A stretch of 64,000 nucleotides of DNA from Aequorivita capsosiphonis DSM 23843 (GTDB lineage Bacteria; Bacteroidota; Bacteroidia; Flavobacteriales; Flavobacteriaceae), in NCBI RefSeq assembly GCF_000429125.1, contig NZ_AUBG01000006.1, positions 248,001-312,000 on the forward strand, given 5' to 3'. Position numbers and translations under genes: made by a program. Of this stretch, positions 1-64,000 are shown in pieces (position 1 is the first letter of the stretch; each line of letters begins with the position of its first letter). Below the pieces are notes generated by a model. It saw nothing but the letters and a program-made list of their open reading frames with translations. It was not told where the DNA came from and ran no database searches.

Positions 1-460
1 CTAAGCCTATGCCTTGTTTTAAGCCAATAACATTGATGTAAACCAAGCCGTAAAAAAGAATAAATAAAAACAAAAAGCGAGGCCATCCGGTTTCAAATAC
101 TGGGTATGCCGAAGCAATAACATTTACCAATGCGTTAGAAACTGCGGCATCTGCAAACAAGTTGCTTCCAACAGCAAAAAAGCCTGCTACAAAGCCAGCA
201 TAATCTCCAAAAGCTGTTTCAATATAAGTATACGGTCCGCCAGTGTTTGTTACTTTACTTCCAGCTTCGGCAAAGCAAAGCATTACCATTGCCATTAACA
301 GTCCGCAAAACAGATAAGCAATGATGCTGGACGCTCCCATATAACTAGCCACAATTGCAGGCAATACAAAAATACCAGACCCGATGATAATGTTGACGAT
401 ATTAGCCGATAAGCCAAATACACCAACTCTTCTTTTTAATCCTTCGTCTTTTTGAATCAT
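1..460 (-). CDS. APC-family amino acid permease (N-terminal part, cut by window edge)
   Basis: This is the first 153 codons of an integral membrane transporter whose 3' part lies left of the window. The ATG is at 460. The N-terminus reads MIQKDEGLKRRVGVFGLSAN, followed by NIIIGSGIFVLPAIVASYMG, the glycine-rich first helix typical of APC-superfamily amino acid transporters. At least four hydrophobic segments follow. It is the last gene of the minus-strand run and starts 8 bases after the stop of the secreted aminopeptidase-like protein. Import of amino acids released by the upstream peptidases is a reasonable inference; the substrate cannot be read. Confidence 0.85.
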   Translation of the reverse strand, partial: MIQKDEGLKRRVGVFGLSANIVNIIIGSGIFVLPAIVASYMGASSIIAYLFCGLLMAMVMLCFAEAGSKVTNTGGPYTYIETAFGDYAGFVAGFFAVGSNLFADAAVSNALVNVIASAYPVFETGWPRFLFLFILFYGLVYINVIGLKQGIGL

Positions 461-468
461 AATTTTAT

Positions 469-1521
469 CTATTTGAATTCTCCATGATCCACATCTTTTA
501 TAAATTTTATCAATCCTGTGAAATAATTTTCTGGATCGTCATATTGAGAAATGTGTCCAGAATTTACAGTGAGACTTCTTCCATTTTGAACTTCGGTACT
601 CATCCATTCCATATATTTTGGATCCATCGTGTCGTATTTGCCACCAATCATCAAGGTTGGTGTTTTTATTTCTTTCAGTCTATCGGAAACATCCCAGTTT
701 TTTAAAGTTGCGTTGCCCGTCATTCCAAATTCACTGTGACCTTGCATATAGATATAAATAGCTGGGTTGAGGTGCGAAAAAGCGCGGTTTATAAATTCTG
801 GCCATTCGGCCACAGGTTTTCTCAAGATGTGTTCTGTGTAATAATGATTCATAACCAACTCTGTATATCTTGGATTTTCAAAATCTTCGTTGGCTTCCAT
901 TTCCTTGATTTCTTTGTAAATTTCTGGTGGTAATTGTGGGCCTAAAACTTCATCGGCATATTTTTGATATTCTGCCGCGCTCGCCATCATATTCGAAATA
1001 ATCAAACCTTTTAAATTATCTTGATATTTTAGCGCGTATTCCATCGCCAGAATCCCGCCCCATGATTGGCCGAGCAAGTAAAAGTTGTCTTTGTCAAGAT
1101 TTAATGCTTTGCGAACTTGTTCTACTTCTTCCACAAAATGTTTGGTGGTCCAAAGGGTGGAATCGTTTGGTTTATCGCTGTAATAGCTATCGAGTTGGTC
1201 GTAATAGATGTATTCAATTTCTTCATTTGGAAGATAGCCGTCAAAGTTTTCAAAAAACTCATGCGTACCTCCAGGACCTCCGTGAAGTAATAAAACTTTC
1301 ATTTTTGGATTATTGCCCACGCGTTTTGTCCAGACATTAAAGGTGCCTTTTGGCGTTGTGATTGGAATCATTTTGATGCCGCCGGTATTTTGGTCATCGC
1401 TATTAGAATAATCGAAATAGGTAGATTTGCAATCGGTTTCGGTTTTTGCGATTTCTTGTTTTTCGGTACAGCTTAAAAGAAGTGTTGCTGAAATAATCAG
1501 AAAGTAAATTGTGTTTTTCAT
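469..1521 (-). CDS. Secreted prolyl aminopeptidase-like alpha/beta hydrolase (S33), lipoprotein
   Basis: The 350-residue protein has a lipoprotein signal ending in LLLSC (Cys about residue 18), so it is probably anchored outside the inner membrane. The oxyanion motif HGGPG lies near 80-84 and the nucleophile elbow GQSWGG near 151-156 (Ser 153). An Asp in GGKYDTMDP and a His in SGHISQYDD complete a plausible triad. HGGPG plus GQSWGG is the signature of proline iminopeptidases and related S33 hydrolases, which remove N-terminal residues from peptides. I chose ATG 1521 because the longer frame only adds a TTG start and breaks the signal peptide. It sits between the dipeptidase and the permease, which suggests peptide use. 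Proline specificity is not proven. Confidence 0.88.
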   Translation of the reverse strand: MKNTIYFLIISATLLLSCTEKQEIAKTETDCKSTYFDYSNSDDQNTGGIKMIPITTPKGTFNVWTKRVGNNPKMKVLLLHGGPGGTHEFFENFDGYLPNEEIEYIYYDQLDSYYSDKPNDSTLWTTKHFVEEVEQVRKALNLDKDNFYLLGQSWGGILAMEYALKYQDNLKGLIISNMMASAAEYQKYADEVLGPQLPPEIYKEIKEMEANEDFENPRYTELVMNHYYTEHILRKPVAEWPEFINRAFSHLNPAIYIYMQGHSEFGMTGNATLKNWDVSDRLKEIKTPTLMIGGKYDTMDPKYMEWMSTEVQNGRSLTVNSGHISQYDDPENYFTGLIKFIKDVDHGEFK

Positions 1522-1550
1522 AATGGTTGGTTTTAGTTGATTTACTTTAT

Positions 1551-1660
1551 CCTGCAAGGTGTTCCCCGCTTTTTCAGCGGGGCTCCTTGTAGGTATTTAT
1601 CAGGAGTTTGTTGTTAAACCTACAAGGTCTGAAAAAGACCTTGCAGGTTAGACCTTGCAA
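1551..1660. repeat. Nested inverted repeats between aminopeptidase and dipeptidase genes
   Basis: Three interleaved inverted repeats fill this gap. CCCCGC pairs with GCGGGG (1564-1582). CTCCTTGTAGG (1583-1593) pairs with CCTACAAGG (1619-1627). CCTGCAAGGT (1551-1560) pairs with ACCTTGCAGG (about 1638-1647), with AAGGTC/GACCTT inside. The structure could act as terminator or RNA processing site downstream of the dipeptidase gene. The same CTACAAGG word recurs as an inverted pair at 56782-56837, so this may be a dispersed element. Confidence 0.6.
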
Positions 1661-1670
1661 AAATTATTTC

Positions 1671-2846
1671 CTATTCATTCGCCTTCAATACCCGCAGCAG
1701 ATTTCCGCCAAGGATTTTATCAATAGCTGTTTCGCTATAGCCTTTTTCAAATAAAGCTTTTGTAATCAATGGGTAATCGGTAACGTCATCCAATTGTTTT
1801 GGTGGCAGAAAAATGCCATCAAAATCGGAACCGATACCTACGTAATCCACACCCACCAAATTGATGACGTATTCTATATGTTGAATTACCATTTCAAAAG
1901 GTGCACGAAGCTGTTGGGATTCATCTGCATATTTTACGTAGATACTTTCTTGTGCGATAAATGGATGCAACCCAGCTTGTGCTAGTGAATCTATTTCAGA
2001 TTTATGTTTTTCTAGAAAGGCACTTTCCCTATTATCAACAGTTGGATCAATAAATCCTGAATTAAAATTGATTTGAATTACGCCACCATTTTTGGCAATC
2101 GCTTTTATTTGATCGTCTTTCAGATTTCGAGGATGTGGACAAAGCGCATAAACCGAACTATGCGAAGCAATAATGGGTTTTTTGGTGGTAGCAATTACAT
2201 CATAAAAAGTTTGCTCACCAGAGTGCGAAACATCCACCATCATTCCCAAGCTGTTCATTTTTTGTACTATTTGTTTCCCAAAAGCGGTAAGCCCTTTTTT
2301 ATCTTCGGAATTTTTTGCGCCATCGGGATTGGTTTCATCGGCAGCGCTTGTTGCCCAAGGGGTGGAGTTGTTCCAAGTAAGTGAAATATAGCGCACATCG
2401 CGATTGTAAAGGGATTCAAGTTTGCCTAAATCGTTCTCAAATTGATGGCCGCCTTCCACACCAATTAACGCAGCAATCTTTTTCTGCTTAACAGTCTTTA
2501 AAAGTTCTTTTGAAGTGGCGACTTTTACAATTTTATCGGGATTTCGAGAAATTACGGCATCCAGACTATCTATTTGGCGGTTTGCAAACGCATACGGATT
2601 TACCTGTTCGCCATCGCTCCAAACCGAAAAGAACTGCACATCCACGCCGCCTTCTTTCATCCTGCTGAGGTCACTATGGGTTTTGCCTTTTAAATTGGTA
2701 TCAAAAACAAAATTCTTTTCCATTGTTTGGGTAAGAAAGTCATTGTGGGTGTCCACTAATATGGCTTTGTTGTGAATTTTTTGATAGCTTTGGGCGCTTA
2801 GTTGAAGTGCTGCGAGTAAACTGATGAGAAGTAATTTTGTTTTCAT
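1671..2846 (-). CDS. Membrane dipeptidase (M19, renal dipeptidase family), secreted
   Basis: The 391-residue protein has an N-terminal signal peptide (to about residue 19, LQLSAQS), so it acts in the periplasm or outside. The zinc ligands of the M19 family are visible: H34 and D36 in DTHNDFL, E131 in GVEGGHQ, H208 in DVSHSG and H229 in ASHSS. The family signature GIGSDFDG is near the C-terminus. M19 enzymes hydrolyse dipeptides, including some with D-residues at the C-terminal position. It follows the DUF6090 gene and precedes the aminopeptidase gene, forming part of a secreted peptide-degrading set. Length is normal for the family. Confidence 0.93.
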   Translation of the reverse strand: MKTKLLLISLLAALQLSAQSYQKIHNKAILVDTHNDFLTQTMEKNFVFDTNLKGKTHSDLSRMKEGGVDVQFFSVWSDGEQVNPYAFANRQIDSLDAVISRNPDKIVKVATSKELLKTVKQKKIAALIGVEGGHQFENDLGKLESLYNRDVRYISLTWNNSTPWATSAADETNPDGAKNSEDKKGLTAFGKQIVQKMNSLGMMVDVSHSGEQTFYDVIATTKKPIIASHSSVYALCPHPRNLKDDQIKAIAKNGGVIQINFNSGFIDPTVDNRESAFLEKHKSEIDSLAQAGLHPFIAQESIYVKYADESQQLRAPFEMVIQHIEYVINLVGVDYVGIGSDFDGIFLPPKQLDDVTDYPLITKALFEKGYSETAIDKILGGNLLRVLKANE

Positions 2847-2851
2847 TTTTT

Positions 2852-2935
2852 CTAAATTAAATCATTGATTTTAAGTTGTTTGTTATTCCCTTCATTAAGA
2901 AGGTTTTGGCGGATGTTTCGGAATAGTTTAATCAT
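2852..2935 (-). pseudogene. Truncated DUF6090 N-terminus (27 codons), decayed tandem copy
   Basis: A 27-codon frame begins at ATG 2935, overlapping the stop of the full DUF6090 gene in ATGATTAA. It reads MIKLFRNIRQNLLNEG, nearly identical to the start of its neighbour (MIKLFRNIRKNLLKEG). The resemblance then fades and a TAG stops the frame at 2852. The transmembrane segment and the rest are missing. The best explanation is a tandem paralogue that lost everything but its start. It is too short to be functional unless it acts through translational coupling. Confidence 0.7.
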
Positions 2936-3740
2936 CTTCTTTAAGTTTGGTCAACAATTCTTGGGTCTTTATTTTTTGTTTATTCAGATATCTGTAATGA
3001 AGAATTGCCAATTGGTATCTGAAATTTATCGCATTGATCATTAAAAGTTGTTTCTCTGGAATTTGTAGATTAGATCGTGTAATTGCTTCTAAATTAGCTT
3101 CATTTAGACTCACAATATCAGTTGAAATTTCTGCAGGAATATCGGATAAGAGACCTTGAAACATTTTTCTTTCATAAAGGTCAGTCGATTGAATCTCAGT
3201 CAATTTGAGCATTTCGGGAACAAATACAGCATCGGTAAAAAGATTGTTGTTTTTATTGATGACTTTTTCAATACGTTCCATTTCTTGGTAATATTTTATC
3301 AACTCGTTTTTTAAGCCATCATTACTGATAATATCGATATTTCCCGACGAAAGCAATTCAATGTAAGTTGGGTTGTTTTTTACAAAAGTCATACGTGCGC
3401 TTAATTTGCCAATGGTGGCTGTAAAGGTACTGTCCACCTTAAATTCGTGATGTGCTTTATAGTAGATGATAATGGGTTTCGCAGCTTGGTTAATTTCAAA
3501 TTCGAAAGCCATTTGTTGCTCGATGGATATGAGCTGCTCTTCCAAATCGCGTTGAATATTAGATAAATATACAGCTTCCTTCTTTTGCTTAATCCGGTTG
3601 GAATTCCAGTTGTTGATGCTCAAGGCAATTAAAATACCTATAACCACAAGCACAATTTCGCCTATGGCGTACTTTAGATATTTTGAAGTTTTGCCTTCTT
3701 TTAAAAGGTTTTTACGAATGTTCCTAAAGAGTTTTATCAT
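2928..3740 (-). CDS. DUF6090 family membrane-anchored protein
   Basis: The 270-residue protein begins with the conserved basic stretch MIKLFRNIRKNLLKEGKTSK, then one hydrophobic helix at about 26-42 (GEIVLVVIGILIALSINNW). The rest is a helical, polar domain. This layout (short cytoplasmic start, one helix, about 220-residue outer domain) is the DUF6090 family, common in Flavobacteriaceae and often in tandem copies. Function is unknown. A remnant of a second copy overlaps its stop codon. It lies between a SnoaL-like gene and the M19 dipeptidase gene. Confidence 0.85.
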   Translation of the reverse strand: MIKLFRNIRKNLLKEGKTSKYLKYAIGEIVLVVIGILIALSINNWNSNRIKQKKEAVYLSNIQRDLEEQLISIEQQMAFEFEINQAAKPIIIYYKAHHEFKVDSTFTATIGKLSARMTFVKNNPTYIELLSSGNIDIISNDGLKNELIKYYQEMERIEKVINKNNNLFTDAVFVPEMLKLTEIQSTDLYERKMFQGLLSDIPAEISTDIVSLNEANLEAITRSNLQIPEKQLLMINAINFRYQLAILHYRYLNKQKIKTQELLTKLKEDD

Positions 3741-3797
3741 TTTCTGTATACTAAGAAATTCAGCTCCCTAATGGAAACTGACTTTTACTAAGTGGTT

Positions 3798-4676
3798 TTA
3801 TTCATTCACAGCATCAGCTACCTTTTTAGTATCCAAAAACTGCTGAAAGGCAATTACTTTTCCATCCTTAAGTGTCCAAAGATGTGCAACCTGTGCATTA
3901 TAGGTCTTTCCGGTTTTCTTTACTTTGGCATCATAGCGAAGGGTTGCCAATACTTGGTTGTTGTCCATTCCGTGAAGCTGAATATCGGTTAGTTTGAAAT
4001 ATTCGTTTTCCGCGCCAAGTCTTGCGAAAACACCATTCAAAACCGCATCTGGACCTATGTATGGATTACCGTCGGCCAATGAATTACTTTCTGCTTCGTT
4101 CCAAACTATTTTGGCATCCATACCAGCAAGGACTGTGGGAATATCTCCTTTTGCAAAAGCCTTGTATAGACCATCAATAATGCTAACATTTTCTGGATTT
4201 GAAACCAATCCCAATTGTTGCATAAGCACGCCATTGTCCATAAAATCTTGCTCTTGGGCAATGCGTCCATTTTTCATTAAAACCAAGGTAACGCCATCTA
4301 CATTAACCCTGTTTCCAGTAGCTGGAATGCCGAAGAAATCGCCTGTGTGCTTTCCTTCAAATCGCCAATGTTTTACAATTTTATTGCCTTGTCCAAAGGC
4401 ATCCTCTACAGTGAATTTGATATTTGAAAAACCAGTTAAGAAATTTTGGTAATAAGACTTAAACTCTGCAATACCATTAAGGTTTCCCGTATTGTTAATC
4501 TGAACAATATTTGGATCGAAGTTTTTATCATTTATAAGCTCTATTTGACCTTTGTTAACGATATCATTCCAAACCTGTTCGTACATTTTCAGGTCTTTTT
4601 CAATGTTGCTTTCTTGTGCAAATACTGTTGAAATGCTTAAAAAAGCGAGAACGAATAGTAATTTTGTTGTTTTCAT
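3798..4676 (-). CDS. Secreted protein with two SnoaL/NTF2-like domains
   Basis: The 292-residue protein has a signal peptide (MKTTKLLFVLAFLSISTVFAQ). Two domains of about 130 residues follow, each with the SnoaL pattern. The first carries KHWRFEGKHTGDFFGIPATG and VDGVTLVLMKNGRIAQEQDF. The second carries WNEAESNSLADG and HLWTLKDGKVIAFQQFLD. In polyketide cyclases this fold encloses a hydrophobic pocket; many secreted relatives have no known ligand. The export signal argues against an intracellular cyclase role. It is one of several such proteins in this minus-strand run. Substrate unknown. Confidence 0.88.
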   Translation of the reverse strand: MKTTKLLFVLAFLSISTVFAQESNIEKDLKMYEQVWNDIVNKGQIELINDKNFDPNIVQINNTGNLNGIAEFKSYYQNFLTGFSNIKFTVEDAFGQGNKIVKHWRFEGKHTGDFFGIPATGNRVNVDGVTLVLMKNGRIAQEQDFMDNGVLMQQLGLVSNPENVSIIDGLYKAFAKGDIPTVLAGMDAKIVWNEAESNSLADGNPYIGPDAVLNGVFARLGAENEYFKLTDIQLHGMDNNQVLATLRYDAKVKKTGKTYNAQVAHLWTLKDGKVIAFQQFLDTKKVADAVNE

Positions 4677-4733
4677 TTTTTCGATGTTTAAAGTTTATAA
4701 TTGCTTGGTTACTATGAAATATGTTTTAATTTT

Positions 4734-4789
4734 CTGAATACTGAATACTGAATACTGAATACTGAATACTGAATACTGAATACTGAATT
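4734..4789. repeat. Eight tandem 7-bp units CTGAATA
   Basis: Seven exact copies of CTGAATA and one CTGAATT lie head to tail. The last base overlaps the stop codon (TCA on plus, TGA on minus) of the M28 peptidase gene. On the coding strand the array is TTCAGTA repeated directly after the stop. Exact tandem identity suggests recent slippage and possible length variation between strains. Confidence 0.97.
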
Positions 4790-6342
4790 CACTCTTCTCT
4801 CGGCAAAAGCCTATCCATTTGTGCAATTTGATAAACAAGTGCTGCAATTACTGTTGCATTGACCATCATATCTCGTTTTGGAACATATTCTAAAACATCT
4901 AAATTGGTATGATGTGTAACTGTTTTATAGTTTAACGGATCCTGAATAATTTGAAATCCGGGTATTTTGTAATAATCAAAAACCTCATGATCGGTAAAAT
5001 TTGTGTTTTCAATGGTTAGGGTGTTGACATCTAAATATGCATACGGTTCTAACATTTCTTCAAATATGGGTCGTACCGCTTCGTTTCCCTGCAAATAAAT
5101 GCCTCGCATTTGTCCAGCACCGTTATCCATATTGATATAAGCCGAAATTTTTTCAACCTCTTTCTTTCTAGTTGTTTCATTTACTTTTCCAAAATGTTTT
5201 TCACCATAAGCTCTTGAACCTACAAGTGCTTGTTCCTCGCCTCCCCAAAGTGCTATTCTAATGGTTCGTTTTGGTTGTAATCCAGATGCTTTAATAATGC
5301 GCATTACTTCCATCATTACGGCAGAACCTGCTCCATTATCTGTTGCGCCAGAGGCAGGATGCCAAGAATCAAAATGCGCACCGATCATAACAAATTCATC
5401 CTTTAATTTTGGGTCAGATCCTGTGATTTCTCCTATGATATTCACATTGTTTTCAGGTTTTAAATAGAGGTCAGCGTCTAAATTGAATTTTATTTTAGGG
5501 TTCATTCCTCTATCTGTCAACCGTTTTAGTTTGCCGAAATTTTCGGGTGAAATTGCAAAATAAGGTATTGGCCGCGCATCATTTTTTCTATAATTATAAG
5601 TGCCACTAGGATGAATAATACCTGGAAACATTGGGGAAGTTCCTAAAGCACTTATTGCACCTTCTTCCTTTAAAAACGCAAAAAATGCATCGTCTTTTTT
5701 TGCAAATTTTTCAAAAAGAATATCAAAATCTTTAATCAAATCTAGATTCCCAGATGATGGTCCTAATGGTTTATCGACCACCGGTGTTATTGATTTTTTA
5801 GCTTCTTCAAGTTGCTCTTTGGTATAACGTTTTGAAAGTGGTTCAAATAGCATATTTTGTTCTGGAGCTGAACCAAATAGTATTATTTTCCCCTTTAATT
5901 TTCCACTCCATTGTATTTTTACTTGCTCTAAATCATCTTGATTTTCAATTGAAACTACATCGCCAATCTGTACACCATTTGAACTTTCTGTCCACGCATA
6001 CGGATAAGCTTGTATTTTCATATAGGCAGGTTCGGTCATTTCTACATTAAATGATTTTACTTCCCAACCCATACAATCGTCACAATAGTTTTCGAAATAC
6101 ACCTTATCTATTCCCCAATTTTCCAGGGTTTTCTTAGCCCATTCTGCGGCTGTAAAATATTGGTTTGTTCCTGTTAATCGAGGGCCGTACACATCAGACA
6201 AGTCTGTAATAAGATTCATTACCTGTGATTTTTGGAAACCTTCGGTATTTATTTTTGAAAGTGCTTGCGGTAGGGATTGGCTGGCTGCAGAGAATCCTAT
6301 AAAAAGAAATACTGTAATAAGAATTTTAGAATAGATTTTCAT
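4789..6342 (-). CDS. Secreted M28-family metallopeptidase with PA-type insert
   Basis: The 517-residue protein has a signal peptide ending near residue 21. A PA-like region spans about 100-260. The zinc peptidase domain follows with the M28 pattern: H323 and D325 in GAHFDSWHPASG, D335 in ATDNGAGS, E369/E370 in GGEEQALVGS, D406 in INMDNGAG and a late His in VTHHTNLD. The family includes aminopeptidases and carboxypeptidase Q-like dipeptidases with two zinc ions. It lies among SnoaL-like genes and upstream of the M19 and S33 enzymes. Its stop codon abuts a tandem 7-bp array. Confidence 0.93.
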   Translation of the reverse strand: MKIYSKILITVFLFIGFSAASQSLPQALSKINTEGFQKSQVMNLITDLSDVYGPRLTGTNQYFTAAEWAKKTLENWGIDKVYFENYCDDCMGWEVKSFNVEMTEPAYMKIQAYPYAWTESSNGVQIGDVVSIENQDDLEQVKIQWSGKLKGKIILFGSAPEQNMLFEPLSKRYTKEQLEEAKKSITPVVDKPLGPSSGNLDLIKDFDILFEKFAKKDDAFFAFLKEEGAISALGTSPMFPGIIHPSGTYNYRKNDARPIPYFAISPENFGKLKRLTDRGMNPKIKFNLDADLYLKPENNVNIIGEITGSDPKLKDEFVMIGAHFDSWHPASGATDNGAGSAVMMEVMRIIKASGLQPKRTIRIALWGGEEQALVGSRAYGEKHFGKVNETTRKKEVEKISAYINMDNGAGQMRGIYLQGNEAVRPIFEEMLEPYAYLDVNTLTIENTNFTDHEVFDYYKIPGFQIIQDPLNYKTVTHHTNLDVLEYVPKRDMMVNATVIAALVYQIAQMDRLLPREE

Positions 6343-6397
6343 TTTGTTGATTTTCAGTAATTAAAATTGAATGTGAATTATTTGGTTGGTTCTACCA

Positions 6398-7441
6398 TTA
6401 TTTATAAGCAATCGCAGCACTGGCTGGTCCTGCCAAAGGCATCAATTCAGTAGATGTAAAGCCTACTTTTTTTGCCCATTTGTTGAAATCGTCAAAGGTA
6501 TAATCAAACCCATCACCCGTTTCAATGAGCATGTTTAGGCTCATCATCAATCCAAAAACATTTTGTTTTCTATCATTGTCAATAACATTTTCAATGGCGA
6601 TAAAAGCACCTCCTTTTGGTAGCGCATCATAAGCGATTTGCATCAGTTTTATTTTGGTGTCTTCATCCCAATCGTGCAGTACATTTCCCATGGTTACTAT
6701 ATCTGCCTTTGGCAGTCCATTCTTGAAAAAATCACCGTTCAAAACTTTCACACGATCTTCTAACTGGAATTTTTGAATGGTTTCGTTCGCCATAGTTTCC
6801 AGCGGAGGTAAGTCGAACGTGGTACAGCTTATATGTGGATTATTCTTGGCGACCATCGCAGAAAGTACGCCTGCCGATCCCCCTGCATCTACCAAAGTTT
6901 TGTAGTTTGAAAAATCAAACTTTTGTGCCAAAGTCATAAAATTCCCCATCTGTACACCTGTCATTCCATTTACGAAGTTTTTTAATAAGTCAGGATTGCC
7001 ATAAAGTAAATCGAAAATGCCTTCGCCACCTTCTTTGGCTTCATTCTGAATCAAGCCAGTTTTTAAACCATCATCTAGATTTCCCCAAAATTCCCAGAGT
7101 CTATTGTTCATCATTTCAAGAATTCCACCGATATATGAGGGTTTTGCTTTATCTAAAAATACATCGGTATCTACAGTATTTGAATAGCGAGCTGTTTCCA
7201 AAAGCCCTTCGCGTTTCAAAAATCCAAATGCGGTCAGACAGTCCAAAAAGTCGTAAGTGTTTCTGTCTGTACATTTTAGGTCCAATAAAGATTTGAGATT
7301 CTTGGCAGACTGATTCGGTTGCTTTGCAAGATGTGTAAAGAGTTCGAAATTTACAGCTGTCAATAAAATTTTTGACGCCCAAAATCCAGTTCCCATTTGA
7401 AGGATTGCTGCTGGTGTTGGTTGTGTGGTTGTAGTTCCCAT
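6398..7441 (-). CDS. SAM-dependent O-methyltransferase (acetylserotonin/hydroxyneurosporene type)
   Basis: The 347-residue protein has an N-terminal winged-helix dimerisation domain (about 15-105) and a Rossmann-type methyltransferase domain. The SAM motif is LVDAGGSAGVLSAM (183-196), with FDLPP after beta-2. GNVLHDWDED (252-261) carries the catalytic His (256) of small-molecule O-methyltransferases. There is no signal peptide, so it is cytoplasmic, unlike most neighbours. The family methylates hydroxyls on aromatic or polyketide-like compounds; the substrate here is unknown. Adjacent SnoaL-like, SDR and ADH genes resemble tailoring sets, but no synthase is in view. Confidence 0.9.
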   Translation of the reverse strand: MGTTTTQPTPAAILQMGTGFWASKILLTAVNFELFTHLAKQPNQSAKNLKSLLDLKCTDRNTYDFLDCLTAFGFLKREGLLETARYSNTVDTDVFLDKAKPSYIGGILEMMNNRLWEFWGNLDDGLKTGLIQNEAKEGGEGIFDLLYGNPDLLKNFVNGMTGVQMGNFMTLAQKFDFSNYKTLVDAGGSAGVLSAMVAKNNPHISCTTFDLPPLETMANETIQKFQLEDRVKVLNGDFFKNGLPKADIVTMGNVLHDWDEDTKIKLMQIAYDALPKGGAFIAIENVIDNDRKQNVFGLMMSLNMLIETGDGFDYTFDDFNKWAKKVGFTSTELMPLAGPASAAIAYK

Positions 7442-7529
7442 TTATATTTTAAATTTATAGTTCCTATTACCGATATGTTGTCCAATTCGACTTCCCTCTG
7501 TACTCCGCCTAACGGGACAGTACATAATT

Positions 7530-8519
7530 TTAATTTTCAACACCATATTTAATCTGCCTACTATATTCTTCAGCATCAAAAGTGCCTTTGGAGTCTTTTA
7601 TTAAACCGTTCTGGTCCAATTGCCAAACTTCAAAACCGCTTATGTTTACTTTTTTTCCTGTTCCGTTTGGGCCAGTATTCGTACCTGTAAGCGTCCAATG
7701 GAATTCGGTGCCTTTTTTGGTTTTTACCAACTTGTCAAAAGCCACGACCATATCATCGGGGAAGGCATCCATAAAGGCTTTGGTACTCTGGGTAATTGCA
7801 GTTCTTCCTACAGCGGGTACGCCTTTGTTTATAGTTAATGAACCATTTTCAGTATAAAACGTAGCCACGAAATTTGGTCTTTGACTGCTCCAGGATTGTG
7901 CATAGCCACGAGCGAAAACTTCTAAATCATAGGTCTTTTTATTTACTGGAATATCTACTACTGTCCAAGATATATTGAGTATTTTCCATTCCCAATTGTC
8001 TTTGATGAAAGTAAAATGATTTATTTCTCTTCTTTCAGGAATTCCCCATCTATAAAGAATACAATCAGCTCTAGCTAAAGCGACCTGACCTTCGGTAATT
8101 AGAATATCATAGCTGTTTGGTACCTCGATGTAGGGTCTACGTTCTCTCTTTTTTACACTTTCAAAGAAATCATTTATGGGTATTTCCGAATTAGACCAAG
8201 TTTCATCTTTTAGTCTGCTTATGCCGAGCATAGCATTGTCGGAAACCATTGCATCCAATTTTGTTATGTTATAATTTCCAGCATTAAACAATAATGTATT
8301 GATAGTTGCTTTAATGTTTTCTTCATCCTGCGTCCAAACTTTTTTTATAGTGATTGTTTCATTCGGCTTGTCCATTTTATTAAAGTTTTCACTAATTTTT
8401 ATTTCCGAAGAAATCATTCCGGTAATTGCCGAACCTTCATTTCGGTGCGGGTCTGCGCCTTGGGCGTTCATTGCGAAGCTTACTAATAACAAAGACAGGA
8501 TTGGTATTATAATTTTCAT
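7530..8519 (-). CDS. Secreted protein with two NTF2/SnoaL-like domains
   Basis: The 329-residue protein has a signal peptide (MKIIIPILSLLLVSFAMNAQ). The first domain (about 50-190) looks like a DUF4440-type NTF2 fold: ATINTLLFNAGNYNITKLDA, then a strand-rich part ending in WKILNISWTVVD. The second (about 200-325) is SnoaL-like, with AVGRTAITQSTKAFMDAFPD and KKVNISGFEVWQLDQNG. No catalytic residues can be assigned. The gene lies directly upstream of the methyltransferase gene in the same direction. Function unknown. Confidence 0.85.
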   Translation of the reverse strand: MKIIIPILSLLLVSFAMNAQGADPHRNEGSAITGMISSEIKISENFNKMDKPNETITIKKVWTQDEENIKATINTLLFNAGNYNITKLDAMVSDNAMLGISRLKDETWSNSEIPINDFFESVKKRERRPYIEVPNSYDILITEGQVALARADCILYRWGIPERREINHFTFIKDNWEWKILNISWTVVDIPVNKKTYDLEVFARGYAQSWSSQRPNFVATFYTENGSLTINKGVPAVGRTAITQSTKAFMDAFPDDMVVAFDKLVKTKKGTEFHWTLTGTNTGPNGTGKKVNISGFEVWQLDQNGLIKDSKGTFDAEEYSRQIKYGVEN

Positions 8520-8563
8520 TATTTCTTAGATTTTCAATTTCGATTTAGTCTTAGGTTTTAAAT

Positions 8564-8893
8564 CTAATTTTCTTCAACCGTAAAACCTTCGTGCGAAAGT
8601 TCAATGCTTTTATAACTCGGTCTGTCATTTTCTAAACGATCAATGACTTCAAATTGTAATGCTTTACAATTATTTAATTTCCAAGTTTTTACAGTTTTAT
8701 CATTTTCATCTTTTTCTTCTATAGTAACTGTGCCTTTCTTATCAAATGGCGTTGCGTAACCCGCCCAAAGTTCTGTTTGGTCGTCAAAAACCACGTCGTT
8801 TAAAATTACACTGCCATTTTCTGTTCCGCAGTTTTCTAGTCCAGAAATTTCATTGAACTTTCCGTTTGCTCCTGAAATATGTATTGTTTTCAT
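8564..8893 (-). CDS. Small conserved-looking protein of unknown function
   Basis: The 109-residue protein has no signal peptide or membrane helix. It is rich in alternating strand-like stretches (KTIHISGANGKFNEISGL, GSVILNDVVFDD, KGTVTIEEKDENDKTVKTW) and acidic at the C-terminus. I do not recognise the family; a small beta-barrel is likely. The gene is 44 bases upstream of the SnoaL-like gene at 7530-8519, with an ordinary ATG, and is probably co-transcribed. Its codon pattern resembles that of its neighbours, so it is likely real. Confidence 0.75.
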   Translation of the reverse strand: MKTIHISGANGKFNEISGLENCGTENGSVILNDVVFDDQTELWAGYATPFDKKGTVTIEEKDENDKTVKTWKLNNCKALQFEVIDRLENDRPSYKSIELSHEGFTVEEN

Positions 8894-9000
8894 TTTTAAA
8901 ATATTTAAGAGTTATTAGTAAATTGATTATCATTTTTTTTTAATAGATTATATTATCCAAAATCCTTCCCAAGTTGCTTTCAGACTATTTCTTTAAATTT

Positions 9001-9062
9001 CTTAGCGTTCTCTGCACCTTTGCGGTTTTAATATTTTACCGCAAAGCCGCAGAGACGCAAAG
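9001..9062. repeat. Imperfect inverted repeat with CTCTGC...TTTGCGGT arms
   Basis: CTTAGCGTTCTCTGC / ACCTTTGCGGT (9001-9026) pairs with ACCGCAAAG / CCGCAGAGACGCAAAG (9038-9062) across an AT-rich 11-base loop. It lies directly downstream of the stop at 9066 of the next gene (minus direction) and could form a long stem serving as terminator. A degraded relative (TTCACCGCGGAGTCGCAGAA) occurs at 37511-37530, suggesting a dispersed repeat. Confidence 0.75.
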
Positions 9063-9065
9063 TTT

Positions 9066-9836
9066 TTATTTTCTTTCAGCAACTTTTACATCGCCACGAA
9101 TGCCGCTTAATTCTGGAACATAAGTCCAAATTTCGGTATCGCCGCCGTTGGTTACGTCCATCCAACCCTTTAAAAACTGATCCCAACTACCAGCTCCGTA
9201 CATTTCGTCATATTTATTTGAAATGTCGTGATCTTCGCCTAGCCATGATGATTTATCGAAAAACGAAATGACCGCCAGGTCCCTTCCTTCTTTGGTACTC
9301 GGAAATTCATTGGTGTAAATACCATAGGTATCGTTTGGCGATTTTGCGGCGTACATGTCGTGGACTTTTTTAACCAAAGCCATGGCTTCTTTGTATTTTC
9401 CTCGCTTTATGTCCCAAGTGTCCACCTCCATATTTTTTATGGTGAAATCCTTCGAAAATCGAGACATTTCTGAGTTAAAACGCCAGTAGCTTTGCGTGCC
9501 GCTATCTGTTGTTGTGTATGGTGCTACATTAGCGTTCCAATCAGCATCGTGACCATCTTTTTGGGCAGGTCTGTTATCTAAGGAGCTCCAAGGAAATGGC
9601 CCCATAGTCCAAACATAACTACCTGTTTTTGGGCCGTTGGCAATCCAATACACACGTACGCCGTAAGGACCTTCACCGTGAAATTTTTTATTGTGTGCGG
9701 CAAGTCCTTTTTCAAACTGTGTTACTTGAGCGGGATTGGGTGTTAATAGTGCATTTTCGAATACGCCGTATTCGGTACTGTTTTGTGATATTGCCATCAA
9801 CGGCAATAAAAGCATGGTAAAAATTAATTTTCTCAT
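9066..9836 (-). CDS. Secreted protein of unknown function
   Basis: The 256-residue protein has a signal peptide (MRKLIFTMLLLPLMAISQ). The mature part holds two similar-sized halves. The second half (WDIKRGKYKEAMALVKKVHD, then YGIYTNEFPSTKEGRDLAVI) resembles dimeric alpha-beta barrel or EthD-like folds, but the match is only by eye. It has many aromatic residues and no cysteines that suggest a metal site. It lies between a SnoaL-like gene and the 109-residue gene, in the same direction. I cannot assign a function. Confidence 0.8.
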   Translation of the reverse strand: MRKLIFTMLLLPLMAISQNSTEYGVFENALLTPNPAQVTQFEKGLAAHNKKFHGEGPYGVRVYWIANGPKTGSYVWTMGPFPWSSLDNRPAQKDGHDADWNANVAPYTTTDSGTQSYWRFNSEMSRFSKDFTIKNMEVDTWDIKRGKYKEAMALVKKVHDMYAAKSPNDTYGIYTNEFPSTKEGRDLAVISFFDKSSWLGEDHDISNKYDEMYGAGSWDQFLKGWMDVTNGGDTEIWTYVPELSGIRGDVKVAERK

Positions 9837-9933
9837 AATGTTTGATTTGTGTCTCTGCCTTGGGCGGAAACTGGTTAATATTGAATTATTTCGCTCTATA
9901 AACCGGGGAGTTTATAATGATAATTTCGGTTAG

Positions 9934-10875
9934 TTAGTCCAACAGTTTTGGGTTGTAATAAGCTGTTTCAGCAATTATTTTTCCTTCCTTGTTGAAATCG
10001 TGTAGGTAATGCATGGGTAGTGCAATTGCTTTTTTGTCAGCTTTGCGAATTAAATTAATGTTCCACCAAGACTGAACTACACGTGCATCCCCCAATTCGT
10101 AATGTAAATAATCTGGATAGCCTACCATATCTATACTGGCAACTTCATACTTGTCCATAATCTGTTTGTCTATCGCTTTTTGCTCTGTTAAGGAAATACT
10201 TTTCTGATCTGGCGAACTTGAATCTACGAAACGTACATTTTCATCATAAGAACCGTACATTTTATCCAAATCGTTGTTTTCCAAAGCATATATCATTTTT
10301 CGAACTTTGTTGATGTTTTCGTGATGGTTGTAGATGGTCCCGTTGGTTCTGTCTGTAAAGCTGTCTCTTATTTCATCTATTACTCCTTCGTTCCCGTAGG
10401 TGATTATGTTTTTGATTTTGTTGTCCTTGGTAAGTGTATATAATCTATGGCTGGCGGCATCAATTTTTACCCCAGTGTTTTTGTGGACTCCCTTAATCAA
10501 ATCCCAGGTCTGTACCCATACCTCGCCATTGGGATTGTCTTTCTTGTATTCAATGGCATCGGGATAGGAACCAGGATAGGTTACATTGGAATAATAATCC
10601 AATTGGTCGTGATAGACCATTTGATTGTTGAGAAAGGCAGCTTTATCCATTCCTTTATCGTTCGCGCGGTTCGAGGTGCCGTTATAGGCTACAAAGTCCT
10701 CAGTTAAATAATTTCCCATTTTGGTTTTGTCACCTGCAACGGATGCTTTTACAAAATCCTGTATAACATGGATTGCTGGATGTTCGTCATACACGGTTCC
10801 ATTCTTTTTTTGTGCTGTGGAAATGAAGGCAATTAGCATCATTACCGAAATAATTGTTGTTTTAACTGTTTTCAT
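9934..10875 (-). CDS. Secreted protein with two SnoaL/NTF2-like domains
   Basis: The 313-residue protein has a signal peptide (MKTVKTTIISVMMLIAFISTAQ). Two SnoaL-like halves follow. The first starts with AIHVIQDFVKASVAGDKTKM and LTEDFVAYNG. The second has NKVRKMIYALENNDLDKMYG and ENVRFVDSSSPD, with ARVVQSWWNINLIRKADKKA as a core strand pair. It is the third exported SnoaL-like protein in the cluster and sits next to the SDR gene. The duplicated domain layout is shared with the proteins at 3798 and 7530, suggesting paralogy. Ligand and reaction unknown. Confidence 0.86.
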   Translation of the reverse strand: MKTVKTTIISVMMLIAFISTAQKKNGTVYDEHPAIHVIQDFVKASVAGDKTKMGNYLTEDFVAYNGTSNRANDKGMDKAAFLNNQMVYHDQLDYYSNVTYPGSYPDAIEYKKDNPNGEVWVQTWDLIKGVHKNTGVKIDAASHRLYTLTKDNKIKNIITYGNEGVIDEIRDSFTDRTNGTIYNHHENINKVRKMIYALENNDLDKMYGSYDENVRFVDSSSPDQKSISLTEQKAIDKQIMDKYEVASIDMVGYPDYLHYELGDARVVQSWWNINLIRKADKKAIALPMHYLHDFNKEGKIIAETAYYNPKLLD

Positions 10876-10912
10876 TGTTTCTATATTTATTTGGTTAAAA
10901 TTCTGTTTGATT

Positions 10913-11851
10913 TTATTCTGAATAATTGTTTAAAGTTTCTTGAACGGGTCTGAATTTCATCCCCAAATCGTTCATTGCCAAGTCATTCTTATAAATTATT
11001 TGTGGTTTGTTTTTTGGGCTTTCGTGGTTCAACATTAGTGTTGCGTCAGAAACGGAATAGGTTTCACTGCTCAGCAAATAGTTTTTGCCGTGCAAGCCGG
11101 AAATTGTAGCAGCTTTGAAAATGGCTTCCGCAACGTCTCTTACATCCACAAATGCAAATTCGGCATTGGTGTCATAGAGCATTTGTACAAATGGATTGGG
11201 GGCGATTTTGTTTTTAAACAGAAATTGTAATCCAGTTGAGGTGGAATCTTCCCTCTTTGATAAGGATTTCCCCATAACCCCAACGGGTGAGACCGAAATG
11301 ATTTCAAAAGAAATATTTGGGTTTTCTTCAATAAATTTCTCTACCGTTTGGTTGGCCATAAACTTGGCCTTTGCATACGGATGACTTTCGGCGCTGATGT
11401 ATTTTTTGTCGGCTTCATCAAAAGTATCAGTAGTTGTTTTGCCATAGGAAGGCAACGGGAAGTTCGTATTATAAGCTGCGACCGAAGCTATTATAACAAC
11501 CTTTTCAATGGAAGGAGTTTCACTTACGGCTTTTAAAAAACTCTCCGTTCCTTTAATAGTTGGATCAAAAAGTTCTATCTGCGGATCTTTCACATCCAAT
11601 TGAAAAGGTGTGCCTCCGTGAATTACAATTTCGCAATCGCGTATAAAGTCTTTTAGATCTTCAAGGTTTTCAACTAATAATGGACTGATATTTAAATTAT
11701 CTGAATTTTCGAGATTAAATAAATGCTCGTATTTTTCACTCTTTTTAATATCGGTAACCGATACTTTTACGCTGAATCCTTCATTCAAAAATTTCTGTGT
11801 GGTGTGGCTTCCTATAAAGCCTGAGCCGCCTATAATTGCTACTGTTTTCAT
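10913..11851 (-). CDS. NAD(P)-dependent epimerase/reductase (extended SDR)
   Basis: The 312-residue protein starts with the dinucleotide-binding motif IGGSGFIGSHTTQKF (about 6-20). Residues of the extended SDR type follow: SVAAYN with a catalytic Ser, then YAKAKFMANQ carrying the Tyr-x-x-x-Lys pair, and SVSPVGVMG. The closest functional class by eye is the dihydroflavonol-reductase-like group that reduces ketones. It is cytoplasmic. It precedes the SnoaL-like gene at 9934-10875 by 37 bases, so the two are likely co-transcribed. The substrate is not readable. Confidence 0.88.
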   Translation of the reverse strand: MKTVAIIGGSGFIGSHTTQKFLNEGFSVKVSVTDIKKSEKYEHLFNLENSDNLNISPLLVENLEDLKDFIRDCEIVIHGGTPFQLDVKDPQIELFDPTIKGTESFLKAVSETPSIEKVVIIASVAAYNTNFPLPSYGKTTTDTFDEADKKYISAESHPYAKAKFMANQTVEKFIEENPNISFEIISVSPVGVMGKSLSKREDSTSTGLQFLFKNKIAPNPFVQMLYDTNAEFAFVDVRDVAEAIFKAATISGLHGKNYLLSSETYSVSDATLMLNHESPKNKPQIIYKNDLAMNDLGMKFRPVQETLNNYSE

Positions 11852-12010
11852 AATTCTTCTGCCGTAAAGACGGTTGGCTTTTAAATTAATGAGAGGTTTT
11901 AATAAAGACCTAACAGGTTAATTACCTCCTCACGAGCAATGCCTGTCAGGCCTTATGGAGTTGTTACTCCAATATTGTTGTTATTTAAGAAACGGTTTGG
12001 CTATGAGGTG

Positions 12011-13018
12011 TTATTTGTTTTTCAGTACTATTCTAAACCTTGCTTTACCGTTTTCTAGGTGTTCAATTGCTTCATTTACATTTGTCATTGGGAATTCTTC
12101 AACTTCTGAATAAATGTTGTGTCTTTCACAAAAATCTAGCATGGTTCTAGTTAATGCAGGACTGCCTATTGGGCTTCCGCCAACCGTTTTTTCGCCCAAC
12201 ATCAAACTGAATGCAGGAATTGCCATCGGCTCCAAAACTGCTCCTACTGTATGAAATTTTCCTTTCGGTGCTAAAGCTGTCAAGTATGAATTCCAATCCA
12301 ATGTTACATTTGTGGTATTCAAAATAAAATTTAGTTTTCCGATGATGCTTTCTAATTCTTCGGGAGCTGTAGAATTAATCACTTGGCTGGCTCCCATATT
12401 CAAAATTTCCTTCTTTTTATTTGGGTTTGAGCTAAAGGCAATCACTTCGCATCCCCAATGTTTTAGAAACTTTATAGCCATATGTCCTAATCCTCCAATT
12501 CCTATTACACCAACCTTATCCGTTGGTTTTACACCAGCTAATATTATAGGATTGAAAACTGTAATCCCGCCACAAAGCAAGGGTCCTGCTTTACTCATAT
12601 CTATGCCCTTTGGAAGTGGAATTGCCCAAGACCAATGCCCACGAACATAATCTGCAAAACCACCGTTTCTACCTACAATGGTAGCCTCGCCTTTGGCGCA
12701 GAGATTGTGGTCGCCGTGCATACATTGCTCGCAACTCATGCAGGAAGAAGCCATCCATCCCAATCCTACTTTATCTCCAACTTTCACATTTTTAACTGCA
12801 TTACCTGTAGCTATTACTTCTCCAATTATTTCGTGGCCAGGAACAAATGGGTATTGCGACATTCCCCAATCATTATTTATCATACTTATATCTGAATGAC
12901 ATAAGCCACAATAGGAAACTTTAATATCTACTTCTTCAGAACCTCTCGCTCCTAATTCATAAGAATAAGGCGTTAGTTTTGCTTTTGGGGCAGTGGCTGC
13001 GTATCCGTTAACTTTCAT
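12011..13018 (-). CDS. Zinc-dependent NAD(P) alcohol dehydrogenase (YahK/cinnamyl-ADH type)
   Basis: The 335-residue protein belongs to the zinc-dependent medium-chain dehydrogenases. Catalytic zinc ligands are C40 in CGLCHSD, H62 and E63 in PGHE, and C149 in LLCGG. Structural zinc ligands are C93, C96, C99 and C107 in CMSCEQCMHGDHNLC. The cofactor motif GIGGLGHMAIKFL is at 173-185. These enzymes interconvert aldehydes and primary alcohols, usually with NADPH. I chose ATG 13018; the longer frame runs over the upstream lipoprotein gene. It lies 10 bases after the stop of that gene, so it is probably in its operon. Confidence 0.93.
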   Translation of the reverse strand: MKVNGYAATAPKAKLTPYSYELGARGSEEVDIKVSYCGLCHSDISMINNDWGMSQYPFVPGHEIIGEVIATGNAVKNVKVGDKVGLGWMASSCMSCEQCMHGDHNLCAKGEATIVGRNGGFADYVRGHWSWAIPLPKGIDMSKAGPLLCGGITVFNPIILAGVKPTDKVGVIGIGGLGHMAIKFLKHWGCEVIAFSSNPNKKKEILNMGASQVINSTAPEELESIIGKLNFILNTTNVTLDWNSYLTALAPKGKFHTVGAVLEPMAIPAFSLMLGEKTVGGSPIGSPALTRTMLDFCERHNIYSEVEEFPMTNVNEAIEHLENGKARFRIVLKNK

Positions 13019-13028
13019 AATTTTAATT

Positions 13029-13556
13029 TTATAAATTGATTGAATCACTTTTAATAGCTGCTTCTGCATGCTGCATTGCTTGTAAATCCACCATAATTTT
13101 TGAAAGGTCCCAATAGCCAAATTCTTTTACAATTTTGCCATCTATAAATTGGGCTGAAATGTGTGTCGGAATGGTGTACGTTTTATTATTTGCGACTAGA
13201 GAACCTTTCCAGGTTCCCCAAAAGTTTACATAGGTTTTACCTTCATCGGTAATTGTCATTTCATATTCAGATTGGTCGTTTACATATCCCCAACTTGAAA
13301 ACAGAGCGGCGTCTTCTTTATCACTAGCAACCAATTCTGCTAGAGTTTGTCCTTCCGCTTCAGTGACATTATTCATTATTTTTGCGGTATCTGCATAATG
13401 CCTAGTCATAGCTTCCCAATCTTGCTTATCATAAGCTTCAATCACTTTTTTGTAAGTGTCTATTTCTGAGGATTGTTGGGTGTAGCGCTTTTCCTGTTTT
13501 TGGCAAGCGGTTAATGAAAGGACGATTGCAAGCCCCAAAAGAAGTACCGTTTTCAT
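13029..13556 (-). CDS. NTF2/SnoaL-like lipoprotein
   Basis: The 175-residue protein has a lipoprotein signal, VLSLTAC with Cys about residue 18. A single NTF2-like domain follows: YKKVIEAYDKQDWEAMTRHY, then ADTAKIMNN and YVNFWGTWKGSLVANNKTYT, ending with FIDGKIVKEFGYWDLSKIMV. Unlike the other members of this cluster it has one domain and a lipid anchor. It is the first gene after the two-component pair in transcription order and sits 10 bases upstream of the ADH gene. Ligand unknown. Confidence 0.87.
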   Translation of the reverse strand: MKTVLLLGLAIVLSLTACQKQEKRYTQQSSEIDTYKKVIEAYDKQDWEAMTRHYADTAKIMNNVTEAEGQTLAELVASDKEDAALFSSWGYVNDQSEYEMTITDEGKTYVNFWGTWKGSLVANNKTYTIPTHISAQFIDGKIVKEFGYWDLSKIMVDLQAMQHAEAAIKSDSINL

Positions 13557-13883
13557 AATTGAAAGATTTTATTGTGAAACAAATTTCGTGAGGAAGTACA
13601 TCTAAGTAACGGACAATCAGCGAGAAGGAAAAGTTGTTTAGGACGAAGAGCCTTTAAAAGTGTCCGAATGTATCTGTATGGTTATCAAAGAATATGGATG
13701 GCCACTGAACTTTAGCTATTGGTTAAAAATAAGTAATGGAAATTGGCTTTTTCCATAATGAGAATAGAATGCATTACTCGAATATGAAATGGAAGCTTGG
13801 AGGTGAAAAACAGAAAAAATTATACCTACAAGAATATTGCTTCGTGCCTCGCAATGACACCTTGCAGGAAAGACGTCAAAAAA
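13557..13883. other. Intergenic region, 327 bases, with one recognisable dispersed repeat
   Basis: No gene is supported here. The only structure I recognise is at 13834-13860, where the minus strand carries GTCATTGCGAGGCACGAAGC. That word is familiar as an intergenic repeat in many bacteria. The rest is AT-rich. It separates the regulator gene (ending 13884) from the lipoprotein gene and probably holds the promoter for the 13556-to-1 gene run. Confidence 0.6.
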
Positions 13884-14648
13884 TCAAATAGTTTGCAATC
13901 GCTTAAGAAGTTCTGCCCGCATGACCTTGCTCATCGGGATGGCTTTTTTGGAAATAACCACATGCGTACCAGCCACTTCATCTATTTGGGAAAGATTGAT
14001 GATGTAACTGCGGTGAATTCTGAGGAAATGTTTTTGTGGAAGTTTTTCGTCAATGTCCTTTAAGGTCATTACTAAAAGATACTCTTTACCATTGGCGAAA
14101 ATACGGCAATAATTCCGGTCCGCTTCAATGTAGTAAATGTTCTTAATATCTATTTTCAACATCTTTTCGTTATGCCGAATAAAGATGCGATCGTTTAATA
14201 TAAAATTGGTTATAGGACTTTCTGTTTTGGATTCCAGATTTTCAGAACTCGCTTCTCCTTCGGTTTTCTCTTCAGCTAAACGGTCTATAGTCAGTTCGAT
14301 GGCCCGTTGCAAATCCAACTTCTTAAAAGGTTTTGAAATAAAAGCGTATGGATGCGTCTCTTTGGCGCGATTAAAATGCTCTTTGTCCGCGTTTCCGGTA
14401 AGGAAAATAATAGGTATGCAATACTTTAGGTGGATTAGGTTTGCGGTGTCAATTCCGTCCAGTTCACCTTTTAACCGTATATCCATCAAAATGATATCGG
14501 GTTGCTCTATTTCAATATGTGATAGTGCTTCTTCGCCTCGGGGCAAAACACCTATCACTTCATAGCCCAGCTCGGTTAATTGTAAAGAAATATTTGCGGC
14601 AATCACCATTTCATCCTCCACAATCAATATTTTCACCGCTTTTTCCAT
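13884..14648 (-). CDS. LytTR-family response regulator
   Basis: The 254-residue protein has a receiver domain (about 1-125) with the acidic pocket E11/D12 and the phospho-acceptor Asp56 in ILMDIRLKG. Thr in FLTGNAD and Lys in FISKPFKK complete the site. The C-terminal LytTR DNA-binding domain (about 150-252) shows IYYIEADRNYCRIFANGKEY and FLRIHRSYIINLSQID. The start ATG shares one base with the stop of the histidine kinase gene (TAATG), so the two are translated together. The adjacent downstream metabolic cluster is an obvious candidate target, which is inference. Confidence 0.95.
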   Translation of the reverse strand: MEKAVKILIVEDEMVIAANISLQLTELGYEVIGVLPRGEEALSHIEIEQPDIILMDIRLKGELDGIDTANLIHLKYCIPIIFLTGNADKEHFNRAKETHPYAFISKPFKKLDLQRAIELTIDRLAEEKTEGEASSENLESKTESPITNFILNDRIFIRHNEKMLKIDIKNIYYIEADRNYCRIFANGKEYLLVMTLKDIDEKLPQKHFLRIHRSYIINLSQIDEVAGTHVVISKKAIPMSKVMRAELLKRLQTI

Positions 14649-16525
14649 TAGGCTGTCTTGAAATTTTTAAAGTTGAAAAAAACTGAAGTTCCATTTTTAT
14701 AATCTTCAGAAATGCTGCCGTTTAGCTGTTTTGTAAGCAGTTGAATTAATTGCGTACCAAAACCTGTTCCCTTAGGTTTTGAACCTTCGGTTTTACCAAT
14801 GCCGTTGTCGGAAACTTTTAGTAAAAGATCGTTGTCTTCTTGAGTAAGACTTATGTTTATTTGCCCTTTAGTTCCTTCGGGGAAAGCGTATTTTAGAGCG
14901 TTGGTTAAAAGTTCATTTACAATAAGGCCGATGGGTACAGCGGTGTCCACATCTAAATTTAGATCGTCCATGGCGCATTCTATCTTCACTTTTTCTTCGG
15001 CATTGAAAGTATCTAGAATGCCTTCGCCTAAATTCACAAAATAATCCTTCATTTCAATCGCGCCCAGATTGGTCCCTTGATATAGTTTTTGATGAATGAT
15101 GCCCATACTCTGCACTCTGTTTTGGCTAGCGAGCATAGCTTCTTTGCTGACACCGTCTTCCAGTTTTGCCGATTGAAGCGCGATAAGGCTTTTCACCATT
15201 TCAAGATTGTTTTTAACGCGGTGGTGAATTTCTTTCAGCAGCAATTCATTTTGAAGGTTTTTGGTGTTTAATTCTACATTTAATGCAGAAAGCGCTTTCC
15301 GTTTTTTGCGAATATTTTTCATCGTGAAATACATTCCGAAGAGAATGATTGCGAGTAATACTGCCAAGACAATATATAGGCTTTGGGTTTTTCGCTGTCG
15401 TGAAATCTTAGCCTCTTGGTCTAAGATTTCGATATCTTTTTTGGCCGTTTCATACTTCACCTGCAACTCACTGTCCTTCCGTGCTATGATGGTGTTGAGG
15501 TATTCGGCGTGGCCTTCTTGGTAAAGTTCGTGGTATTCCAGAGCTTTTTTATAATCGCCCAATTCACTGTAAATATTGGAAACGTGCATATAGTTTTCCC
15601 AAAGATTTTTGGTGTTGCCTATGCGTTTCATTATTTCAATCGCCTTTAAATTGTAGGGTAGGGCTTCGGTATATTTTCCCTGTAAAATATAAACGTGGCC
15701 AATATTTGCTGTTGGTGGCATCATATAGCGGGTAAGCCCTATTTTCTTAGCGCCTTCATAGCAACGCTTATAATCTGCAATTGCATCATCATAGCGTTCC
15801 ATGTATTTGTAAATGTTCCCGCGACCATTATAACAAGCCAAGAGCGGTGGACCGGTTTCGCCAATTTTTTTATAGAGGGTGATGGCGTGGTTCATGTTTT
15901 CCAAACTTTCTTCCAGATTACCTAAAAATAATTGGTTTTCCGAAAGCCGTCGATATGAAAGAGGTAAATCATCTTCATAACCGTTTTTTTCTTGAATGAC
16001 GATGGCTTTTTTGCAATATTCCGCACCTTCGGCATAACTGTCTGAGTAATATAAAAGATCGCTTATTTTTGTGTAGCTTTTTGCAATTCCGCGCTGGTCG
16101 TCAGTTTTTTCGTAAAGCGCCAAGGCTTTGTAAACAGCTTGAGATCCTTTATCGTATTCCGCAGTTCCGCTGTAATTGGTTGCCAATAAAAGGTAGGTAT
16201 CCGCCAAAAGTTTGGGCATTTTCTGCTTTTCGTAAATGGCAATTGCTTTTTGCAGATAAACTATGGAAGAGTCCAGCACCGTATGATCTTCGTGCCATTT
16301 TGCCAAACCGATATAGGCATTGCCAAGGCTTTTGAAATCCTTGTTCTTTTTGGAAAGCTGAATGGTTTTATTGAAGTTTTTGTAAACTTGGAGTGTGTCT
16401 TTTGGTATCGGAATTATTTCCGAAGCGGAAGTTTTAGACGTGTCTTCTTGTGTCTGAGAAGAAGCTTGAGGCCGACTGCTCCACGAAACGCAAGCTAATA
16501 CTACGGTGAGTAATAGTCGTTTCAT
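14648..16525 (-). CDS. TPR-containing sensor histidine kinase (HisKA_2 type)
   Basis: The 625-residue protein has an N-terminal signal-like helix and TPR repeats from about 60 to 340. A transmembrane helix spans about 382-402 (QSLYIVLAVLLAIILFGMYF). The dimerisation/phospho-acceptor motif KEIHHRVKNNLEMV carries His434. A HATPase domain follows with NELLTNALKYAFP and VSDNGIGKTEGSKPKGTGFG. The TPRs lie outside the cytoplasm, so an exported partner or ligand could be sensed there. It forms an overlapping pair with the LytTR regulator, a frequent layout in Bacteroidota. Confidence 0.94.
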   Translation of the reverse strand: MKRLLLTVVLACVSWSSRPQASSQTQEDTSKTSASEIIPIPKDTLQVYKNFNKTIQLSKKNKDFKSLGNAYIGLAKWHEDHTVLDSSIVYLQKAIAIYEKQKMPKLLADTYLLLATNYSGTAEYDKGSQAVYKALALYEKTDDQRGIAKSYTKISDLLYYSDSYAEGAEYCKKAIVIQEKNGYEDDLPLSYRRLSENQLFLGNLEESLENMNHAITLYKKIGETGPPLLACYNGRGNIYKYMERYDDAIADYKRCYEGAKKIGLTRYMMPPTANIGHVYILQGKYTEALPYNLKAIEIMKRIGNTKNLWENYMHVSNIYSELGDYKKALEYHELYQEGHAEYLNTIIARKDSELQVKYETAKKDIEILDQEAKISRQRKTQSLYIVLAVLLAIILFGMYFTMKNIRKKRKALSALNVELNTKNLQNELLLKEIHHRVKNNLEMVKSLIALQSAKLEDGVSKEAMLASQNRVQSMGIIHQKLYQGTNLGAIEMKDYFVNLGEGILDTFNAEEKVKIECAMDDLNLDVDTAVPIGLIVNELLTNALKYAFPEGTKGQINISLTQEDNDLLLKVSDNGIGKTEGSKPKGTGFGTQLIQLLTKQLNGSISEDYKNGTSVFFNFKNFKTA

Positions 16526-16668
16526 TTTGTGATAATTGGTTGTTTGTGGATTCTAAATTTACGATTATTTTATTTTTTAATAAGAAATCTTTTCATTTAT
16601 TTGAAACTAATTTATTGCAAAAGAGTAATCTAGCTTGCGTTTTACTGCTATTGCTTTAAAAATAAAAA

Positions 16669-16707
16669 CCTTCCCTTCCGCGATAAAAGCTGGTAGGGAA
16701 GATTTTT
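16669..16707 (-). terminator. Terminator of the DoxX-like gene
   Basis: On the minus strand CTTCCCTACC (16692-16701) pairs with GGAAGGGAAG (16670-16679), followed by GTTTTTATTTTT. It lies 26 bases past the stop at 16733. Confidence 0.75.
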
Positions 16708-16732
16708 CAACAAAACTAGTGAGTCGTGAAAT

Positions 16733-17116
16733 TTAGTTTTTAAGAGCACTCAACTTAGCCAAAACATAAGCAGAAGTCGCCATCACAATGTCGCGAACCG
16801 CCACATCTGGATGATGCCAAGTAAAAAGTAGACTTAAAGCAATAAGTAATAACCAAATGGAGACAATATACGCCCCCAACTGGGTTTTAAAAAGAACGAT
16901 TATTCCTGCAATAATCTCGATTACGCCAACAATCATCATAAAAGTAGCGCCGCTAAACGGAAGTAGATCTAAGGTTACAGGTGCTAGATAGGTATCCCAT
17001 TGTACCAAAATGTTGAAAAATTTGTCCAGTCCGGCGACGATGGGAACAATCCCAAAGACATATTTTAAAAGGTTTTGTAATTTGTTGATTTCAGTCGTAT
17101 TAGTTAATGTCGTCAT
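16733..17116 (-). CDS. DoxX-like small membrane protein
   Basis: The 127-residue protein has four predicted membrane helices: LLKYVFGIVPIVAGLDKFF, ATFMMIVGVIEIIAGIIVLF, AYIVSIWLLLIALSLLFTW, and a C-terminal one in DIVMATSAYVLAKLSAL. The layout and the GLDKFFN loop fit the DoxX/DoxD-like superfamily. Specific function unknown. It is divergent from the sigma factor gene, with only about 106 bases between the starts. The shared gap holds a GTTAC inverted repeat. Confidence 0.8.
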   Translation of the reverse strand: MTTLTNTTEINKLQNLLKYVFGIVPIVAGLDKFFNILVQWDTYLAPVTLDLLPFSGATFMMIVGVIEIIAGIIVLFKTQLGAYIVSIWLLLIALSLLFTWHHPDVAVRDIVMATSAYVLAKLSALKN

Positions 17117-17167
17117 AGTTTTTTTAATTTTTAAGTTCTATTCATTTGATGCCACAAAAGAAAAACG

Positions 17168-17184
17168 GTTACAGAATTTGTAAC
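17168..17184. promoter_or_regulatory. GTTAC-N7-GTAAC inverted repeat between divergent genes
   Basis: GTTAC agaattt GTAAC is a perfect 5-bp inverted repeat. Its right arm runs into TAACTTTA, one mismatch from the TAnnTTTG promoter element of the plus-strand sigma factor gene. Its position in a divergent promoter gap suggests an operator. No regulator is identified. Confidence 0.4.
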
Positions 17185-17222
17185 TTTAGGTTGTCTATGG
17201 CATCTAAAAAGAAAAACAGATC

Positions 17223-17897
17223 ATGAATGCAACCCAACCCGACCGATTTACCTTGACAAAATTGCCAGATTCTAAAGTGGTGGAACGTGTTTTGGATGGC
17301 GAAAAAGAACTCTTCGAAATTTTACTTAGGCGCTACAACCAACGTCTTTTTAGGGTGATAAGAAGTTATGTTCACTCTGAAGATGACGTTCGGGATATTA
17401 TGCAGGAGGCTTATGTAAAAGCGTATCTCAAATTATACCAGTTTAATAACGAAGCCTCATTCTCTACTTGGTTAATAAGAATAGGGATTAATGAAGCTCT
17501 GCAATATTTGCGAAAGAATAATAGAATAGTAACTAACTACGGACAAACAGAAAGCTTGGAAAACATTTTTAACTTACCAGATACAAATCAAATGAATCCA
17601 GAAAAACAAGCTATTAAATCTGAAACGCGCGTCTTGATTGAACGGGCCGTGGATCTATTGCCGGAAAAATATAAAGTAGTTTTCGTGCTTCATCAAATGG
17701 AAGGTTTGTCCAATCCAGAAATTGCGGCTTGCTTAAACCTGACGGATAGCAACGTGAAAGTGCGATTGCACCGAGCTAAGAATTTACTAAAGGATGAACT
17801 CTTTAAAAACACCCACGATGCTTCCATCTTTGAGTTTGGAAATCATAAATGTGATGCAATGGTTGAAAAGGTTATGGATCGAATCCAAGATTTGTAA
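17223..17897 (+). CDS. ECF-type RNA polymerase sigma factor
   Basis: The 224-residue protein has sigma region 2 at about 35-105 (ILLRRYNQRLFRVIRSYVHS, DDVRDIMQEAYVKAY, SFSTWLIRIGINEALQYLRK). Region 4 is at about 140-200 (LLPEKYKVVFVLHQMEGLSN, PEIAACLNLTDSNVKVRLHR). These are the two domains of group 4 sigma factors. About 25 extra residues at the C-terminus contain a Cys and a His. No anti-sigma gene is next to it on either side, so control must be by another route. Confidence 0.94.
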   Translation: MNATQPDRFTLTKLPDSKVVERVLDGEKELFEILLRRYNQRLFRVIRSYVHSEDDVRDIMQEAYVKAYLKLYQFNNEASFSTWLIRIGINEALQYLRKNNRIVTNYGQTESLENIFNLPDTNQMNPEKQAIKSETRVLIERAVDLLPEKYKVVFVLHQMEGLSNPEIAACLNLTDSNVKVRLHRAKNLLKDELFKNTHDASIFEFGNHKCDAMVEKVMDRIQDL

Positions 17898-17928
17898 GGA
17901 TTGTTCTTTCCATTTTTTTTGCAATAAA

Positions 17929-17958
17929 AAAGGGGCGTAAATTATTTTAGGCCCCTTT
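17929..17958. terminator. Bidirectional terminator between sigma factor and T9SS protein
   Basis: AAAGGGGC pairs with GCCCCTTT around a 14-base AT-rich loop. A-rich DNA precedes it and T-rich DNA follows. The flanking genes converge, so it can serve both. Confidence 0.85.
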
Positions 17959-17980
17959 CATTATTTAATAATAAATAAAA

Positions 17981-19228
17981 TTATTGCTTTAAAAACTTCA
18001 AACTGCTAGTCTGATTGTTGCTGCTAACATTTACTAGATAAACTCCATTCGCAAAAGCCGAAACATCTTTACTAAAGCTGTTAGAATCGTTTGTAAATGT
18101 TCCAACAAGTTGCCCGGTGATATTGTAAATTGTTACACCCTCTATCTTCTCGCTTTTAGATTGAAGGTTGAAAGTTTTAGAATTTGAATTGTAAAAGCTT
18201 ATAAGTTCATTTTCTGAAATTCGATTGTCTTCTGTTCCTAAGAATACGTCCTCAAATTTTATCATAATCCCACCCGAACCGCTAATCAATCCTGATCCAT
18301 CTTCAAAAAATTCTATATCGTATAATTGATTTTGACCGTTTCCAACAAAGATTTGACTCCAGTTTGCACCATTGTCTTCAGAAAAATAAATATCTGTATC
18401 GGTACCACCTGCCATTAGTTGATCTCCTTTATAGGCCAATGCATAAAAATGATGATAGCCAGTTGCAAAATCGCTCCAAGTGGCTCCGCTGTCGTGCGTT
18501 GTTTTTAATAGTCCATCTTCTCCCGCAACAACGCCATTATCTTTATCCTTGAAATAAACTGAAAGGAAATAATTTTGAATCATTCCTGAATAAATTGCGT
18601 TCCAAGTGTCTCCGCCATCGGTTGATTTTGCAATGCGCTCGTCTGCACCTACCGAAAATAAAGTGGTTTCATCAGCATAGGCAATGTTGATTCCACCGGC
18701 CGCAAGTATGTCTGAAGCTGCTGTCCAAGTATCACCGCCGTCAATGGTAAGATAAATGGCAAAATAGGGCGCATCGTCAAGTTGTGCCGAAACAAAACCT
18801 ACGTCTTCATTGTAAAAAGAAAGGTTGTTGTAAAGATAAACGTCGGTTCCGACCGTCATTGGTGTCCAAGTAGTACCGCCATCTTCCGTTTTCATAAAAA
18901 GATTGTAGCCAGCAACGAAACCTTTTTCCGTGGTAACAAATTCAATTTTTTCAAAACTTGTTGAGGTTCCGGATACTGGATAAATAGTTTCCCAAGTTTC
19001 TCCAGCATCTTCTGTCTTGATAATAATACCTTCCGTGTCAAAGGTGAATTTTGATCCTGCGGCATAGGCAATGGAGCTTTGGCCTTGTGGGATGGAAAGG
19101 TCGTAAAGAATGAAATCTGTTCCTGAATCTTTGTACTCAAAAGTCTGTGCTTGCAATAGTGTTGCGCTGCTTAGTATTAGAGTCAAACTGAGAATACATG
19201 TTTTTAAAAGGGATGTACTGATTTTCAT
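17981..19228 (-). CDS. Secreted beta-propeller repeat protein with T9SS type A sorting domain
   Basis: The 415-residue protein has a signal peptide (to about residue 28, ATLLQAQ). A body of BNR/Ycf48-like repeats follows, with the recurring words TEDGGTTWTPM, TIDGGDTWTAAS, STDGGDTWNAIY, THDSGATWSDF and SEDNGANWSQI. These form blades of a propeller. The C-terminal about 75 residues (ISFYNSNSKTFNLQSKSEKI, then ANGVYLVNVSSNNQTSSLKF) are a Por/type IX secretion signal, so the protein is exported across the outer membrane. The ligand is unknown. Confidence 0.92.
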   Translation of the reverse strand: MKISTSLLKTCILSLTLILSSATLLQAQTFEYKDSGTDFILYDLSIPQGQSSIAYAAGSKFTFDTEGIIIKTEDAGETWETIYPVSGTSTSFEKIEFVTTEKGFVAGYNLFMKTEDGGTTWTPMTVGTDVYLYNNLSFYNEDVGFVSAQLDDAPYFAIYLTIDGGDTWTAASDILAAGGINIAYADETTLFSVGADERIAKSTDGGDTWNAIYSGMIQNYFLSVYFKDKDNGVVAGEDGLLKTTHDSGATWSDFATGYHHFYALAYKGDQLMAGGTDTDIYFSEDNGANWSQIFVGNGQNQLYDIEFFEDGSGLISGSGGIMIKFEDVFLGTEDNRISENELISFYNSNSKTFNLQSKSEKIEGVTIYNITGQLVGTFTNDSNSFSKDVSAFANGVYLVNVSSNNQTSSLKFLKQ

Positions 19229-19410
19229 AGTGGGATATTTTTAAGGTTTGTACTGTAAATATAAAACCTAGGGTGGTATAAAAGACAAAAAATAGTAGCA
19301 ACTATTCCCAAATTGTCCATGTTTTCAGAAAGTAAAGCCAAATTTTCTATATAATTCATTGAAAAACCTCCACGCAGAAAATTAGCCGTACCTTCGCGCC
19401 TTAATTAAAA

Positions 19411-19445
19411 GTTCAAGGTTTAAAATTCAAAATTCAAAATCTGCA
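19411..19445. repeat. Heptamer-period AT-rich run upstream of helicase gene
   Basis: Consecutive 7-base words GTTCAAG GTTTAAA ATTCAAA ATTCAAA ATCTGCA lie 30 bases before the helicase start. The period matches other intergenic runs in this window although the words differ. Confidence 0.7.
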
Positions 19446-19475
19446 ACCTTAAATTTTGAACATTGAATCAATTTT

Positions 19476-20747
19476 ATGTCATTTAAATCACTTGGGCTAT
19501 CCGATGCCCTGCTAAAAGCTATTAGCAAAAAAGGATATGATACGCCATCGGCTATTCAACAAAAAGCAATTCCCTTAATTTTGGAAAGAAAAGATGTGTT
19601 GGCTTCAGCACAAACGGGCAGTGGGAAAACTGCGGGCTTTGCTTTACCTATGTTACAAATTTTAAACAGCGAACCAGCTTTACGAAAAAGGCCGATTCGC
19701 GCGTTAATACTTACCCCAACCCGTGAATTGGCCGCCCAAGTGCAGGCTGAGTTTCAGGAGTACAGTGAATTTACAGATTTGCGTTCTACCGTTATTTTTG
19801 GTGGAGTAGGTGCAAATCCACAGATTAAAGCCTTGCGAAACGGTGTAGATATCTTGGTGGCAACACCAGGAAGATTATTGGATCTTGAAAATCAAGGCGC
19901 GCTTTCGCTTGCCAAAGTTGAAATCTTGGTTTTAGACGAAGCCGATAGAATGCTCGATATGGGTTTTCTTCGCGATATTAAAAAAGTACTTTCTTTACTC
20001 CCTTCAAAAAGACAGAATCTTTTGTTTTCTGCAACTTTTTCAAAGGAAATAAAAAAACTGGCCAATGAGTTTCTTCACCATCCTGTTTTAGTGGAAGCTA
20101 CACCGGAAAATACTACGGTTGAAAAAATAGACCAGACGGTTTATAGAGTTGATAAAGCACTAAAAACAGACTTAATTATTAAGCTTATTTCTGAAGGTGA
20201 CTGGCAACAGGTTTTGGTGTTTACGAGAACCAAGCACGGTGCTAACCGTTTGAGCGAAAAGTTGGAAAAAGCAAAAATAACTTCTGCGGCAATCCACGGA
20301 AATAAAAGTCAGGGCGCAAGAACAAGAGCACTTTCTGGATTTAAGGAAGGAAAGGTTCGTGTTTTGGTTGCAACAGATATTGCAGCTCGAGGTTTGGATA
20401 TTCCTTTATTGCCACACGTTGTTAATTATGAATTACCTAATATCTCGGAAGACTATGTTCACCGAATTGGACGTACTGGAAGAGCGGGCGCTAGCGGTGA
20501 AGCACTTTCGTTAGTTAGTCTTGATGAAGTTGGTTATTTGAGAGATATTGAAAAATTAATAGGCGAACGTCTTCAGCCTAAAATACTTTCAGACTTTGAA
20601 CCTACCGAAACCATGGCCGATGTGAAAGAAGCCGAGGCAGAAAAGAAACGCCAAAAAGCCGCGCACCACAGTCGTGGACGTAATTCTGGAAGCAGAGGGA
20701 GTAGTTCTTCTAAAGGAAAAGGTAACAGAGGTGGAGGGAGAAGATAA
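19476..20747 (+). CDS. DEAD-box RNA helicase (RhlE-like)
   Basis: The 423-residue protein shows all core motifs. The Q motif is [14 protein letters not shown] (20-33), Walker A is AQTGSGKT (45-52), then PTRELA (81-86), TPGR (130-133), DEAD (154-157) and SAT. In the second RecA domain are ARGLDIP and [10 protein letters not shown]. The last about 50 residues are basic and Gly/Ser/Arg-rich ([20 protein letters not shown]), as in RhlE-type helicases that bind structured RNA. Likely roles are ribosome assembly or RNA turnover. A terminator follows about 110 bases downstream. Confidence 0.95.
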
Positions 20748-20857
20748 TTATTCTAAGAACTTCGATTTTACTGAGGCTCAATAATTTTAACCCACTTTAG
20801 ATAGTTTTAGCTTGTTAAGCTTTTCATTTCCTATCTTTATTTTGGAAATATTATTAT

Positions 20858-20892
20858 AAAAAAGTTCGGATTTTATCCGGACTTTTTGCTTT
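20858..20892 (+). terminator. Rho-independent terminator after the helicase gene
   Basis: AAAAGTTCGGAT pairs with ATCCGGACTTTTT around a short T-rich loop, with a T run on the right arm. It lies about 110 bases after the helicase stop. Confidence 0.8.
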
Positions 20893-21002
20893 TATACAAT
20901 TTTGGAATTTATGAGCAAGGAAATGGAACGGAAAATGAACAAGTTTAAATGCTACATTACATTGTCAATTTGGTATAAGGGAAATTAATTAGTTCGATAA
21001 AC

Positions 21003-21515
21003 TTAAAAAGGTAAATCGTCGTTGCCAAATATAATGTCATCGTAATCTTCCATTTCATCGTCGCATTCATTCCAAAATTCCAAACAGGGGCAATAAGACT
21101 TTAAATCGCAGTCGGGCGCATATCCACTACAAAAATCAAAAGTTATCATTCCTGTTTTAGGAATGTTGGTTTTGGTATTGAGCATATCTACCGTTAGGTG
21201 GTATGCAAATGGCAATGGCAAATTATCAGGTAAAGCGATAGACAAATTCCATGTTTGCATCATTTGCTCAAATGCTTTACAAACTTTTTTTAAGTCATCG
21301 TCGTCCAGCTGTTCGGGAGGAGGAAAATCTATGGATTCCAAGCCACAATAATAAGCAAAGGTGGGCTCCTCTTTACCTGCAATATACCGTTCCACATCCG
21401 CAAAAAGCTCTTCAAGAGATAAATCATCATCTTCATGATCAAGATAACCCGCCTTAGACTCTTTTTGGTGAGCTGCGGCGATATCCGAAAGCAAGTGAGG
21501 AATGTATGGATGCAT
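21003..21515 (-). CDS. Acidic protein of unknown function
   Basis: The 170-residue protein has no signal or membrane helix and is strongly acidic, with clusters such as LDHEDDDLSLEELFADVERY and DEMEDYDDIIFGNDD. The C-terminal half contains five cysteines (DFCSGYAPDCDLKSYCPCLE and WNECDDE), so a metal site is conceivable. I do not recognise a characterised family. It stands alone between the helicase and GtrA genes. Confidence 0.8.
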   Translation of the reverse strand: MHPYIPHLLSDIAAAHQKESKAGYLDHEDDDLSLEELFADVERYIAGKEEPTFAYYCGLESIDFPPPEQLDDDDLKKVCKAFEQMMQTWNLSIALPDNLPLPFAYHLTVDMLNTKTNIPKTGMITFDFCSGYAPDCDLKSYCPCLEFWNECDDEMEDYDDIIFGNDDLPF

Positions 21516-21636
21516 GGTTTTTATTTGGAAAATTAAATAATATTTTTGAAAATCACATCATGAAATCATTATAAAATAATCATTTACAGTATTTTATGAG
21601 TAACAGATATGAAATTAATAGACAGACGTCTTCCAC

Positions 21637-21820
21637 TTAAAAAGCTTTAGAATTAGACTTTGGCAAAATATTCTTTGAATAAGAATAATAATAGGGGCAA
21701 AGCTCTCTGAAGTTTTCGACATCATCCAAATTGAAATCGAAACTTACTTTTTTGGTAACTTCTTTTTCAAAAGATAAAACCCGTAACTTCTTTAATCTTA
21801 TGCTTAACTTTGCGTTCCAT
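21637..21820 (-). pseudogene. Possible frameshifted small gene overlapping the GtrA promoter
   Basis: From ATG 21820 the minus strand reads MERKVKHKIKEVTGFIF and then meets TGA. In the next frame the text continues as EKEVTKKVSFDFNLDDVENF, then RELCPYYYSY, to a TAA at 21637. The downstream part looks like real protein and has no ATG, GTG or TTG start before its last third. A single frameshift at TTT-TGA would join the parts into about 60 residues. It could be a decayed gene, or a chance open frame, since its start overlaps the likely GtrA promoter. Confidence 0.3.
21805..21812 (+). promoter_or_regulatory. Minus-7 element TAACTTTG for the GtrA gene
   Basis: TAACTTTG fits the Bacteroidota TAnnTTTG element and lies 13 bases before the GtrA start. 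No clear TTG element is visible at the usual distance upstream. Confidence 0.45.
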
Positions 21821-21825
21821 CTAGC

Positions 21826-22296
21826 ATGAAAAACAGCATCATCACATTTATTGACGCCTTCTATTTTATATTTAGGCGTTTTCTTCCCCTAAAAACATAT
21901 CGTTATGCAGCGTGCGGCGGCGGTAACTTGGTTTTAGATACGGTGCTTTATTTTATCTTTTACAATTTTATTGTTGCCAAACAGAATGTGGATCTGGGCG
22001 TTGTGGTGCTAAGTCCGCATATTGCTTCGCTGTTTTTTGTGTTTCCAATTACTTTTGTGACTGGGTTTTTGTTGCAGAAGTTTATCACCTTCGAAAAATC
22101 TAATTTACCTTGGAAAACCCAGTTTTTTAGGTACTTTCTGGTGGCAATGGGGGCGCTAATACTCAGTTATATCTGTATGAAATTTTTTGTTGATTTTCTT
22201 GGCTTTTATCCTACGCCTTCCAAAATTCTTACTGTTTTTATCGCGGTTGCTTATAGTTATTTACTTCAGAATAAGTTTAGCTTTAAGGTTGTTTGA
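21826..22296 (+). CDS. GtrA family membrane protein
   Basis: The 156-residue protein has four membrane helices. The GtrA start is YRYAACGGGNLVLDTVLYFI, followed by HIASLFFVFPITFVTGFLLQ, FRYFLVAMGALILSYICMKF and the closing helix TVFIAVAYSYLLQNKFSFK. GtrA proteins are linked to flipping or handling of lipid-linked sugars in glycan synthesis. No glycosyltransferase gene lies beside it here, so its partner is elsewhere or unknown. Confidence 0.88.
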   Translation: MKNSIITFIDAFYFIFRRFLPLKTYRYAACGGGNLVLDTVLYFIFYNFIVAKQNVDLGVVVLSPHIASLFFVFPITFVTGFLLQKFITFEKSNLPWKTQFFRYFLVAMGALILSYICMKFFVDFLGFYPTPSKILTVFIAVAYSYLLQNKFSFKVV

Positions 22297-22417
22297 TTGT
22301 TTTTTGGTTAGAATTCCAAATCTTATTAGAAAGGAGACTGCATTTAGTTAACTATTGTATAATTGATCGGCTATTCAGCTACATTTCCTTTATTTTTATG
22401 AAAATTGAAAATATATT

Positions 22418-23368
22418 ATGGAAAAAAGAGAACTCGGAAAATCAGGACTTAAAGTAGCCCCATTAACTTTTGGCGGGAACGTATTTGGCTGGACAATAGA
22501 TAAACAACAATCATTTAAAATACTTGATGCCTTTGTCGATGCAGGCTTTAATTTTATTGACACTGCTGATACATATTCTTGGTGGGTTCCTGGAAATAAG
22601 GGAGGTGAATCTGAAGCGATAATTGGGGAATGGCTTGCCGAAAGAAAAAATCGTGATAAAATCATTCTTTCTACTAAAACGGGATCTCAAAATAATGAGC
22701 ATCCAAAGGATGTTAGTAAGAAGGCGATTCTGGAAAATGTGGAGAAATCGCTACTGCGTTTAAAAACCGACTATATCGATTTATTCCAAACTCATTTTGA
22801 CGATGAGATTACTCCAGTTGAAGAAATACTTTCTGCTTATCAACAATTGATAAAGGAAGGGAAAATTCGCGTTATTGGTACCAGTAATATGTCACCCGAG
22901 CGAATTCGTGAATCATTAAAAGCTTCAGAAAGAGAAGGACTTCCAAAATATCAAACCTTACAGCCGTTGTATAATTTGATGGAACGTGACGCTTATGAAA
23001 ACGAATTGCGCAGTATAGTTGAAGAAAATAATATGGGTGTTTTGAGTTATTCCTCTTTGGCTTCTGGGTTTTTAACTGGAAAATATCGAGCTAAAGAAGA
23101 CCTCAATAAAAGTCAACGAGGTGGGGGAGTGGAAAAATATTTAAATGAAAAGGGATTTAAGGTTTTAGAAGCTTTAGATAATATTTCACATAAACACGGC
23201 ACCACACAAGCTGCTGTTTCCTTGGCTTGGCTACTGGCTAGACCAACCATCACCACTCCAATTGTTAGTGCGACAAGTTTAAAACAAATGGAATCTATTA
23301 TCAAGGCACCGCAATTGCAATTGAATAAAGAAGATATGGAGGTTTTAAATGAAGTGAGTTCTTTCTAA
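22418..23368 (+). CDS. Aldo/keto reductase
   Basis: The 316-residue protein is a TIM-barrel AKR. It starts MEKRELGKSGLKVAPLTFGG, with the active-site Asp/Tyr in FNFIDTADTYSWWVPG. A Lys in IILSTKTGSQ and a His in LFQTHFDDEITPVEE complete the tetrad. The NADPH-binding part shows TPIVSATSLKQMESII near the C-terminus. The group (YajO/Tas-like, with a small loop carrying the WWVPGNKGG insert) reduces carbonyls. Substrate unknown. It is a single gene with its own spacing. Confidence 0.92.
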   Translation: MEKRELGKSGLKVAPLTFGGNVFGWTIDKQQSFKILDAFVDAGFNFIDTADTYSWWVPGNKGGESEAIIGEWLAERKNRDKIILSTKTGSQNNEHPKDVSKKAILENVEKSLLRLKTDYIDLFQTHFDDEITPVEEILSAYQQLIKEGKIRVIGTSNMSPERIRESLKASEREGLPKYQTLQPLYNLMERDAYENELRSIVEENNMGVLSYSSLASGFLTGKYRAKEDLNKSQRGGGVEKYLNEKGFKVLEALDNISHKHGTTQAAVSLAWLLARPTITTPIVSATSLKQMESIIKAPQLQLNKEDMEVLNEVSSF

Positions 23369-23466
23369 ATTTTTCACTTCCTAATTCGAATTAAAATTTT
23401 CGAGTGTTTTTGAAAAAGCACTGCTATAAGTTGTTGATGAAATCAGACTACTAGATTGTGCCAGTC

Positions 23467-23486
23467 ATAGTATCATTTGATACTAT
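23467..23486. promoter_or_regulatory. Perfect 9-bp-arm palindrome ATAGTATCA-TT-TGATACTAT
   Basis: The palindrome lies between the converging aldo/keto reductase and permease genes. There is no T tract, so it is a poor terminator. It could be a protein-binding site or a weak RNA hairpin. Confidence 0.4.
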
Positions 23487-23562
23487 CAATATCTAAAACG
23501 AATGTTTGGCAGTTGTTGTTGATGAATAAAGGAGGAGTATAAATTTTGAATAACCCGACCAT

Positions 23563-24870
23563 CTAATTATCATCTTGTTTTGTGCTGTTTAGGAAACCTT
23601 TTTTAAAAATCCACTCTACGATAAAACAGATAATAATAATGCCGATAGAAATAGACACTCCCAAGATATTACTCCCAGACTGTTGTACAATTAGCACAAT
23701 AAAAGCCAAAGCACATAAGATGGCACCGAGGAGCGTAATTATTTTACTGGCATTTATCTCCTTGGCTTTTTTGTAAGCCGTAAAATTAACCACGGCAAAA
23801 ATCATTAAAAAACCAGCGCTGCCAGAAGTAGAAATACTTTCCAGGTTTAGAAAATTAGCCGCTAGTAAGGTTAATATAGCGGTAATAAATAAACCGATGG
23901 GTTTGTTCCAAAGTTGGGAGGTAAAGGAGTGTGGCAGTTCGTCATCTTCGGCAAGTTCGTAGCTCACGCGGCTTCCGCCGTAAATAGTAGCGTTTATTGC
24001 TGAAAATGTGGAAATGAGTGCCGCAATAGTCATAATTGTAAATCCTAACTGCCCAATCATTGGTTTTGAGGCCGCGGCCAAAACATAATCTTTTGCATTG
24101 GCTATTTTGTCAAAACTCAGCGAACCCACAGTAATCATTGCGATAACGATATAAAGTAAAACCACAAAACCGACAGAGATAAAATAGGCCCTAGGCACGT
24201 TTTTCTTTGGGTTTTTTAAATTTGGGACTGCATTGGCAATCAGTTCAAAACCTTCATAGGCCACGAAAATTACCATACCCCCGGTAAGTAGTAAAAACGG
24301 ACTTTCCCAGTTAGAGGGGTTAAGTTGGGAAACATTTGCGTTTCCGAAGAGACCGTAAACCCCCAGGGCGGCAAAAGCAATAAGAATACAAAGCTTGACA
24401 AAAACAGCTATACTTTCTATTTTGCCCACGACTTCTAAACTATAATAATTTATAAGCGAAGCCAAAATTATAACACCACTCACGAAAATGTGGGTGTCAA
24501 TGGCTTTAGAACCTGTAATGGAAAAAAGATTTGGCGCGTACGAACCAAAGGCGCTCGCATATAATGCCAGCATAATAATGTAGCTCACCCAAAGTACATT
24601 GTTTATACCTCCGCTGAAAATTCCTTTGCCGAAACCTTCATTTACAAAACGTACTGTACCACCACGGTCCGGAAAGGAAAGCGAGAGTTTTGAGTAGCCA
24701 TAGGCAGTAAATAAAGCAATGATGCCGGCAAATAGAAAGGCGAGCGGCGTACCACCTTTTGCGAGGGAGACTGCCAACCCCAAAACCGCAAAAATCCCAC
24801 CGCCTACCATGCCTCCAATGCCAATTGCTATCGCATCTTTTAATTGGATGGTTTCCTTAGATTTTTTCAA
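23563..24870 (-). CDS. APC-family amino acid permease
   Basis: The 435-residue protein has about 12 membrane helices. The first carries the family motif AIAIGIGGMVGGGIFAVLGL. The gene starts with TTG at 24870; no ATG is available before the first helix, and the basic start KKSKETIQLKDA fits. YEGFELIANAVPNLKNPKKN is the typical conserved loop after helix 6. Amino acid or amine uptake is likely. It differs from the partial permease at the left edge. The gene converges on the aldo/keto reductase gene. Confidence 0.9.
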   Translation of the reverse strand: MKKSKETIQLKDAIAIGIGGMVGGGIFAVLGLAVSLAKGGTPLAFLFAGIIALFTAYGYSKLSLSFPDRGGTVRFVNEGFGKGIFSGGINNVLWVSYIIMLALYASAFGSYAPNLFSITGSKAIDTHIFVSGVIILASLINYYSLEVVGKIESIAVFVKLCILIAFAALGVYGLFGNANVSQLNPSNWESPFLLLTGGMVIFVAYEGFELIANAVPNLKNPKKNVPRAYFISVGFVVLLYIVIAMITVGSLSFDKIANAKDYVLAAASKPMIGQLGFTIMTIAALISTFSAINATIYGGSRVSYELAEDDELPHSFTSQLWNKPIGLFITAILTLLAANFLNLESISTSGSAGFLMIFAVVNFTAYKKAKEINASKIITLLGAILCALAFIVLIVQQSGSNILGVSISIGIIIICFIVEWIFKKGFLNSTKQDDN

Positions 24871-24999
24871 AACTTTTTTCTTGAAGTAATATAAAGGTAG
24901 TTTATAATCAGGAAATTATGAATTCATTTAAATAAAAATTGGCTAGTTGATTTTAGTAATTATAATCCAATTTGTTTATCCGTAATCAGTAACATGATT

Positions 25000-25160
25000 A
25001 TTTTTGTTGTGCTGAGAGTTGAGTTTGACCCGCAAACAAGCCCTTTGAAGCTGCCGAAAACAAGAGCCAACCTTGTGTTTTTGAAAAGGTAATTTTTGGA
25101 AGCACTGTACTGATCAGGTTATCCCCGCTGCTGCGAGCACCTCGCTTGTGTTCTCAACGA
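25000..25160 (-). other. Likely dispersed non-coding or decayed element (start-less 52-codon frame)
   Basis: On the minus strand an open frame of about 52 codons, bounded by stops and without a start codon, reads GARSSGDNLISTVLPKITFS and then KTQGWLLFSAASKGLFAG, QTQLSAQQK. I have an uncertain memory of this translated text recurring in short flavobacterial hypothetical proteins, which would make it a dispersed DNA element, not a gene. On the plus strand it contains GCTGAGA and ACCC words that superficially resemble a TPP riboswitch (see rejected items). Confidence 0.4.
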
Positions 25161-25199
25161 AAGCAAAAACCATCTCGCAACCTGCTATAAAACGAATAT

Positions 25200-25410
25200 G
25201 CCCTGAAAAGGCAACGTACTATAACATAAGGCAACGCCTTATGGGTCGCATAATCAGTCTAAAACCAGCCCTGATAGGGCGGTATTAATGGCAATGTCCA
25301 CCGTTCCATAATATAGTTTAACTATTTCGCCCTTTCAGGGCTTTAGATGTTTAAGGCTTTCCCAGCATCGAGCGTTGCTCGATGTTAAGATATTACGCCC
25401 TTTCAGGGCA
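25200..25410. repeat. Mosaic of small palindromes: GCCCTTTCAGGGC and CATnnnGC-AAC-GCnnnATG hairpins
   Basis: Six short inverted repeats lie within 210 bases. They are CCCTGAAAAGGC (25201-25212), CATAAGGC-aac-GCCTTATG (25225-25243), GCCCTGATAGGGC (25268-25280), GCCCTTTCAGGGC (25329-25341), CATCGAGC-gtt-GCTCGATG (25366-25384) and GCCCTTTCAGGGC (25397-25409). The two 8-bp hairpins have different stem bases that still pair fully, and the same AAC loop when read on opposite strands. No gene is visible. The layout resembles REP-type arrays. Confidence 0.8.
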
Positions 25411-25416
25411 AACTTA

Positions 25417-26568
25417 TTAATTGCTCTTCAGTTGTTTAACCCCAGCCGATAAAAAAGGGCCAATAGGCAAACTACTCATAATCTTTATGTCGTCCACGAG
25501 GGAGCTTTCATTGGCCAGAAATTTTAAAATCATTTCAGGGGAACGTTTCCCGAATAATAATGAAAAAACCTCTTTTCCTTTCATTTTGTTGGAAATAAGA
25601 ACTTCCAACAAGGTGCGATCATACCATTGAAACATTTTCTCTCGGAAAGTCATTTTTACATTCGGATTGCCACTCAGTTGTAATTGGCTTATTATCCGTT
25701 CGGTGTTTTTCTGAATAAATTGGAAGGTATAGCCGCTGCTTGCCTTTGTATGTCCTCCGGCGGTTCCTATGTTTATTATTAGTTCTGAAGCATCTGTAGT
25801 TCTTGAAAATTTTGCTAAAGACATTGGAATTACGCCGAACTCTGTGTGGAGAATTTCATAATCATCAATATGGAGATAATTCTTAATATACTCCTTTAAT
25901 GCAAGTTTGTATTCCTCTTTCTTTAAAAGCGCAGGGCTAAATAAAGTATATTCAACCAAAGCTTCCGTAGAAGAAGTTGGTAAAACATACATAAACGTGG
26001 CTCCGTTTTTCTGATCGAGTCTAAAGTCCATCAAGGTTCCGACTTCGCTGTTAAAAGTAGGTTCTTTGGTTTTTATCACCCAGCCTTCAAAATGCTGTAA
26101 CAGGGAGTTTTCTTTGTTTATTTCAGGGTTAAAAAGGCTGGTGGAATTGAATACGTAATCTGAAGTATATTTTCCATTTTCAGTTTCCACCAATGCAGCA
26201 TTGGTTTCAGTTTGAATACTTTTAATGGCTTCCTGTTTAAAAACTACATTTTCGAATTCTTCAGCAAAACTTAAAACGTAGCTGTAAAAATCAAGACCTT
26301 TGATCATTTTATAGCTATAGTTTTCCAGATGGAATTCTTTGATAAATTCTGAAGTTAAAAATTGAAGCCTTCGCCATTCGTGGGTTACAATAGCTTCAAA
26401 TAAACCTGTGCCTTCTTCCCAATAACACCAAGTTCGGTCGTTATCGGTTTTTTTACTCTTGTCAATTACTAAAATCTTTTTGTTCTTTAAAATGGGATCT
26501 TTTAGCATCCTAAATAAAAGACTCAAGCCTGCACATCCTGAACCTGCAATTATATAATCGTACTTCAT
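25417..26568 (-). CDS. crtY: Lycopene beta-cyclase
   Basis: The 383-residue flavoprotein-like enzyme starts with the dinucleotide motif YDYIIAGSGCAGLSLLFRML. It carries the CrtY hallmarks KKTDNDRTWCYWEEGTGLFE and NIGTAGGHTKASSGYTFQFI. It closes both ends of lycopene to give beta-carotene, the precursor of zeaxanthin-type yellow pigments of flavobacteria. The length is typical. No other carotenoid gene is next to it, so it is separated from the main crt cluster. A hairpin mosaic lies directly downstream of its stop. Confidence 0.94.
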   Translation of the reverse strand: MKYDYIIAGSGCAGLSLLFRMLKDPILKNKKILVIDKSKKTDNDRTWCYWEEGTGLFEAIVTHEWRRLQFLTSEFIKEFHLENYSYKMIKGLDFYSYVLSFAEEFENVVFKQEAIKSIQTETNAALVETENGKYTSDYVFNSTSLFNPEINKENSLLQHFEGWVIKTKEPTFNSEVGTLMDFRLDQKNGATFMYVLPTSSTEALVEYTLFSPALLKKEEYKLALKEYIKNYLHIDDYEILHTEFGVIPMSLAKFSRTTDASELIINIGTAGGHTKASSGYTFQFIQKNTERIISQLQLSGNPNVKMTFREKMFQWYDRTLLEVLISNKMKGKEVFSLLFGKRSPEMILKFLANESSLVDDIKIMSSLPIGPFLSAGVKQLKSN

Positions 26569-26633
26569 TTTTGGTTTTTATTTTACTTAGGAGGAGCTTG
26601 ACTAGGTTCCTTTAAATTTAAGTAGAAACTTCT

Positions 26634-27152
26634 TTACTGACTAATTGGTTCGTTCTTCATTGGAAATTCATTAATCTTTCCATCCAAAAACATTCTTAAT
26701 TCATGATCAGAATGGACTAAATCTATTCTAATTCCTTTCTCTTTTAGAAATTTTAAAACTTTTCCAAATTCAAAGGGATTAGTTGAGATTAATATTTTAA
26801 TATTGGGTTTATGGTTTGTTTCTAAATAAACAGCACGTTCCTGTCTTAGCCCGCCCTCATTATATCTAACACTTTTAATAGTATTATAGTCTATACTTTG
26901 AAATAGTGTTTTCCCCTTTATATTTTTACGAAGAAGGCTTATTCGCTTTTCAGATATTACTATTCCAGTAGCAAAGTAGCTTTTAATAATATCTAAAAGA
27001 GCTGGAGCAATAAAAATGCCGGACATTAATAGTTTTATAAACAGTAAATCTGAATAATATAAAAGAAATCCTCCTATTGAAAATGAAATTATAATTACAT
27101 AAATATTGAATATCTCAGGTTTCGCCCTATATATAATTATGTTTTTCGTCAA
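26634..27152 (-). CDS. Membrane protein with PH-like domain, function unknown
   Basis: The 172-residue protein has two N-terminal membrane helices (IFNIYVIIISFSIGGFLLYY and LLFIKLLMSGIFIAPALLDI). A cytoplasmic strand-rich part follows (ISEKRISLLRKNIKGKTLFQ, IDYNTIKSVRYNEG, KPNIKILISTNPFEF) that resembles bacterial PH domains. A TTG at 27152 is the only start ahead of the first helix; a stop lies just upstream. It follows the toxin-antitoxin pair by 18 bases. Function unknown. Confidence 0.7.
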   Translation of the reverse strand: MTKNIIIYRAKPEIFNIYVIIISFSIGGFLLYYSDLLFIKLLMSGIFIAPALLDIIKSYFATGIVISEKRISLLRKNIKGKTLFQSIDYNTIKSVRYNEGGLRQERAVYLETNHKPNIKILISTNPFEFGKVLKFLKEKGIRIDLVHSDHELRMFLDGKINEFPMKNEPISQ

Positions 27153-27169
27153 GGATTAAATAGTTTGGA

Positions 27170-27592
27170 TTAGTCGATGGTTTTTCCTTTCAAATAAATC
27201 TCTGGTGTGAATACGGCCAGAGTGCTTTTCTTATAATCCTTAATGTTTCTAGTAAGAACGATATTGATTTTTCCATTTTGAACCGCGGAAAAGATTTGTA
27301 ATGCATCTTCAAAATCCTTGAATTCTGAATTAAGCGCATCAAAAACAATCGTTTTATCCATTGCTGTAATTTCAATTATGTTTAAAAGCTGTTTTATCTT
27401 TTCTACGATCAATTGATGCGAAGCTGTTTTCCGCAATAAATAATAAACATTGCAGATTATAACCGGAGTAGTAAAGCCGTTCAGTTTTTTCGCTTCGCAG
27501 CGATTGAATATTTCAGTTGCAAATCCTGAAAATGGCTTGCGGTCAAAAAAGAAATCCATTATAACATCGGTGTCGATTAAAACCTGGTCCAT
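27170..27592 (-). CDS. PIN-domain toxin (VapC-like ribonuclease)
   Basis: The 140-residue protein starts LIDTDVIMDFFFDRKPF, where the first Asp of the PIN active site is in IDTD. A Glu in FNRCEAKKL and Asp residues in FKDFEDALQIFSA and LTRNIKDYKKS complete the acidic metal site. PIN toxins cut tRNA or rRNA when the antitoxin is degraded. The start codon overlaps the stop of the antitoxin gene (TAATG), the normal arrangement for this type of pair. Confidence 0.88.
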   Translation of the reverse strand: MDQVLIDTDVIMDFFFDRKPFSGFATEIFNRCEAKKLNGFTTPVIICNVYYLLRKTASHQLIVEKIKQLLNIIEITAMDKTIVFDALNSEFKDFEDALQIFSAVQNGKINIVLTRNIKDYKKSTLAVFTPEIYLKGKTID

Positions 27593-27843
27593 TATAAGTA
27601 CTTTTCTTCTAAACGATTTCTAAGTTCTTCCTTATAATCCATGTCTTTCGGCATTTTGAAAGAACCTTTTAAAGATTTTACTATGGGATTTAGTTTTTCC
27701 GAATCCTCAGCCTGATCTTTTTTTGTGAGCGTCTTTAAATAGTTTTCGATAATGTCAGATAAGCTCCTATTTTTATCCTTCGCGTATTCTTTCGCTTTTT
27801 TGATGACTTTCTGCTCGATGGTCAAAGTGAGTTTAGTATTCAT
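27592..27843 (-). CDS. DUF6364-family antitoxin of the PIN toxin
   Basis: The 83-residue protein begins MNTKLTLTIEQKVIKKAKEY with a ribbon-helix-helix-like N-terminus, then AKDKNRSLSDIIENYLKTL. A charged tail ending in KEELRNRLEEKYL probably wraps the toxin. I chose ATG 27843; the longer frame adds 18 residues without the family pattern. It shares one base with the downstream toxin gene. The pair forms a type II module, probably auto-repressed at its own promoter. Confidence 0.87.
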   Translation of the reverse strand: MNTKLTLTIEQKVIKKAKEYAKDKNRSLSDIIENYLKTLTKKDQAEDSEKLNPIVKSLKGSFKMPKDMDYKEELRNRLEEKYL

Positions 27844-28053
27844 TTTTATATCACTTAAATTTTTAAATAATAAAGATAAGGAATTATTTACTTGCACGTG
27901 CTATTATAAAGTAAACTACACGTCTTAATAATTACGTCATGGTCTTCGTCAGTAATCCTTGTTGCTCTTTTTCAAAAACTCATTACTATTCCCGTGTTAT
28001 CCTTATATAACTTTTCAGAAGAATTGGTTCGTATTCAGAAAATAGAAAAGTCA

Positions 28054-29928
28054 TTAATTACTTTCAACAAAATCGGCAAAGACTTTCTTATGAAGATCCA
28101 GATCTAAGTTAGGAGAAACCGATACACGGACAATATAATCTTTGTCACCTTCTTTCGTCGTGCCCTGTGTTGATGTTGCCGGAATGGTCCAATAACATCC
28201 TTTTAATTGGCCATAGCTCACACAGAACTTACTTTCATTTGGAATTTCGGTAATCATTAAGTTGATTAATTTTAGATTTAGCTTCCGTTTGTAAGCTTCT
28301 CTTTCTTCATCTGTATTTCCTTTCGTTGGAAGATCCAATGAAAACACCGATGGCGTAAATCCGGCATCAGCCAATTCTTCTGAAACAAAATTGATTTTTG
28401 CGTCTGGTAAGGTACCGTGGATAAAGTTTACAAATTCCCGTGTATTTTTATAAGCGTCCTTAATTCTCTGATTCATGGAGGGCAATTGCTTGGCCAATAT
28501 TTTATACTGAAGCGCTGTAGCCTCGTTATCGCAAAGATTTAGGTGAATTTCTATTTTCTCCAGCAAATCTTCTGTCTTATTATTTCCTACGCAATACCCG
28601 GCCGTACATTGTCCGCCACTTGGGAATTTAGATCCGCTGGCATACGAAATAGCCCGCACGGTGGAAAGTATTTCTCCTTCCCCTAGAAAGAGGTAATTAG
28701 GACAAAAAGTTTGATCTAAAATAAAGACTGGATCGATGGCAGTTTCGCCATTTGCGGTTTTGCGCGCCTTACTTAAAACAGCTTTTAGTTCGTGAAGATC
28801 AGGAACCTCAACTCTGGGATTTGTAGGGATTTCAGCGATTATATAAGGAACAGCATCTTGATTCGCGATTTCAGCTAAAACACTATCGATGCTTTGCACC
28901 ATTTCATTATCGCCATCAACCAAGAGATCTACAACTTCAACATTATCAAGGCAGGCAGCCACACGTCTCGCTTGATCATTTGTGCCGCCGTAACAATTTG
29001 GAGGAACAATAAATTTGATGGTTTTTCCCTTATGTTTTTCTAAGGCGTCGTCAACTAAGCCCATCATAATGGCATACTGCATGGAGAGTCCGCTGGAAGC
29101 AACGAGTGGTTCTGCAGTGGTGCCAGTAACGTCAGCAATTGAATCTAAAACCTGTGTTTTATTTGTTTCGTTAGTGCTTTTTTGGTTCTGAGAGCTATCG
29201 GAATCTAAAGAGGATTTATCAACTAACATTTTTAAGGCTGTAAGACAGTTGTCTGGGGTCATCGCCACGGTTTCTCTTCTTCGCACATGCTGAATATCGG
29301 AGATATAACTTTCATTTTCCTTGCCATCTACAAGTAACACACTTCCAAGCTGGGCGTAGGTAGCAATATAGAAGTCGATATGGTCTGGGAGATTAATTTC
29401 ACCAAATTGGTTTTCGTGGGAAATGAAAATCCTAGTGCCATTGTTCCGATAGCTATCGGAATTATCAATTGCCGATACATTCTCCACCTGCTTTAATTCA
29501 AACTTATACCCATAAACTTTTCTCAGAATGTCAGCATCAAAAAATTCTGGCAACTTTCCTGAATATAGGATTTGCGTATTTTTATTCTCCAATAAATTCT
29601 TTCTGAGGATTGCTAAAACCGGAACCGTCTTTGAGGAAAAACTGATTACACTTTCTGAATCTAGATTATTCAATTTCGCAATTCCCCATTCCAGCACACA
29701 GGATAGCGGATGCCCTAAGCGGATATAATCGTAAGCCGTAGGTAATTTTTTGAGTTCCGCTACATCGAAATCATCAGTTTTCAACAAGGCTTCAAACTGC
29801 GCTAAGAACTGCGTTTTTGCCAAGTCTTCATTATAAATATCAAGCCGATGGGTTGTTAGGTTTAACCAATCTGCTGGCATGTTTTCCAATACATCTTTTA
29901 TATAATCTCGCATTTTATTTGCTTCCAT
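28054..29928 (-). CDS. Large PLP-dependent enzyme of the Cys/Met metabolism fold
   Basis: The protein is about 624 residues from ATG 29928 (a GTG three codons upstream is possible). The C-terminal two thirds resemble cystathionine gamma-synthase/methionine gamma-lyase enzymes. VPYIIAEIPTNPRVEVPDLH and PVFILDQTFCPNYLFLGEGE are PLP-site strands, and ISYASGSKFPSGGQCTAGYC carries the probable Schiff-base Lys. About 260 residues precede this core, longer than the classic 390-residue enzymes. Two palindromic repeat copies lie inside the coding sequence, encoding DNSDSYRNNG and DSDSSQNQK. The exact reaction is unknown. Confidence 0.82.
   Translation of the reverse strand: MEANKMRDYIKDVLENMPADWLNLTTHRLDIYNEDLAKTQFLAQFEALLKTDDFDVAELKKLPTAYDYIRLGHPLSCVLEWGIAKLNNLDSESVISFSSKTVPVLAILRKNLLENKNTQILYSGKLPEFFDADILRKVYGYKFELKQVENVSAIDNSDSYRNNGTRIFISHENQFGEINLPDHIDFYIATYAQLGSVLLVDGKENESYISDIQHVRRRETVAMTPDNCLTALKMLVDKSSLDSDSSQNQKSTNETNKTQVLDSIADVTGTTAEPLVASSGLSMQYAIMMGLVDDALEKHKGKTIKFIVPPNCYGGTNDQARRVAACLDNVEVVDLLVDGDNEMVQSIDSVLAEIANQDAVPYIIAEIPTNPRVEVPDLHELKAVLSKARKTANGETAIDPVFILDQTFCPNYLFLGEGEILSTVRAISYASGSKFPSGGQCTAGYCVGNNKTEDLLEKIEIHLNLCDNEATALQYKILAKQLPSMNQRIKDAYKNTREFVNFIHGTLPDAKINFVSEELADAGFTPSVFSLDLPTKGNTDEEREAYKRKLNLKLINLMITEIPNESKFCVSYGQLKGCYWTIPATSTQGTTKEGDKDYIVRVSVSPNLDLDLHKKVFADFVESN
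29444..29462. repeat. Palindrome TTCCGATAGCTATCGGAA inside the PLP enzyme gene
   Basis: The palindrome matches the intergenic TCCCGATAnCTATCGGGA family found at 30038, 35142 and 47671. Here it is in frame and translated as NSDSYRN in a non-conserved stretch. A half-copy (AGAGCTATCGGAATC) lies at about 29190-29205 in the same gene. Confidence 0.75.
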
Positions 29929-30037
29929 AATCTTCACTTTTAGATAGACCGGTAGTATACATTAATTAGATTTATTTTAAAAGCCTTTTAAGACGATTTT
30001 GTTATAGTCTTTCTTTTTCGTTTTCGATTTCGATTTC

Positions 30038-30055
30038 TCCCGATAGCTATCGGGA
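30038..30055. repeat. TCCCGATAGCTATCGGGA palindrome
   Basis: A perfect 18-bp palindrome lies 7 bases downstream of the stop (minus direction) of the CarboxypepD-like gene. It may help terminate transcription, and it is one of several copies in the window. Confidence 0.85.
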
Positions 30056-30061
30056 TTGATT

Positions 30062-30805
30062 TCATTTTCCCCTGTACTCTACGCTCTTCTTTTCCAAAAA
30101 CTCAATAATCTCCATGCTATTTTGTTTCATAACAATTTTATAATCCGGATCGTCTTCGCAGAAAAAAATAAAGGAATAGACTTGTAGCTTATCAATCTTT
30201 AAGGCATCGGTAAAATAGGTTTCGGGGAATTTATCAAGTAGGGCAAGGGTTAACACGTGAATTTTTTCAAGTTCCAAGCGTTTTTTTATCATTTTTGTCC
30301 TCCCTGAAAGTGCATTTATAAGCATATCAACCGGGCCGGAATTGGCGGCGTAGAGTTGGCGTCGGGTTTTTGAAAGTTGCGGTAAATCTGCATTAGGAAG
30401 ACCAATGGAAGTAGCCGTGAGTACCGCTTGCACCGGAATAATATTGGCATCACTCCCTATATAACCTGTAAGTGGTCTGTGAATGGTTACCGTACTCAAC
30501 TCATTCATTTTCTCGCTGAGGTTGATGATGATTTTTTTAGTCTTTATCTGATCGTTCCCGATAACAATCTTTTTATCCTGAATATGAACCGCTGAAATAG
30601 AAAGTGAATCATTTAAGGAAACCAGCATTCTAAATTCTCCCTCAGCATTCGTGACCGTACCCTTGCTAGTAGTAAGATTATAGATATTAATGCCTTCAAT
30701 ATCGATATCCTCGGTGGTGCCAATCTTGCCTTCCAAATGTACTTCTTGCGAAAATAAATTGCAGGAAAGGAGAATCCCAAAAACCATTAATAAGTTCTTT
30801 AACAT
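30062..30805 (-). CDS. Secreted CarboxypepD-regulatory-like domain protein
   Basis: The protein is about 247 residues from ATG 30805 (MLKNLLMVFGILLSCNLFSQ, a signal peptide). A carboxypeptidase-regulatory-like beta-sandwich follows: GKIGTTEDIDIEGINIYNLT, TSKGTVTNAEGEFRMLVSLN, LSISAVHIQDKKIVIGN. This is the domain used at the start of many Bacteroidota outer-membrane proteins. The second half is helical and unassigned. A longer start at 30850 would hide the signal peptide. Cell-surface role is likely but unknown. Confidence 0.85.
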   Translation of the reverse strand: MLKNLLMVFGILLSCNLFSQEVHLEGKIGTTEDIDIEGINIYNLTTSKGTVTNAEGEFRMLVSLNDSLSISAVHIQDKKIVIGNDQIKTKKIIINLSEKMNELSTVTIHRPLTGYIGSDANIIPVQAVLTATSIGLPNADLPQLSKTRRQLYAANSGPVDMLINALSGRTKMIKKRLELEKIHVLTLALLDKFPETYFTDALKIDKLQVYSFIFFCEDDPDYKIVMKQNSMEIIEFLEKKSVEYRGK

Positions 30806-31005
30806 TCTAAATGAATTTTGGGAAGTGTTTGTAGGGGAGATATGGGTCATTTAAAATTGTGGTTGGCTAGCTATCTAAAAGACGGTAATATATGGGGAAT
30901 GTTACAGGGTTTTGGGTTTATATGGGTGATTGCTATTTTTTGAACTTAGGGCAAAATCCGTATTTTAAGTGAGCTAAGTATTTTATTTTTAAGTCAATTA
31001 TTATG

Positions 31006-31026
31006 AAACGATCAAATTGATCGTTT
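31006..31026. promoter_or_regulatory. Perfect palindrome with arms AAACGATCAA / TTGATCGTTT
   Basis: Two 10-base arms flank a single central A. It lies 64 bases past the Mrr-like gene and about 200 bases before the start at 30805, both on the minus strand. No T tract follows on either side, which favours a protein-binding site over a terminator. Confidence 0.5.
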
Positions 31027-31089
31027 ATAAACATCTATAGTTTTTTCACATCTTATATTTCTTTATAGCTTCATACCTTTTTCCAATTA

Positions 31090-31986
31090 CTACTCTCCCT
31101 CGAAAAAATCATTATCCACTTCTTTTACTTCATAAATAGTTTTTATCTGAACTCCTACATTAAATTGATGCATTAATTCAACTAACTTAGGACCATCAAT
31201 TAAGATAATAGTATGATGAGCTTCTCTGGCCTTTTTAATTGCAGAATCGTCAAAAGAAGAGGTAGTAATGAAAACCCCTTTTTTAGTGTCACCGCTCATT
31301 GCCCCGATAAAGTTCCTTATATCTTTTTCACGTACCTTATTTTCATTATAACGTTTTGCTTGTGTATAAATCCTTTCAAGTCCCAATTTATCTTCGTTTA
31401 TAATACCATCAATACCCCCATCACCAGATTTTGAAGTTTCGATAAAATCTCCATAACCCATTTTTTTGAGAAGGATTAGAATTACTTTTTCGAAGTAATA
31501 CGGATCGATCTCTTTTAATTTCTCTAAAAGTTCAGTTTTAACCTCCGCCTCAATTGTAGCAAATCCAGAGTCTATTAAATCTTGCGGTGAAGCATTATCT
31601 ACATTATCTGTCTCCAGTTCTACCTCATTTTCTTTTTTGATTTGTACTGATTCTCTGTGCTTTATAAAGTCCTTATCGTTTTTAAGGTCTTGTATTGATA
31701 ATTCACCTATGTCAAGAATGCGTCTGCCTTTTTCAGTAAGTTGCACCCTACCTCTTTGAGGATAAGAAACAAACTTTGCCATTTTAAGATAAGATTTTCC
31801 CCAACCGATCCTGTCAATTAAAACATTTGCTCCAGAACTTGTCTTTTTATTAAGTAATTCTTTCGGTAACTCTGTGTAATATTTATCACGTACTCTAATA
31901 GCTAATTCTCTACTATTTAATGAGTCTTCTGCAATTAATGTTTCTAATATTGGTATAAAGGTTTGGTGATATTTTGGTATTTCCAT
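31090..31986 (-). CDS. Mrr-family restriction endonuclease (type IV-like)
   Basis: The protein is 298 residues from ATG 31986. The N-terminal part (about 1-90) matches the Mrr_N winged-helix region: FIPILETLIAEDSLNSRELA, then FVSYPQRGRVQLTEKGRRIL. The C-terminal nuclease domain has the PD-(D/E)xK pattern: KMGYGDFIETSKSGDGGIDG, then YTQAKRYNENKVREKDIRNF, with Gln-x-Lys in QAKRY. Mrr enzymes cut DNA with methylated bases. No methyltransferase lies nearby, which fits a stand-alone, modification-dependent enzyme. A two-helix membrane protein is encoded just upstream. Confidence 0.9.
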   Translation of the reverse strand: MEIPKYHQTFIPILETLIAEDSLNSRELAIRVRDKYYTELPKELLNKKTSSGANVLIDRIGWGKSYLKMAKFVSYPQRGRVQLTEKGRRILDIGELSIQDLKNDKDFIKHRESVQIKKENEVELETDNVDNASPQDLIDSGFATIEAEVKTELLEKLKEIDPYYFEKVILILLKKMGYGDFIETSKSGDGGIDGIINEDKLGLERIYTQAKRYNENKVREKDIRNFIGAMSGDTKKGVFITTSSFDDSAIKKAREAHHTIILIDGPKLVELMHQFNVGVQIKTIYEVKEVDNDFFEGE

Positions 31987-32134
31987 TTGGTTAAATTGTA
32001 ATTTAAAATAGCGTTCTTGTGTATGCTTATTTGGGTGGTTAGGCACCTAATTTAGCAAATAAAAACTGAATAGAATATCTGCAAGGATTTTCGAAAAGAT
32101 GCTTGTACTAGCAACTAACTTTACCAAATATTGG

Positions 32135-32695
32135 CTATTGGCCTAATTCAGTTCTTGCTTCTGCTGTTAATAGTAAAGTCATTAATCTCAAACTCTTCGA
32201 GTCTTTAAATCCAAGTTCTTTCCGCATTTCTTTTAAAAAATAATCTGTATTATTTAAAATAGCACGAGTGTTGTCTTTATGAATATCAAGGTTGTCTTCA
32301 TACTCAATATACTTTTCTATTATACTTTCGCTTCCCCAGTTCATTAGGCCTTTTTTAAAGAGCGCCATTTCATCAATTGCTTTTTTAGTGAGACCCTCAC
32401 GATTATTTTTTACCTTTTTAAAAATCTCAAAAAAAGCATTATAAAAGTGCTCACAAACCTTTTGCTTTTCTTTTAATATGTGCAATTCATATTCTCTTTC
32501 TCGTGTTTTATTATTATTTATGTTTACTGTCATAACAGATGTAAAGGCAGCAACAATCAGTGCTACTATTCCAATAACCGATATTTTTGAATCTAAATCC
32601 TTTATGAAGAAAATCCCCCAAAATGATAATGAAACTAATATTAGAATTAGAATGAATAACCAAATATTAATAAAAAAAGTTTTTGTCATTTGCAT
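32135..32695 (-). CDS. Membrane protein with two helices and cytoplasmic helical domain
   Basis: The 186-residue protein has two N-terminal membrane helices (FFINIWLFILILILVSLSFW and KISVIGIVALIVAAFTSVMT). A charged, helical domain of about 120 residues follows (REREYELHILKEKQKVCEHF, LFKKGLMNWGSESIIEKYIE). I do not recognise a characterised family. The layout of two helices plus soluble domain, directly upstream of an Mrr nuclease on the same strand (149 bases), resembles defence-associated membrane proteins. That link is inference only. Confidence 0.8.
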   Translation of the reverse strand: MQMTKTFFINIWLFILILILVSLSFWGIFFIKDLDSKISVIGIVALIVAAFTSVMTVNINNNKTREREYELHILKEKQKVCEHFYNAFFEIFKKVKNNREGLTKKAIDEMALFKKGLMNWGSESIIEKYIEYEDNLDIHKDNTRAILNNTDYFLKEMRKELGFKDSKSLRLMTLLLTAEARTELGQ

Positions 32696-32924
32696 TATTT
32701 ATGTTTTCACGACTTGTAGTTAATGTTCTTATCTATGAAAAGGACTGCGGAGAATAGATGAATACTTTTCGATTAAGCATAAGCCGAATTTTTAAATTTT
32801 TCTAATTATCTTTCTTTTCCGGATTAGCCAAATTTAAAAATTTGACAACCTAACAAATATGCCGGAACAATTCAGTTTGGCACTTACTTGCCGTATCTTT
32901 TTTATACAATAATACCAGTAATTT

Positions 32925-33623
32925 TTATTTTCTCATTTCTGCAACTAATTTTTCAGTTGCATCCTTAATAAAGATTTCCAATTCGTCTCTTTCAACTCCT
33001 TCATATCCTTTAACTCCATCTCTCAATCTTTTTTTTCTTTCTTTTTGCAACTCACTCAAGGATTTGGAAATTACACATCCTTCAACACAAGGTGTATAAT
33101 TGAATTTATATACACCTGCGAATTCATTTGAATTAATCATTACCACTTTAAATTCTACTGATGCCCCATATTCTTTATATGTGAATGAATTTTCTACTTT
33201 TTCTCTATCATTTTTGTCGTAATATTTATTAGTTTCATATAAGATTTGTGGATTTAGCCTTACTAATTCGATAATTAAATCCGTATCTGATTTTTCTTTT
33301 AGTTTCTGATAGTCAATATTATTTTCATCATTAGCAATAATTTGATTGAATAATTGTCTGTCTCTTACGATAAAACCACTTGCTAGTAATTGATTTTCAA
33401 TTGCATTGTAGATATAATCATTGTTTTCGTCTTGTGTTACTGTCATTGACGATTCGTTTACTCTTAAAACTACTTTTGGTTTCTTATTGGCTGTTAAAAA
33501 ATTCTTTAAAGATTCGGTTTTGACAATGTCGTCACTTTTTTGAGTGAATTTTAATGTTTTAGTTGTTGAACAACTTGCAAATATTATGCTTGAGAGTATC
33601 ACTAAAGTATAAATTTTTTTCAT
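32925..33623 (-). CDS. Lipoprotein of unknown function
   Basis: The 232-residue protein has a lipobox (SSIIFASCS, Cys about 18). The mature part has a CsgG-like feel, with strands VVLRVNESSMTVTQDENND and LLASGFIVRDRQLFNQII, but no clear domain. A Cys pair (TPCVEGC) lies near 178-182. The C-terminal part is helical and basic (SLSELQKERKKRLRDGVKGY). Function unknown. It stands alone in the accessory stretch. Confidence 0.8.
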   Translation of the reverse strand: MKKIYTLVILSSIIFASCSTTKTLKFTQKSDDIVKTESLKNFLTANKKPKVVLRVNESSMTVTQDENNDYIYNAIENQLLASGFIVRDRQLFNQIIANDENNIDYQKLKEKSDTDLIIELVRLNPQILYETNKYYDKNDREKVENSFTYKEYGASVEFKVVMINSNEFAGVYKFNYTPCVEGCVISKSLSELQKERKKRLRDGVKGYEGVERDELEIFIKDATEKLVAEMRK

Positions 33624-33750
33624 CTTGTTGCTGGTTTCTAGTTAGTTGTGTTAATTTTTAATAATTATCAATCTTTTGTTCAAATTGCTGGGAACATTTA
33701 TATATAAAATGTGGTATATACCTACATAATTGGATATATTTAACTCTTGT

Positions 33751-33825
33751 CAAATATAACAACAATCCCTCGACCCATTTTACGGAATCCCGTAAAGGCA
33801 AGCTTTCTTAAATATATAAGTTTTT
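33751..33825. repeat. Left copy of an imperfect direct repeat flanking a toxin-antitoxin pair
   Basis: The segment starts AAATATAACAACAATCCC and contains CCCGTAAAGGCAAGC and TTCTTAAATA. It aligns with 34988-35057 over about 70 bases in the same orientation, with most bases conserved. The two copies bracket the HigBA-like genes and a gene fragment. Confidence 0.6.
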
Positions 33826-33935
33826 GGGAATGTTATATTAAACGAAGGTCAGCCATTAACAAAATTTGAAATTGTATTATCTATATCGGCTTGAGAAAAA
33901 AGTCTTGAGTCGTTAGGGATTATGGCTCTGGGAGC

Positions 33936-34115
33936 TTAAGTTTCGGAGCTAATTTTGTTTTTGGTAAAAATGATTTTTACAAACTCCCCAATCCTTTCTG
34001 CTTCTTTTAAGTTAAAGGGAAGGGTTTGAATACTGTTTAGTGGCCAATCGTCTAAATTTCCTAGAACACAATATGCTGCAATTGAAATAGTAGGAATCTT
34101 AAGGTTTATTTCGTT
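33936..34115 (-). pseudogene. Start-less coding fragment (about 60 codons)
   Basis: The minus strand has an open frame reading INLKIPTISIAAYCVLGNLD, then DWPLNSIQTLPFNLKEAERI, GEFVKIIFTKNKISSET, ending at TAA 33936. It is bounded upstream by a stop at 34116 and has no start codon. The composition looks protein-like. It may be the tail of a decayed gene. I do not recognise the family. The rest of the 33624-34182 gap is AT-rich without other genes. Confidence 0.3.
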
Positions 34116-34182
34116 TTACGGGAAATATTTAAAGATTAGGCGGTTACCCATCTGCTTGACTACCAATAGTGCCTACACACTG

Positions 34183-34485
34183 TTAAACGTCCACTGAAAG
34201 TTTTAAACTCCCTCCAAGTCCCTCACGGATAATCCGCATTAAGGTTGATAGTCGGATATCACTCGCATTGTTCTCGATTCGGGAAATGTAATTTTTAGTT
34301 GTTCCTGCTTTTTCCGCTAATTGCTGTTGAGTCATTTTCTGTCTTTTTCTTGCTTCTTGGATAAGCACTCCGATTTGAAAAGTCTCAAATTCTTCTTCGA
34401 ACTTTTCTCGGGATTCGGTTCCTTTCTCGCCGTATTTTTTATTGATATGCTCTTTCCAACTTTTTGGATTCTCACTTGTTTGCAT
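34183..34485 (-). CDS. higA: HTH antitoxin (HigA-like, XRE family)
   Basis: The 100-residue protein has a central helix-turn-helix: RQKMTQQQLAEKAGTTKNYI, then SRIENNASDIRLSTLMRIIR. The N-terminal part is helical and charged. It follows the toxin gene and overlaps it by 14 bases; toxin-first order is the HigBA arrangement. It should neutralise the toxin and repress the shared promoter. Confidence 0.88.
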   Translation of the reverse strand: MQTSENPKSWKEHINKKYGEKGTESREKFEEEFETFQIGVLIQEARKRQKMTQQQLAEKAGTTKNYISRIENNASDIRLSTLMRIIREGLGGSLKLSVDV

Positions 34486-34813
34486 GGTATTTCTTTTTTA
34501 AGGTTTCCGCTTTCTTGATTTCCTTTTTTGGAGTTTTTTGGGTCTTTTTCTGGAATCCGTTCATTAGGATTATAACATTGCCTTTGTCGAAGAAGGAGAA
34601 TACCCTGTAAATATTGTTACCTGTTTTTACGCGTATTTCCCAAAGTCCGTCCGTTCCTGTTAAATGGTCGAAGTATTGTTTGGGAACTATTTTCGTTCGC
34701 TCGATAAGTGAAATTGTCCAATCGAACTTGTCCTGTACTTTCGGGTCAAGCTTATTATAAAAATCCCAAAAGTGATTTTCGAACAGGATTATCTCTCTTT
34801 CAAATTCGGCCAA
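34472..34813 (-). CDS. higB: RelE/HigB-type toxin
   Basis: The 113-residue protein has the RelE/HigB fold pattern: DWTISLIERTKIVPKQYFDH, then LTGTDGLWEIRVKTGNNIYR, VFSFFDKGNVIILMNGFQKK, and the closing QKTPKKEIKKAETLKKKYHA. Such toxins cut mRNA on the ribosome. A TTG at 34813 is the likely start; an in-frame stop lies just upstream and the nearby ATG is in another frame. It is paired with the HTH antitoxin. Confidence 0.88.
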   Translation of the reverse strand: MAEFEREIILFENHFWDFYNKLDPKVQDKFDWTISLIERTKIVPKQYFDHLTGTDGLWEIRVKTGNNIYRVFSFFDKGNVIILMNGFQKKTQKTPKKEIKKAETLKKKYHANK

Positions 34814-34987
34814 TTCATTTTATTTTTTTTTGACTCAAACACAAAGTTACCTGAAAAGGCAACATTTTCCAAATCGAGTTGTGGTTTTATGGTGAAGACT
34901 TATCTATTTTGAATTAATGACAACTTGTGAATACAAAACATTTCAGTGTTGTATGTCTCCAAGTATCAGATGAATAAAATAAACTCA

Positions 34988-35057
34988 CTAAATATAACAA
35001 TAATTCCCCAACACATTTTTCGAAATCACGTAAAGGTGACGTTTTTCTTATAAATAG
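34988..35057. repeat. Right copy of the imperfect direct repeat flanking the HigBA-like pair
   Basis: The segment starts AAATATAACAATAATTCCCC and contains ATCACGTAAAGG and TTCTTATAAATAG. It matches 33751-33825 in the same orientation. Apart from this copy and the palindrome at 35142, the 34814-35253 gap holds nothing I can identify. Confidence 0.6.
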
Positions 35058-35141
35058 TTCCCGAAGAACATTTCCTCAAAAATCAAGATCAAATATTCAC
35101 CCCAACAATTCCAAACCTCCCAAAGGTTTTTTATCTTAGCC

Positions 35142-35160
35142 TCCCGATAACTATCGGGAT
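35142..35160. repeat. TCCCGATAACTATCGGGA palindrome
   Basis: An intergenic copy of the same palindrome family as at 30038 and 47671. It is about 95 bases before the S9 peptidase start. Confidence 0.85.
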
Positions 35161-35253
35161 GCAGCAGTAATCCTATTTTTAGTCTTCCTTGCCGCATTTT
35201 TTAAACACTAGATTTTGAACATGCTATCTTTTCGATCCAAAAAAACCATTCTG

Positions 35254-37389
35254 ATGAAATACTATATCGCTTCCCTATTTTTCTTTTTGTGCTTTTTAAA
35301 CATTCAGGCACAAGAAAAGGAACTCACCCTCAAAGACGCGGTATTGGAGCAATACGGCAAATTTTATCCAGAGCACGTTACCGGATTTCAATGGATTCCG
35401 AGAACGAATTCCTATGTTTATCTTAAAGGTGATACCCTTAAAAGATCCAATGTTAAAAGTAAAAGAATGGAGGAGCAGCTTACAATTGCTGATGCCAACC
35501 AAAACTTAGGAACCGCCTTAAAGCGTTTTTCTGGCCTTACTTGGAAAAACAAGGATGCTTTTTATCTGTCGGGAGACAACTCCTATTATCTATACAATTT
35601 CAATACGAAGAAAGGAGAATTCGTTTTAAAAGTTGATGAGGCAGCAGAAAATGAAAGCTTACAAGTTGAAACTGGAAACGTAGCATACACCATAAAGAAC
35701 AACTTATATATTCAAACAAAAGATGGTGAAACTGTTGCGGTTACCGACAACACAGATTTAAACATCGTTTCTGGTCAGGCAATTGCACGAAGTGAATTTG
35801 GAATAACCCAAGGTATCTTCTGGTCGCCTAAAGGGAATCTGCTCGCCTTTTATCAAAAAGATGAAACTTATGTGGCAGATTATCCGTTGTTAAATATTAT
35901 TCCAACTCCAGGGGAATTAATGTCCATAAAATACCCAATGGCTGGACAGAAAAGTGAGCGGCCGAAAGTTGGAATTTACAATCTGGCAACAAAGCAAACG
36001 GTTTTTATAAGCCCCACAGGAAATGTGGAAGATTATTTAACCAACCTATCTTGGACTCCAGATGAAAAAAATGTGGTTATCGCAGAATTAAACCGCGATC
36101 AAAATCATATAAAATTGCAACTTTTTGATGCTAACACAGGAAAACTTGTAAAAACGATGCTAGAGGAGAAAGATCCAAAATGGGCAGAGCCGCAACATCC
36201 GGCCTATTTCTATTCAGATTCTTCGGAAGACTTTATTTGGATGAGTGAAAAGGATGGGTTTATGAACCTTTACCTTGTCAACACCAAGAAAGGTGTGGTA
36301 AAACAACTGACCAAAAATAAGTGGGTAGCCAAGGAAATTGTAGGGAATAATGATAAAGGAACAGAAGTGTATTTTACCGGTACTGGGGATTCTCCTTTGG
36401 ACACCAAATTGTATTCGGTAAATATTTCAAACGGAAAACAAAGAGAATTAACACCTGTAAGCGGAGTGCATAATGCGAGCGTTTCTTCCGATGGAAAATA
36501 TATATTCGATCAATATTCAAATCATGATACGCCCGGAGTTGCCCAGATTTTGGATACTAAAGGAAAGTCGGTACACAACTTTGTAAAAGCCGAAAACCCA
36601 ATGGCCGATTATATAATGGGAGAAACTACCATTGGGAAATTAAAGTCGCACGATGGTTTTGATCTTTATACGCGCCTTATAAAACCTTCTAATTTTGATC
36701 CTTCCAAAAAATATCCAGTTTTGGTTTATGTTTACGGAGGCCCAAAGGCACAGTTGATCACAAACAAATGGTACGATGGCGCCTCATTATGGATGAATTG
36801 GATGGCGGAACAGGGTTATCTCGTGTTTACCATAGACAACCGAGGTTCAGCAAACAGAGGCCGTGCTTTTGAGACGGGCATCTTCAGACAACTAGGAACT
36901 GAGGAATTAAAAGATCAGTTGGTTGGGGTAGATTATTTAAAATCGCTTCCGTATGTAGATTCAGATCGTCTTGCCATCCACGGTTGGAGTTTTGGAGGAT
37001 TTATGACGGTTTCAATGATGCTTCGCAATCCTGGAGTTTTCACGACTGGCGTTGCTGGAGGTCCCGTAACCGACTGGAAATATTATGAAGCAATGTACGG
37101 CGAACGCTATATGGATACGCCAGAGCAAAACCCTAAAGGCTATGAAAAGGCCAGTTTGCTAGACAAAACGCAGAATCTAACTGGAAAACTATTAACCATC
37201 CACGGTTCCATAGATCCAGTGGTGGTTATGCAGCACAATCTATCATTGATAAAGTCTTTTGTCGATAACGAAAAGCAAATGGATTTCTTTATTTATCCAA
37301 TGCATGAGCACAACGTCCGCGGAAAGGATCGGGTACATTTAATGACGAAAGTTTTGGATTATGTGATTGAGAATAATAAGAAGAATTAA
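35254..37389 (+). CDS. Secreted dipeptidyl-peptidase IV-like serine peptidase (S9)
   Basis: The protein is about 711 residues from ATG 35254 (MKYYIASLFFFLCFLNIQAQ, a signal peptide); an ATG at 35221 is possible but adds residues before the signal. The N-terminal two thirds form the DPP IV beta-propeller (QGIFWSPKGNLLAFYQKDET, IYNLATKQTVFISPTGN). The catalytic domain has the nucleophile in GWSFGGFM, then Asp in HGSIDPVV and His in PMHEHNV. The enzyme releases dipeptides from the N-terminus, often after proline. It stands alone, followed by a repeat-rich gap. Confidence 0.94.
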   Translation: MKYYIASLFFFLCFLNIQAQEKELTLKDAVLEQYGKFYPEHVTGFQWIPRTNSYVYLKGDTLKRSNVKSKRMEEQLTIADANQNLGTALKRFSGLTWKNKDAFYLSGDNSYYLYNFNTKKGEFVLKVDEAAENESLQVETGNVAYTIKNNLYIQTKDGETVAVTDNTDLNIVSGQAIARSEFGITQGIFWSPKGNLLAFYQKDETYVADYPLLNIIPTPGELMSIKYPMAGQKSERPKVGIYNLATKQTVFISPTGNVEDYLTNLSWTPDEKNVVIAELNRDQNHIKLQLFDANTGKLVKTMLEEKDPKWAEPQHPAYFYSDSSEDFIWMSEKDGFMNLYLVNTKKGVVKQLTKNKWVAKEIVGNNDKGTEVYFTGTGDSPLDTKLYSVNISNGKQRELTPVSGVHNASVSSDGKYIFDQYSNHDTPGVAQILDTKGKSVHNFVKAENPMADYIMGETTIGKLKSHDGFDLYTRLIKPSNFDPSKKYPVLVYVYGGPKAQLITNKWYDGASLWMNWMAEQGYLVFTIDNRGSANRGRAFETGIFRQLGTEELKDQLVGVDYLKSLPYVDSDRLAIHGWSFGGFMTVSMMLRNPGVFTTGVAGGPVTDWKYYEAMYGERYMDTPEQNPKGYEKASLLDKTQNLTGKLLTIHGSIDPVVVMQHNLSLIKSFVDNEKQMDFFIYPMHEHNVRGKDRVHLMTKVLDYVIENNKKN

Positions 37390-37413
37390 GAGGGTAGATG
37401 GGAGCGGTGAGAG

Positions 37414-37842
37414 GTTTAGACTTGAGATTTAAGACTTTAGACTGAGATAATGAGCGATAGCCGTAACCCACTGCATACTGCCACTGCCAACTGAATACTG
37501 TTGCTTTTATGTTCACCGCGGAGTCGCAGAACATAGTTAGATGTGAGATTTTAGACTAGACTTGTGATAGTGAGCAAAAGCCATAACCCACTACATACTA
37601 AAAACTGACCACTGCTACTGCTTACTTACGATTAAAGTATTTTTTGATGTTTTAATCTTTCTTCTCTGTGTGTAGAAAATTCAGTTATTCCCTTTAGGGT
37701 CGGGGTAAAAATAATTGAATTTTCGACTTGAGATTTTAGACGTAAGATAATGTGCGATAGCCGTAATCCACTGTATACTGCCACTGCAAACTAAAAATTG
37801 CCCATCCAAACTGACTACTGATCACTGATCACTGACCACTGA
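37414..37842. repeat. Three imperfect copies of a composite repeat, heptamer-based
   Basis: Copies start near 37414, 37541 and 37725. Each contains TTGAGAT/TTTAGAC heptamers, then a version of GATAnTGnGCnAnAGCCnTA, then an ACTG-rich tail (CACTGCATACTGCCACTGCC in copy 1). The first copy begins with the words TTTAGAC TTGAGAT TTAAGAC TTTAGAC. The last copy ends with ACTGATC ACTGATC ACTGACC ACTGAAT and abuts the NhaA stop codon. The 454-base gap holds no gene. Confidence 0.85.
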
Positions 37843-37843
37843 A

Positions 37844-39166
37844 TCAACCTCTCTCCGAGTGATCAAACTTTCCTTTTACAGTATTAAATCGAAGTATACT
37901 AAACCCAATTATTGCTGAAATAAAGGAGCCGATTAGAATTCCGATCTTGGCGGAATCTATGTATTCGGGATGGGTGTTAAAGGCTAAGCTAGCGATAAAG
38001 ATGGCCATGGTAAATCCGATTCCAGCCAAGAAAGAAACGCCAATTATCTGTTTATTGGTAATATCTTTTGGCACCTCGATAATCTTAAGTTTTCTGGCCA
38101 AAAAGATGATTCCTGTAATTCCGATACTTTTCCCTAATATCAAGCAAATGACGATATTTATAACTAATGCGGATTCTAATCCGCCATCACTATTTAGTGC
38201 CACTCCGGCATTAGCAAGCGCAAAAATGGGGATTACCACAAATGCCACCCAGTTATGAAGTTTGTGTTCCAATGCTTGTATCGGTGATCGGTATTTATCA
38301 GACCAGTCTTCTAAATCGTCTATGAGCTCCAGTTGTCCACCCGAAAGCACAGGTCTTTGAAGTATGGTGCTATGTTTTATCGCTGCTACAATACTCTCCA
38401 GTTGATCGGTAAATTCGTGGGTACTTATCTTTTGTCTTACAGGTACGGCGAATGCCATTAAAATTCCCGCTAAAGTTGGATGTAAACCAGCTTTTAGGAA
38501 GAGTAGCCAAATAACAAACCCGGCAATCATTGTTAAAATTTCAAAATAAATTCCTTTATAGCTTAAGAAATAAATAAATGCTAAAATCCCTAAGGCCCAG
38601 GCTAAGAGAACAAGGTTAAGGCTACCGCTATAAAAAATTGCGATTACCAAAACAGCTCCCAAATCGTCAACGATGGCAAAAGCGGTTAGAAATATTTTTA
38701 AACTCAGCGGCACGCGATTCCCTAATACTTTTAAGATGGCTAGCGAAAACGCGATATCGGTTGCCATCGGTATTCCCCAACCCTTGAGGGTTTCAGGGTT
38801 TTCGTTAAGCATGACAAACATCAATACTGGAAGAGCAATCCCGCCCAATGCTCCAAATAGTGGGAACATGAGTTTTTTGGTGGAATTGAGTTCCCCAATT
38901 AAGAATTCACGTTTTATTTCTAGTCCGATGAGAAAAAAGAAAATCGCCATCAACCCATCATTCACCCAAAGAATTAGTGGTTTTTTAAGTTCGAAGCTAT
39001 CGGTAATAATACCGAGTTCAAAATCCCAAAAGGATTGATAACTATCTGCAAAGGCTGAATTTGCCCATACCAAAGCGATAATTGTTGTTGCCAATAGAAG
39101 AATTCCACTGGAACTTTGAAGATTGACGAATTTTTGAAAAGGAGAGAGTATTTTTTCTTTGATCAT
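37844..39166 (-). CDS. nhaA: Na+/H+ antiporter NhaA
   Basis: The protein is 440 residues from ATG 39166. It has about 12 membrane helices, with the NhaA ion-binding pair in FAIVDDLGAVLVIAIFYSG and the motif IFFFLIGLEIKREFLIGELN. It exchanges sodium for protons to keep cytoplasmic pH and sodium tolerable. An insert of about 45 residues between helices (QKISTHEFTDQLESIVAAIK, ELIDDLEDWSDKYRSPIQAL) is characteristic of longer bacterial versions. The stop codon abuts an ACTG-type repeat, as in the M28 gene. Confidence 0.95.
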   Translation of the reverse strand: MIKEKILSPFQKFVNLQSSSGILLLATTIIALVWANSAFADSYQSFWDFELGIITDSFELKKPLILWVNDGLMAIFFFLIGLEIKREFLIGELNSTKKLMFPLFGALGGIALPVLMFVMLNENPETLKGWGIPMATDIAFSLAILKVLGNRVPLSLKIFLTAFAIVDDLGAVLVIAIFYSGSLNLVLLAWALGILAFIYFLSYKGIYFEILTMIAGFVIWLLFLKAGLHPTLAGILMAFAVPVRQKISTHEFTDQLESIVAAIKHSTILQRPVLSGGQLELIDDLEDWSDKYRSPIQALEHKLHNWVAFVVIPIFALANAGVALNSDGGLESALVINIVICLILGKSIGITGIIFLARKLKIIEVPKDITNKQIIGVSFLAGIGFTMAIFIASLAFNTHPEYIDSAKIGILIGSFISAIIGFSILRFNTVKGKFDHSERG

Positions 39167-39349
39167 ATACTTTTGGTCGGCCTGCAATATACCGAAAACA
39201 GAGCAAATAGCTTATGATGGGGTATGTATAGCTAGTTGATTTATGAAAATTTTATGAATTTCTGGTTTTAAAAGTCGGTGGACTGTAGACGATAGTCGGT
39301 AAAGGAGATGTGATAAAAAAACTCAGAGTAATAGAAGTTGAAAATGAAC

Positions 39350-39425
39350 ACTGCTACTGCATACTGCCACAGCTCATTGAATACTGAGCACTGAACTGCA
39401 TACTGCCACTGTGAACTGAATACTG
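39350..39425. repeat. ACTG-type 6/7-base period run
   Basis: Multiple ACTG cores spaced 5-7 bases apart, including CTGCATACTGCCACTG and GAACTGAATACTG. This is the same word set as at 4734, 37465 and 37775. The surrounding 39167-39555 gap otherwise holds only the ffh promoter. Confidence 0.85.
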
Positions 39426-39443
39426 AAAAACGAACACTTTTTT

Positions 39444-39473
39444 TTGATACTCCCTTTCAGAGTGTTATCTTTG
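39444..39473 (+). promoter_or_regulatory. Promoter of ffh
   Basis: TTG at 39444-39446 and TATCTTTG at 39466-39473 are separated by 19 bases, matching the Bacteroidota primary sigma factor consensus. The leader to the ffh start is about 75 bases. Confidence 0.8.
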
Positions 39474-39555
39474 CAACCTTGAACTCTGAAGCCTTGCATT
39501 CTCGCCTTAGCGCAATTGCTTGAAGAAGGAGTTAACCTATTAAGAAAGTAAGAAT

Positions 39556-40884
39556 ATGTTCGATAATTTAAGTGATAAGCTGGATAAAGCGATGCACGTG
39601 CTGAAAGGTCACGGTAGCATAACAGAAGTAAACGTTGCAGAAACTTTAAAGGAAGTGCGTCGTGCTCTTTTGGATGCTGATGTCAACTTTAAAACCGCCA
39701 AGGAATTTACCAATACAGTAAAGGAAAAAGCCTTGGGTCAAAACGTACTTACTACGCTACAGCCTGGGCAATTAATGGTGAAGTTGGTAAAAGACGAACT
39801 TACCGAATTAATGGGTGGGGAAACTGCTGGAATCGATTTAAGCGGTGCGCCAACGGTTATTTTAATGTCTGGTCTGCAAGGTAGTGGTAAAACTACTTTT
39901 TCTGGAAAACTTGCCAATTACTTAAAAACGAAAAAGACTAAAAAACCACTTTTGGTTGCCTGTGATATTTACAGGCCCGCTGCAATAAATCAGTTGCACG
40001 TTGTTGGAGACCAAATTGGGGTTGAGGTTTATAGCGAACCTGAAAATAAAAACCCAGTGCTAATTGCACAAAACGCAATTGCACACGCCAAGAAAAATGG
40101 CTTTAATGTGGTAATTGTGGATACGGCAGGTCGTCTTGCTATTGATGAGGCGATGATGGCGGAAATTGCAAACGTGCACAAAGCCATCCAGCCCCATGAA
40201 ACCCTTTTTGTGGTTGATGCAATGACTGGGCAAGATGCTGTAAACACTGCAAAAACCTTTAATGAAAGACTAAACTTTGATGGAGTCGTACTTACCAAAT
40301 TAGACGGTGATACTCGCGGTGGTGCTGCTATTTCTATTAAAAGTGTAGTAGATAAGCCTATCAAATTTATCGGTACCGGTGAAAAAATGGATGCGATAGA
40401 CGTGTTCCATCCAGCGCGTATGGCCGATCGAATTTTGGGGATGGGAGATGTTGTTTCTTTGGTTGAAAGAGCTCAGGAACAATTTGATGAAGATGAAGCC
40501 AGAAAGATTCAGAAGAAAATTGCAAAAAACCAATTCGGTTTTGACGATTTCCTTAACCAAATACAACAGGTTAAGAAAATGGGAAGTATGAAAGATTTGG
40601 TGGGAATGATTCCCGGAGCCGGAAAAGCCTTGAAAGATGTAGATATTGACGATGATGCTTTTAAAGGAATTGAAGCTATAATCCATTCCATGACCCCAAC
40701 GGAAAGAACCCAACCCGCATTAATAAACGGAAGTCGCAAAAAACGTATCGCAGCTGGAAGTGGAACGAGCGTTCAACAAGTAAATCAACTTCTAAAACAA
40801 TTCGACCAAATGAGCAAGATGATGAAAATGATGCAAGGTGGCGGCGGCAGAAAAATGATGCAGGCGATGGGGAATATGAAGTAA
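39556..40884 (+). CDS. ffh: Signal recognition particle protein Ffh
   Basis: The 442-residue GTPase has the helical N domain (1-90), then the G domain with SGLQGSGKTTFSGKLANYLK, DIYRPAAINQL, VDTAGRLAID and TKLDGDTRGGA. The C-terminal M domain is Met-rich (SKMMKMMQGGGGRKMMQAMG) and binds signal sequences and 4.5S RNA. It delivers nascent membrane proteins to the Sec machinery. Length is typical. It is followed by repeats and a four-helix-bundle gene before folD. Confidence 0.97.
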   Translation: MFDNLSDKLDKAMHVLKGHGSITEVNVAETLKEVRRALLDADVNFKTAKEFTNTVKEKALGQNVLTTLQPGQLMVKLVKDELTELMGGETAGIDLSGAPTVILMSGLQGSGKTTFSGKLANYLKTKKTKKPLLVACDIYRPAAINQLHVVGDQIGVEVYSEPENKNPVLIAQNAIAHAKKNGFNVVIVDTAGRLAIDEAMMAEIANVHKAIQPHETLFVVDAMTGQDAVNTAKTFNERLNFDGVVLTKLDGDTRGGAAISIKSVVDKPIKFIGTGEKMDAIDVFHPARMADRILGMGDVVSLVERAQEQFDEDEARKIQKKIAKNQFGFDDFLNQIQQVKKMGSMKDLVGMIPGAGKALKDVDIDDDAFKGIEAIIHSMTPTERTQPALINGSRKKRIAAGSGTSVQQVNQLLKQFDQMSKMMKMMQGGGGRKMMQAMGNMK

Positions 40885-40892
40885 ATGAAGTA

Positions 40893-40985
40893 GCAGTTTT
40901 CAGTTGCAGTTAGCAGTAATTGAAATTGCGTTTCAGTTAGTTCATGAGGTATATGTAGTGGTAATTTTCAGTTGCAGTGAGCAAT
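40893..40985. repeat. CAGT-type run (inverse orientation of the ACTG words)
   Basis: CAGTTTTCAGTTGCAGTTAG and later TTTTCAGTTGCAGTGAGC repeat CAGT at 6-7 base spacing. It lies 5' of the four-helix-bundle gene; an opposite-orientation run (ACTGCCAACTGCAACTGCC) lies 3' of it. Confidence 0.8.
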
Positions 40986-41032
40986 GAGGGGCCTGACGAA
41001 GTAGCTAATCAGAGATTTAAATTTATATAAAT

Positions 41033-41395
41033 ATGAGTTTTAAAACTTTATTGGCATATCAAAAAGGATTCTCATTGGCAATGGAAATAATGGAAATATC
41101 CAAAACTTTTCCAAAAGAAGAAATATATTCTCTGACTGATCAAATCAGAAGATGTTCTCGTTCTGTTTGCGCTAACATAGCTGAAGCTTATCGAAAAAGA
41201 AAATATGAAAAGCATTTTGTCAGTAAATTGACTGATAGCGATGCTGAAAACTCCGAGACACAGGTATGGCTGCAATTCGCTAAAGCTTGTGGTTATATTT
41301 CATCGGATATTGAAACCGATTTCAACAAAAAGAGTGAAGAAATTGGGAAGCTTATAAACTATATGATTGATAACCCAGGCAAATTTGGGGTGTAA
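41033..41395 (+). CDS. Four-helix-bundle protein (S23/23S rRNA intervening-sequence family)
   Basis: The 120-residue protein has the S23 pattern: LLAYQKGFSLAMEIMEISKT, LTDQIRRCSRSVCANIAEAY, FVSKLTDSDAENSETQVWLQ, then a final helix with IGKLINYMIDNP. This family is found in 23S rRNA intervening sequences, in isolated loci, and as the accessory Avd protein of diversity-generating elements. Here there is no rRNA or reverse transcriptase. The gene sits alone between ffh and folD and is bracketed by opposite-orientation short repeats. Function unknown; nucleic acid binding is suspected for the family. Confidence 0.9.
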   Translation: MSFKTLLAYQKGFSLAMEIMEISKTFPKEEIYSLTDQIRRCSRSVCANIAEAYRKRKYEKHFVSKLTDSDAENSETQVWLQFAKACGYISSDIETDFNKKSEEIGKLINYMIDNPGKFGV

Positions 41396-41397
41396 AC

Positions 41398-41430
41398 TAC
41401 TGCCAACTGCAACTGCCACTGAATACTCCT
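41398..41430. repeat. ACTG-type run directly after the four-helix-bundle gene
   Basis: ACTGCCAACTGCAACTGCCA followed by CTGAATACTCC starts 3 bases after the stop codon and ends 6 bases before folD. It is the mirror of the CAGT run at 40893-40985. Confidence 0.85.
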
Positions 41431-41435
41431 AAATT

Positions 41436-42317
41436 ATGACAATCCTAGATGGAAAGAAAGTAAGTAACGATATTAAAAACGAAATCGCTGCCGAAGTTGA
41501 TAAAATGAAGGCTAATGGCGAAAAAGTACCGCATCTTGCTGCAATTATTGTAGGAAATGATGGTGCTAGTCTTACTTATGTGGGCAGCAAAGTGAGGGCG
41601 TGTGAACGTGTTGGTTTTGAATCAACACTAGTGAAAATGCCTGATACTACTAGTGAACTCGAGTTGTTGAAAAAGATTAAGGAGTTGAATGAGGACGACA
41701 ATATAGACGGATTTATTGTTCAACTTCCACTGCCTCCGCAGATTGATACGCAGAAAGTACTTCTTACTGTAGATCCTTCAAAAGATGTTGATGGGTTTCA
41801 TCCCGAAAACTTCGGAAAGATGGCTTTGGATATGAGTACCTTTATTCCTGCCACCCCATTCGGGATTTTAGAATTATTGCAACGTTACGAGGTTGATACC
41901 AAAGGAAAACATACCGTTGTTATTGGGAGAAGTCATATTGTTGGTAGACCGATGAGCATTTTAATGAGTAGAAAGGGATGGCCAGGAAATAGTACAGTAA
42001 CCTTAACTCATAGCAACACCAAAAACATTGCACAGATAACCACGCAGGCAGATATTATTATTTCGGCCTTGGGAGTTCCAAATTTTCTAAAAGCGGAAAT
42101 GATAAAAGATGATGCCGTGATTATCGATGTGGGAATTACAAGAGTTGATGACCCAAGCCGTCCAAAAGGCTATAAAATAACTGGAGATGTGGATTTTGAA
42201 AACGTCAGTAAAAAAGCATCGTTTATTACACCAGTACCCGGAGGAGTGGGGCCAATGACTATTGCGATGCTTCTTAAAAATACCTTATTGGCTAGAGAGC
42301 AACGAAGAGTTCATTAA
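41436..42317 (+). CDS. folD: Bifunctional methylenetetrahydrofolate dehydrogenase/cyclohydrolase FolD
   Basis: The 293-residue enzyme shows the signatures IIVGNDGASLTYVGSKVRAC (with the catalytic Lys in the YVGSK motif), GFIVQLPLPP and VIGRSHIVGRPMSILM. PVPGGVGPMTIAMLLKNT is near the C-terminus. It interconverts methylene- and formyl-tetrahydrofolate, linking one-carbon pools to purine and formyl-Met synthesis. It converges with the YkvA gene so tightly that the two stop codons share TTAA. Confidence 0.97.
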   Translation: MTILDGKKVSNDIKNEIAAEVDKMKANGEKVPHLAAIIVGNDGASLTYVGSKVRACERVGFESTLVKMPDTTSELELLKKIKELNEDDNIDGFIVQLPLPPQIDTQKVLLTVDPSKDVDGFHPENFGKMALDMSTFIPATPFGILELLQRYEVDTKGKHTVVIGRSHIVGRPMSILMSRKGWPGNSTVTLTHSNTKNIAQITTQADIIISALGVPNFLKAEMIKDDAVIIDVGITRVDDPSRPKGYKITGDVDFENVSKKASFITPVPGGVGPMTIAMLLKNTLLAREQRRVH

Positions 42318-42778
42318 ATATCTTTTCCTTCATTTATTTTCCAATCTAGATATTTGTGTAAATCTGTTTGGATCCACCCAATGCTGATTCCTAATATGGC
42401 AACATCATCGATATAACCAATTCCTGGGATAAAATCCGGGATAAGATCAAATGGATTTAAAACATAAAGTAAAGCAAGTGCCGCAGTTGCTATAGTAAAC
42501 CAAGGAACTTCTTTGTAAACCCGATTTTTTACATCTTTGAGCATTAAGATCATTATTTTTCCGAGTTCTGCATATTTTGCCAGTGTATTTTCACCACTGA
42601 ACTTTTTGTTTATGGCTTCTTCGTTATCCAAAACGACCTCAACATCTTCGTCTTTTATTTTGATAACTTCCTCTTCCATATAACTCTTGGTAGAGCGATC
42701 CATTGTGTGGTGATCCATAGCGCCATCATCGCGATTGCCTGGATTAAAATATCTTGATAAAATTCCTTTAAATGACAT
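42314..42778 (-). CDS. YkvA/DUF1232 family membrane protein
   Basis: The 154-residue protein has a charged N-terminal 70 residues. The DUF1232 core follows: VPWFTIATAALALLYVLNPF, then DLIPDFIPGIGYIDDVAILG. It has one or two membrane segments. Function unknown. Its stop overlaps the convergent folD stop. Confidence 0.88.
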   Translation of the reverse strand: MSFKGILSRYFNPGNRDDGAMDHHTMDRSTKSYMEEEVIKIKDEDVEVVLDNEEAINKKFSGENTLAKYAELGKIMILMLKDVKNRVYKEVPWFTIATAALALLYVLNPFDLIPDFIPGIGYIDDVAILGISIGWIQTDLHKYLDWKINEGKDI

Positions 42779-42830
42779 ATTTTTTATTTTAAAGATACAA
42801 TTTTAATAAAACCGAAGGTTTAAAATTATG

Positions 42831-43313
42831 TTATAATCTAAAAAGCAAAAATGCAACTGTAAAAATTATAAGCAGGAGGAACAACCAATAAGGCTTGATG
42901 TTCTCTGGATTTTTTCCGAAGAAAATTTTTGTTACCTTAAACATGAAGCTTCTGTTTTTCGCAATAAAGTTATAGGAGTAGTCGCAAAGAATAGTAAATG
43001 CTTTAAGTTGCGAATACCATAAATGCCAAGACAAAGAAGGGTTTTTGAAATACTGAAAAGTTCTAAAGGCAGAATCCGGGCCACTATAAACAGAGCCGTC
43101 GCTCTTAATGAGTCGAGAGGCTTTTTTAAACTCTTTTAACGGTATGTCCGCAAATTGCCCGGCAACTTCTTGAAATGTTTTATAAATGATGCGATCGCCG
43201 GTTTTGGATTTCCAGTTTATAATCCAATAGTTACAAAAGTCACATGCTCCATCCCAAACCATGATAGGTCTGTCTTTAGGCGGAAAAACGGTTTTATGGA
43301 TTTTCGAGAACAT
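42831..43313 (-). CDS. DCC-family thiol-disulfide oxidoreductase (DUF393)
   Basis: The 160-residue protein has the family motif VWDGACDFCNYWI, giving a Cys-x-x-Cys pair near residues 24-27. YSGPDSAFRTFQYF is the second conserved block. A C-terminal membrane helix (YWLLFLLLIIFTVAFLLF) follows. Members are predicted thiol-disulfide oxidoreductases without defined partners. The gene ends the operon that starts with the DUF7218-like gene at 45053. Confidence 0.88.
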   Translation of the reverse strand: MFSKIHKTVFPPKDRPIMVWDGACDFCNYWIINWKSKTGDRIIYKTFQEVAGQFADIPLKEFKKASRLIKSDGSVYSGPDSAFRTFQYFKNPSLSWHLWYSQLKAFTILCDYSYNFIAKNRSFMFKVTKIFFGKNPENIKPYWLFLLLIIFTVAFLLFRL

Positions 43314-43329
43314 TCATATTGCGTTACAA

Positions 43330-44370
43330 TTACAATCTTTCGGCCTTGCTTTCTGTTTTTGATTTACCATATTCTTTTCGATAGATCTTCACGATTACCA
43401 TAAAGAGGCTGATGAGCAAGGGTCCAAAGATTAACCCGATAAAACCAAACAAGGGCACGCCAACTATTACACCAATAAGTGTGACCAATGGATGTACGTC
43501 GTCCAGTTTTTTTAGCACATAAAGACGAATGATATTGTCTGTTGAACCAACGACTACAAAGCCATAAATAAGTATTCCCCAAGCTGCAAAGTTGTCTCCA
43601 GTAGATAGCGAGAGTAGAAATACTGGTAATATTCCCAGTAAAGTCCCGACAAAGGGAATCATGCTGGAAATGGTCACGATAACGAACCAGAAAAATGGAT
43701 CTTCTGTTCCAAAAATCAAGAAGCCTATAAGGGCCACAATTCCTTGTGCAAGACCAACCATCGGAATTCCCAAGGCATTGGAGCGCACCATTTTTTGTAC
43801 TTCAACCCCAACTTCTTTTAGATTTTCACGATTCATTGGAATGTAATCTCTAAGAGATTCTCTTAAGTCTTTCCTGTTAGTAAACATATAAAAGAGCATA
43901 AAGTACATCAATCCAATAGCGATAAATGCGTTGAATGTACCACCCACAAAGCCCTGAAGGTTTTCAGAAATCCATCCAGTAATGGCAGAGGCGTCAATTT
44001 GTGAAGTTAAATCATAGCCTATCTTATCTTGAATTTTACTCAATTGTTCTTTAAAAGCGTGAACAACTTCTCCAGAATTTTCTACCGCTGTACCAACTTT
44101 GTTAGTTAGCATTAAAATGATTCCAGCAATAGGAATAAGAATTCCAAAGAAAGAAATGAGCATCAACATAGTTGCTGCCAAAGATGGATTCCATTTCTTT
44201 TTATTGACCAATGTTGCCATCCATTTACGCATTAAAACGTAGATGGTTATCGCGCCCAAAACTCCTGTGAGATATGGAATGAGTTCTCTAAATATAAGAC
44301 TCCCCATTAATAAGATGAGCAGAATAACAAAAACTTGTCTAATTATTTGAGGTGGTATTTCTTTGGTCAT
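43330..44370 (-). CDS. AI-2E family transporter
   Basis: The 346-residue membrane protein has about 8 helices and the family pattern LLLGSLIFRELIPYL-like first helix region (IRQVFVILLILLMGSLIFRE). MIPFVGTLLGILPVFLLSLS and the closing VGVPLFGFIGLIFGPLLISL are further family blocks. Members export small molecules or ions; AI-2 export is shown only for a few. It overlaps the VOC gene by 4 bases (ATGA), so they are translationally coupled. Confidence 0.92.
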   Translation of the reverse strand: MTKEIPPQIIRQVFVILLILLMGSLIFRELIPYLTGVLGAITIYVLMRKWMATLVNKKKWNPSLAATMLMLISFFGILIPIAGIILMLTNKVGTAVENSGEVVHAFKEQLSKIQDKIGYDLTSQIDASAITGWISENLQGFVGGTFNAFIAIGLMYFMLFYMFTNRKDLRESLRDYIPMNRENLKEVGVEVQKMVRSNALGIPMVGLAQGIVALIGFLIFGTEDPFFWFVIVTISSMIPFVGTLLGILPVFLLSLSTGDNFAAWGILIYGFVVVGSTDNIIRLYVLKKLDDVHPLVTLIGVIVGVPLFGFIGLIFGPLLISLFMVIVKIYRKEYGKSKTESKAERL

Positions 44371-44813
44371 TTAGCGAATAGTTGTGTTAGGTCTTTAAAA
44401 GCTTTGAATTCGAGCGCATTTCCTGATAGATCTTTAAAAAACATAGTTGCCTGCTCTCCAACTTGGCCTTCAAAACGAATATAGGGCGCAATGATGAAAG
44501 TAATGTTTTTTTGAATAAGTTTTTCAGAAAAAATCCTGAAAGTTTCCACATCCAGAACCACACCAAAATGTGGTATAGGTATCTTTTTCCCATCAACTGG
44601 GTTTAAGTCTCCTTTTTCGAGTTCCGAGGTAGTTGTTTTTGAACTTTCTTCTTTTAAATGAATAACAAGTTGATGTCCAAAAAAATCAAAATCTACCCAA
44701 TGCTCACTACTTCTTCCTTCGGGAAGTTCGAGAATATCTCTGTAAAAAATCCGACAGCTTTCCAGATGGTTTACTGGAATGGCAAGGTGGAAAGATCTTA
44801 GTTGATTGGACAT
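44367..44813 (-). CDS. VOC family protein (glyoxalase-like)
   Basis: The 148-residue protein has the paired beta-alpha-beta pattern of the vicinal oxygen chelate fold. FHLAIPVNHLESCRIFYRDI is at the start, PHFGVVLDVETFRIFSEKLI in the middle, and EQATMFFKDLSGNALEFKAF near the end. Metal ligands are plausibly His in FHLAI and PHFGV and Glu in ALEFK. The reaction is unknown. Its ATG directly follows the upstream stop codon. Confidence 0.9.
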   Translation of the reverse strand: MSNQLRSFHLAIPVNHLESCRIFYRDILELPEGRSSEHWVDFDFFGHQLVIHLKEESSKTTTSELEKGDLNPVDGKKIPIPHFGVVLDVETFRIFSEKLIQKNITFIIAPYIRFEGQVGEQATMFFKDLSGNALEFKAFKDLTQLFAK

Positions 44814-45053
44814 TTAGTTATTTCTCAAAGCGTGAATAAGTTCCTTTTTCTTCATTTTTGAACGACCTTCAATACCCACATTTTTTGCTTGGTCATAAAG
44901 TTCGTCCTTGGTCCATTCTTCATAAGGTTTAGCTTTCCCACCTTTTTTTCCTGAGTCTGATGTATTGGCAATACGAGCAGATTTTTCTTTGCTGTAACCT
45001 TTATCTAACAAGGCTTCGTACTGTGCTTCATTTTTAATTCTTGACTTTGCCAT
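44814..45053 (-). CDS. Small basic protein with Rho N-terminal-like/DUF7218 motif
   Basis: The 79-residue protein begins MAKSRIKNEAQYEALLDKGY and ends WTKDELYDQAKNVGIEGRSK-MKKKELIHALRNN, a helix-extended-loop-helix like that at the start of Rho. The middle (SARIANTSDSGKKGGKAKPY) is basic and flexible, so nucleic acid binding is possible. I chose ATG 45053, since a longer frame would run into the terminator at 45072-45102. It heads the VOC/AI-2E/DCC operon. Confidence 0.85.
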   Translation of the reverse strand: MAKSRIKNEAQYEALLDKGYSKEKSARIANTSDSGKKGGKAKPYEEWTKDELYDQAKNVGIEGRSKMKKKELIHALRNN

Positions 45054-45071
45054 AATCGTATTTTTTAAACG

Positions 45072-45102
45072 TAAAAACCCCTTGTATAACAAAGGGTTTT
45101 TA
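45072..45102 (-). terminator. Terminator after the small membrane protein gene
   Basis: TAAAAACCC-CTTGT pairs with ACAAAGGGTTTTTA with one mismatch. It lies 10 bases downstream (minus direction) of the stop at 45112. Confidence 0.8.
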
Positions 45103-45111
45103 GATTAATAT

Positions 45112-45297
45112 TTATGTTTGATCGGTATCCTTTCGATTTTTTAGAAGTCCAATCCCTGACAAGAAGAAAACAATACCTAATATAATAAGTGCCCAAGGGC
45201 TCATACCTACATTCATACTGCCAAATGCTCCAAGTACTCCCATCACCAGACTGATTCCTCCAGCGATGGTTAAAATAAAACCTAAAATCTTAATCAT
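45112..45297 (-). CDS. Small two-helix membrane protein
   Basis: The 61-residue protein has two hydrophobic helices (ILGFILTIAGGISLVMGVLG and WALIILGIVFFLSGIGLL) joined by a short loop, with a charged tail KNRKDTDQT. It is glycine-rich like many small inner membrane proteins of unknown role. A clear terminator follows, which supports it as a real transcript. Confidence 0.8.
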   Translation of the reverse strand: MIKILGFILTIAGGISLVMGVLGAFGSMNVGMSPWALIILGIVFFLSGIGLLKNRKDTDQT

Positions 45298-45387
45298 AAT
45301 TCAACTGTTTAGATGGTTAATTCGATTAAAATTAAGGGAAAGCATTCATTCATTAATGAATGTTAACAAAACCTTTGCAGGAAAAGT

Positions 45388-45954
45388 TTATTGAGCAGAA
45401 GGTTCCCAGCCTAACATAAAATATTTAAAAGTGGCTGCATCCGGTATTTGTGATGCTTCCACCTTTACGCTAGGGTTGTATCGTAATTCTTCTGGTAGTT
45501 GCTTTTTATCGATTGTTAAATAAACATCTGTGTCTTTTAAGAAAACCACAACAGCATTGATGGTGGTCTCTATATTAGCAACGGTATAATTGGCCTTTAC
45601 ATCTTTAAATGTACTTGCAGAATTCAAGCCTTTATCTGTTTTATAACGGGAATCGAAAACTTGAATATTGGTAATGGTTGAGTTTGGATCAGATTCATTA
45701 TCTGGAGAAAGTAACAATAGTTTTTTTCCTCCTTTTTCGTAGATTTCCACTTCGCCCTGTGTTTCCAAAGCATTTGGCGATGAGTTGATTTTCACGATAG
45801 AGTCCTTAGCAAATATAGAATCTATCTGCTTAATTTTTATTTCATTGTTTAAATTCCCAATCGAGCCTTTATTTATTGTAAAAGGGTCACTGTCTTTTCC
45901 ACATTGCACAAATAATAATGCCGCTACAGCACCAATAATTATTGTTTTTTTCAT
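45388..45954 (-). CDS. Lipoprotein of unknown function
   Basis: The 188-residue protein has a lipobox (ALLFVQCGKD, Cys 18). The mature part is strand-rich with Ser/Thr/Asp (DPFTINKGSIGNLNNEIKIK, TNIQVFDSRYKTDKGLNSAS) and ends with KYFMLGWEPSAQ. No domain is recognised. It stands alone between the small membrane protein gene and the HerA-like gene. Confidence 0.82.
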   Translation of the reverse strand: MKKTIIIGAVAALLFVQCGKDSDPFTINKGSIGNLNNEIKIKQIDSIFAKDSIVKINSSPNALETQGEVEIYEKGGKKLLLLSPDNESDPNSTITNIQVFDSRYKTDKGLNSASTFKDVKANYTVANIETTINAVVVFLKDTDVYLTIDKKQLPEELRYNPSVKVEASQIPDAATFKYFMLGWEPSAQ

Positions 45955-46086
45955 TTTATTTTTCAGTTACTATGTTAATGCGTTATTCGGTCGCGAAGGT
46001 AACAAGATTTTGAGAGGATGAGTTTAGAGTTTATTGTTTATTTACAAATTGTTACCCGCTCGGATCTTCCTTCAATAGACTGTGGG

Positions 46087-47616
46087 TTATTTCATCATTT
46101 TGCTCAAAATTCCTAAAATACTCCGGATTACCGTTGGACTGGAGATTGTTTTAATCCAAGGATTTACAGTGCTTTTTCGGCTGGAAGTAGTTTTTTGACT
46201 CGCAGTTTTTTTTGCTGCTTCTTTTTCTTCTTGAGCTTTTTCTTTTGCTTCCTTTGTGTTTGCAGTTTCAATTTTTTCTGTCAACATTTCATAGGCACTT
46301 TCCCTATTGATTACCTGGTTGTATTTAGGAATTAGTTTTGACGTTTTCAATAGATCAGACAATTCACTATCTGTTAAAATATCCATTCTACTCATTGGCG
46401 CGCGGAGCATTGTGCGGGCAAGGGGCGTAGGAATTCCTTTTTCGTTTAAAGCGCTTATCAATGCTTCCCCAATACCAAGCTGCGTCAATACTTCATCCGT
46501 TTTGTAGTAATCTGATAGTGGATAATTCTCTGCGGTAAGTTTGATTGCTTTTCTGTCTTTTGCAGTAAACGCACGTAAGGCATGCTGCACTTTTAGTCCT
46601 AATTGACTCAAGACTGCATCTGGAACATCGGTTGGGTTTTGGGTTACAAAATAAAGCCCAACGCCTTTGGAACGAATCAATTTTACAATGCTTTCAATTT
46701 GGTTGAGCAGTGCTTTACTAGCTTGATTAAAAATTAAATGTGCTTCATCCACAAAAATTACCAGCTCTGGCCGGCCACTATCGCCTTGCTCTGGAAATGT
46801 AGCGTAAATTTCCGCCAAAAGACTGAGCATAAATGTTGAAAAAAGCTTTGGTCGGTCTTGAATATCCGTCAAACGAATGATGTTGATATAGCCCATTCCG
46901 TTTTCATCTATACGAAGCAAATCTTGGGGATCGAAGGACTTTTCACCGAAAAATAAATCAGCACCTTGTTGTTCCAAAGTGATTACTTTTCGAAGGATAA
47001 CACCTGTGGAAGCCGTGGAAATTCTACCGTATTCGTTGGTGAACTCTTCCTTGCCCTCGTCCGTAGTGTATTGTAGAATTTTTTTGAAGTCGTTTAAATC
47101 AAGCAATGGCATTTTATGGTCATCGCAATATTTGAATATTACCGAAACAATACCAGATTGTACATCACTTAAATCAAGGATTCTCGAAAGCAACACGGGT
47201 CCAAACTCACTTACGGTTGCTCTTAGGCGAACGCCTTCTTGGTTTGAAAGTGAAAGAATTTCCGCGGGAAACTTTTTTGCTACATAAGGAAAACCAATTG
47301 CCGCGTGACGTTCTTCAATCTTGGCGTTGTTTTCACCGGGTTCAGCTATGCCGCTCAAATCACCTTTTACATCCATTAACAAGACCGGAACTCCTTTTTC
47401 TGAAAGGTTTTCAGCAAGAATCTGCAATGTCTTTGTTTTTCCTGTACCTGTTGCCCCAGCAATAAGCCCGTGACGGTTCATGGTTTTCAATGGAATTTTT
47501 ACATAAGCATCCTTCACGGTTTCATCGCCCAGCATTGCTGCTCCAAGGTTGATAAAGTCCCCTTTTGTGGTATACCCCGTGTTGATATAATCCTTAAAAT
47601 CTTGCTTGTTGGCCAT
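46087..47616 (-). CDS. HerA-like ATPase (DUF853 family)
   Basis: The 509-residue protein has Walker A GATGTGKTKTLQ (near 55-66) and Walker B LVIFVDEAHL. The family's GLYFVTQNPTDVPDAVLSQL motif (sensor-like) and LGLKVQHALRAFTAKDRKAI follow. A charged, Ala/Lys/Glu-rich region lies before a final hydrophobic tail. Members are HerA/FtsK-type P-loop ATPases, with roles proposed in DNA processing but little tested. ATG 47616 is preferred to the GTG just before it. Confidence 0.92.
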   Translation of the reverse strand: MANKQDFKDYINTGYTTKGDFINLGAAMLGDETVKDAYVKIPLKTMNRHGLIAGATGTGKTKTLQILAENLSEKGVPVLLMDVKGDLSGIAEPGENNAKIEERHAAIGFPYVAKKFPAEILSLSNQEGVRLRATVSEFGPVLLSRILDLSDVQSGIVSVIFKYCDDHKMPLLDLNDFKKILQYTTDEGKEEFTNEYGRISTASTGVILRKVITLEQQGADLFFGEKSFDPQDLLRIDENGMGYINIIRLTDIQDRPKLFSTFMLSLLAEIYATFPEQGDSGRPELVIFVDEAHLIFNQASKALLNQIESIVKLIRSKGVGLYFVTQNPTDVPDAVLSQLGLKVQHALRAFTAKDRKAIKLTAENYPLSDYYKTDEVLTQLGIGEALISALNEKGIPTPLARTMLRAPMSRMDILTDSELSDLLKTSKLIPKYNQVINRESAYEMLTEKIETANTKEAKEKAQEEKEAAKKTASQKTTSSRKSTVNPWIKTISSPTVIRSILGILSKMMK

Positions 47617-47670
47617 CACTTTAAATTTTCTTCAAATGTAACAAAATATAAATTTCAAATTCTAAAAACC

Positions 47671-47690
47671 ATCCCGATAACTATCGGGAC
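47671..47690. repeat. TCCCGATAACTATCGGGA palindrome
   Basis: A perfect intergenic copy between the divergent HerA-like and queE genes. It sits in a promoter gap, not after a stop codon, so here it is not a terminator. Confidence 0.85.
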
Positions 47691-47808
47691 CAAATAAAAA
47701 TCAAATTTTCAAAAACCAATTGAGTACAACTTATATTCAAATGTTTTATGACCTAAAGCGTGGTTACGGGTTTCATATTCCGTTTTTAAAATTTGTTGCT
47801 TGTTTTTT

Positions 47809-47887
47809 GGAATTTGGTACTTGTAGTTTGGTTTTTTTAGAACCTGCAGTCGGTATTTTGGAATTTGTTTTTTGTTCTTTGGAATTT
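47809..47887. repeat. Two runs of G-initial heptamers before queE
   Basis: Run one is GGAATTT GGTACTT GTAGTTT GGTTTTT (47809-47836). Run two is GGAATTT GTTTTTT GTTCTTT GGAATTT (47860-47887), preceded by GGTATTT. The exact 7-base phase is kept although the words change. Confidence 0.85.
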
Positions 47888-47903
47888 TCTTGTTCGTTTA
47901 GAG

Positions 47904-47911
47904 TATTTTTG
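47904..47911 (+). promoter_or_regulatory. Minus-7 element TATTTTTG next to the queE start
   Basis: TATTTTTG ends 5 bases before the ATG. If used, transcription would begin at or next to the start codon, giving a leaderless mRNA. Confidence 0.5.
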
Positions 47912-47916
47912 CCGCG

Positions 47917-48546
47917 ATGAAAAAGGAAATACAAAATCTAGTAGATAAAGGAGTGATGCTTCCGTTGATGGAGGAGTTTTATACCATTCAAGGTGAAGGC
48001 TTTCATAAGGGAACTGCGGCCTATTTTATAAGAGTTGGCGGCTGCGATGTGGGTTGCCATTGGTGTGATGTAAAGGAAAGTTGGAATGCTAATTTACATC
48101 CGCCAACTGCCATTGAAAAAATAGTTGAAAATGCTGAAAAATATTCAAAGACCATAGTTATAACTGGCGGTGAACCGTTAACGTGGGATATGGGGCCTTT
48201 AACTGAAATGTTAAAACAAAAAGGGATGCAAATTCATATAGAAACTTCGGGAGCTTATAAACTAACAGGAACTTGGGATTGGATTTGCCTTTCTCCAAAG
48301 AAAATGAAATTGCCAACTGAGGAAGTATATCAGGTTGCCCACGAGTTGAAGGTGATCATTTTTAATAAAGATGATTTCCGTTTCGCGGAAGAACAAGCTG
48401 CAAAGGTGAATAAAGATTGTATTCTGTACTTACAGCCGGAATGGAGCAAACGTGAAAAAATGAGCCCGATGATTGTGGATTATGTTATGAAAAATCCGCA
48501 ATGGAAGGTTTCCTTGCAAACCCATAAATATTTGAATATCCCATAA
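47917..48546 (+). CDS. queE: 7-carboxy-7-deazaguanine synthase QueE
   Basis: The 209-residue radical SAM enzyme carries the cluster-binding motif CDVGCHWCD (Cys-x3-Cys-x2-Cys). EEFYTIQGEGFHKGTAAYFI precedes it and IVITGGEPLTWDMGPL follows. It forms 7-carboxy-7-deazaguanine in the pathway to queuosine in tRNA. The length is typical. A convergent terminator follows. Confidence 0.96.
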   Translation: MKKEIQNLVDKGVMLPLMEEFYTIQGEGFHKGTAAYFIRVGGCDVGCHWCDVKESWNANLHPPTAIEKIVENAEKYSKTIVITGGEPLTWDMGPLTEMLKQKGMQIHIETSGAYKLTGTWDWICLSPKKMKLPTEEVYQVAHELKVIIFNKDDFRFAEEQAAKVNKDCILYLQPEWSKREKMSPMIVDYVMKNPQWKVSLQTHKYLNIP

Positions 48547-48562
48547 AAATAAATTCCAAAAT

Positions 48563-48608
48563 AAAAGCACCAAATTCCAATGGCAAGTTTTGGGATTTGG
48601 TGCTTTTT
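48563..48608. terminator. Bidirectional terminator between queE and the DUF2911 gene
   Basis: AAAAGCACCAAATTCC pairs with GGGATTTGGTGCTTTT around a 13-base loop, with A and T runs on the two sides. Confidence 0.88.
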
Positions 48609-48640
48609 ATTTGGGTTTTGAAATTCCTTTTAAAAAGGCG

Positions 48641-49183
48641 TCAGACTCTTTTAAAAGGAATTTCAACGTAATGGTCATCCCAGCCTATCATTAATATCGT
48701 TCCTTTATTGTCGGTTTTAAAAATCATGGAGAGGGATTCAATTGGTGCTGCAGCTTGTTCGCATGGCACTTTCATTCGGGCAACGTCCTTTTCTTTTTTA
48801 TAACTGAAGGCTCCCCAAACATTCGTGTCACTATTTATAATAATTGTCCAGTTGTCTTCATCTGGAATGGTGTACAACGTATAAGTTCCTGGTTTTAATA
48901 AGCTTTTTCCGAACATAAGCGGAACATAGGTCGTTAGTTCCGTCGCTTCATTGGCTCCCGTGCGCCATACTTCACCATAAGGCACCAAGCCGCCAAATAT
49001 GTCCCGACCTCTTTTTTGTGGCCTACTGTATATAACCCTTGCCAAAGGTGGACTGTTTTTATCTGGTCTGGCCATTGCGAGATCCATAGGAGAAGCATCT
49101 CTGTCAGGAAAGCCTTGTGCAGATAAATCTTGAAATGTGAATACAGATAGCACGATAAAAAATATAGCGAATGATTTTTTCAT
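48641..49183 (-). CDS. DUF2911 family secreted protein
   Basis: The 180-residue protein has a signal peptide (SFAIFFIVLSVFTFQDLSAQ). The DUF2911 body follows: ARVIYSRPQKRGRDIFGGLV, PYGEVWRTGANEATELTTYV, and KPGTYTLYTIPDEDNWTIII. The family is common in Bacteroidota and its function is unknown. It is a single gene converging on queE. Confidence 0.92.
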   Translation of the reverse strand: MKKSFAIFFIVLSVFTFQDLSAQGFPDRDASPMDLAMARPDKNSPPLARVIYSRPQKRGRDIFGGLVPYGEVWRTGANEATELTTYVPLMFGKSLLKPGTYTLYTIPDEDNWTIIINSDTNVWGAFSYKKEKDVARMKVPCEQAAAPIESLSMIFKTDNKGTILMIGWDDHYVEIPFKRV

Positions 49184-49402
49184 GGATTTTTGAGGTTTTT
49201 GATATTATGACGGAATCTTGTAGGTAAATTTAAGAAATAATCGTTTAAAACATAGTGATTTAACATCGTTGTTGCTGATAAAACGCAAAAGGGATTGGGA
49301 ATAGTGTTCCATTATTCTGCCAAAATAGTAAACTCATAAATTTCTACTCATAATCACTGTTTTTCCACATAAATTTGTTAATAACTTAAACTTCTTAAAT
49401 AG

Positions 49403-51421
<2,019 letters not shown>

Positions 51422-51444
51422 GCCTTTCTAAATCTTATATAATT

Positions 51445-51474
51445 AAAGACTCTCTATATGGGAGTCTTTTTTTT
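51445..51474 (+). terminator. Terminator of gyrB
   Basis: AAAGACTC and GAGTCTTT pair around TCTATATGG and are followed by a run of T. It lies 24 bases after the gyrB stop. Confidence 0.9.
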
Positions 51475-51499
51475 GCTTAGTTTTATGAAAATACTAAAT

Positions 51500-52351
51500 A
51501 TGAAATTATTTCTATTTCTAAAATGTGGGATGTTGTGTTTGATATCTACGCTGATTTTGTCTTGTAATCAACGAAATAATATAATTCAAAATTCTTCAGA
51601 AGAGGTGAATTATAACGTTTTCGAAAGAGATTCCATTGTTGATCATGTTATGTATTCAGTGAATCGACTTCCAATCAATTCAGAAAAAAGGAGAGTGACA
51701 TTAGATAGTGCTATTGCCGAATATCCTTCCATAGCCTATTTTCAGCAACAACGTGCTATGCCATTATACAAACAAGATAAGGATGAATTAGGGAAGCCGT
51801 TTCTGGAGAAAGCAGCTAAACTGGATCCTCAAAGATATTTGGACTATAAAGCTTTTATGGAGTGTGTTTTTTCACAAAACTATAGAGATGCTATTTCAGA
51901 TTTTGAAAAATATTTGGAAATGTTCGGTGAGGGATATGTAATGGATCATACCTATTATTTTTACATGGGTATAAGTTATTTGCAACTGAATGAGTTTGAA
52001 AAGGGAAAAATTTATTTAGACAAAAGTATAGCGCAGATAGTGGCTGAAAGTGGACAGGATTGGGTTCATCATCTAGATTTGATGTATCTGGGAATTGCAA
52101 ATTTGGAATTGAACGATTACGAAAATGCAATCAAAGCTTTTGATGAAGCCTTGGTGAAATACCCAAGTTTTGGAGATGTAAAGTTTTACAAAGCTATTTG
52201 TCTTTTTAAACTAGGGAATGTTGAAGAGGCAAACAAGTTATTGGAAGATGCCAAGGAGGATGTTTTAGCTGGGAACACTATAAATGAGGATAATGTAATT
52301 TATGAACGCTATCCATACCAAGTTAGAAGAACCTGGTTTGGGCATCCATGA
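51500..52351 (+). CDS. TPR-containing lipoprotein
   Basis: The protein is about 283 residues from ATG 51500 (MKLFLFLKCGMLCLISTLIL, lipobox ILSC); ATG 51485 is an alternative. The mature part is helical with TPR-like repeats: PLYKQDKDELGKPFLEKAAK, YYFYMGISYLQLNEFEKGKI, MYLGIANLELNDYENAIKAF and KFYKAICLFKLGNVEEANKL. TPRs usually mediate protein contacts. An earlier in-frame ATG at 51458 falls inside the gyrB terminator and is unlikely. Function unknown. Confidence 0.85.
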   Translation: MKLFLFLKCGMLCLISTLILSCNQRNNIIQNSSEEVNYNVFERDSIVDHVMYSVNRLPINSEKRRVTLDSAIAEYPSIAYFQQQRAMPLYKQDKDELGKPFLEKAAKLDPQRYLDYKAFMECVFSQNYRDAISDFEKYLEMFGEGYVMDHTYYFYMGISYLQLNEFEKGKIYLDKSIAQIVAESGQDWVHHLDLMYLGIANLELNDYENAIKAFDEALVKYPSFGDVKFYKAICLFKLGNVEEANKLLEDAKEDVLAGNTINEDNVIYERYPYQVRRTWFGHP

Positions 52352-52400
52352 GATCTTTGGAATTTATTTAGTGTACTTTGGTTTTTAACCCTATATTATC

Positions 52401-52429
52401 TTTAATTTAAGCAGATATTGGTACTTTTG
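52401..52429 (+). promoter_or_regulatory. Promoter of mdh
   Basis: TACTTTTG at 52422-52429 fits TAnnTTTG, with TTT at 52401-52403 about 18 bases upstream as a weak minus-33 element. The leader is about 85 bases and ends in an AT-rich TAATAATAA stretch. Confidence 0.55.
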
Positions 52430-52515
52430 CGCAACTTATCTCACTTATTGGATCAGCTCACGCTAAAAAGTTCTAATTCAATAATTAATAATAATTAATA
52501 ATAAATAATAAAGAT

Positions 52516-53442
52516 ATGAAAGTAACAGTTGTAGGAGCAGGTGCTGTTGGCGCAAGTTGTGCTGAGTACATTGCCATCAAAAATTTTGCAAGCGAAGTAG
52601 TTTTATTAGATATCAAAGAAGGTTTTGCCGAAGGAAAGGCAATGGACCTTATGCAAACCGCATCTTTAAATGGTTTCGATACTAAAATTACCGGTGTAAC
52701 TAACGATTATTCAAAAACTGCAGGAAGCGATATTTGTGTAATCACAAGTGGAATTCCGCGTAAGCCAGGCATGACTCGTGAGGAGTTGATTGGCATAAAT
52801 GCTGGAATTGTAAAGGAGGTTTCTTCAAACCTTGCAAAACACTCTCCTGATACTATTCTTATCATTGTAAGTAACCCAATGGATACTATGGCTTATTTGG
52901 TTCATAAAACTTCGGGACTTGATAAAAACAAGATCATTGGAATGGGTGGTGCATTAGATAGCGCACGTTTCAAATACCGTTTGGCAGAAGCTTTGGGCGC
53001 GCCAATCAGCGATGTTGACGGAATGGTGATCGGTGGTCATAGCGATACTGGAATGGTTCCATTAACAAGACTGGCAACTAGAAACAGTGTTCCAGTTTCA
53101 AAATTCATTTCGGAAGATAGATTGAACAAAGTGATGGAAGACACCAAAGTAGGTGGAGCTACACTTACAAAACTTTTAGGAACTTCAGCTTGGTATGCGC
53201 CAGGAGCAGCAGTTTCAGGATTGGTTCAGGCAATTGCTTGCGACCAAAAGAAAATGTTCCCTTGCTCCGTTTTGCTTGACGGCGAATATGGAATGGATGA
53301 CATCTCCATAGGAGTTCCAGTAATTTTAGGTAGAAACGGAATCGAAGAGATTGTAAAAATCGAATTGAGCGATGCCGAAAAAGCACATATGAAACAAAGT
53401 GCCGAAGGTGTTCGTAAAGTAAATGATCTGCTCGAATTATAA
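52516..53442 (+). CDS. mdh: Malate dehydrogenase
   Basis: The 308-residue protein is of the LDH-like malate dehydrogenase group. The NAD motif is VVGAGAVGASCAEYI (4-18). Substrate Arg residues are in GIPRKPGMTREELIGIN, the catalytic Asp/His pair involves RFKYRLAEALG and VIGGHSDTGMVPLTRLA. It oxidises malate to oxaloacetate in the TCA cycle. A strong terminator follows. Confidence 0.97.
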   Translation: MKVTVVGAGAVGASCAEYIAIKNFASEVVLLDIKEGFAEGKAMDLMQTASLNGFDTKITGVTNDYSKTAGSDICVITSGIPRKPGMTREELIGINAGIVKEVSSNLAKHSPDTILIIVSNPMDTMAYLVHKTSGLDKNKIIGMGGALDSARFKYRLAEALGAPISDVDGMVIGGHSDTGMVPLTRLATRNSVPVSKFISEDRLNKVMEDTKVGGATLTKLLGTSAWYAPGAAVSGLVQAIACDQKKMFPCSVLLDGEYGMDDISIGVPVILGRNGIEEIVKIELSDAEKAHMKQSAEGVRKVNDLLEL

Positions 53443-53467
53443 ATCCTAGTTTCATTTGAAAATAATT

Positions 53468-53503
53468 AAACCTGTCAGGTTTTCAAAACCTGACAGGTTT
53501 TTT
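53468..53503 (+). terminator. Terminator of mdh
   Basis: AAACCTGTCAGGTTTT pairs with AAAACCTGACAGGTTTTTT around CA, followed by T. The CCTGTCAGG word also appears at about 11941-11950. Confidence 0.92.
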
Positions 53504-53544
53504 CATTAGTTAATTTCAAAACGCAAAAGTCTTACATCTTTTTT

Positions 53545-56097
53545 TTACCCGCATTTAGAAGATCCACAATCCTTGCAAGTCAAGCATCCTTCCTGATAAA
53601 TAAGGGAGGTGCTATTACAGTTTTCACATTTTTGCTTTCTTGCCTCAGTTCCGTCTGCAACATAGCGTTTTAAAGCTCGCGCAACGCCGTTTTTCCAAGT
53701 GTTGATACTTTCCGTGTCTAATTGCAAACTGTTGATTAATTCTACAGCTTTTTCAATTGGCATTCCGTGGCGAAGCGTGCTGGAAATCAATTTTGCATAG
53801 TTCCAGAACTCTGGGTTGAATTTATGTGAAAGTCCTTCAATAGTGGTTTTGTAACCGCGTTTGTTTTTATACTGAAAGTCATAACGAGAAGTTCCGTCGT
53901 CGTTTCTGTTTTTGATGATCAATCCATTATTCACCCAACGCGGAATCAAAATTCCATCTTCATCATCTGCAAAACCAGTAAAGATTTCATAAGGCTTTCC
54001 GTCAATTAGGCCGATAAAGGCAATCCATTTGTCTTTGCTGTTTTGGAAACGCACCACGTCTGCTTCCAAAGTTTCGGGGCGTTTGGTTGGGAATGCGGTA
54101 AGGGTGTCGTTTTCTTCTTCTTTCTTTTCATCATTGGAGATCAAAACTCCAGAACGAGAGCCATCACGATAGACAGTAACGCCTTTACAGCCGGCTTGCC
54201 AAGCTTCGAGATAAAGTTTGCCAACCAATTCTTCCGTAGCATCGTTTGGTAGGTTGATGGTTACTGAAATAGAGTGATCCACCCATTTTTGAACGGCACC
54301 TTGCATTCTTACTTTGCTCAACCAATCCACATCATTGGAAGTTGCTTTGTAATACGGTGATTTTTTCACAATTTTGTTCAGTTCTTCTTGACTGTAATTT
54401 CTATCTGTGTCAATTCCTTGAACTTCCATCCACTGCTTAAACCTGTGATGGAAAACTACATATTCTTCCCAGCTGTCGCCCACTTCATCCACAAAATCAA
54501 TACGCACGTTTTTGTCATTAGGATTTACTTTTCTTCTTCGTTTGTAAACGGGCATAAAAACAGGCTCAATACCAGAGGAGGTTTGCGTCATTAAACTTGT
54601 TGTTCCAGTTGGCGCAATGGTAAGCAAGGCAATATTTCTTCTGCCGTATTCCAGCATATCGTAATACAGCTTTTCATCTGCATCTTTTAGGCGAAGAATA
54701 AATGGATTGTCTTTTTCTCTTTCGCTGTCAAATATTTTAAAAGCACCTCTTTCCTTAGCTGCATAAACGGATGCGCGATAGGTTTCCAAGGCTAATGTTT
54801 TATGAATTTGAACTGAAAACTCAGTTCCTTTCTCACTACCGTATTTTATTCCCAAAGCGGCCAGCATATCACCTTCTGCAGTTATCCCTATTCCTGTTCT
54901 TCGGCCTTCTTCCGCTTTTCTCTGAATGTTTAACCAAAGATTTTTTTCCACAGCTTTTACTTCTTCTGTTTCTGGATCTGCATCAATTTTTGCGAGAATA
55001 GCGTCAATTTTTTCAAGTTCTAGGTCAATGATATCGTCCATTATTTTTTGGGCGATTACGATATGCTTTTTGAAAAGTTCAAAGTTGAATTCCGCTTTTT
55101 CCGTAAACGGGTTTTCAACATAAGAGAACAAATTGATTGCCAATAAACGACAAGAATCATAGGGGCAAAGTGGGATTTCGCCACAGGGATTTGTAGAAAC
55201 GGTTTTGTAGCCAAGATCTGCATAGCAATCTGGCACAGATTCATTTATAATGGTATCCCAGAAAAGAATACCTGGTTCGGCAGACTTCCAAGCGTTATGC
55301 ACAATTTTTTTCCAAAGTTTTTCGGCTTCAATTTCTTTAGAATATTTTGGATTATTGCTGAAAATAGGATATTTCTGTGTGTAGTTTCCTCCATCTTTTA
55401 CAGCCTGCATAAAGCTGTCGTCCATACGTACAGAAACGTTCGCGCCGGTAACTTTGCCCTGCTCCATTTTGGCATCTATAAAATCTTCAGAATCTGGATG
55501 GTTTATAGAAACCGATAGCATCAATGCACCTCGACGACCATCTTGAGCCACTTCACGTGTTGAGTTTGAATAACGCTCCATAAAAGGAACAATTCCCGTT
55601 GAGGTTAAAGCTGAATTTTTTACAGGTGAACCTTTTGGACGGATGTGTGAAAGGTCATGGCCCACTCCGCCGCGACGTTTCATAAGCTGCACCTGCTCCT
55701 GGTCTATCTTCATGATTCCTCCGTAAGAGTCGGAATCACCATTATTCCCAATTACGAAACAATTTGAAAGTGATCCAACTTGATATGGATTGCCAATTCC
55801 CGCCATGGGGCTTCCTTGAGGGACGATGTATTTAAAATCTTTAATGGCGTCAAAAACCTCTTTTTCAGTCATCGGATTTTGATATCGCTGTTCAATGCGT
55901 GCTATCTCACGAGCGATACGGCGGTGCATATCATCCGGTGTTTTTTCGTATATATTTCCGTCTGAATCTTTTAGGGCATATTTGTTTACCCAGACTCGAG
56001 CAGCAAGGTCATCGCCTTTAAAATATTCTACCGAAGCTTCAAACGCTTCGTCTTGAGTATAGGTTTGTTGAGTGGGAATGGCTGTTTTTATTGACAT
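53545..56097 (-). CDS. nrdJ: Adenosylcobalamin-dependent ribonucleotide reductase (class II)
   Basis: The 850-residue enzyme has the class II signatures PMAGIGNPYQVGSLSNCFVI, STNPCGEIPLCPYDSCRLLA and TIAPTGTTSLMTQTSSGIEP. GNPYQ/SNCF and NPCGE carry the active-site cysteines. The C-terminus holds a zinc-ribbon-like tail (CENCNSTSLIYQEGCLTCKD, CGSSKCG) with the redox Cys pair. It reduces ribonucleotides using B12 and thus supports DNA synthesis with or without oxygen. No cobalamin riboswitch is apparent upstream (56098-56350). Confidence 0.96.
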   Translation of the reverse strand: MSIKTAIPTQQTYTQDEAFEASVEYFKGDDLAARVWVNKYALKDSDGNIYEKTPDDMHRRIAREIARIEQRYQNPMTEKEVFDAIKDFKYIVPQGSPMAGIGNPYQVGSLSNCFVIGNNGDSDSYGGIMKIDQEQVQLMKRRGGVGHDLSHIRPKGSPVKNSALTSTGIVPFMERYSNSTREVAQDGRRGALMLSVSINHPDSEDFIDAKMEQGKVTGANVSVRMDDSFMQAVKDGGNYTQKYPIFSNNPKYSKEIEAEKLWKKIVHNAWKSAEPGILFWDTIINESVPDCYADLGYKTVSTNPCGEIPLCPYDSCRLLAINLFSYVENPFTEKAEFNFELFKKHIVIAQKIMDDIIDLELEKIDAILAKIDADPETEEVKAVEKNLWLNIQRKAEEGRRTGIGITAEGDMLAALGIKYGSEKGTEFSVQIHKTLALETYRASVYAAKERGAFKIFDSEREKDNPFILRLKDADEKLYYDMLEYGRRNIALLTIAPTGTTSLMTQTSSGIEPVFMPVYKRRRKVNPNDKNVRIDFVDEVGDSWEEYVVFHHRFKQWMEVQGIDTDRNYSQEELNKIVKKSPYYKATSNDVDWLSKVRMQGAVQKWVDHSISVTINLPNDATEELVGKLYLEAWQAGCKGVTVYRDGSRSGVLISNDEKKEEENDTLTAFPTKRPETLEADVVRFQNSKDKWIAFIGLIDGKPYEIFTGFADDEDGILIPRWVNNGLIIKNRNDDGTSRYDFQYKNKRGYKTTIEGLSHKFNPEFWNYAKLISSTLRHGMPIEKAVELINSLQLDTESINTWKNGVARALKRYVADGTEARKQKCENCNSTSLIYQEGCLTCKDCGSSKCG

Positions 56098-56352
56098 ATG
56101 TTTGAACTTAATTTAGGAAGCTATTATTTCTACTTTAAAGTATGTAAAGATAGCAAATTAGCAAGGTCAATATGAAATTAAAAATTTGAAGTTGTCAAGA
56201 AATTGATGTTAATAAACTTATAGTCAATAATATAAATATTTATCAACACTAAAAAGTTGACAAATATTTAAAATAAGTTTGGAGATGCGATATATTTATG
56301 TTTCAAAGACTATTTAATCTTAAATACTTTGAAATAATGATAAAAATCATTT

Positions 56353-56381
56353 TTTGGAAGTCACTGTGAGTGTTATCTTTG
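56353..56381 (+). promoter_or_regulatory. Promoter of the copper-locus small protein gene
   Basis: TTTG at 56353-56356 and TATCTTTG at 56374-56381 are 17 bases apart. The GTG start follows 4 bases later, implying a leaderless message. Confidence 0.65.
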
Positions 56382-56385
56382 TGTC

Positions 56386-56763
56386 GTGAAAAACATACTT
56401 CTCATAACAATCACTTTAATAATGCTTACGAAGCCTATGTGGCCCGTATTGGATTATGTGGCGAATTATGATTATATAGTAAACACGCTTTGTGAAAATA
56501 AAGACAAACCAGAGATGGAATGTAATGGAAAATGTCATTTGAACAAAGAACTAGCAAAAGAGGCTGGCGCAGATGATAAAAACCCGTTAAACAGCAAAAC
56601 CTCCAAAACTGAAATTCCTCAGATTATTATTTCAGAAAACATTAAAGAATTTAGTGTTGCTTGGGGAACCGAAATTACTTCTGAAGAAAACCTAGGCTAT
56701 ATGCCGAATTTAATTCCTTCTCTTTTCATTTCAAAAATTCTTCATCCGCCGCAGTTGGGGTAG
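56386..56763 (+). CDS. Small Cys-motif protein of a copper-type TonB locus
   Basis: The 125-residue protein starts with GTG and has a hydrophobic N-terminus (KNILLITITLIMLTKPMWPV), so it is probably exported or membrane-anchored. A motif Cys36...MECNGKCHL with Cys46 and Cys50 follows. Near the end is ILHPPQLG. Genes of this kind precede TonB receptors in some flavobacteria, as far as I recall. The Cys/His motif could bind copper. No known enzyme family is recognised. A paired CTACAAGG repeat separates it from the receptor gene. Confidence 0.78.
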   Translation: MKNILLITITLIMLTKPMWPVLDYVANYDYIVNTLCENKDKPEMECNGKCHLNKELAKEAGADDKNPLNSKTSKTEIPQIIISENIKEFSVAWGTEITSEENLGYMPNLIPSLFISKILHPPQLG

Positions 56764-56781
56764 TTTAAACTTTTATTTTTT

Positions 56782-56837
56782 CTACAAGGCGTTTATAGTG
56801 ATCCCGATAACAATCGAGAAAAGCATTCTCCTTGTAG
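56782..56837. repeat. Inverted CTACAAGG / CCTTGTAG pair with an inner degenerate palindrome
   Basis: CTACAAGG (56782-56789) pairs with CCTTGTAG (56830-56837). Between them is TCCCGATAACAATCGAGA, a damaged copy of the TCCCGATAnCTATCGGGA family. The layout could attenuate transcription into the TonB receptor gene. Confidence 0.65.
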
Positions 56838-56866
56838 GTATGTAAACTTCCTATAAAAACTCGAAA

Positions 56867-58906
56867 ATGAAAATATTTATAAGTGTGTTTCCTTTAAGGG
56901 GAACGCTTGTAGGTTGCCTTTGGTGTGCTTTGTTTTGCGGTATTTTTACGCCGAAACTATCTGCCCAAGAAACTCCTGCAGACAGCCTAAAACTAATTAA
57001 TCTTACTGAAGTGGTCGTGATTTCTACCGGTAAAAAGCTCGATCATCAAAAGCAGCGTAAGCCCTTATCTACGCTCGACGAATTCTTAGAATCTTCCCGC
57101 AGTATCAATATGGTAAAGCGCGGCGCATACGCTTGGGAACCAACCATGAACGATATGGCTTCAGAGCGATTGGCTGTAACCATAGATGGGATGCAGATTT
57201 TTGGTGCGTGTACCGATAAAATGGATCCGATAACTTCTTATGTTGATGTATCAAACCTTTCCGAAGCCCAAATTGGTTCCGGACAACAGGGCGCAGTATT
57301 TGGGAATACCATTGGCGGCGGTATTAATTTAAAACTGGACAAAAGTAATTTCAAGCCAACTGGCTGGAATGGCTCTTTGGAAAGCGCTTTTGAAACCAAT
57401 AATAAAATGCGTGTTTTTGGTGGTGAGTTGAATTATTCTGATGAAAAGTTCTATGCGAATACTGATGTTATTTATCGAAAAGCTGATGATTATAAAGCAG
57501 GGGGTAATAAGGAAGTCAATTTTTCACAATTTGAGAAATATAATTTCTCGGTTAATTCCGGCTATAAACTGACTGATGATAAATTTATTTCGGCTACCTT
57601 AATATATGATGAAGCGAAAGATGTTGGTTATCCGGCATTAACAATGGATGTTTCCTTGGCTCGCGCGGTGATTGGTTCGGTGAGCTTTAATCAGGATACT
57701 TTGTTTGGCAATTTAAGCAACTGGGAGTCGAAAGTGTATTACAACACTATTAAGCACGTGATGGATGACACCACGCGTCCAGATGTTGTTATACATATGG
57801 ATATGCCGGGATGGAGCGAAACTGCTGGGTTTTATACGCAGGCAAATTTCAACAAGGAAAATAATCACTTCTTTTTTAAGATGGATGGGTTTTACAATAA
57901 ATCTTACGCAGAAATGACGATGTATCCAACCAACAGCAACGAACCCTTAATGTTTATGTTGACGTGGCCAGATGTGCACACCAAAGATGTTGGGTTTTAT
58001 GCTGAAGATCATATCAATTTTGAAAAATCTTCCTTAAAACTTTCCACTCGCTTGGCCTATCATTCCAACGCCGTGGCGGATGACTTTGGATTGAACAGCT
58101 TAAAAATCTTTTATCCCGAAATGGAGAAAACAAATTCTCGGTTTTTAAAAAGCTTCTCAGCTCAATATCATACACCGCTCAGTGATTTTCATTTTAACGG
58201 AGGAGTTTCTTATGGTGAGCGTGCGCCTTCTGTTTCGGAAGGATATGGTTTTTACTTGTTCAACAGTTTTGATAATCACGATTATATAGGCGATCCAAAT
58301 TTGAATACGGAAAGCTCAGCAGATGCGAATGTTTCCCTAACCTATAAAAGACCGGTTTTTGAGATTACCGCAACTGCAAATTACTTTCACATTTTTGATT
58401 ATATCATAGGGAAAGTTGACAGTTCGTTGAGCACAATGACTATTGGGGCTGACGGGGTGAAGATTTATACGAATCTGGAATATGCGCAGCTTTTTAATGC
58501 TTCGTTTTCTGGGCGTTATAATATTTCGAATGCATTTAAGCTAACTGGGAATCTTTCGTATCACCGCGGAGTTGATAATGATGGCGAAAACTTGCCGTTA
58601 ATCAGTCCGGTTTCTTACAGAAGTGCGCTGGATTTTTATAAAAACCAATACTCCGTATCGCTTTCGGTGGAAGGCACAGGAGAGCAAACCAATTATAATC
58701 CTGCATACGGCGAAACAAAAACCGCTGCTTATGCCACACTTTCAGCGAGCTTCGGAAAACGTTTTTTTATCAATGAGAGTGATCTTTTTGTAAAAGCAGG
58801 AATTCAAAATATTTTTGATACATACTATTCTTCCTATACCGATTGGAACAACATTCCAAGAATGGGTAGGAATATTTATACAACAATTTCTTATTCTATC
58901 AATTAA
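56867..58906 (+). CDS. OprC/NosA-like TonB-dependent outer membrane receptor, probably copper
   Basis: The 679-residue protein has a signal peptide and a TonB-box-like TEVVVIS segment (48-54). The plug domain is at about 70-160 and the rest is a beta-barrel ending in NIFDTYYSSYTDW and YTTISYSIN. The plug contains IDGMQIFGACTDKMDPITSY, in which C115-x3-M119 matches the CxxxM copper ligand pair of OprC. Further Met/His clusters (VIHMDMPGW, MTMYPTNSNEPLMFML) are seen in barrel loops. It is likely to bring copper across the outer membrane with TonB energy. Confidence 0.88.
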   Translation: MKIFISVFPLRGTLVGCLWCALFCGIFTPKLSAQETPADSLKLINLTEVVVISTGKKLDHQKQRKPLSTLDEFLESSRSINMVKRGAYAWEPTMNDMASERLAVTIDGMQIFGACTDKMDPITSYVDVSNLSEAQIGSGQQGAVFGNTIGGGINLKLDKSNFKPTGWNGSLESAFETNNKMRVFGGELNYSDEKFYANTDVIYRKADDYKAGGNKEVNFSQFEKYNFSVNSGYKLTDDKFISATLIYDEAKDVGYPALTMDVSLARAVIGSVSFNQDTLFGNLSNWESKVYYNTIKHVMDDTTRPDVVIHMDMPGWSETAGFYTQANFNKENNHFFFKMDGFYNKSYAEMTMYPTNSNEPLMFMLTWPDVHTKDVGFYAEDHINFEKSSLKLSTRLAYHSNAVADDFGLNSLKIFYPEMEKTNSRFLKSFSAQYHTPLSDFHFNGGVSYGERAPSVSEGYGFYLFNSFDNHDYIGDPNLNTESSADANVSLTYKRPVFEITATANYFHIFDYIIGKVDSSLSTMTIGADGVKIYTNLEYAQLFNASFSGRYNISNAFKLTGNLSYHRGVDNDGENLPLISPVSYRSALDFYKNQYSVSLSVEGTGEQTNYNPAYGETKTAAYATLSASFGKRFFINESDLFVKAGIQNIFDTYYSSYTDWNNIPRMGRNIYTTISYSIN

Positions 58907-58927
58907 TTACAAAAAAATATAAATTTT

Positions 58928-59785
58928 ATGAAAACACTTAAATATATATTCGCGCTTCTTATTCTTTCGGTTTCATTCGTTAGTTGTTCTTCAGACGACG
59001 ATGAAAACATCCCAATTGAAACAAATCCGGTAGAAGGATTAAATAAAATCTACGAGTTTTCCGAAGCGGATCATTCCGTAGAAATCTATTCAGAAAAACA
59101 AATCCTTGAAGTAGGTTACAATGAAATTTCTATAAGAATTAAAGATTTAACAAATGACAAATACATCACAAATGCCAGAGTAACTTGGATGCCGATGATG
59201 CATATGGCAACTATGGAGCATTCTGCCCCCCATAGTATGTTGAGTAATTCAGAAGAAAGTTCAGTTTATAAAGCACATATCGTTTTCCAAATGGCAAGCA
59301 ACGATACGGAATACTGGGATTTAAGGCTTAATTATTCAGTGAACGGTCAGCCAATGGAGAAAGAATTTAGCATTAGCGTAGTGCAGCCCGCGGATGGTTT
59401 GAAGAAAACACAGGTATTTACAGGAAGTGACGATACCAAGTATGTTTTGGCTTTTATAAATCCAAAAGCCCCTAAAGTTGCGCTGAATGATATGCAAGCT
59501 GTGCTTTACAAAATGGAAAGTATGGTGAGTTTCCCAGTTGTTGAAAATTATAAAATAACTGTGGATCCAAGAATGCCAGGAATGGGTAATCACAGTTCCC
59601 CAAATAATCAAGATCTTACTTACAATGCTGCGACAAAGAAATATGAGGGAAAACTATCACTGACCATGACTGGTTTCTGGAAGATTAATATGAAGCTTTT
59701 GAATGAAAATGGAGTGGTTTTAAAAGGTGAAGATGTTACAGAAGACCATCTAACGAGTAGTTTGTACTTTGAGCTGGAATTCTAA
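58928..59785 (+). CDS. Met/His-rich lipoprotein with YtkA-like domains, probably copper-binding
   Basis: The 285-residue protein has a lipobox (SVSFVSCSSD, Cys20). A strand-rich domain (YNEISIRIKDLTNDKYITNA) holds WMPMMHMATMEHSAPHSM at 87-104, a run of Met and His like those in copper-binding YtkA/FixH-type proteins. A second similar domain carries DPRMPGMGNHSSPN. It starts 22 bases after the receptor stop and is surely co-transcribed. A role in receiving copper from the receptor or holding it at the membrane is inferred. Confidence 0.85.
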   Translation: MKTLKYIFALLILSVSFVSCSSDDDENIPIETNPVEGLNKIYEFSEADHSVEIYSEKQILEVGYNEISIRIKDLTNDKYITNARVTWMPMMHMATMEHSAPHSMLSNSEESSVYKAHIVFQMASNDTEYWDLRLNYSVNGQPMEKEFSISVVQPADGLKKTQVFTGSDDTKYVLAFINPKAPKVALNDMQAVLYKMESMVSFPVVENYKITVDPRMPGMGNHSSPNNQDLTYNAATKKYEGKLSLTMTGFWKINMKLLNENGVVLKGEDVTEDHLTSSLYFELEF

Positions 59786-59828
59786 AATAGGACTTAGGAT
59801 GAAATGATCTTCCTTAAGCTAGTAGGCG

Positions 59829-59864
59829 TAAGACATAAGAATAACTTTTTAGTCTTACGTCTTA
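59829..59864 (+). terminator. Heptamer-based hairpin after the copper lipoprotein gene
   Basis: TAAGACATAAGA pairs with TCTTACGTCTTA with one G-T pair. Heptamers GTCTTAC GTCTTAT GTCTCAC continue to the right, so the terminator is built from a 7-base repeat. Confidence 0.6.
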
Positions 59865-59900
59865 TGTCTCACTGTCCTATGTCTTTTGAAGTTATTTTTC

Positions 59901-59908
59901 TATATTTG
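59901..59908 (+). promoter_or_regulatory. Minus-7 element TATATTTG next to a GTG start
   Basis: TATATTTG ends 4 bases before GTG 59913, the same spacing as at 56374-56386. The minus-33 element is weak. Confidence 0.5.
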
Positions 59909-59912
59909 GCGC

Positions 59913-60542
59913 GTGAACTGGAGATGGTACATTACCGGAGTAATAGTTGCGCTTGCTTTTTTTGGCATGAGCCTAGGCCAATCAACAACAAACCCGAATC
60001 AGGAGATTGTTGTTCGGTTTAATGCTGCGTCTATAAATTCTGATGAGGTACAGCTAGCAATTGCCGATATACGAAGCCAGTTAAAGTCTATAGGCATAGA
60101 AAATGTTCACGTTTCAGAAATTGTAAACGGCAAATTAAAAGTAACTTACTTTAGTGATAAGGATGTTGCCGTAATAAAGGATTTATTTCTTCATCAAAAC
60201 AAACTTCAACTTGGGGATACGGCTTTCAATGAAAAAGAAGGGCCTTCAAAATTACCTTTTAATAAAAACTCCAACACCTATAAACTTGATGTAATTAAAA
60301 TTCAGCAGAATCCTAATTCTGATGTAGGTTTTCACGGTACCCTTGTTGATATTAAGTCTTTAAATGATCAATATTTAAAGCCGATAGTATCTCTGGCTAC
60401 TTCTGAAGTGACTTTTAGTTTAAAATATTTGATTAAAAGGGAAGCTTGTAAAATCTATCCAGATATAAGGCTTTTAATAAACAATTCTGCATATAAAATT
60501 CCTGAAGTTAGGGCGGGGCCTCTTGCCCAGGAATTTTTCTAA
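59913..60542 (+). CDS. Membrane-anchored protein of unknown function
   Basis: The 209-residue protein begins at GTG with MNWRWYITGVIVALAFFGMS, a basic start and one hydrophobic helix, probably an uncleaved anchor or signal. The body is alpha/beta: EIVVRFNAASINSDEVQLAI, then LKSIGIENVHVSEIVNGKLK, and ITYFSDKD-like (KVTYFSDKDVAVIKDLFL). A TTG nine codons earlier lies before the promoter element and is not preferred. The gene is upstream of secDF. I do not recognise the family. Confidence 0.78.
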   Translation: MNWRWYITGVIVALAFFGMSLGQSTTNPNQEIVVRFNAASINSDEVQLAIADIRSQLKSIGIENVHVSEIVNGKLKVTYFSDKDVAVIKDLFLHQNKLQLGDTAFNEKEGPSKLPFNKNSNTYKLDVIKIQQNPNSDVGFHGTLVDIKSLNDQYLKPIVSLATSEVTFSLKYLIKREACKIYPDIRLLINNSAYKIPEVRAGPLAQEFF

Positions 60543-60667
60543 CGAAACTTTAGTAAAAAAAATCAGTCAAAAATTGATAAAAACGAACTTGTTTTTTCAA
60601 TTGAAAGATGTACTTGTGTTTCGAAATTCCTATCACTTCAAAAATTAATTTTAAACAATCATCAAAA

Positions 60668-60698
60668 TTGTCAGATTAAACCGTAAATCATATATTTG
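60668..60698 (+). promoter_or_regulatory. Promoter of secDF
   Basis: TTG at 60668-60670 and TATATTTG at 60691-60698 are 20 bases apart, matching the Bacteroidota consensus. A small GCCC-aaaatat-GGGC hairpin (60702-60716) follows in the leader. Confidence 0.8.
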
Positions 60699-60747
60699 CG
60701 CGCCCAAAATATGGGCTAATAAAAAAATCTGACCAAAAAACATACAC

Positions 60748-63700
60748 ATGCAAAACAAAGGATTAATTACTGTATTTGCCATCCTCTTTGGACTGGTGAG
60801 TATTTATCAGCTTTCTTTTACGTTTGTTGCCAGCAAGGTAGAAGGTAATGCTAAGGAATTTGCGCAAAGCAAATTTTCTGAAGATGAGCCCCACGAACGG
60901 GAAGCCGCGGCAGCACGTTACTTAGATTCTGTAGCTACAAGCCCAGTATTCTTAGGGATAGATTACAAGACAGCTCAAGAAAAGGAATTGAATAAAGGTC
61001 TTGACCTTAAAGGTGGGATTAACGTTATTCTTCAAGTTTCTGTAAAAGATATCTTGAAAGGACTTGCAAACCATACTAAAGACCCTGCTTTTAACCAGGC
61101 TTTAGAGAAAGCGTCTGAACTTCAACAAAACAGTCAAGATACTTACCTCGAATTGTTTTTCAAGGCATTTGACGAGATTCCCGGCGAAAATAATCTTGCA
61201 TCTCCAGACATCTTCTTCAATAAAAATCTTGAAGATGATATAAACGTGGGAATGACCAATTCTCAAGTTAAAACAGTTATTGAAAGAAAAGTTGACGAGT
61301 CTATTACTTCTGCTTTTGAGGTTTTAAGAAAACGTATCGATAAATTTGGGGTTACTCAGCCAAACATTCAACGTTTAGGTAAATCAGCAAGAATACTTGT
61401 AGAGCTTCCTGGAGCAAAAGATGTTAGTAGAGTTAGGAAGTTACTTCAAAGTACTGCCCAACTTGAATTCTGGGATGTTTACAAATTTGAAGATGTTGCT
61501 GGTTTCCTTCAAGCTGCCGATACTAAAGCAGGTGAGATAGAAATGGCGAAAGCTGGTGCTGAAACTGAAACCACTAAGCCTGTGGTAGATTCTACGGAAA
61601 CAGAAGAAGATGACGTGAGCAAGCTATTGGGCGGACAAGATGTGAATGATTCTCTTGTTGATGACAATAAGGCGAACCCAATACTTTCAAAAATGGTTTC
61701 ATTAGGTACTCAAGGAGGTCCTGTGATCGCTGTTTTTAGATTAAAGGATACTGCAACAATCAATGCTTATTTGCGCAATCCTCAAATAAAATCATTGTTG
61801 CCAAACGAACTTCGTTTTGCTAAACTAGTTTGGGGATTGCCAGAAAGCAATCCACAATTGAACGGAGAAGAAACAACTGCTTTATATGCATTGAAAGGAA
61901 ACCGTGACAATGTTCCACCACTAGGAGGGAGTGTAGTTGTTGATGCAAGCCAAGAATATGACAACTTGAGCCGCGTAGTGGTTTCTATGCAAATGAATGG
62001 TCAAGGTGCTAAAATTTGGGAACAAATGACTGGTGATGCATACCAAAATCAAAGTCAAATTGCTATTGTTCTAGATGATATTGTTTATTCTGCTCCAGGT
62101 GTAACATCTGGTCCAATCGCGGGTGGACGAAGCCAAATTTCAGGAAATTTCACTGTACCACAAGGTCAGGATTTAGCGAATGTTTTGCGTGCAGGTAAAT
62201 TGCCTGCTTCTGCAGAGATTCTTCAAGGAGAGGTTGTAGGACCAACATTGGGTCATGAAGCTATTAATAGTGGGGTTATGTCCTTCTTGCTTGCACTTGG
62301 GATTGTACTTTTATGGATGATCTTCTACTACGGAAAAGCAGGTATTTTTGCCGATATCGCTTTGATGGTAAACATTTTGTTCATCTTCGGAATATTAGCC
62401 GGACTTGGTGCGGTACTAACGCTACCTGGTATTGCCGGTATTGTATTGACAATTGGTATGTCTGTGGATGCGAACGTGCTGATCTTTGAGCGTATTAAGG
62501 AGGAGCTCGCAAAAGGTAAGGCACAGAAAGATGCCATTAAAGATGGTTTCAACAATGCACTTTCCTCTATTCTTGATGCCAACATCACTACGGGTCTTAC
62601 CGGTTTGATACTTTTGGTTTTTGGAACTGGACCAATCCAAGGTTTTGCAACTACCTTATTAATTGGTATCGCAACTGCTTTATTTACTTCCATTTTCATT
62701 ACAAGACTGTTTATTGATAGTTATACCAAAAACGGTAAGGCATTGCCTTGTTCTACTTCATTGACGAAAAATCTTTTCACCGATGTGCATATCCAGTTCC
62801 TGAAAAAGCGTAAGATTGCTTATATCTTTTCTGCTATCATGATTTTGGTAAGTCTTACATCTTTATTTACCATTGGTTTAAACCAAGGTGTTGATTTTGT
62901 TGGTGGGCGTACTTATACCGTTCGTTTCGCGAAAGATGTAAACTCGGCTGAAATTCAAGACGATCTTATTAAGACCTTTGGAAGTGCCGAAGCTAAGACT
63001 TATGGTGGAGATAATCAGTTAAAGATAACAACCAAATATAAGGTTGAAGAAACTGGAACAGACGTGGATAACGAAATAGAGCATATGTTGTTCGAAACCG
63101 TGAAAAAGGAGATGCCGGCAGATATGACCTATGAAGAGTTTGTAGGTGATAGTGAGGGTAAGACTATTGGTAGAATGGAATCGTATAAAGTGAGTCCAAC
63201 TATTGCAGATAATATTAAGAAGGATTCCTTCTGGGCTGTACTTGGAGCATTGTTAGTGATGTTTCTTTACATCTTGTTGCGTTTTAGAAAATGGCAGTTT
63301 GGTCTTGGGGCTGTTGCGGCAATTTTTCACGATGTGTTGATTGTTCTTGGTATTTTCTCACTAACCTATAGATTTATGCCTTTCAGCATGGAGATTGACC
63401 AAGCGTTTATTGCGGCCATCCTTACGGTGGTGGGTTACTCTCTGAATGATACGGTTATTGTATTTGACCGTATTCGTGAGTACTTTGGAGAGCATCCAAA
63501 CTGGAAAATGGGTAAAATTGTTGACGTTGCCTTGAATAGTACATTAGGAAGAACCTTGAATACTTCATTTACAACTCTTGTGGTATTGTTGTGTATGTTC
63601 TTCTTTGGAGCAGAGTCTATACGCGGATTGCTATTTGCTATTATCGTAGGTATCTTTGTGGGTACCTATTCATCATTGTTTATTGCAACGCCACTTATGT

Positions 63701-63774
63701 ATGACAGTGTGAAACGTAAAAAGGTTGAAGATCTAGTTAAAAAGAAAGAAGAGGAACCGGTTTTAGAGGCCTAA
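60748..63774 (+). CDS. secDF: Fused SecDF protein translocase subunit
   Basis: The 1008-residue protein joins SecD and SecF. The SecD half has LDLKGGINVILQV near 90, the P1 periplasmic domain with an acidic insert (STETEEDDVSKLLGGQDVND, about 280-300), and GMSVDANVLIFERIKEELAK in its helices. The SecF half begins near 690 and has GVDFVGGRTYTVRF and SLNDTVIVFDRIREYFGEHP. It uses the proton gradient to pull exported proteins out of SecYEG. The fusion is typical for Bacteroidota. It has its own promoter and terminator. Confidence 0.97.
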   Translation: MQNKGLITVFAILFGLVSIYQLSFTFVASKVEGNAKEFAQSKFSEDEPHEREAAAARYLDSVATSPVFLGIDYKTAQEKELNKGLDLKGGINVILQVSVKDILKGLANHTKDPAFNQALEKASELQQNSQDTYLELFFKAFDEIPGENNLASPDIFFNKNLEDDINVGMTNSQVKTVIERKVDESITSAFEVLRKRIDKFGVTQPNIQRLGKSARILVELPGAKDVSRVRKLLQSTAQLEFWDVYKFEDVAGFLQAADTKAGEIEMAKAGAETETTKPVVDSTETEEDDVSKLLGGQDVNDSLVDDNKANPILSKMVSLGTQGGPVIAVFRLKDTATINAYLRNPQIKSLLPNELRFAKLVWGLPESNPQLNGEETTALYALKGNRDNVPPLGGSVVVDASQEYDNLSRVVVSMQMNGQGAKIWEQMTGDAYQNQSQIAIVLDDIVYSAPGVTSGPIAGGRSQISGNFTVPQGQDLANVLRAGKLPASAEILQGEVVGPTLGHEAINSGVMSFLLALGIVLLWMIFYYGKAGIFADIALMVNILFIFGILAGLGAVLTLPGIAGIVLTIGMSVDANVLIFERIKEELAKGKAQKDAIKDGFNNALSSILDANITTGLTGLILLVFGTGPIQGFATTLLIGIATALFTSIFITRLFIDSYTKNGKALPCSTSLTKNLFTDVHIQFLKKRKIAYIFSAIMILVSLTSLFTIGLNQGVDFVGGRTYTVRFAKDVNSAEIQDDLIKTFGSAEAKTYGGDNQLKITTKYKVEETGTDVDNEIEHMLFETVKKEMPADMTYEEFVGDSEGKTIGRMESYKVSPTIADNIKKDSFWAVLGALLVMFLYILLRFRKWQFGLGAVAAIFHDVLIVLGIFSLTYRFMPFSMEIDQAFIAAILTVVGYSLNDTVIVFDRIREYFGEHPNWKMGKIVDVALNSTLGRTLNTSFTTLVVLLCMFFFGAESIRGLLFAIIVGIFVGTYSSLFIATPLMYDSVKRKKVEDLVKKKEEEPVLEA

Positions 63775-63795
63775 GCTTCTCCTTTCTTAAGTAAT

Positions 63796-63838
63796 AAAAA
63801 AGACCTTTCCATTAAGTTGGAAAGGTCTTTTTATTTGT
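63796..63838 (+). terminator. Terminator of secDF
   Basis: AAAAAAGACCTTTCC pairs with GGAAAGGTCTTTTT around ATTAAGTT, with a T run. The remaining 63839-64000 bases hold no gene I can support. Confidence 0.92.
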
Positions 63839-64000
63839 AGTAAGCACTAAATAAAAAATGTGCTTGATGTAATATGAAAAGTGTAAAGCTTATCGATTAA
63901 AAAATCTCAACTCCATATTGCGCTATACTTTGCAAGAATTAATCAATTGCTAAGCTTATTTAAGTAGGCGTTATTTATTATCGCGACTAAATTTCATCAT

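Follow-up and report, generated by a model that had tools for sequence, protein, structure and literature searches.

A probable copper-sensing upstream open reading frame before an OprC-like receptor gene in Aequorivita capsosiphonis

The small cysteine gene that opens a three-gene copper locus in Aequorivita capsosiphonis DSM 23843 is, judging from its sequence and those of its relatives, probably an upstream open reading frame (uORF) of the CutF/CruR type, that is, a regulatory leader that would sense copper and not a copper carrier. The locus lies in a window of 64,000 nucleotides, the whole stretch of DNA that was analysed. An earlier note on this DNA had proposed a copper locus of three genes; all three were recovered as ORFs, and the analysis supports their reading as a copper locus. 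Window positions of the features are as follows.

56338-56349, + strand: FNR/CRP-type palindrome TGATAAAAATCA (TGA-N6-TCA), centred about -42.5 from the predicted transcription start
56374-56381, + strand: Bacteroidota -7 promoter element TATCTTTG (TAnnTTTG), ending four bases before the GTG
56386-56763, + strand: small Cys protein, proposed copper-sensing uORF, 125 residues, GTG start at the predicted transcription start
56521-56535, + strand: codons C46-N-G-K-C50, proposed copper site; C46, G48, K49 and C50 invariant in 33 aligned relatives
56746-56751, + strand: codons P121-P122 (LHPP-QLG-stop), proposed pause site, invariant in the 33 aligned relatives
56762-56767, + strand: 5' arm AGTTTA, overlapping the small-gene stop codon, predicted to pair with 56843-56848
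56782-56789 / 56830-56837, + strand: inverted repeat CTACAAGG / CCTTGTAG, at the position of the genus hairpin
56843-56848, + strand: 3' arm TAAACT, 18 bases before the receptor ATG, predicted pairing
56867-58906, + strand: OprC-like TonB-dependent receptor, 679 residues, ATG start, with C115xxxM119 and H297xM299
58928-59785, + strand: YtkA-like lipoprotein, 285 residues, two beta domains, conserved Met/His

Motifs, folds and neighbouring genes support a putative copper route made up of receptor and lipoprotein. The receptor carries the full OprC site, CxxxM-HxM (C115, M119, H297, M299), of which the earlier note had described C115-x3-M119; the H297-x-M299 half was not remarked on there. It matches OprC in PDB entry 6fok (E 2e-14) and TIGR01778 (E 3e-35, 122 bits, below the curated equivalog cut-off of 472). 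The four site residues are kept in 69 of the 70 downstream receptors that could be aligned by BLAST, and, when only nonredundant loci are counted, in 48 of 49. Of 91 downstream receptors, 21 could not be matched by BLAST to that of the window; a regular expression for the OprC pattern hit one of these and missed 20. OprC and NosA share the site, and NosA has been tied to the copper of N2O reductase (PMC8610252), whereas the window receptor falls under the TIGR01778 cut-off and differs in its lipoprotein partner and in the leader ORF before it. CxxxM-HxM has been published for another flavobacterial receptor of the OprC-like kind, G2EC70 of Bizionia argentinensis; the part of that account drawn on here mentions neither a leader ORF nor a YtkA lipoprotein (PMC11213822). 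The lipoprotein matches PF13115 at 36.1 bits, above the gathering cut-off of 25.9, and its domains each contain the run of Met and His that had been noted, MMHMATMEH in domain 1 and RMPGMGNH in domain 2. Domain 1 resembles Helicobacter pylori CrdA (Z 12.9, r.m.s.d. 2.5 over 105 residues, 18% identity; next-best match, Z 9.2), a likeness, seen in the structure comparison, of fold only; Foldseek listed unrelated beta proteins at low TM-scores. The copper route of the earlier note is supported for receptor and lipoprotein; the small protein as a further link of that route is the weaker reading, a regulatory uORF fitting better.

The Cys46-x3-Cys50-His stretch noted in the small protein is indeed there (C46-x3-C50-H51). 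At 125 residues the protein is shorter than the 150 allowed by the filters for CutF-like proteins (PMC9973294), which also ask for a putative metal-binding motif; it has the CxxxC of CutF itself, with P121-P122 near its C terminus, 70 residues separating CxxxC from LHPP. The receptor gene follows on the same strand after 103 nt (filter limit, 1,000 nt), and the gene upstream in the window is on the opposite strand. Among the 33 aligned relatives only the Cys stretch and the C-terminal end are conserved and the sequence between them is not; C.G.C is kept in most of the later family matches. The gap from CxGxC to PP spans 61-73 residues (median 67, s.d. 2.5, n=116). Of 118 nonredundant small proteins, 113 have PP among their last 15 residues, against 8 of 342 downstream proteins, a count partly biased in that the search profile itself contains PP; in 17 family members the profile match ends at or before residue 108, and in 16 of them PP still lies no more than 18 residues from the C terminus, at the same spacing. 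Four loci were left out, L067, L068 and L214 because the Cys pattern failed and L204 for want of PP. The structure model has low confidence (pLDDT 57) and is weak after a hydrophobic helix predicted at residues 2-26, a candidate export signal. Searches of Pfam and NCBIfam gave no family shared by two or more of the 33 members, the best single E values, 0.0005 and 0.001, being taken as chance.

Of 247 sampled Bacteroidota genomes, 90 contain the family, whose members mostly lie directly before copper-linked genes: an OprC-type receptor, a YtkA lipoprotein, MbnP-MbnH, SCO1/PCuAC or a receptor with PepSY. In 114 of 118 nonredundant loci no more than 350 nt separate the small gene from the start of the next called ORF, and in 105 of the 118 a cluster of TonB receptors (of any kind), MbnP, YtkA, MbnH, SCO1 or PCuAC is among the next three genes, clusters having been assigned to families through representatives. 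Receptor and lipoprotein swap order between genera, with the small gene upstream of both throughout. Its presence before such varied copper genes, the CutF-like Cys motif and the near-constant spacing from Cys to PP all fit a regulatory uORF, as do the scant conservation elsewhere and the low-confidence model past the N-terminal helix.

CutF of Rhodobacter capsulatus and the CutF-like proteins are described as small and exported, with CxxxC, a C-terminal Pro-Pro, a stem-loop before the next gene and copper genes downstream (PMC9973294); by this description the window protein would resemble them, its export and a stem-loop at its locus being putative. They differ in that CutF precedes a multicopper oxidase (PMC9973294) and the small gene an OprC-like importer, and in that here the start codon lies at the predicted transcription start behind an FNR-like promoter. 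Bacteroidota make up 40% of the CutF-like list normalised by proteomes (19% un-normalised) and TonB-like genes are among the commonest neighbours (PMC9973294). Bacteroidota CutF-like proteins are thus already catalogued, and the locus here would be a variant of that kind. CruR of Bordetella pertussis, a DUF2946 protein reported to have little structure, also precedes a TonB-dependent copper receptor and combines a Cys motif with a Pro motif near the C terminus, a fixed distance away, but its CXXC and RAPP are 45 residues apart, against 70 for CxxxC and LHPP in the window protein (PMC9426467, PMC12992588). DUF2946 was absent from the matches of the 33 family members at E≤1, and no place with DUF2946 was found in the genome of the window. 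RAPP/RGPP uORFs before TonB-related genes occur in Gram-negative bacteria at large, those before Cu-related genes being reported as missing in Bacteroidota (PMC12992588), and the FHPP class may be their counterpart in this phylum.

Several observations weigh against a uORF of the CutF/CruR type. The family C-terminal motif is mostly (I/V)-F-H-P-P and not the RAPP/RGPP for which arrest has been shown, and the CutF Pro motif alone is reported to have given no strong stall (PMC9973294). In the remaining 13 of the 118 loci none of the three genes that follow belongs to a copper-linked cluster. Moreover, outside the window the small gene need not be the first of its transcript, since of 115 nonredundant loci 51 show a close same-strand ORF upstream and 64 do not, where close means ending within 150 nt and an ORF is at least 100 residues from stop to stop (some surely spurious); this lowered slightly the probability that we give to the reading.

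A promoter directly before the GTG had been claimed, and TATCTTTG answers to it. The G of the Bacteroidota -7 element is placed at -5 (PMC6847099), so that +1 would fall on the G of the GTG at 56386 and the small-gene mRNA is predicted to start at its own start codon. The FNR-like palindrome TGATAAAAATCA, which the first reading had not picked up, is the same in all 14 sequences of the genus that were aligned. Among 42 loci having TAHHTTTG within 12 nt of the start codon, 15 have such a site at -40.5 to -42.5 and none has the reversed motif; one also precedes the nos genes of the same genome, one base nearer its -7 element. A sigma-70 promoter scan performed at chance (17 found, 16.9 expected), the Bacteroidota consensus fitting instead, and so did a terminator scan (3 found, 4.0 expected); an Rfam search of 55500-60500 gave no match.

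The inverted repeat noted between the small gene and the receptor gene was found, CTACAAGG pairing with CCTTGTAG. At this position 19 of 25 genus loci carry a covarying hairpin that is unlike the palindrome of the window; the window lacks it and its whole intergenic fold is no better than shuffles (z 0.18), which also counts against the CutF/CruR-type reading. RNAalifold on a MAFFT alignment gave a stop/start helix without compensatory change and missed the hairpin, and we therefore swapped hairpin halves between loci. Six of the 25 loci could not be used because the anchor sequence is absent (the window, L053, L057, L062, L063 and L048, the last being the same as L005) and one more was dropped as a duplicate, leaving 18, for which own halves gave -12.1 and swapped halves -8.0 kcal/mol (0 of 20,000 permutations); the 12 most distinct loci gave -12.3 and -8.0 (0 of 20,000).

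Pairing of the stop region with the next-start region was found in 35 of 94 small-gene pairs and 4 of 53 other gene pairs with gaps of at least 70 nt (Fisher p 7e-5), a limit set after the first pairing results were known; at shorter gaps other gene pairs do just as well as those with the small gene. In the first such test control pairs behaved similarly (own -12.8, permuted -8.9; small gene, -10.4 and -7.3), and the result was not used, base composition and short hairpins being confounders. Controls again equalled the small gene against shuffles (mean z -1.21 and -1.40, respectively; misplaced pairs, -0.04), and whole-intergenic folding brought no separation (mean z -2.4 for small-gene pairs, -2.7 for controls). 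The palindrome of the window was also considered as a dispersed repeat. CCTTGTAGG occurs three times in the window (0.25 expected), but its 37 occurrences in the genome compare with 31 of the reversed control; paired-arm patterns gave no match over the distances searched, which fell short of the window's own 40 nt.

These features suggest how the leader might work. A similar principle, in which an exported nascent chain binds copper and slow synthesis at a Pro motif governs the following gene, is reported for CruR (PMC9426467) and CutF (PMC9973294). The mRNA would begin at the GTG, driven at low oxygen by an FNR-like activator, and the nascent small protein would be exported by Sec through its N-terminal hydrophobic helix. 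With the ribosome at the terminal HPP, 70 residues of chain reach back to CxxxC, enough to span the ribosome tunnel and translocon, which would place the Cys pair just on the periplasmic side. The Pro pair may pause the ribosome, which would then cover the stop codon and the 5' arm; since the 3' arm sits shortly ahead of the receptor gene, this would leave the receptor start open. Copper on CxxxC would alter the pause, and the sensible sign for an importer is that copper ends it, the structure closes, and receptor and lipoprotein fall. The receptor would take copper at CxxxM-HxM and hand it to the Met/His lipoprotein, on its way to copper enzymes of the envelope, for instance NosZ and a heme-copper oxidase.

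Some loci of the family consist of the small gene, a receptor and a PepSY_TM gene. The third gene of the CruR locus is, we presume, a PepSY_TM gene. CruR precedes a TonB receptor and this third gene (PMC9426467, PMC12914433), and U-rich stretches follow several of the genus hairpins, as would suit a CruR-like mechanism in which the HPP stall shuts out Rho and copper, by ending the stall, stops transcription before the receptor; the covarying hairpin and the stop/start pairing suit translational control at least equally, and we consider this alternative to coupled translation possible but rather unlikely. Less probable again is the sign of control described for CutF, whose CxxxC motif is that of the small protein and in which copper strengthens the pause and switches on the downstream genes (PMC9973294). 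Such a sign could suit multicopper oxidase loci, but copper switching on an importer makes little sense, and copper represses NosA while OprC is down in copper stress (PMC8610252). It is doubtful that the small protein is itself a periplasmic chaperone or reductant working with the receptor; the invariant Cys, the hydrophobic helix and the company of copper-linked clusters (any TonB receptor counted) would agree with this, but conservation is confined to the Cys stretch and the end, the model is of low confidence past the helix, and a chaperone has no evident need for a terminal PP at near-constant spacing. It is very improbable that the operon is controlled by just the hairpin or just the FNR-like promoter, with the small ORF as an ordinary first gene, for although hairpin and FNR-like site are both conserved in the genus, the terminal PP, its spacing and the presence before unrelated copper genes would be left unexplained.

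Taking the small gene as a regulatory uORF, we tentatively extend this to the phylum, with rather less than even confidence. Copper import and enzyme genes across much of Bacteroidota would be set by exported nascent chains with an (I/V)-F-H-P-P arrest, whose Cys pair about 67 residues away samples the periplasm while a ribosome on the stop codon opens the next start. The OprC locus would add an FNR-like oxygen switch through an mRNA starting at its own GTG, and a second, Cys/His-rich class ending in RPP/KPP and unmatched by the family profile would replace the small gene before OprC-like receptors of other lineages, the device having then arisen more than once. Copper sensing and import seem little studied in Bacteroidota. 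If the proposal is true, a single family of small proteins that lacks a model in Pfam and NCBIfam marks copper-responsive genes in more than a third of the sampled genomes, its C-terminal motif is a candidate for a new arrest class on Bacteroidota ribosomes, and copper import is linked to low-oxygen respiration and N2O reduction.

The earlier note had staked its reading on the small gene not being missing beside most OprC-like receptors. Among 27 receptor places, 26 of them inspected for an upstream ORF, 12 have the small gene itself, 8 have a different Cys/His-rich small ORF that also ends in Pro-Pro and is unmatched by the family profile, and one has an ORF ending in RGPP; no such ORF was seen upstream of 5, two of these near contig ends. 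Most places are thus accompanied if look-alikes are counted, and 12 of 27 by the small gene alone. For receptors of at least 34% identity, the small gene is upstream in 9 of 10.

The three copper genes lie on the forward strand at the coordinates of the earlier note, which proved correct, and the window is contained in one contig of the 4.04-Mb genome:

53545-56097, opposite strand, gene preceding the small ORF
56386-56763, + strand, small ORF, 125 aa, GTG start
56867-58906, + strand, TonB-type receptor, 679 aa
58928-59785, + strand, lipoprotein, 285 aa

This order (small gene, receptor, lipoprotein) is that of Aequorivita; small gene, lipoprotein, receptor is usual in the other trio-bearing genera inspected. 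A SecDF-like ORF, read from sequence, occupies 60748-63774, ~1 kb past the copper genes.

The small gene is single-copy in this genome. No Pfam or NCBIfam model matches its product at E<=1, and among 33 relatives scanned no family model matched more than one member. Matches to the protein occur in 42 of 59 searched genomes (its own counted), in 26/28 of the genus, and in 90/247 genomes and 51/122 genera of a phylum sample. At 114 of 118 nonredundant loci, the following called ORF begins within 350 nt. Across the 118, this ORF encodes TonB receptors in 44 cases, MbnP proteins in 25, YtkA lipoproteins in 23, members of an outer-barrel/DICGC-type-protein cluster in 12 and of a YHS-type cluster in 3, and other proteins in 11, the cluster names being based on scanned representatives. 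With any TonB receptor counted as copper-linked, a copper-linked cluster lies within the next three genes at 105/118 loci and at none of the other 13. A same-strand ORF of at least 100 aa ends within 150 nt upstream of the small gene at 51/115 loci, the remaining 64 having no such ORF; hence, outside the window, the small gene is at most a putative first gene of its transcript.

Past the start codon, C36, N38, C46, G48, K49, C50, P121 and P122 are invariant in 33 aligned members. A Pro-Pro pair falls within the last 15 residues of 113/118 nonredundant small proteins versus 8/342 downstream proteins, a count partly biased because the search profile itself includes the pair; yet 16 of 17 partial matches ending at residue 108 or earlier have Pro-Pro within 18 residues of the end. 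From the second Cys of the CxxxC pair, Pro-Pro lies 61-73 residues away (median 67, s.d. 2.5, n=116); in the window protein the spacing is 70. Pro-Pro is directly preceded by His in 63 of 117 proteins, Arg in 20 and Pro in 13, and one position earlier by Phe in 67. The predicted structure consists of a helix (residues 2-26), the remainder being mostly of low confidence (pLDDT 57).

Within the genus, a hairpin of variable stem sequence, its loop 25-33 nt past the stop codon, is found at 19/25 loci (18 distinct). Its halves pair better with their own partners than when swapped, at -12.1 versus -8.0 kcal/mol for the 18 distinct loci and -12.3 versus -8.0 for the 12 most distinct (0/20000 permutations each), in a test that omits the other six genus loci, window included, where the anchor sequence is missing. 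Flanking the hairpin, the stop region GATAATTT is able to pair with AAATTATC ahead of the ATG, a pairing without covariation since its two arms hardly vary. Phylum-wide, at gaps of at least 70 nt, pairing between the stop region and the next start region is better than in shuffles (p<=0.05) for 35/94 small-gene pairs versus 4/53 other pairs from the same loci (Fisher p 7e-5); at gaps shorter than 70 nt control gene pairs match small-gene pairs. The window has a palindrome unlike the genus hairpin, with AGTTTA/TAAACT pairing around it, and its overall intergenic fold is no better than shuffles (z 0.18). A further CCTTGTAGG inverted pair is intergenic at 1585-1627; the 9-mer of this pair is in little excess genome-wide (37 versus 31 for the reversed control).

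The anatomy of the small protein resembles that of both CutF and CruR. CutF is described as an exported CxxxC protein whose Pro motif lies at the C-terminus and whose nascent chain opens a stem-loop covering the following gene (PMC9973294); with CruR, a ribosome stalled at RAPP maintains expression of a copper receptor, which copper shuts off (PMC9426467), and the arrest has been demonstrated in vitro (PMC12992588). Bacteroidota members are already numerous in the CutF survey, which also records TonB-like neighbours (PMC9973294). The Pro-Pro codons of the window gene end 9 bases ahead of the stop codon, so that the front of a ribosome paused there would, from the known footprint size, cover the 5' arm. 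The 70 residues from the Cys pair to the Pro pair would be enough to bridge the ribosomal tunnel and translocon. Copper would be expected to turn the importer off.

Upstream, TAnnTTTG followed by exactly four bases and GTGAAAA is invariant in 14/14 aligned genus loci, as is TGA-N6-TCA ahead of it. The final G of the -7 element lies at -5 in F. johnsoniae (PMC6847099), which would place +1 at the G of GTG and predicts a leaderless mRNA, a class that in F. psychrophilum accounts for 5.5% of the 890 mRNAs mapped (PMC9723704). TAnnTTTG lies within 12 nt of a start codon at 44/117 family loci versus 2.4 in shuffles. In 15 of the 42 loci with TAnnTTTG near a start codon, the centre of TGA-N6-TCA falls between -40.5 and -42.5, and 4 further copies lie elsewhere in the 95 scanned positions; the reversed motif occurs once, also elsewhere. 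Class II FNR/CRP sites are centred at this position. In the window genome, TGA-N6-TCA, 23 nt and TAnnTTTG (a spacing one base shorter) occur together 11 times versus 3 for the reversed control. The ORFs that follow these 11 FNR-like sites (loci L251, L240-L250) are a radical-SAM gene, presumably HemN, a COX1 gene (at a further 260 nt), the cytochrome c gene at the head of the nos genes, two universal stress genes, an S30AE-type hibernation gene, YceI, a pyridine-nucleotide oxidoreductase, an MlaE permease and two unscanned ORFs. The nosZ match scores 940 bits, and the genes after it, judged by sequence, are probably NosL, NosD, NosF and NosY.

A phmmer search of the PDB with the window receptor returned OprC sequences only at E<=0.001 (6/6; best 6fok, E 2e-14). 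The TonB-dependent copper receptor model TIGR01778 gives E 3e-35, its 122 bits far under the cut-off of 472. The receptor has C115xxxM119 and H297xM299; the OprC site is C143, M147, H323 and M325 (PMC8610252), and an OprC-like receptor of a flavobacterium that carries the motif has already been published (PMC11213822). Of the 91 receptors of >600 aa encoded among the three genes that follow a small gene, 70 gave an alignment with the window receptor; C, M, H and M are retained in 69 of them, at identities as low as 21% (48/49 aligned, of 66, at nonredundant loci). A regular expression found the OprC pattern in one of the 21 unaligned receptors; a PepSY_TM-type protein accompanies 12 of the 20 without it (clusters 5 and 15, one representative of each scanned).

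The earlier note had named absence of the small gene beside most OprC-like receptors as refuting its reading; such absence was not seen if the look-alike ORFs described below are counted, and among receptors of at least 34% identity the gene stands beside 9/10. At E<=1e-60 there are 27 receptor places in 25/247 genomes (one of two equal-scoring places in genome G246 left out). The small gene is upstream at 12, one of which precedes MbnP-MbnH-lipoprotein-receptor. Eight places, before receptor operons of other Bacteroidota (loci L217-L220, L223-L226), have, 66-206 nt ahead of the lipoprotein match, a different, FCYCEVEEGEKTCTCHH-like Cys/His-rich ORF with RPP or KPP at its C-terminal end; the small-protein profile search did not report these eight, and a Pfam scan of three gave no convincing match. 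At one place an ORF ending in RGPP lies 2.3 kb upstream, and five have no such small ORF, two of them with a contig end within 1.9 kb. The literature search, mainly a survey of listings, yielded no description for Bacteroidota of the gene arrangement, the FHPP class and its spacing, the second Cys/His class or the leaderless promoter with its FNR-like site. Three genomes (loci L160, L161, L162 with L128, L134, L141) have a second small gene directly 3' of the OprC-like receptor and before MbnP-MbnH, giving two leaders in series.

The window lipoprotein matches PF13115 (YtkA) above cut-off. M216, M219, H222 and M247 are invariant in 16 aligned relatives, and M91, M93, H98, M122 and M199 nearly so. 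Its AlphaFold model is a beta protein (pLDDT 88). Foldseek's own ranking was uninformative; on a second look at its matches, domain 1 aligned with CrdA, a copper-resistance protein of H. pylori (Z 12.9, 105 residues, r.m.s.d. 2.5; next-best row Z 9.2). At loci L227, L237 and L238, a YtkA lipoprotein and an OprC-like receptor lie directly 3' of NosZ- and NosL-like genes, where copper import, as read from sequence, seems to be part of nos operons.
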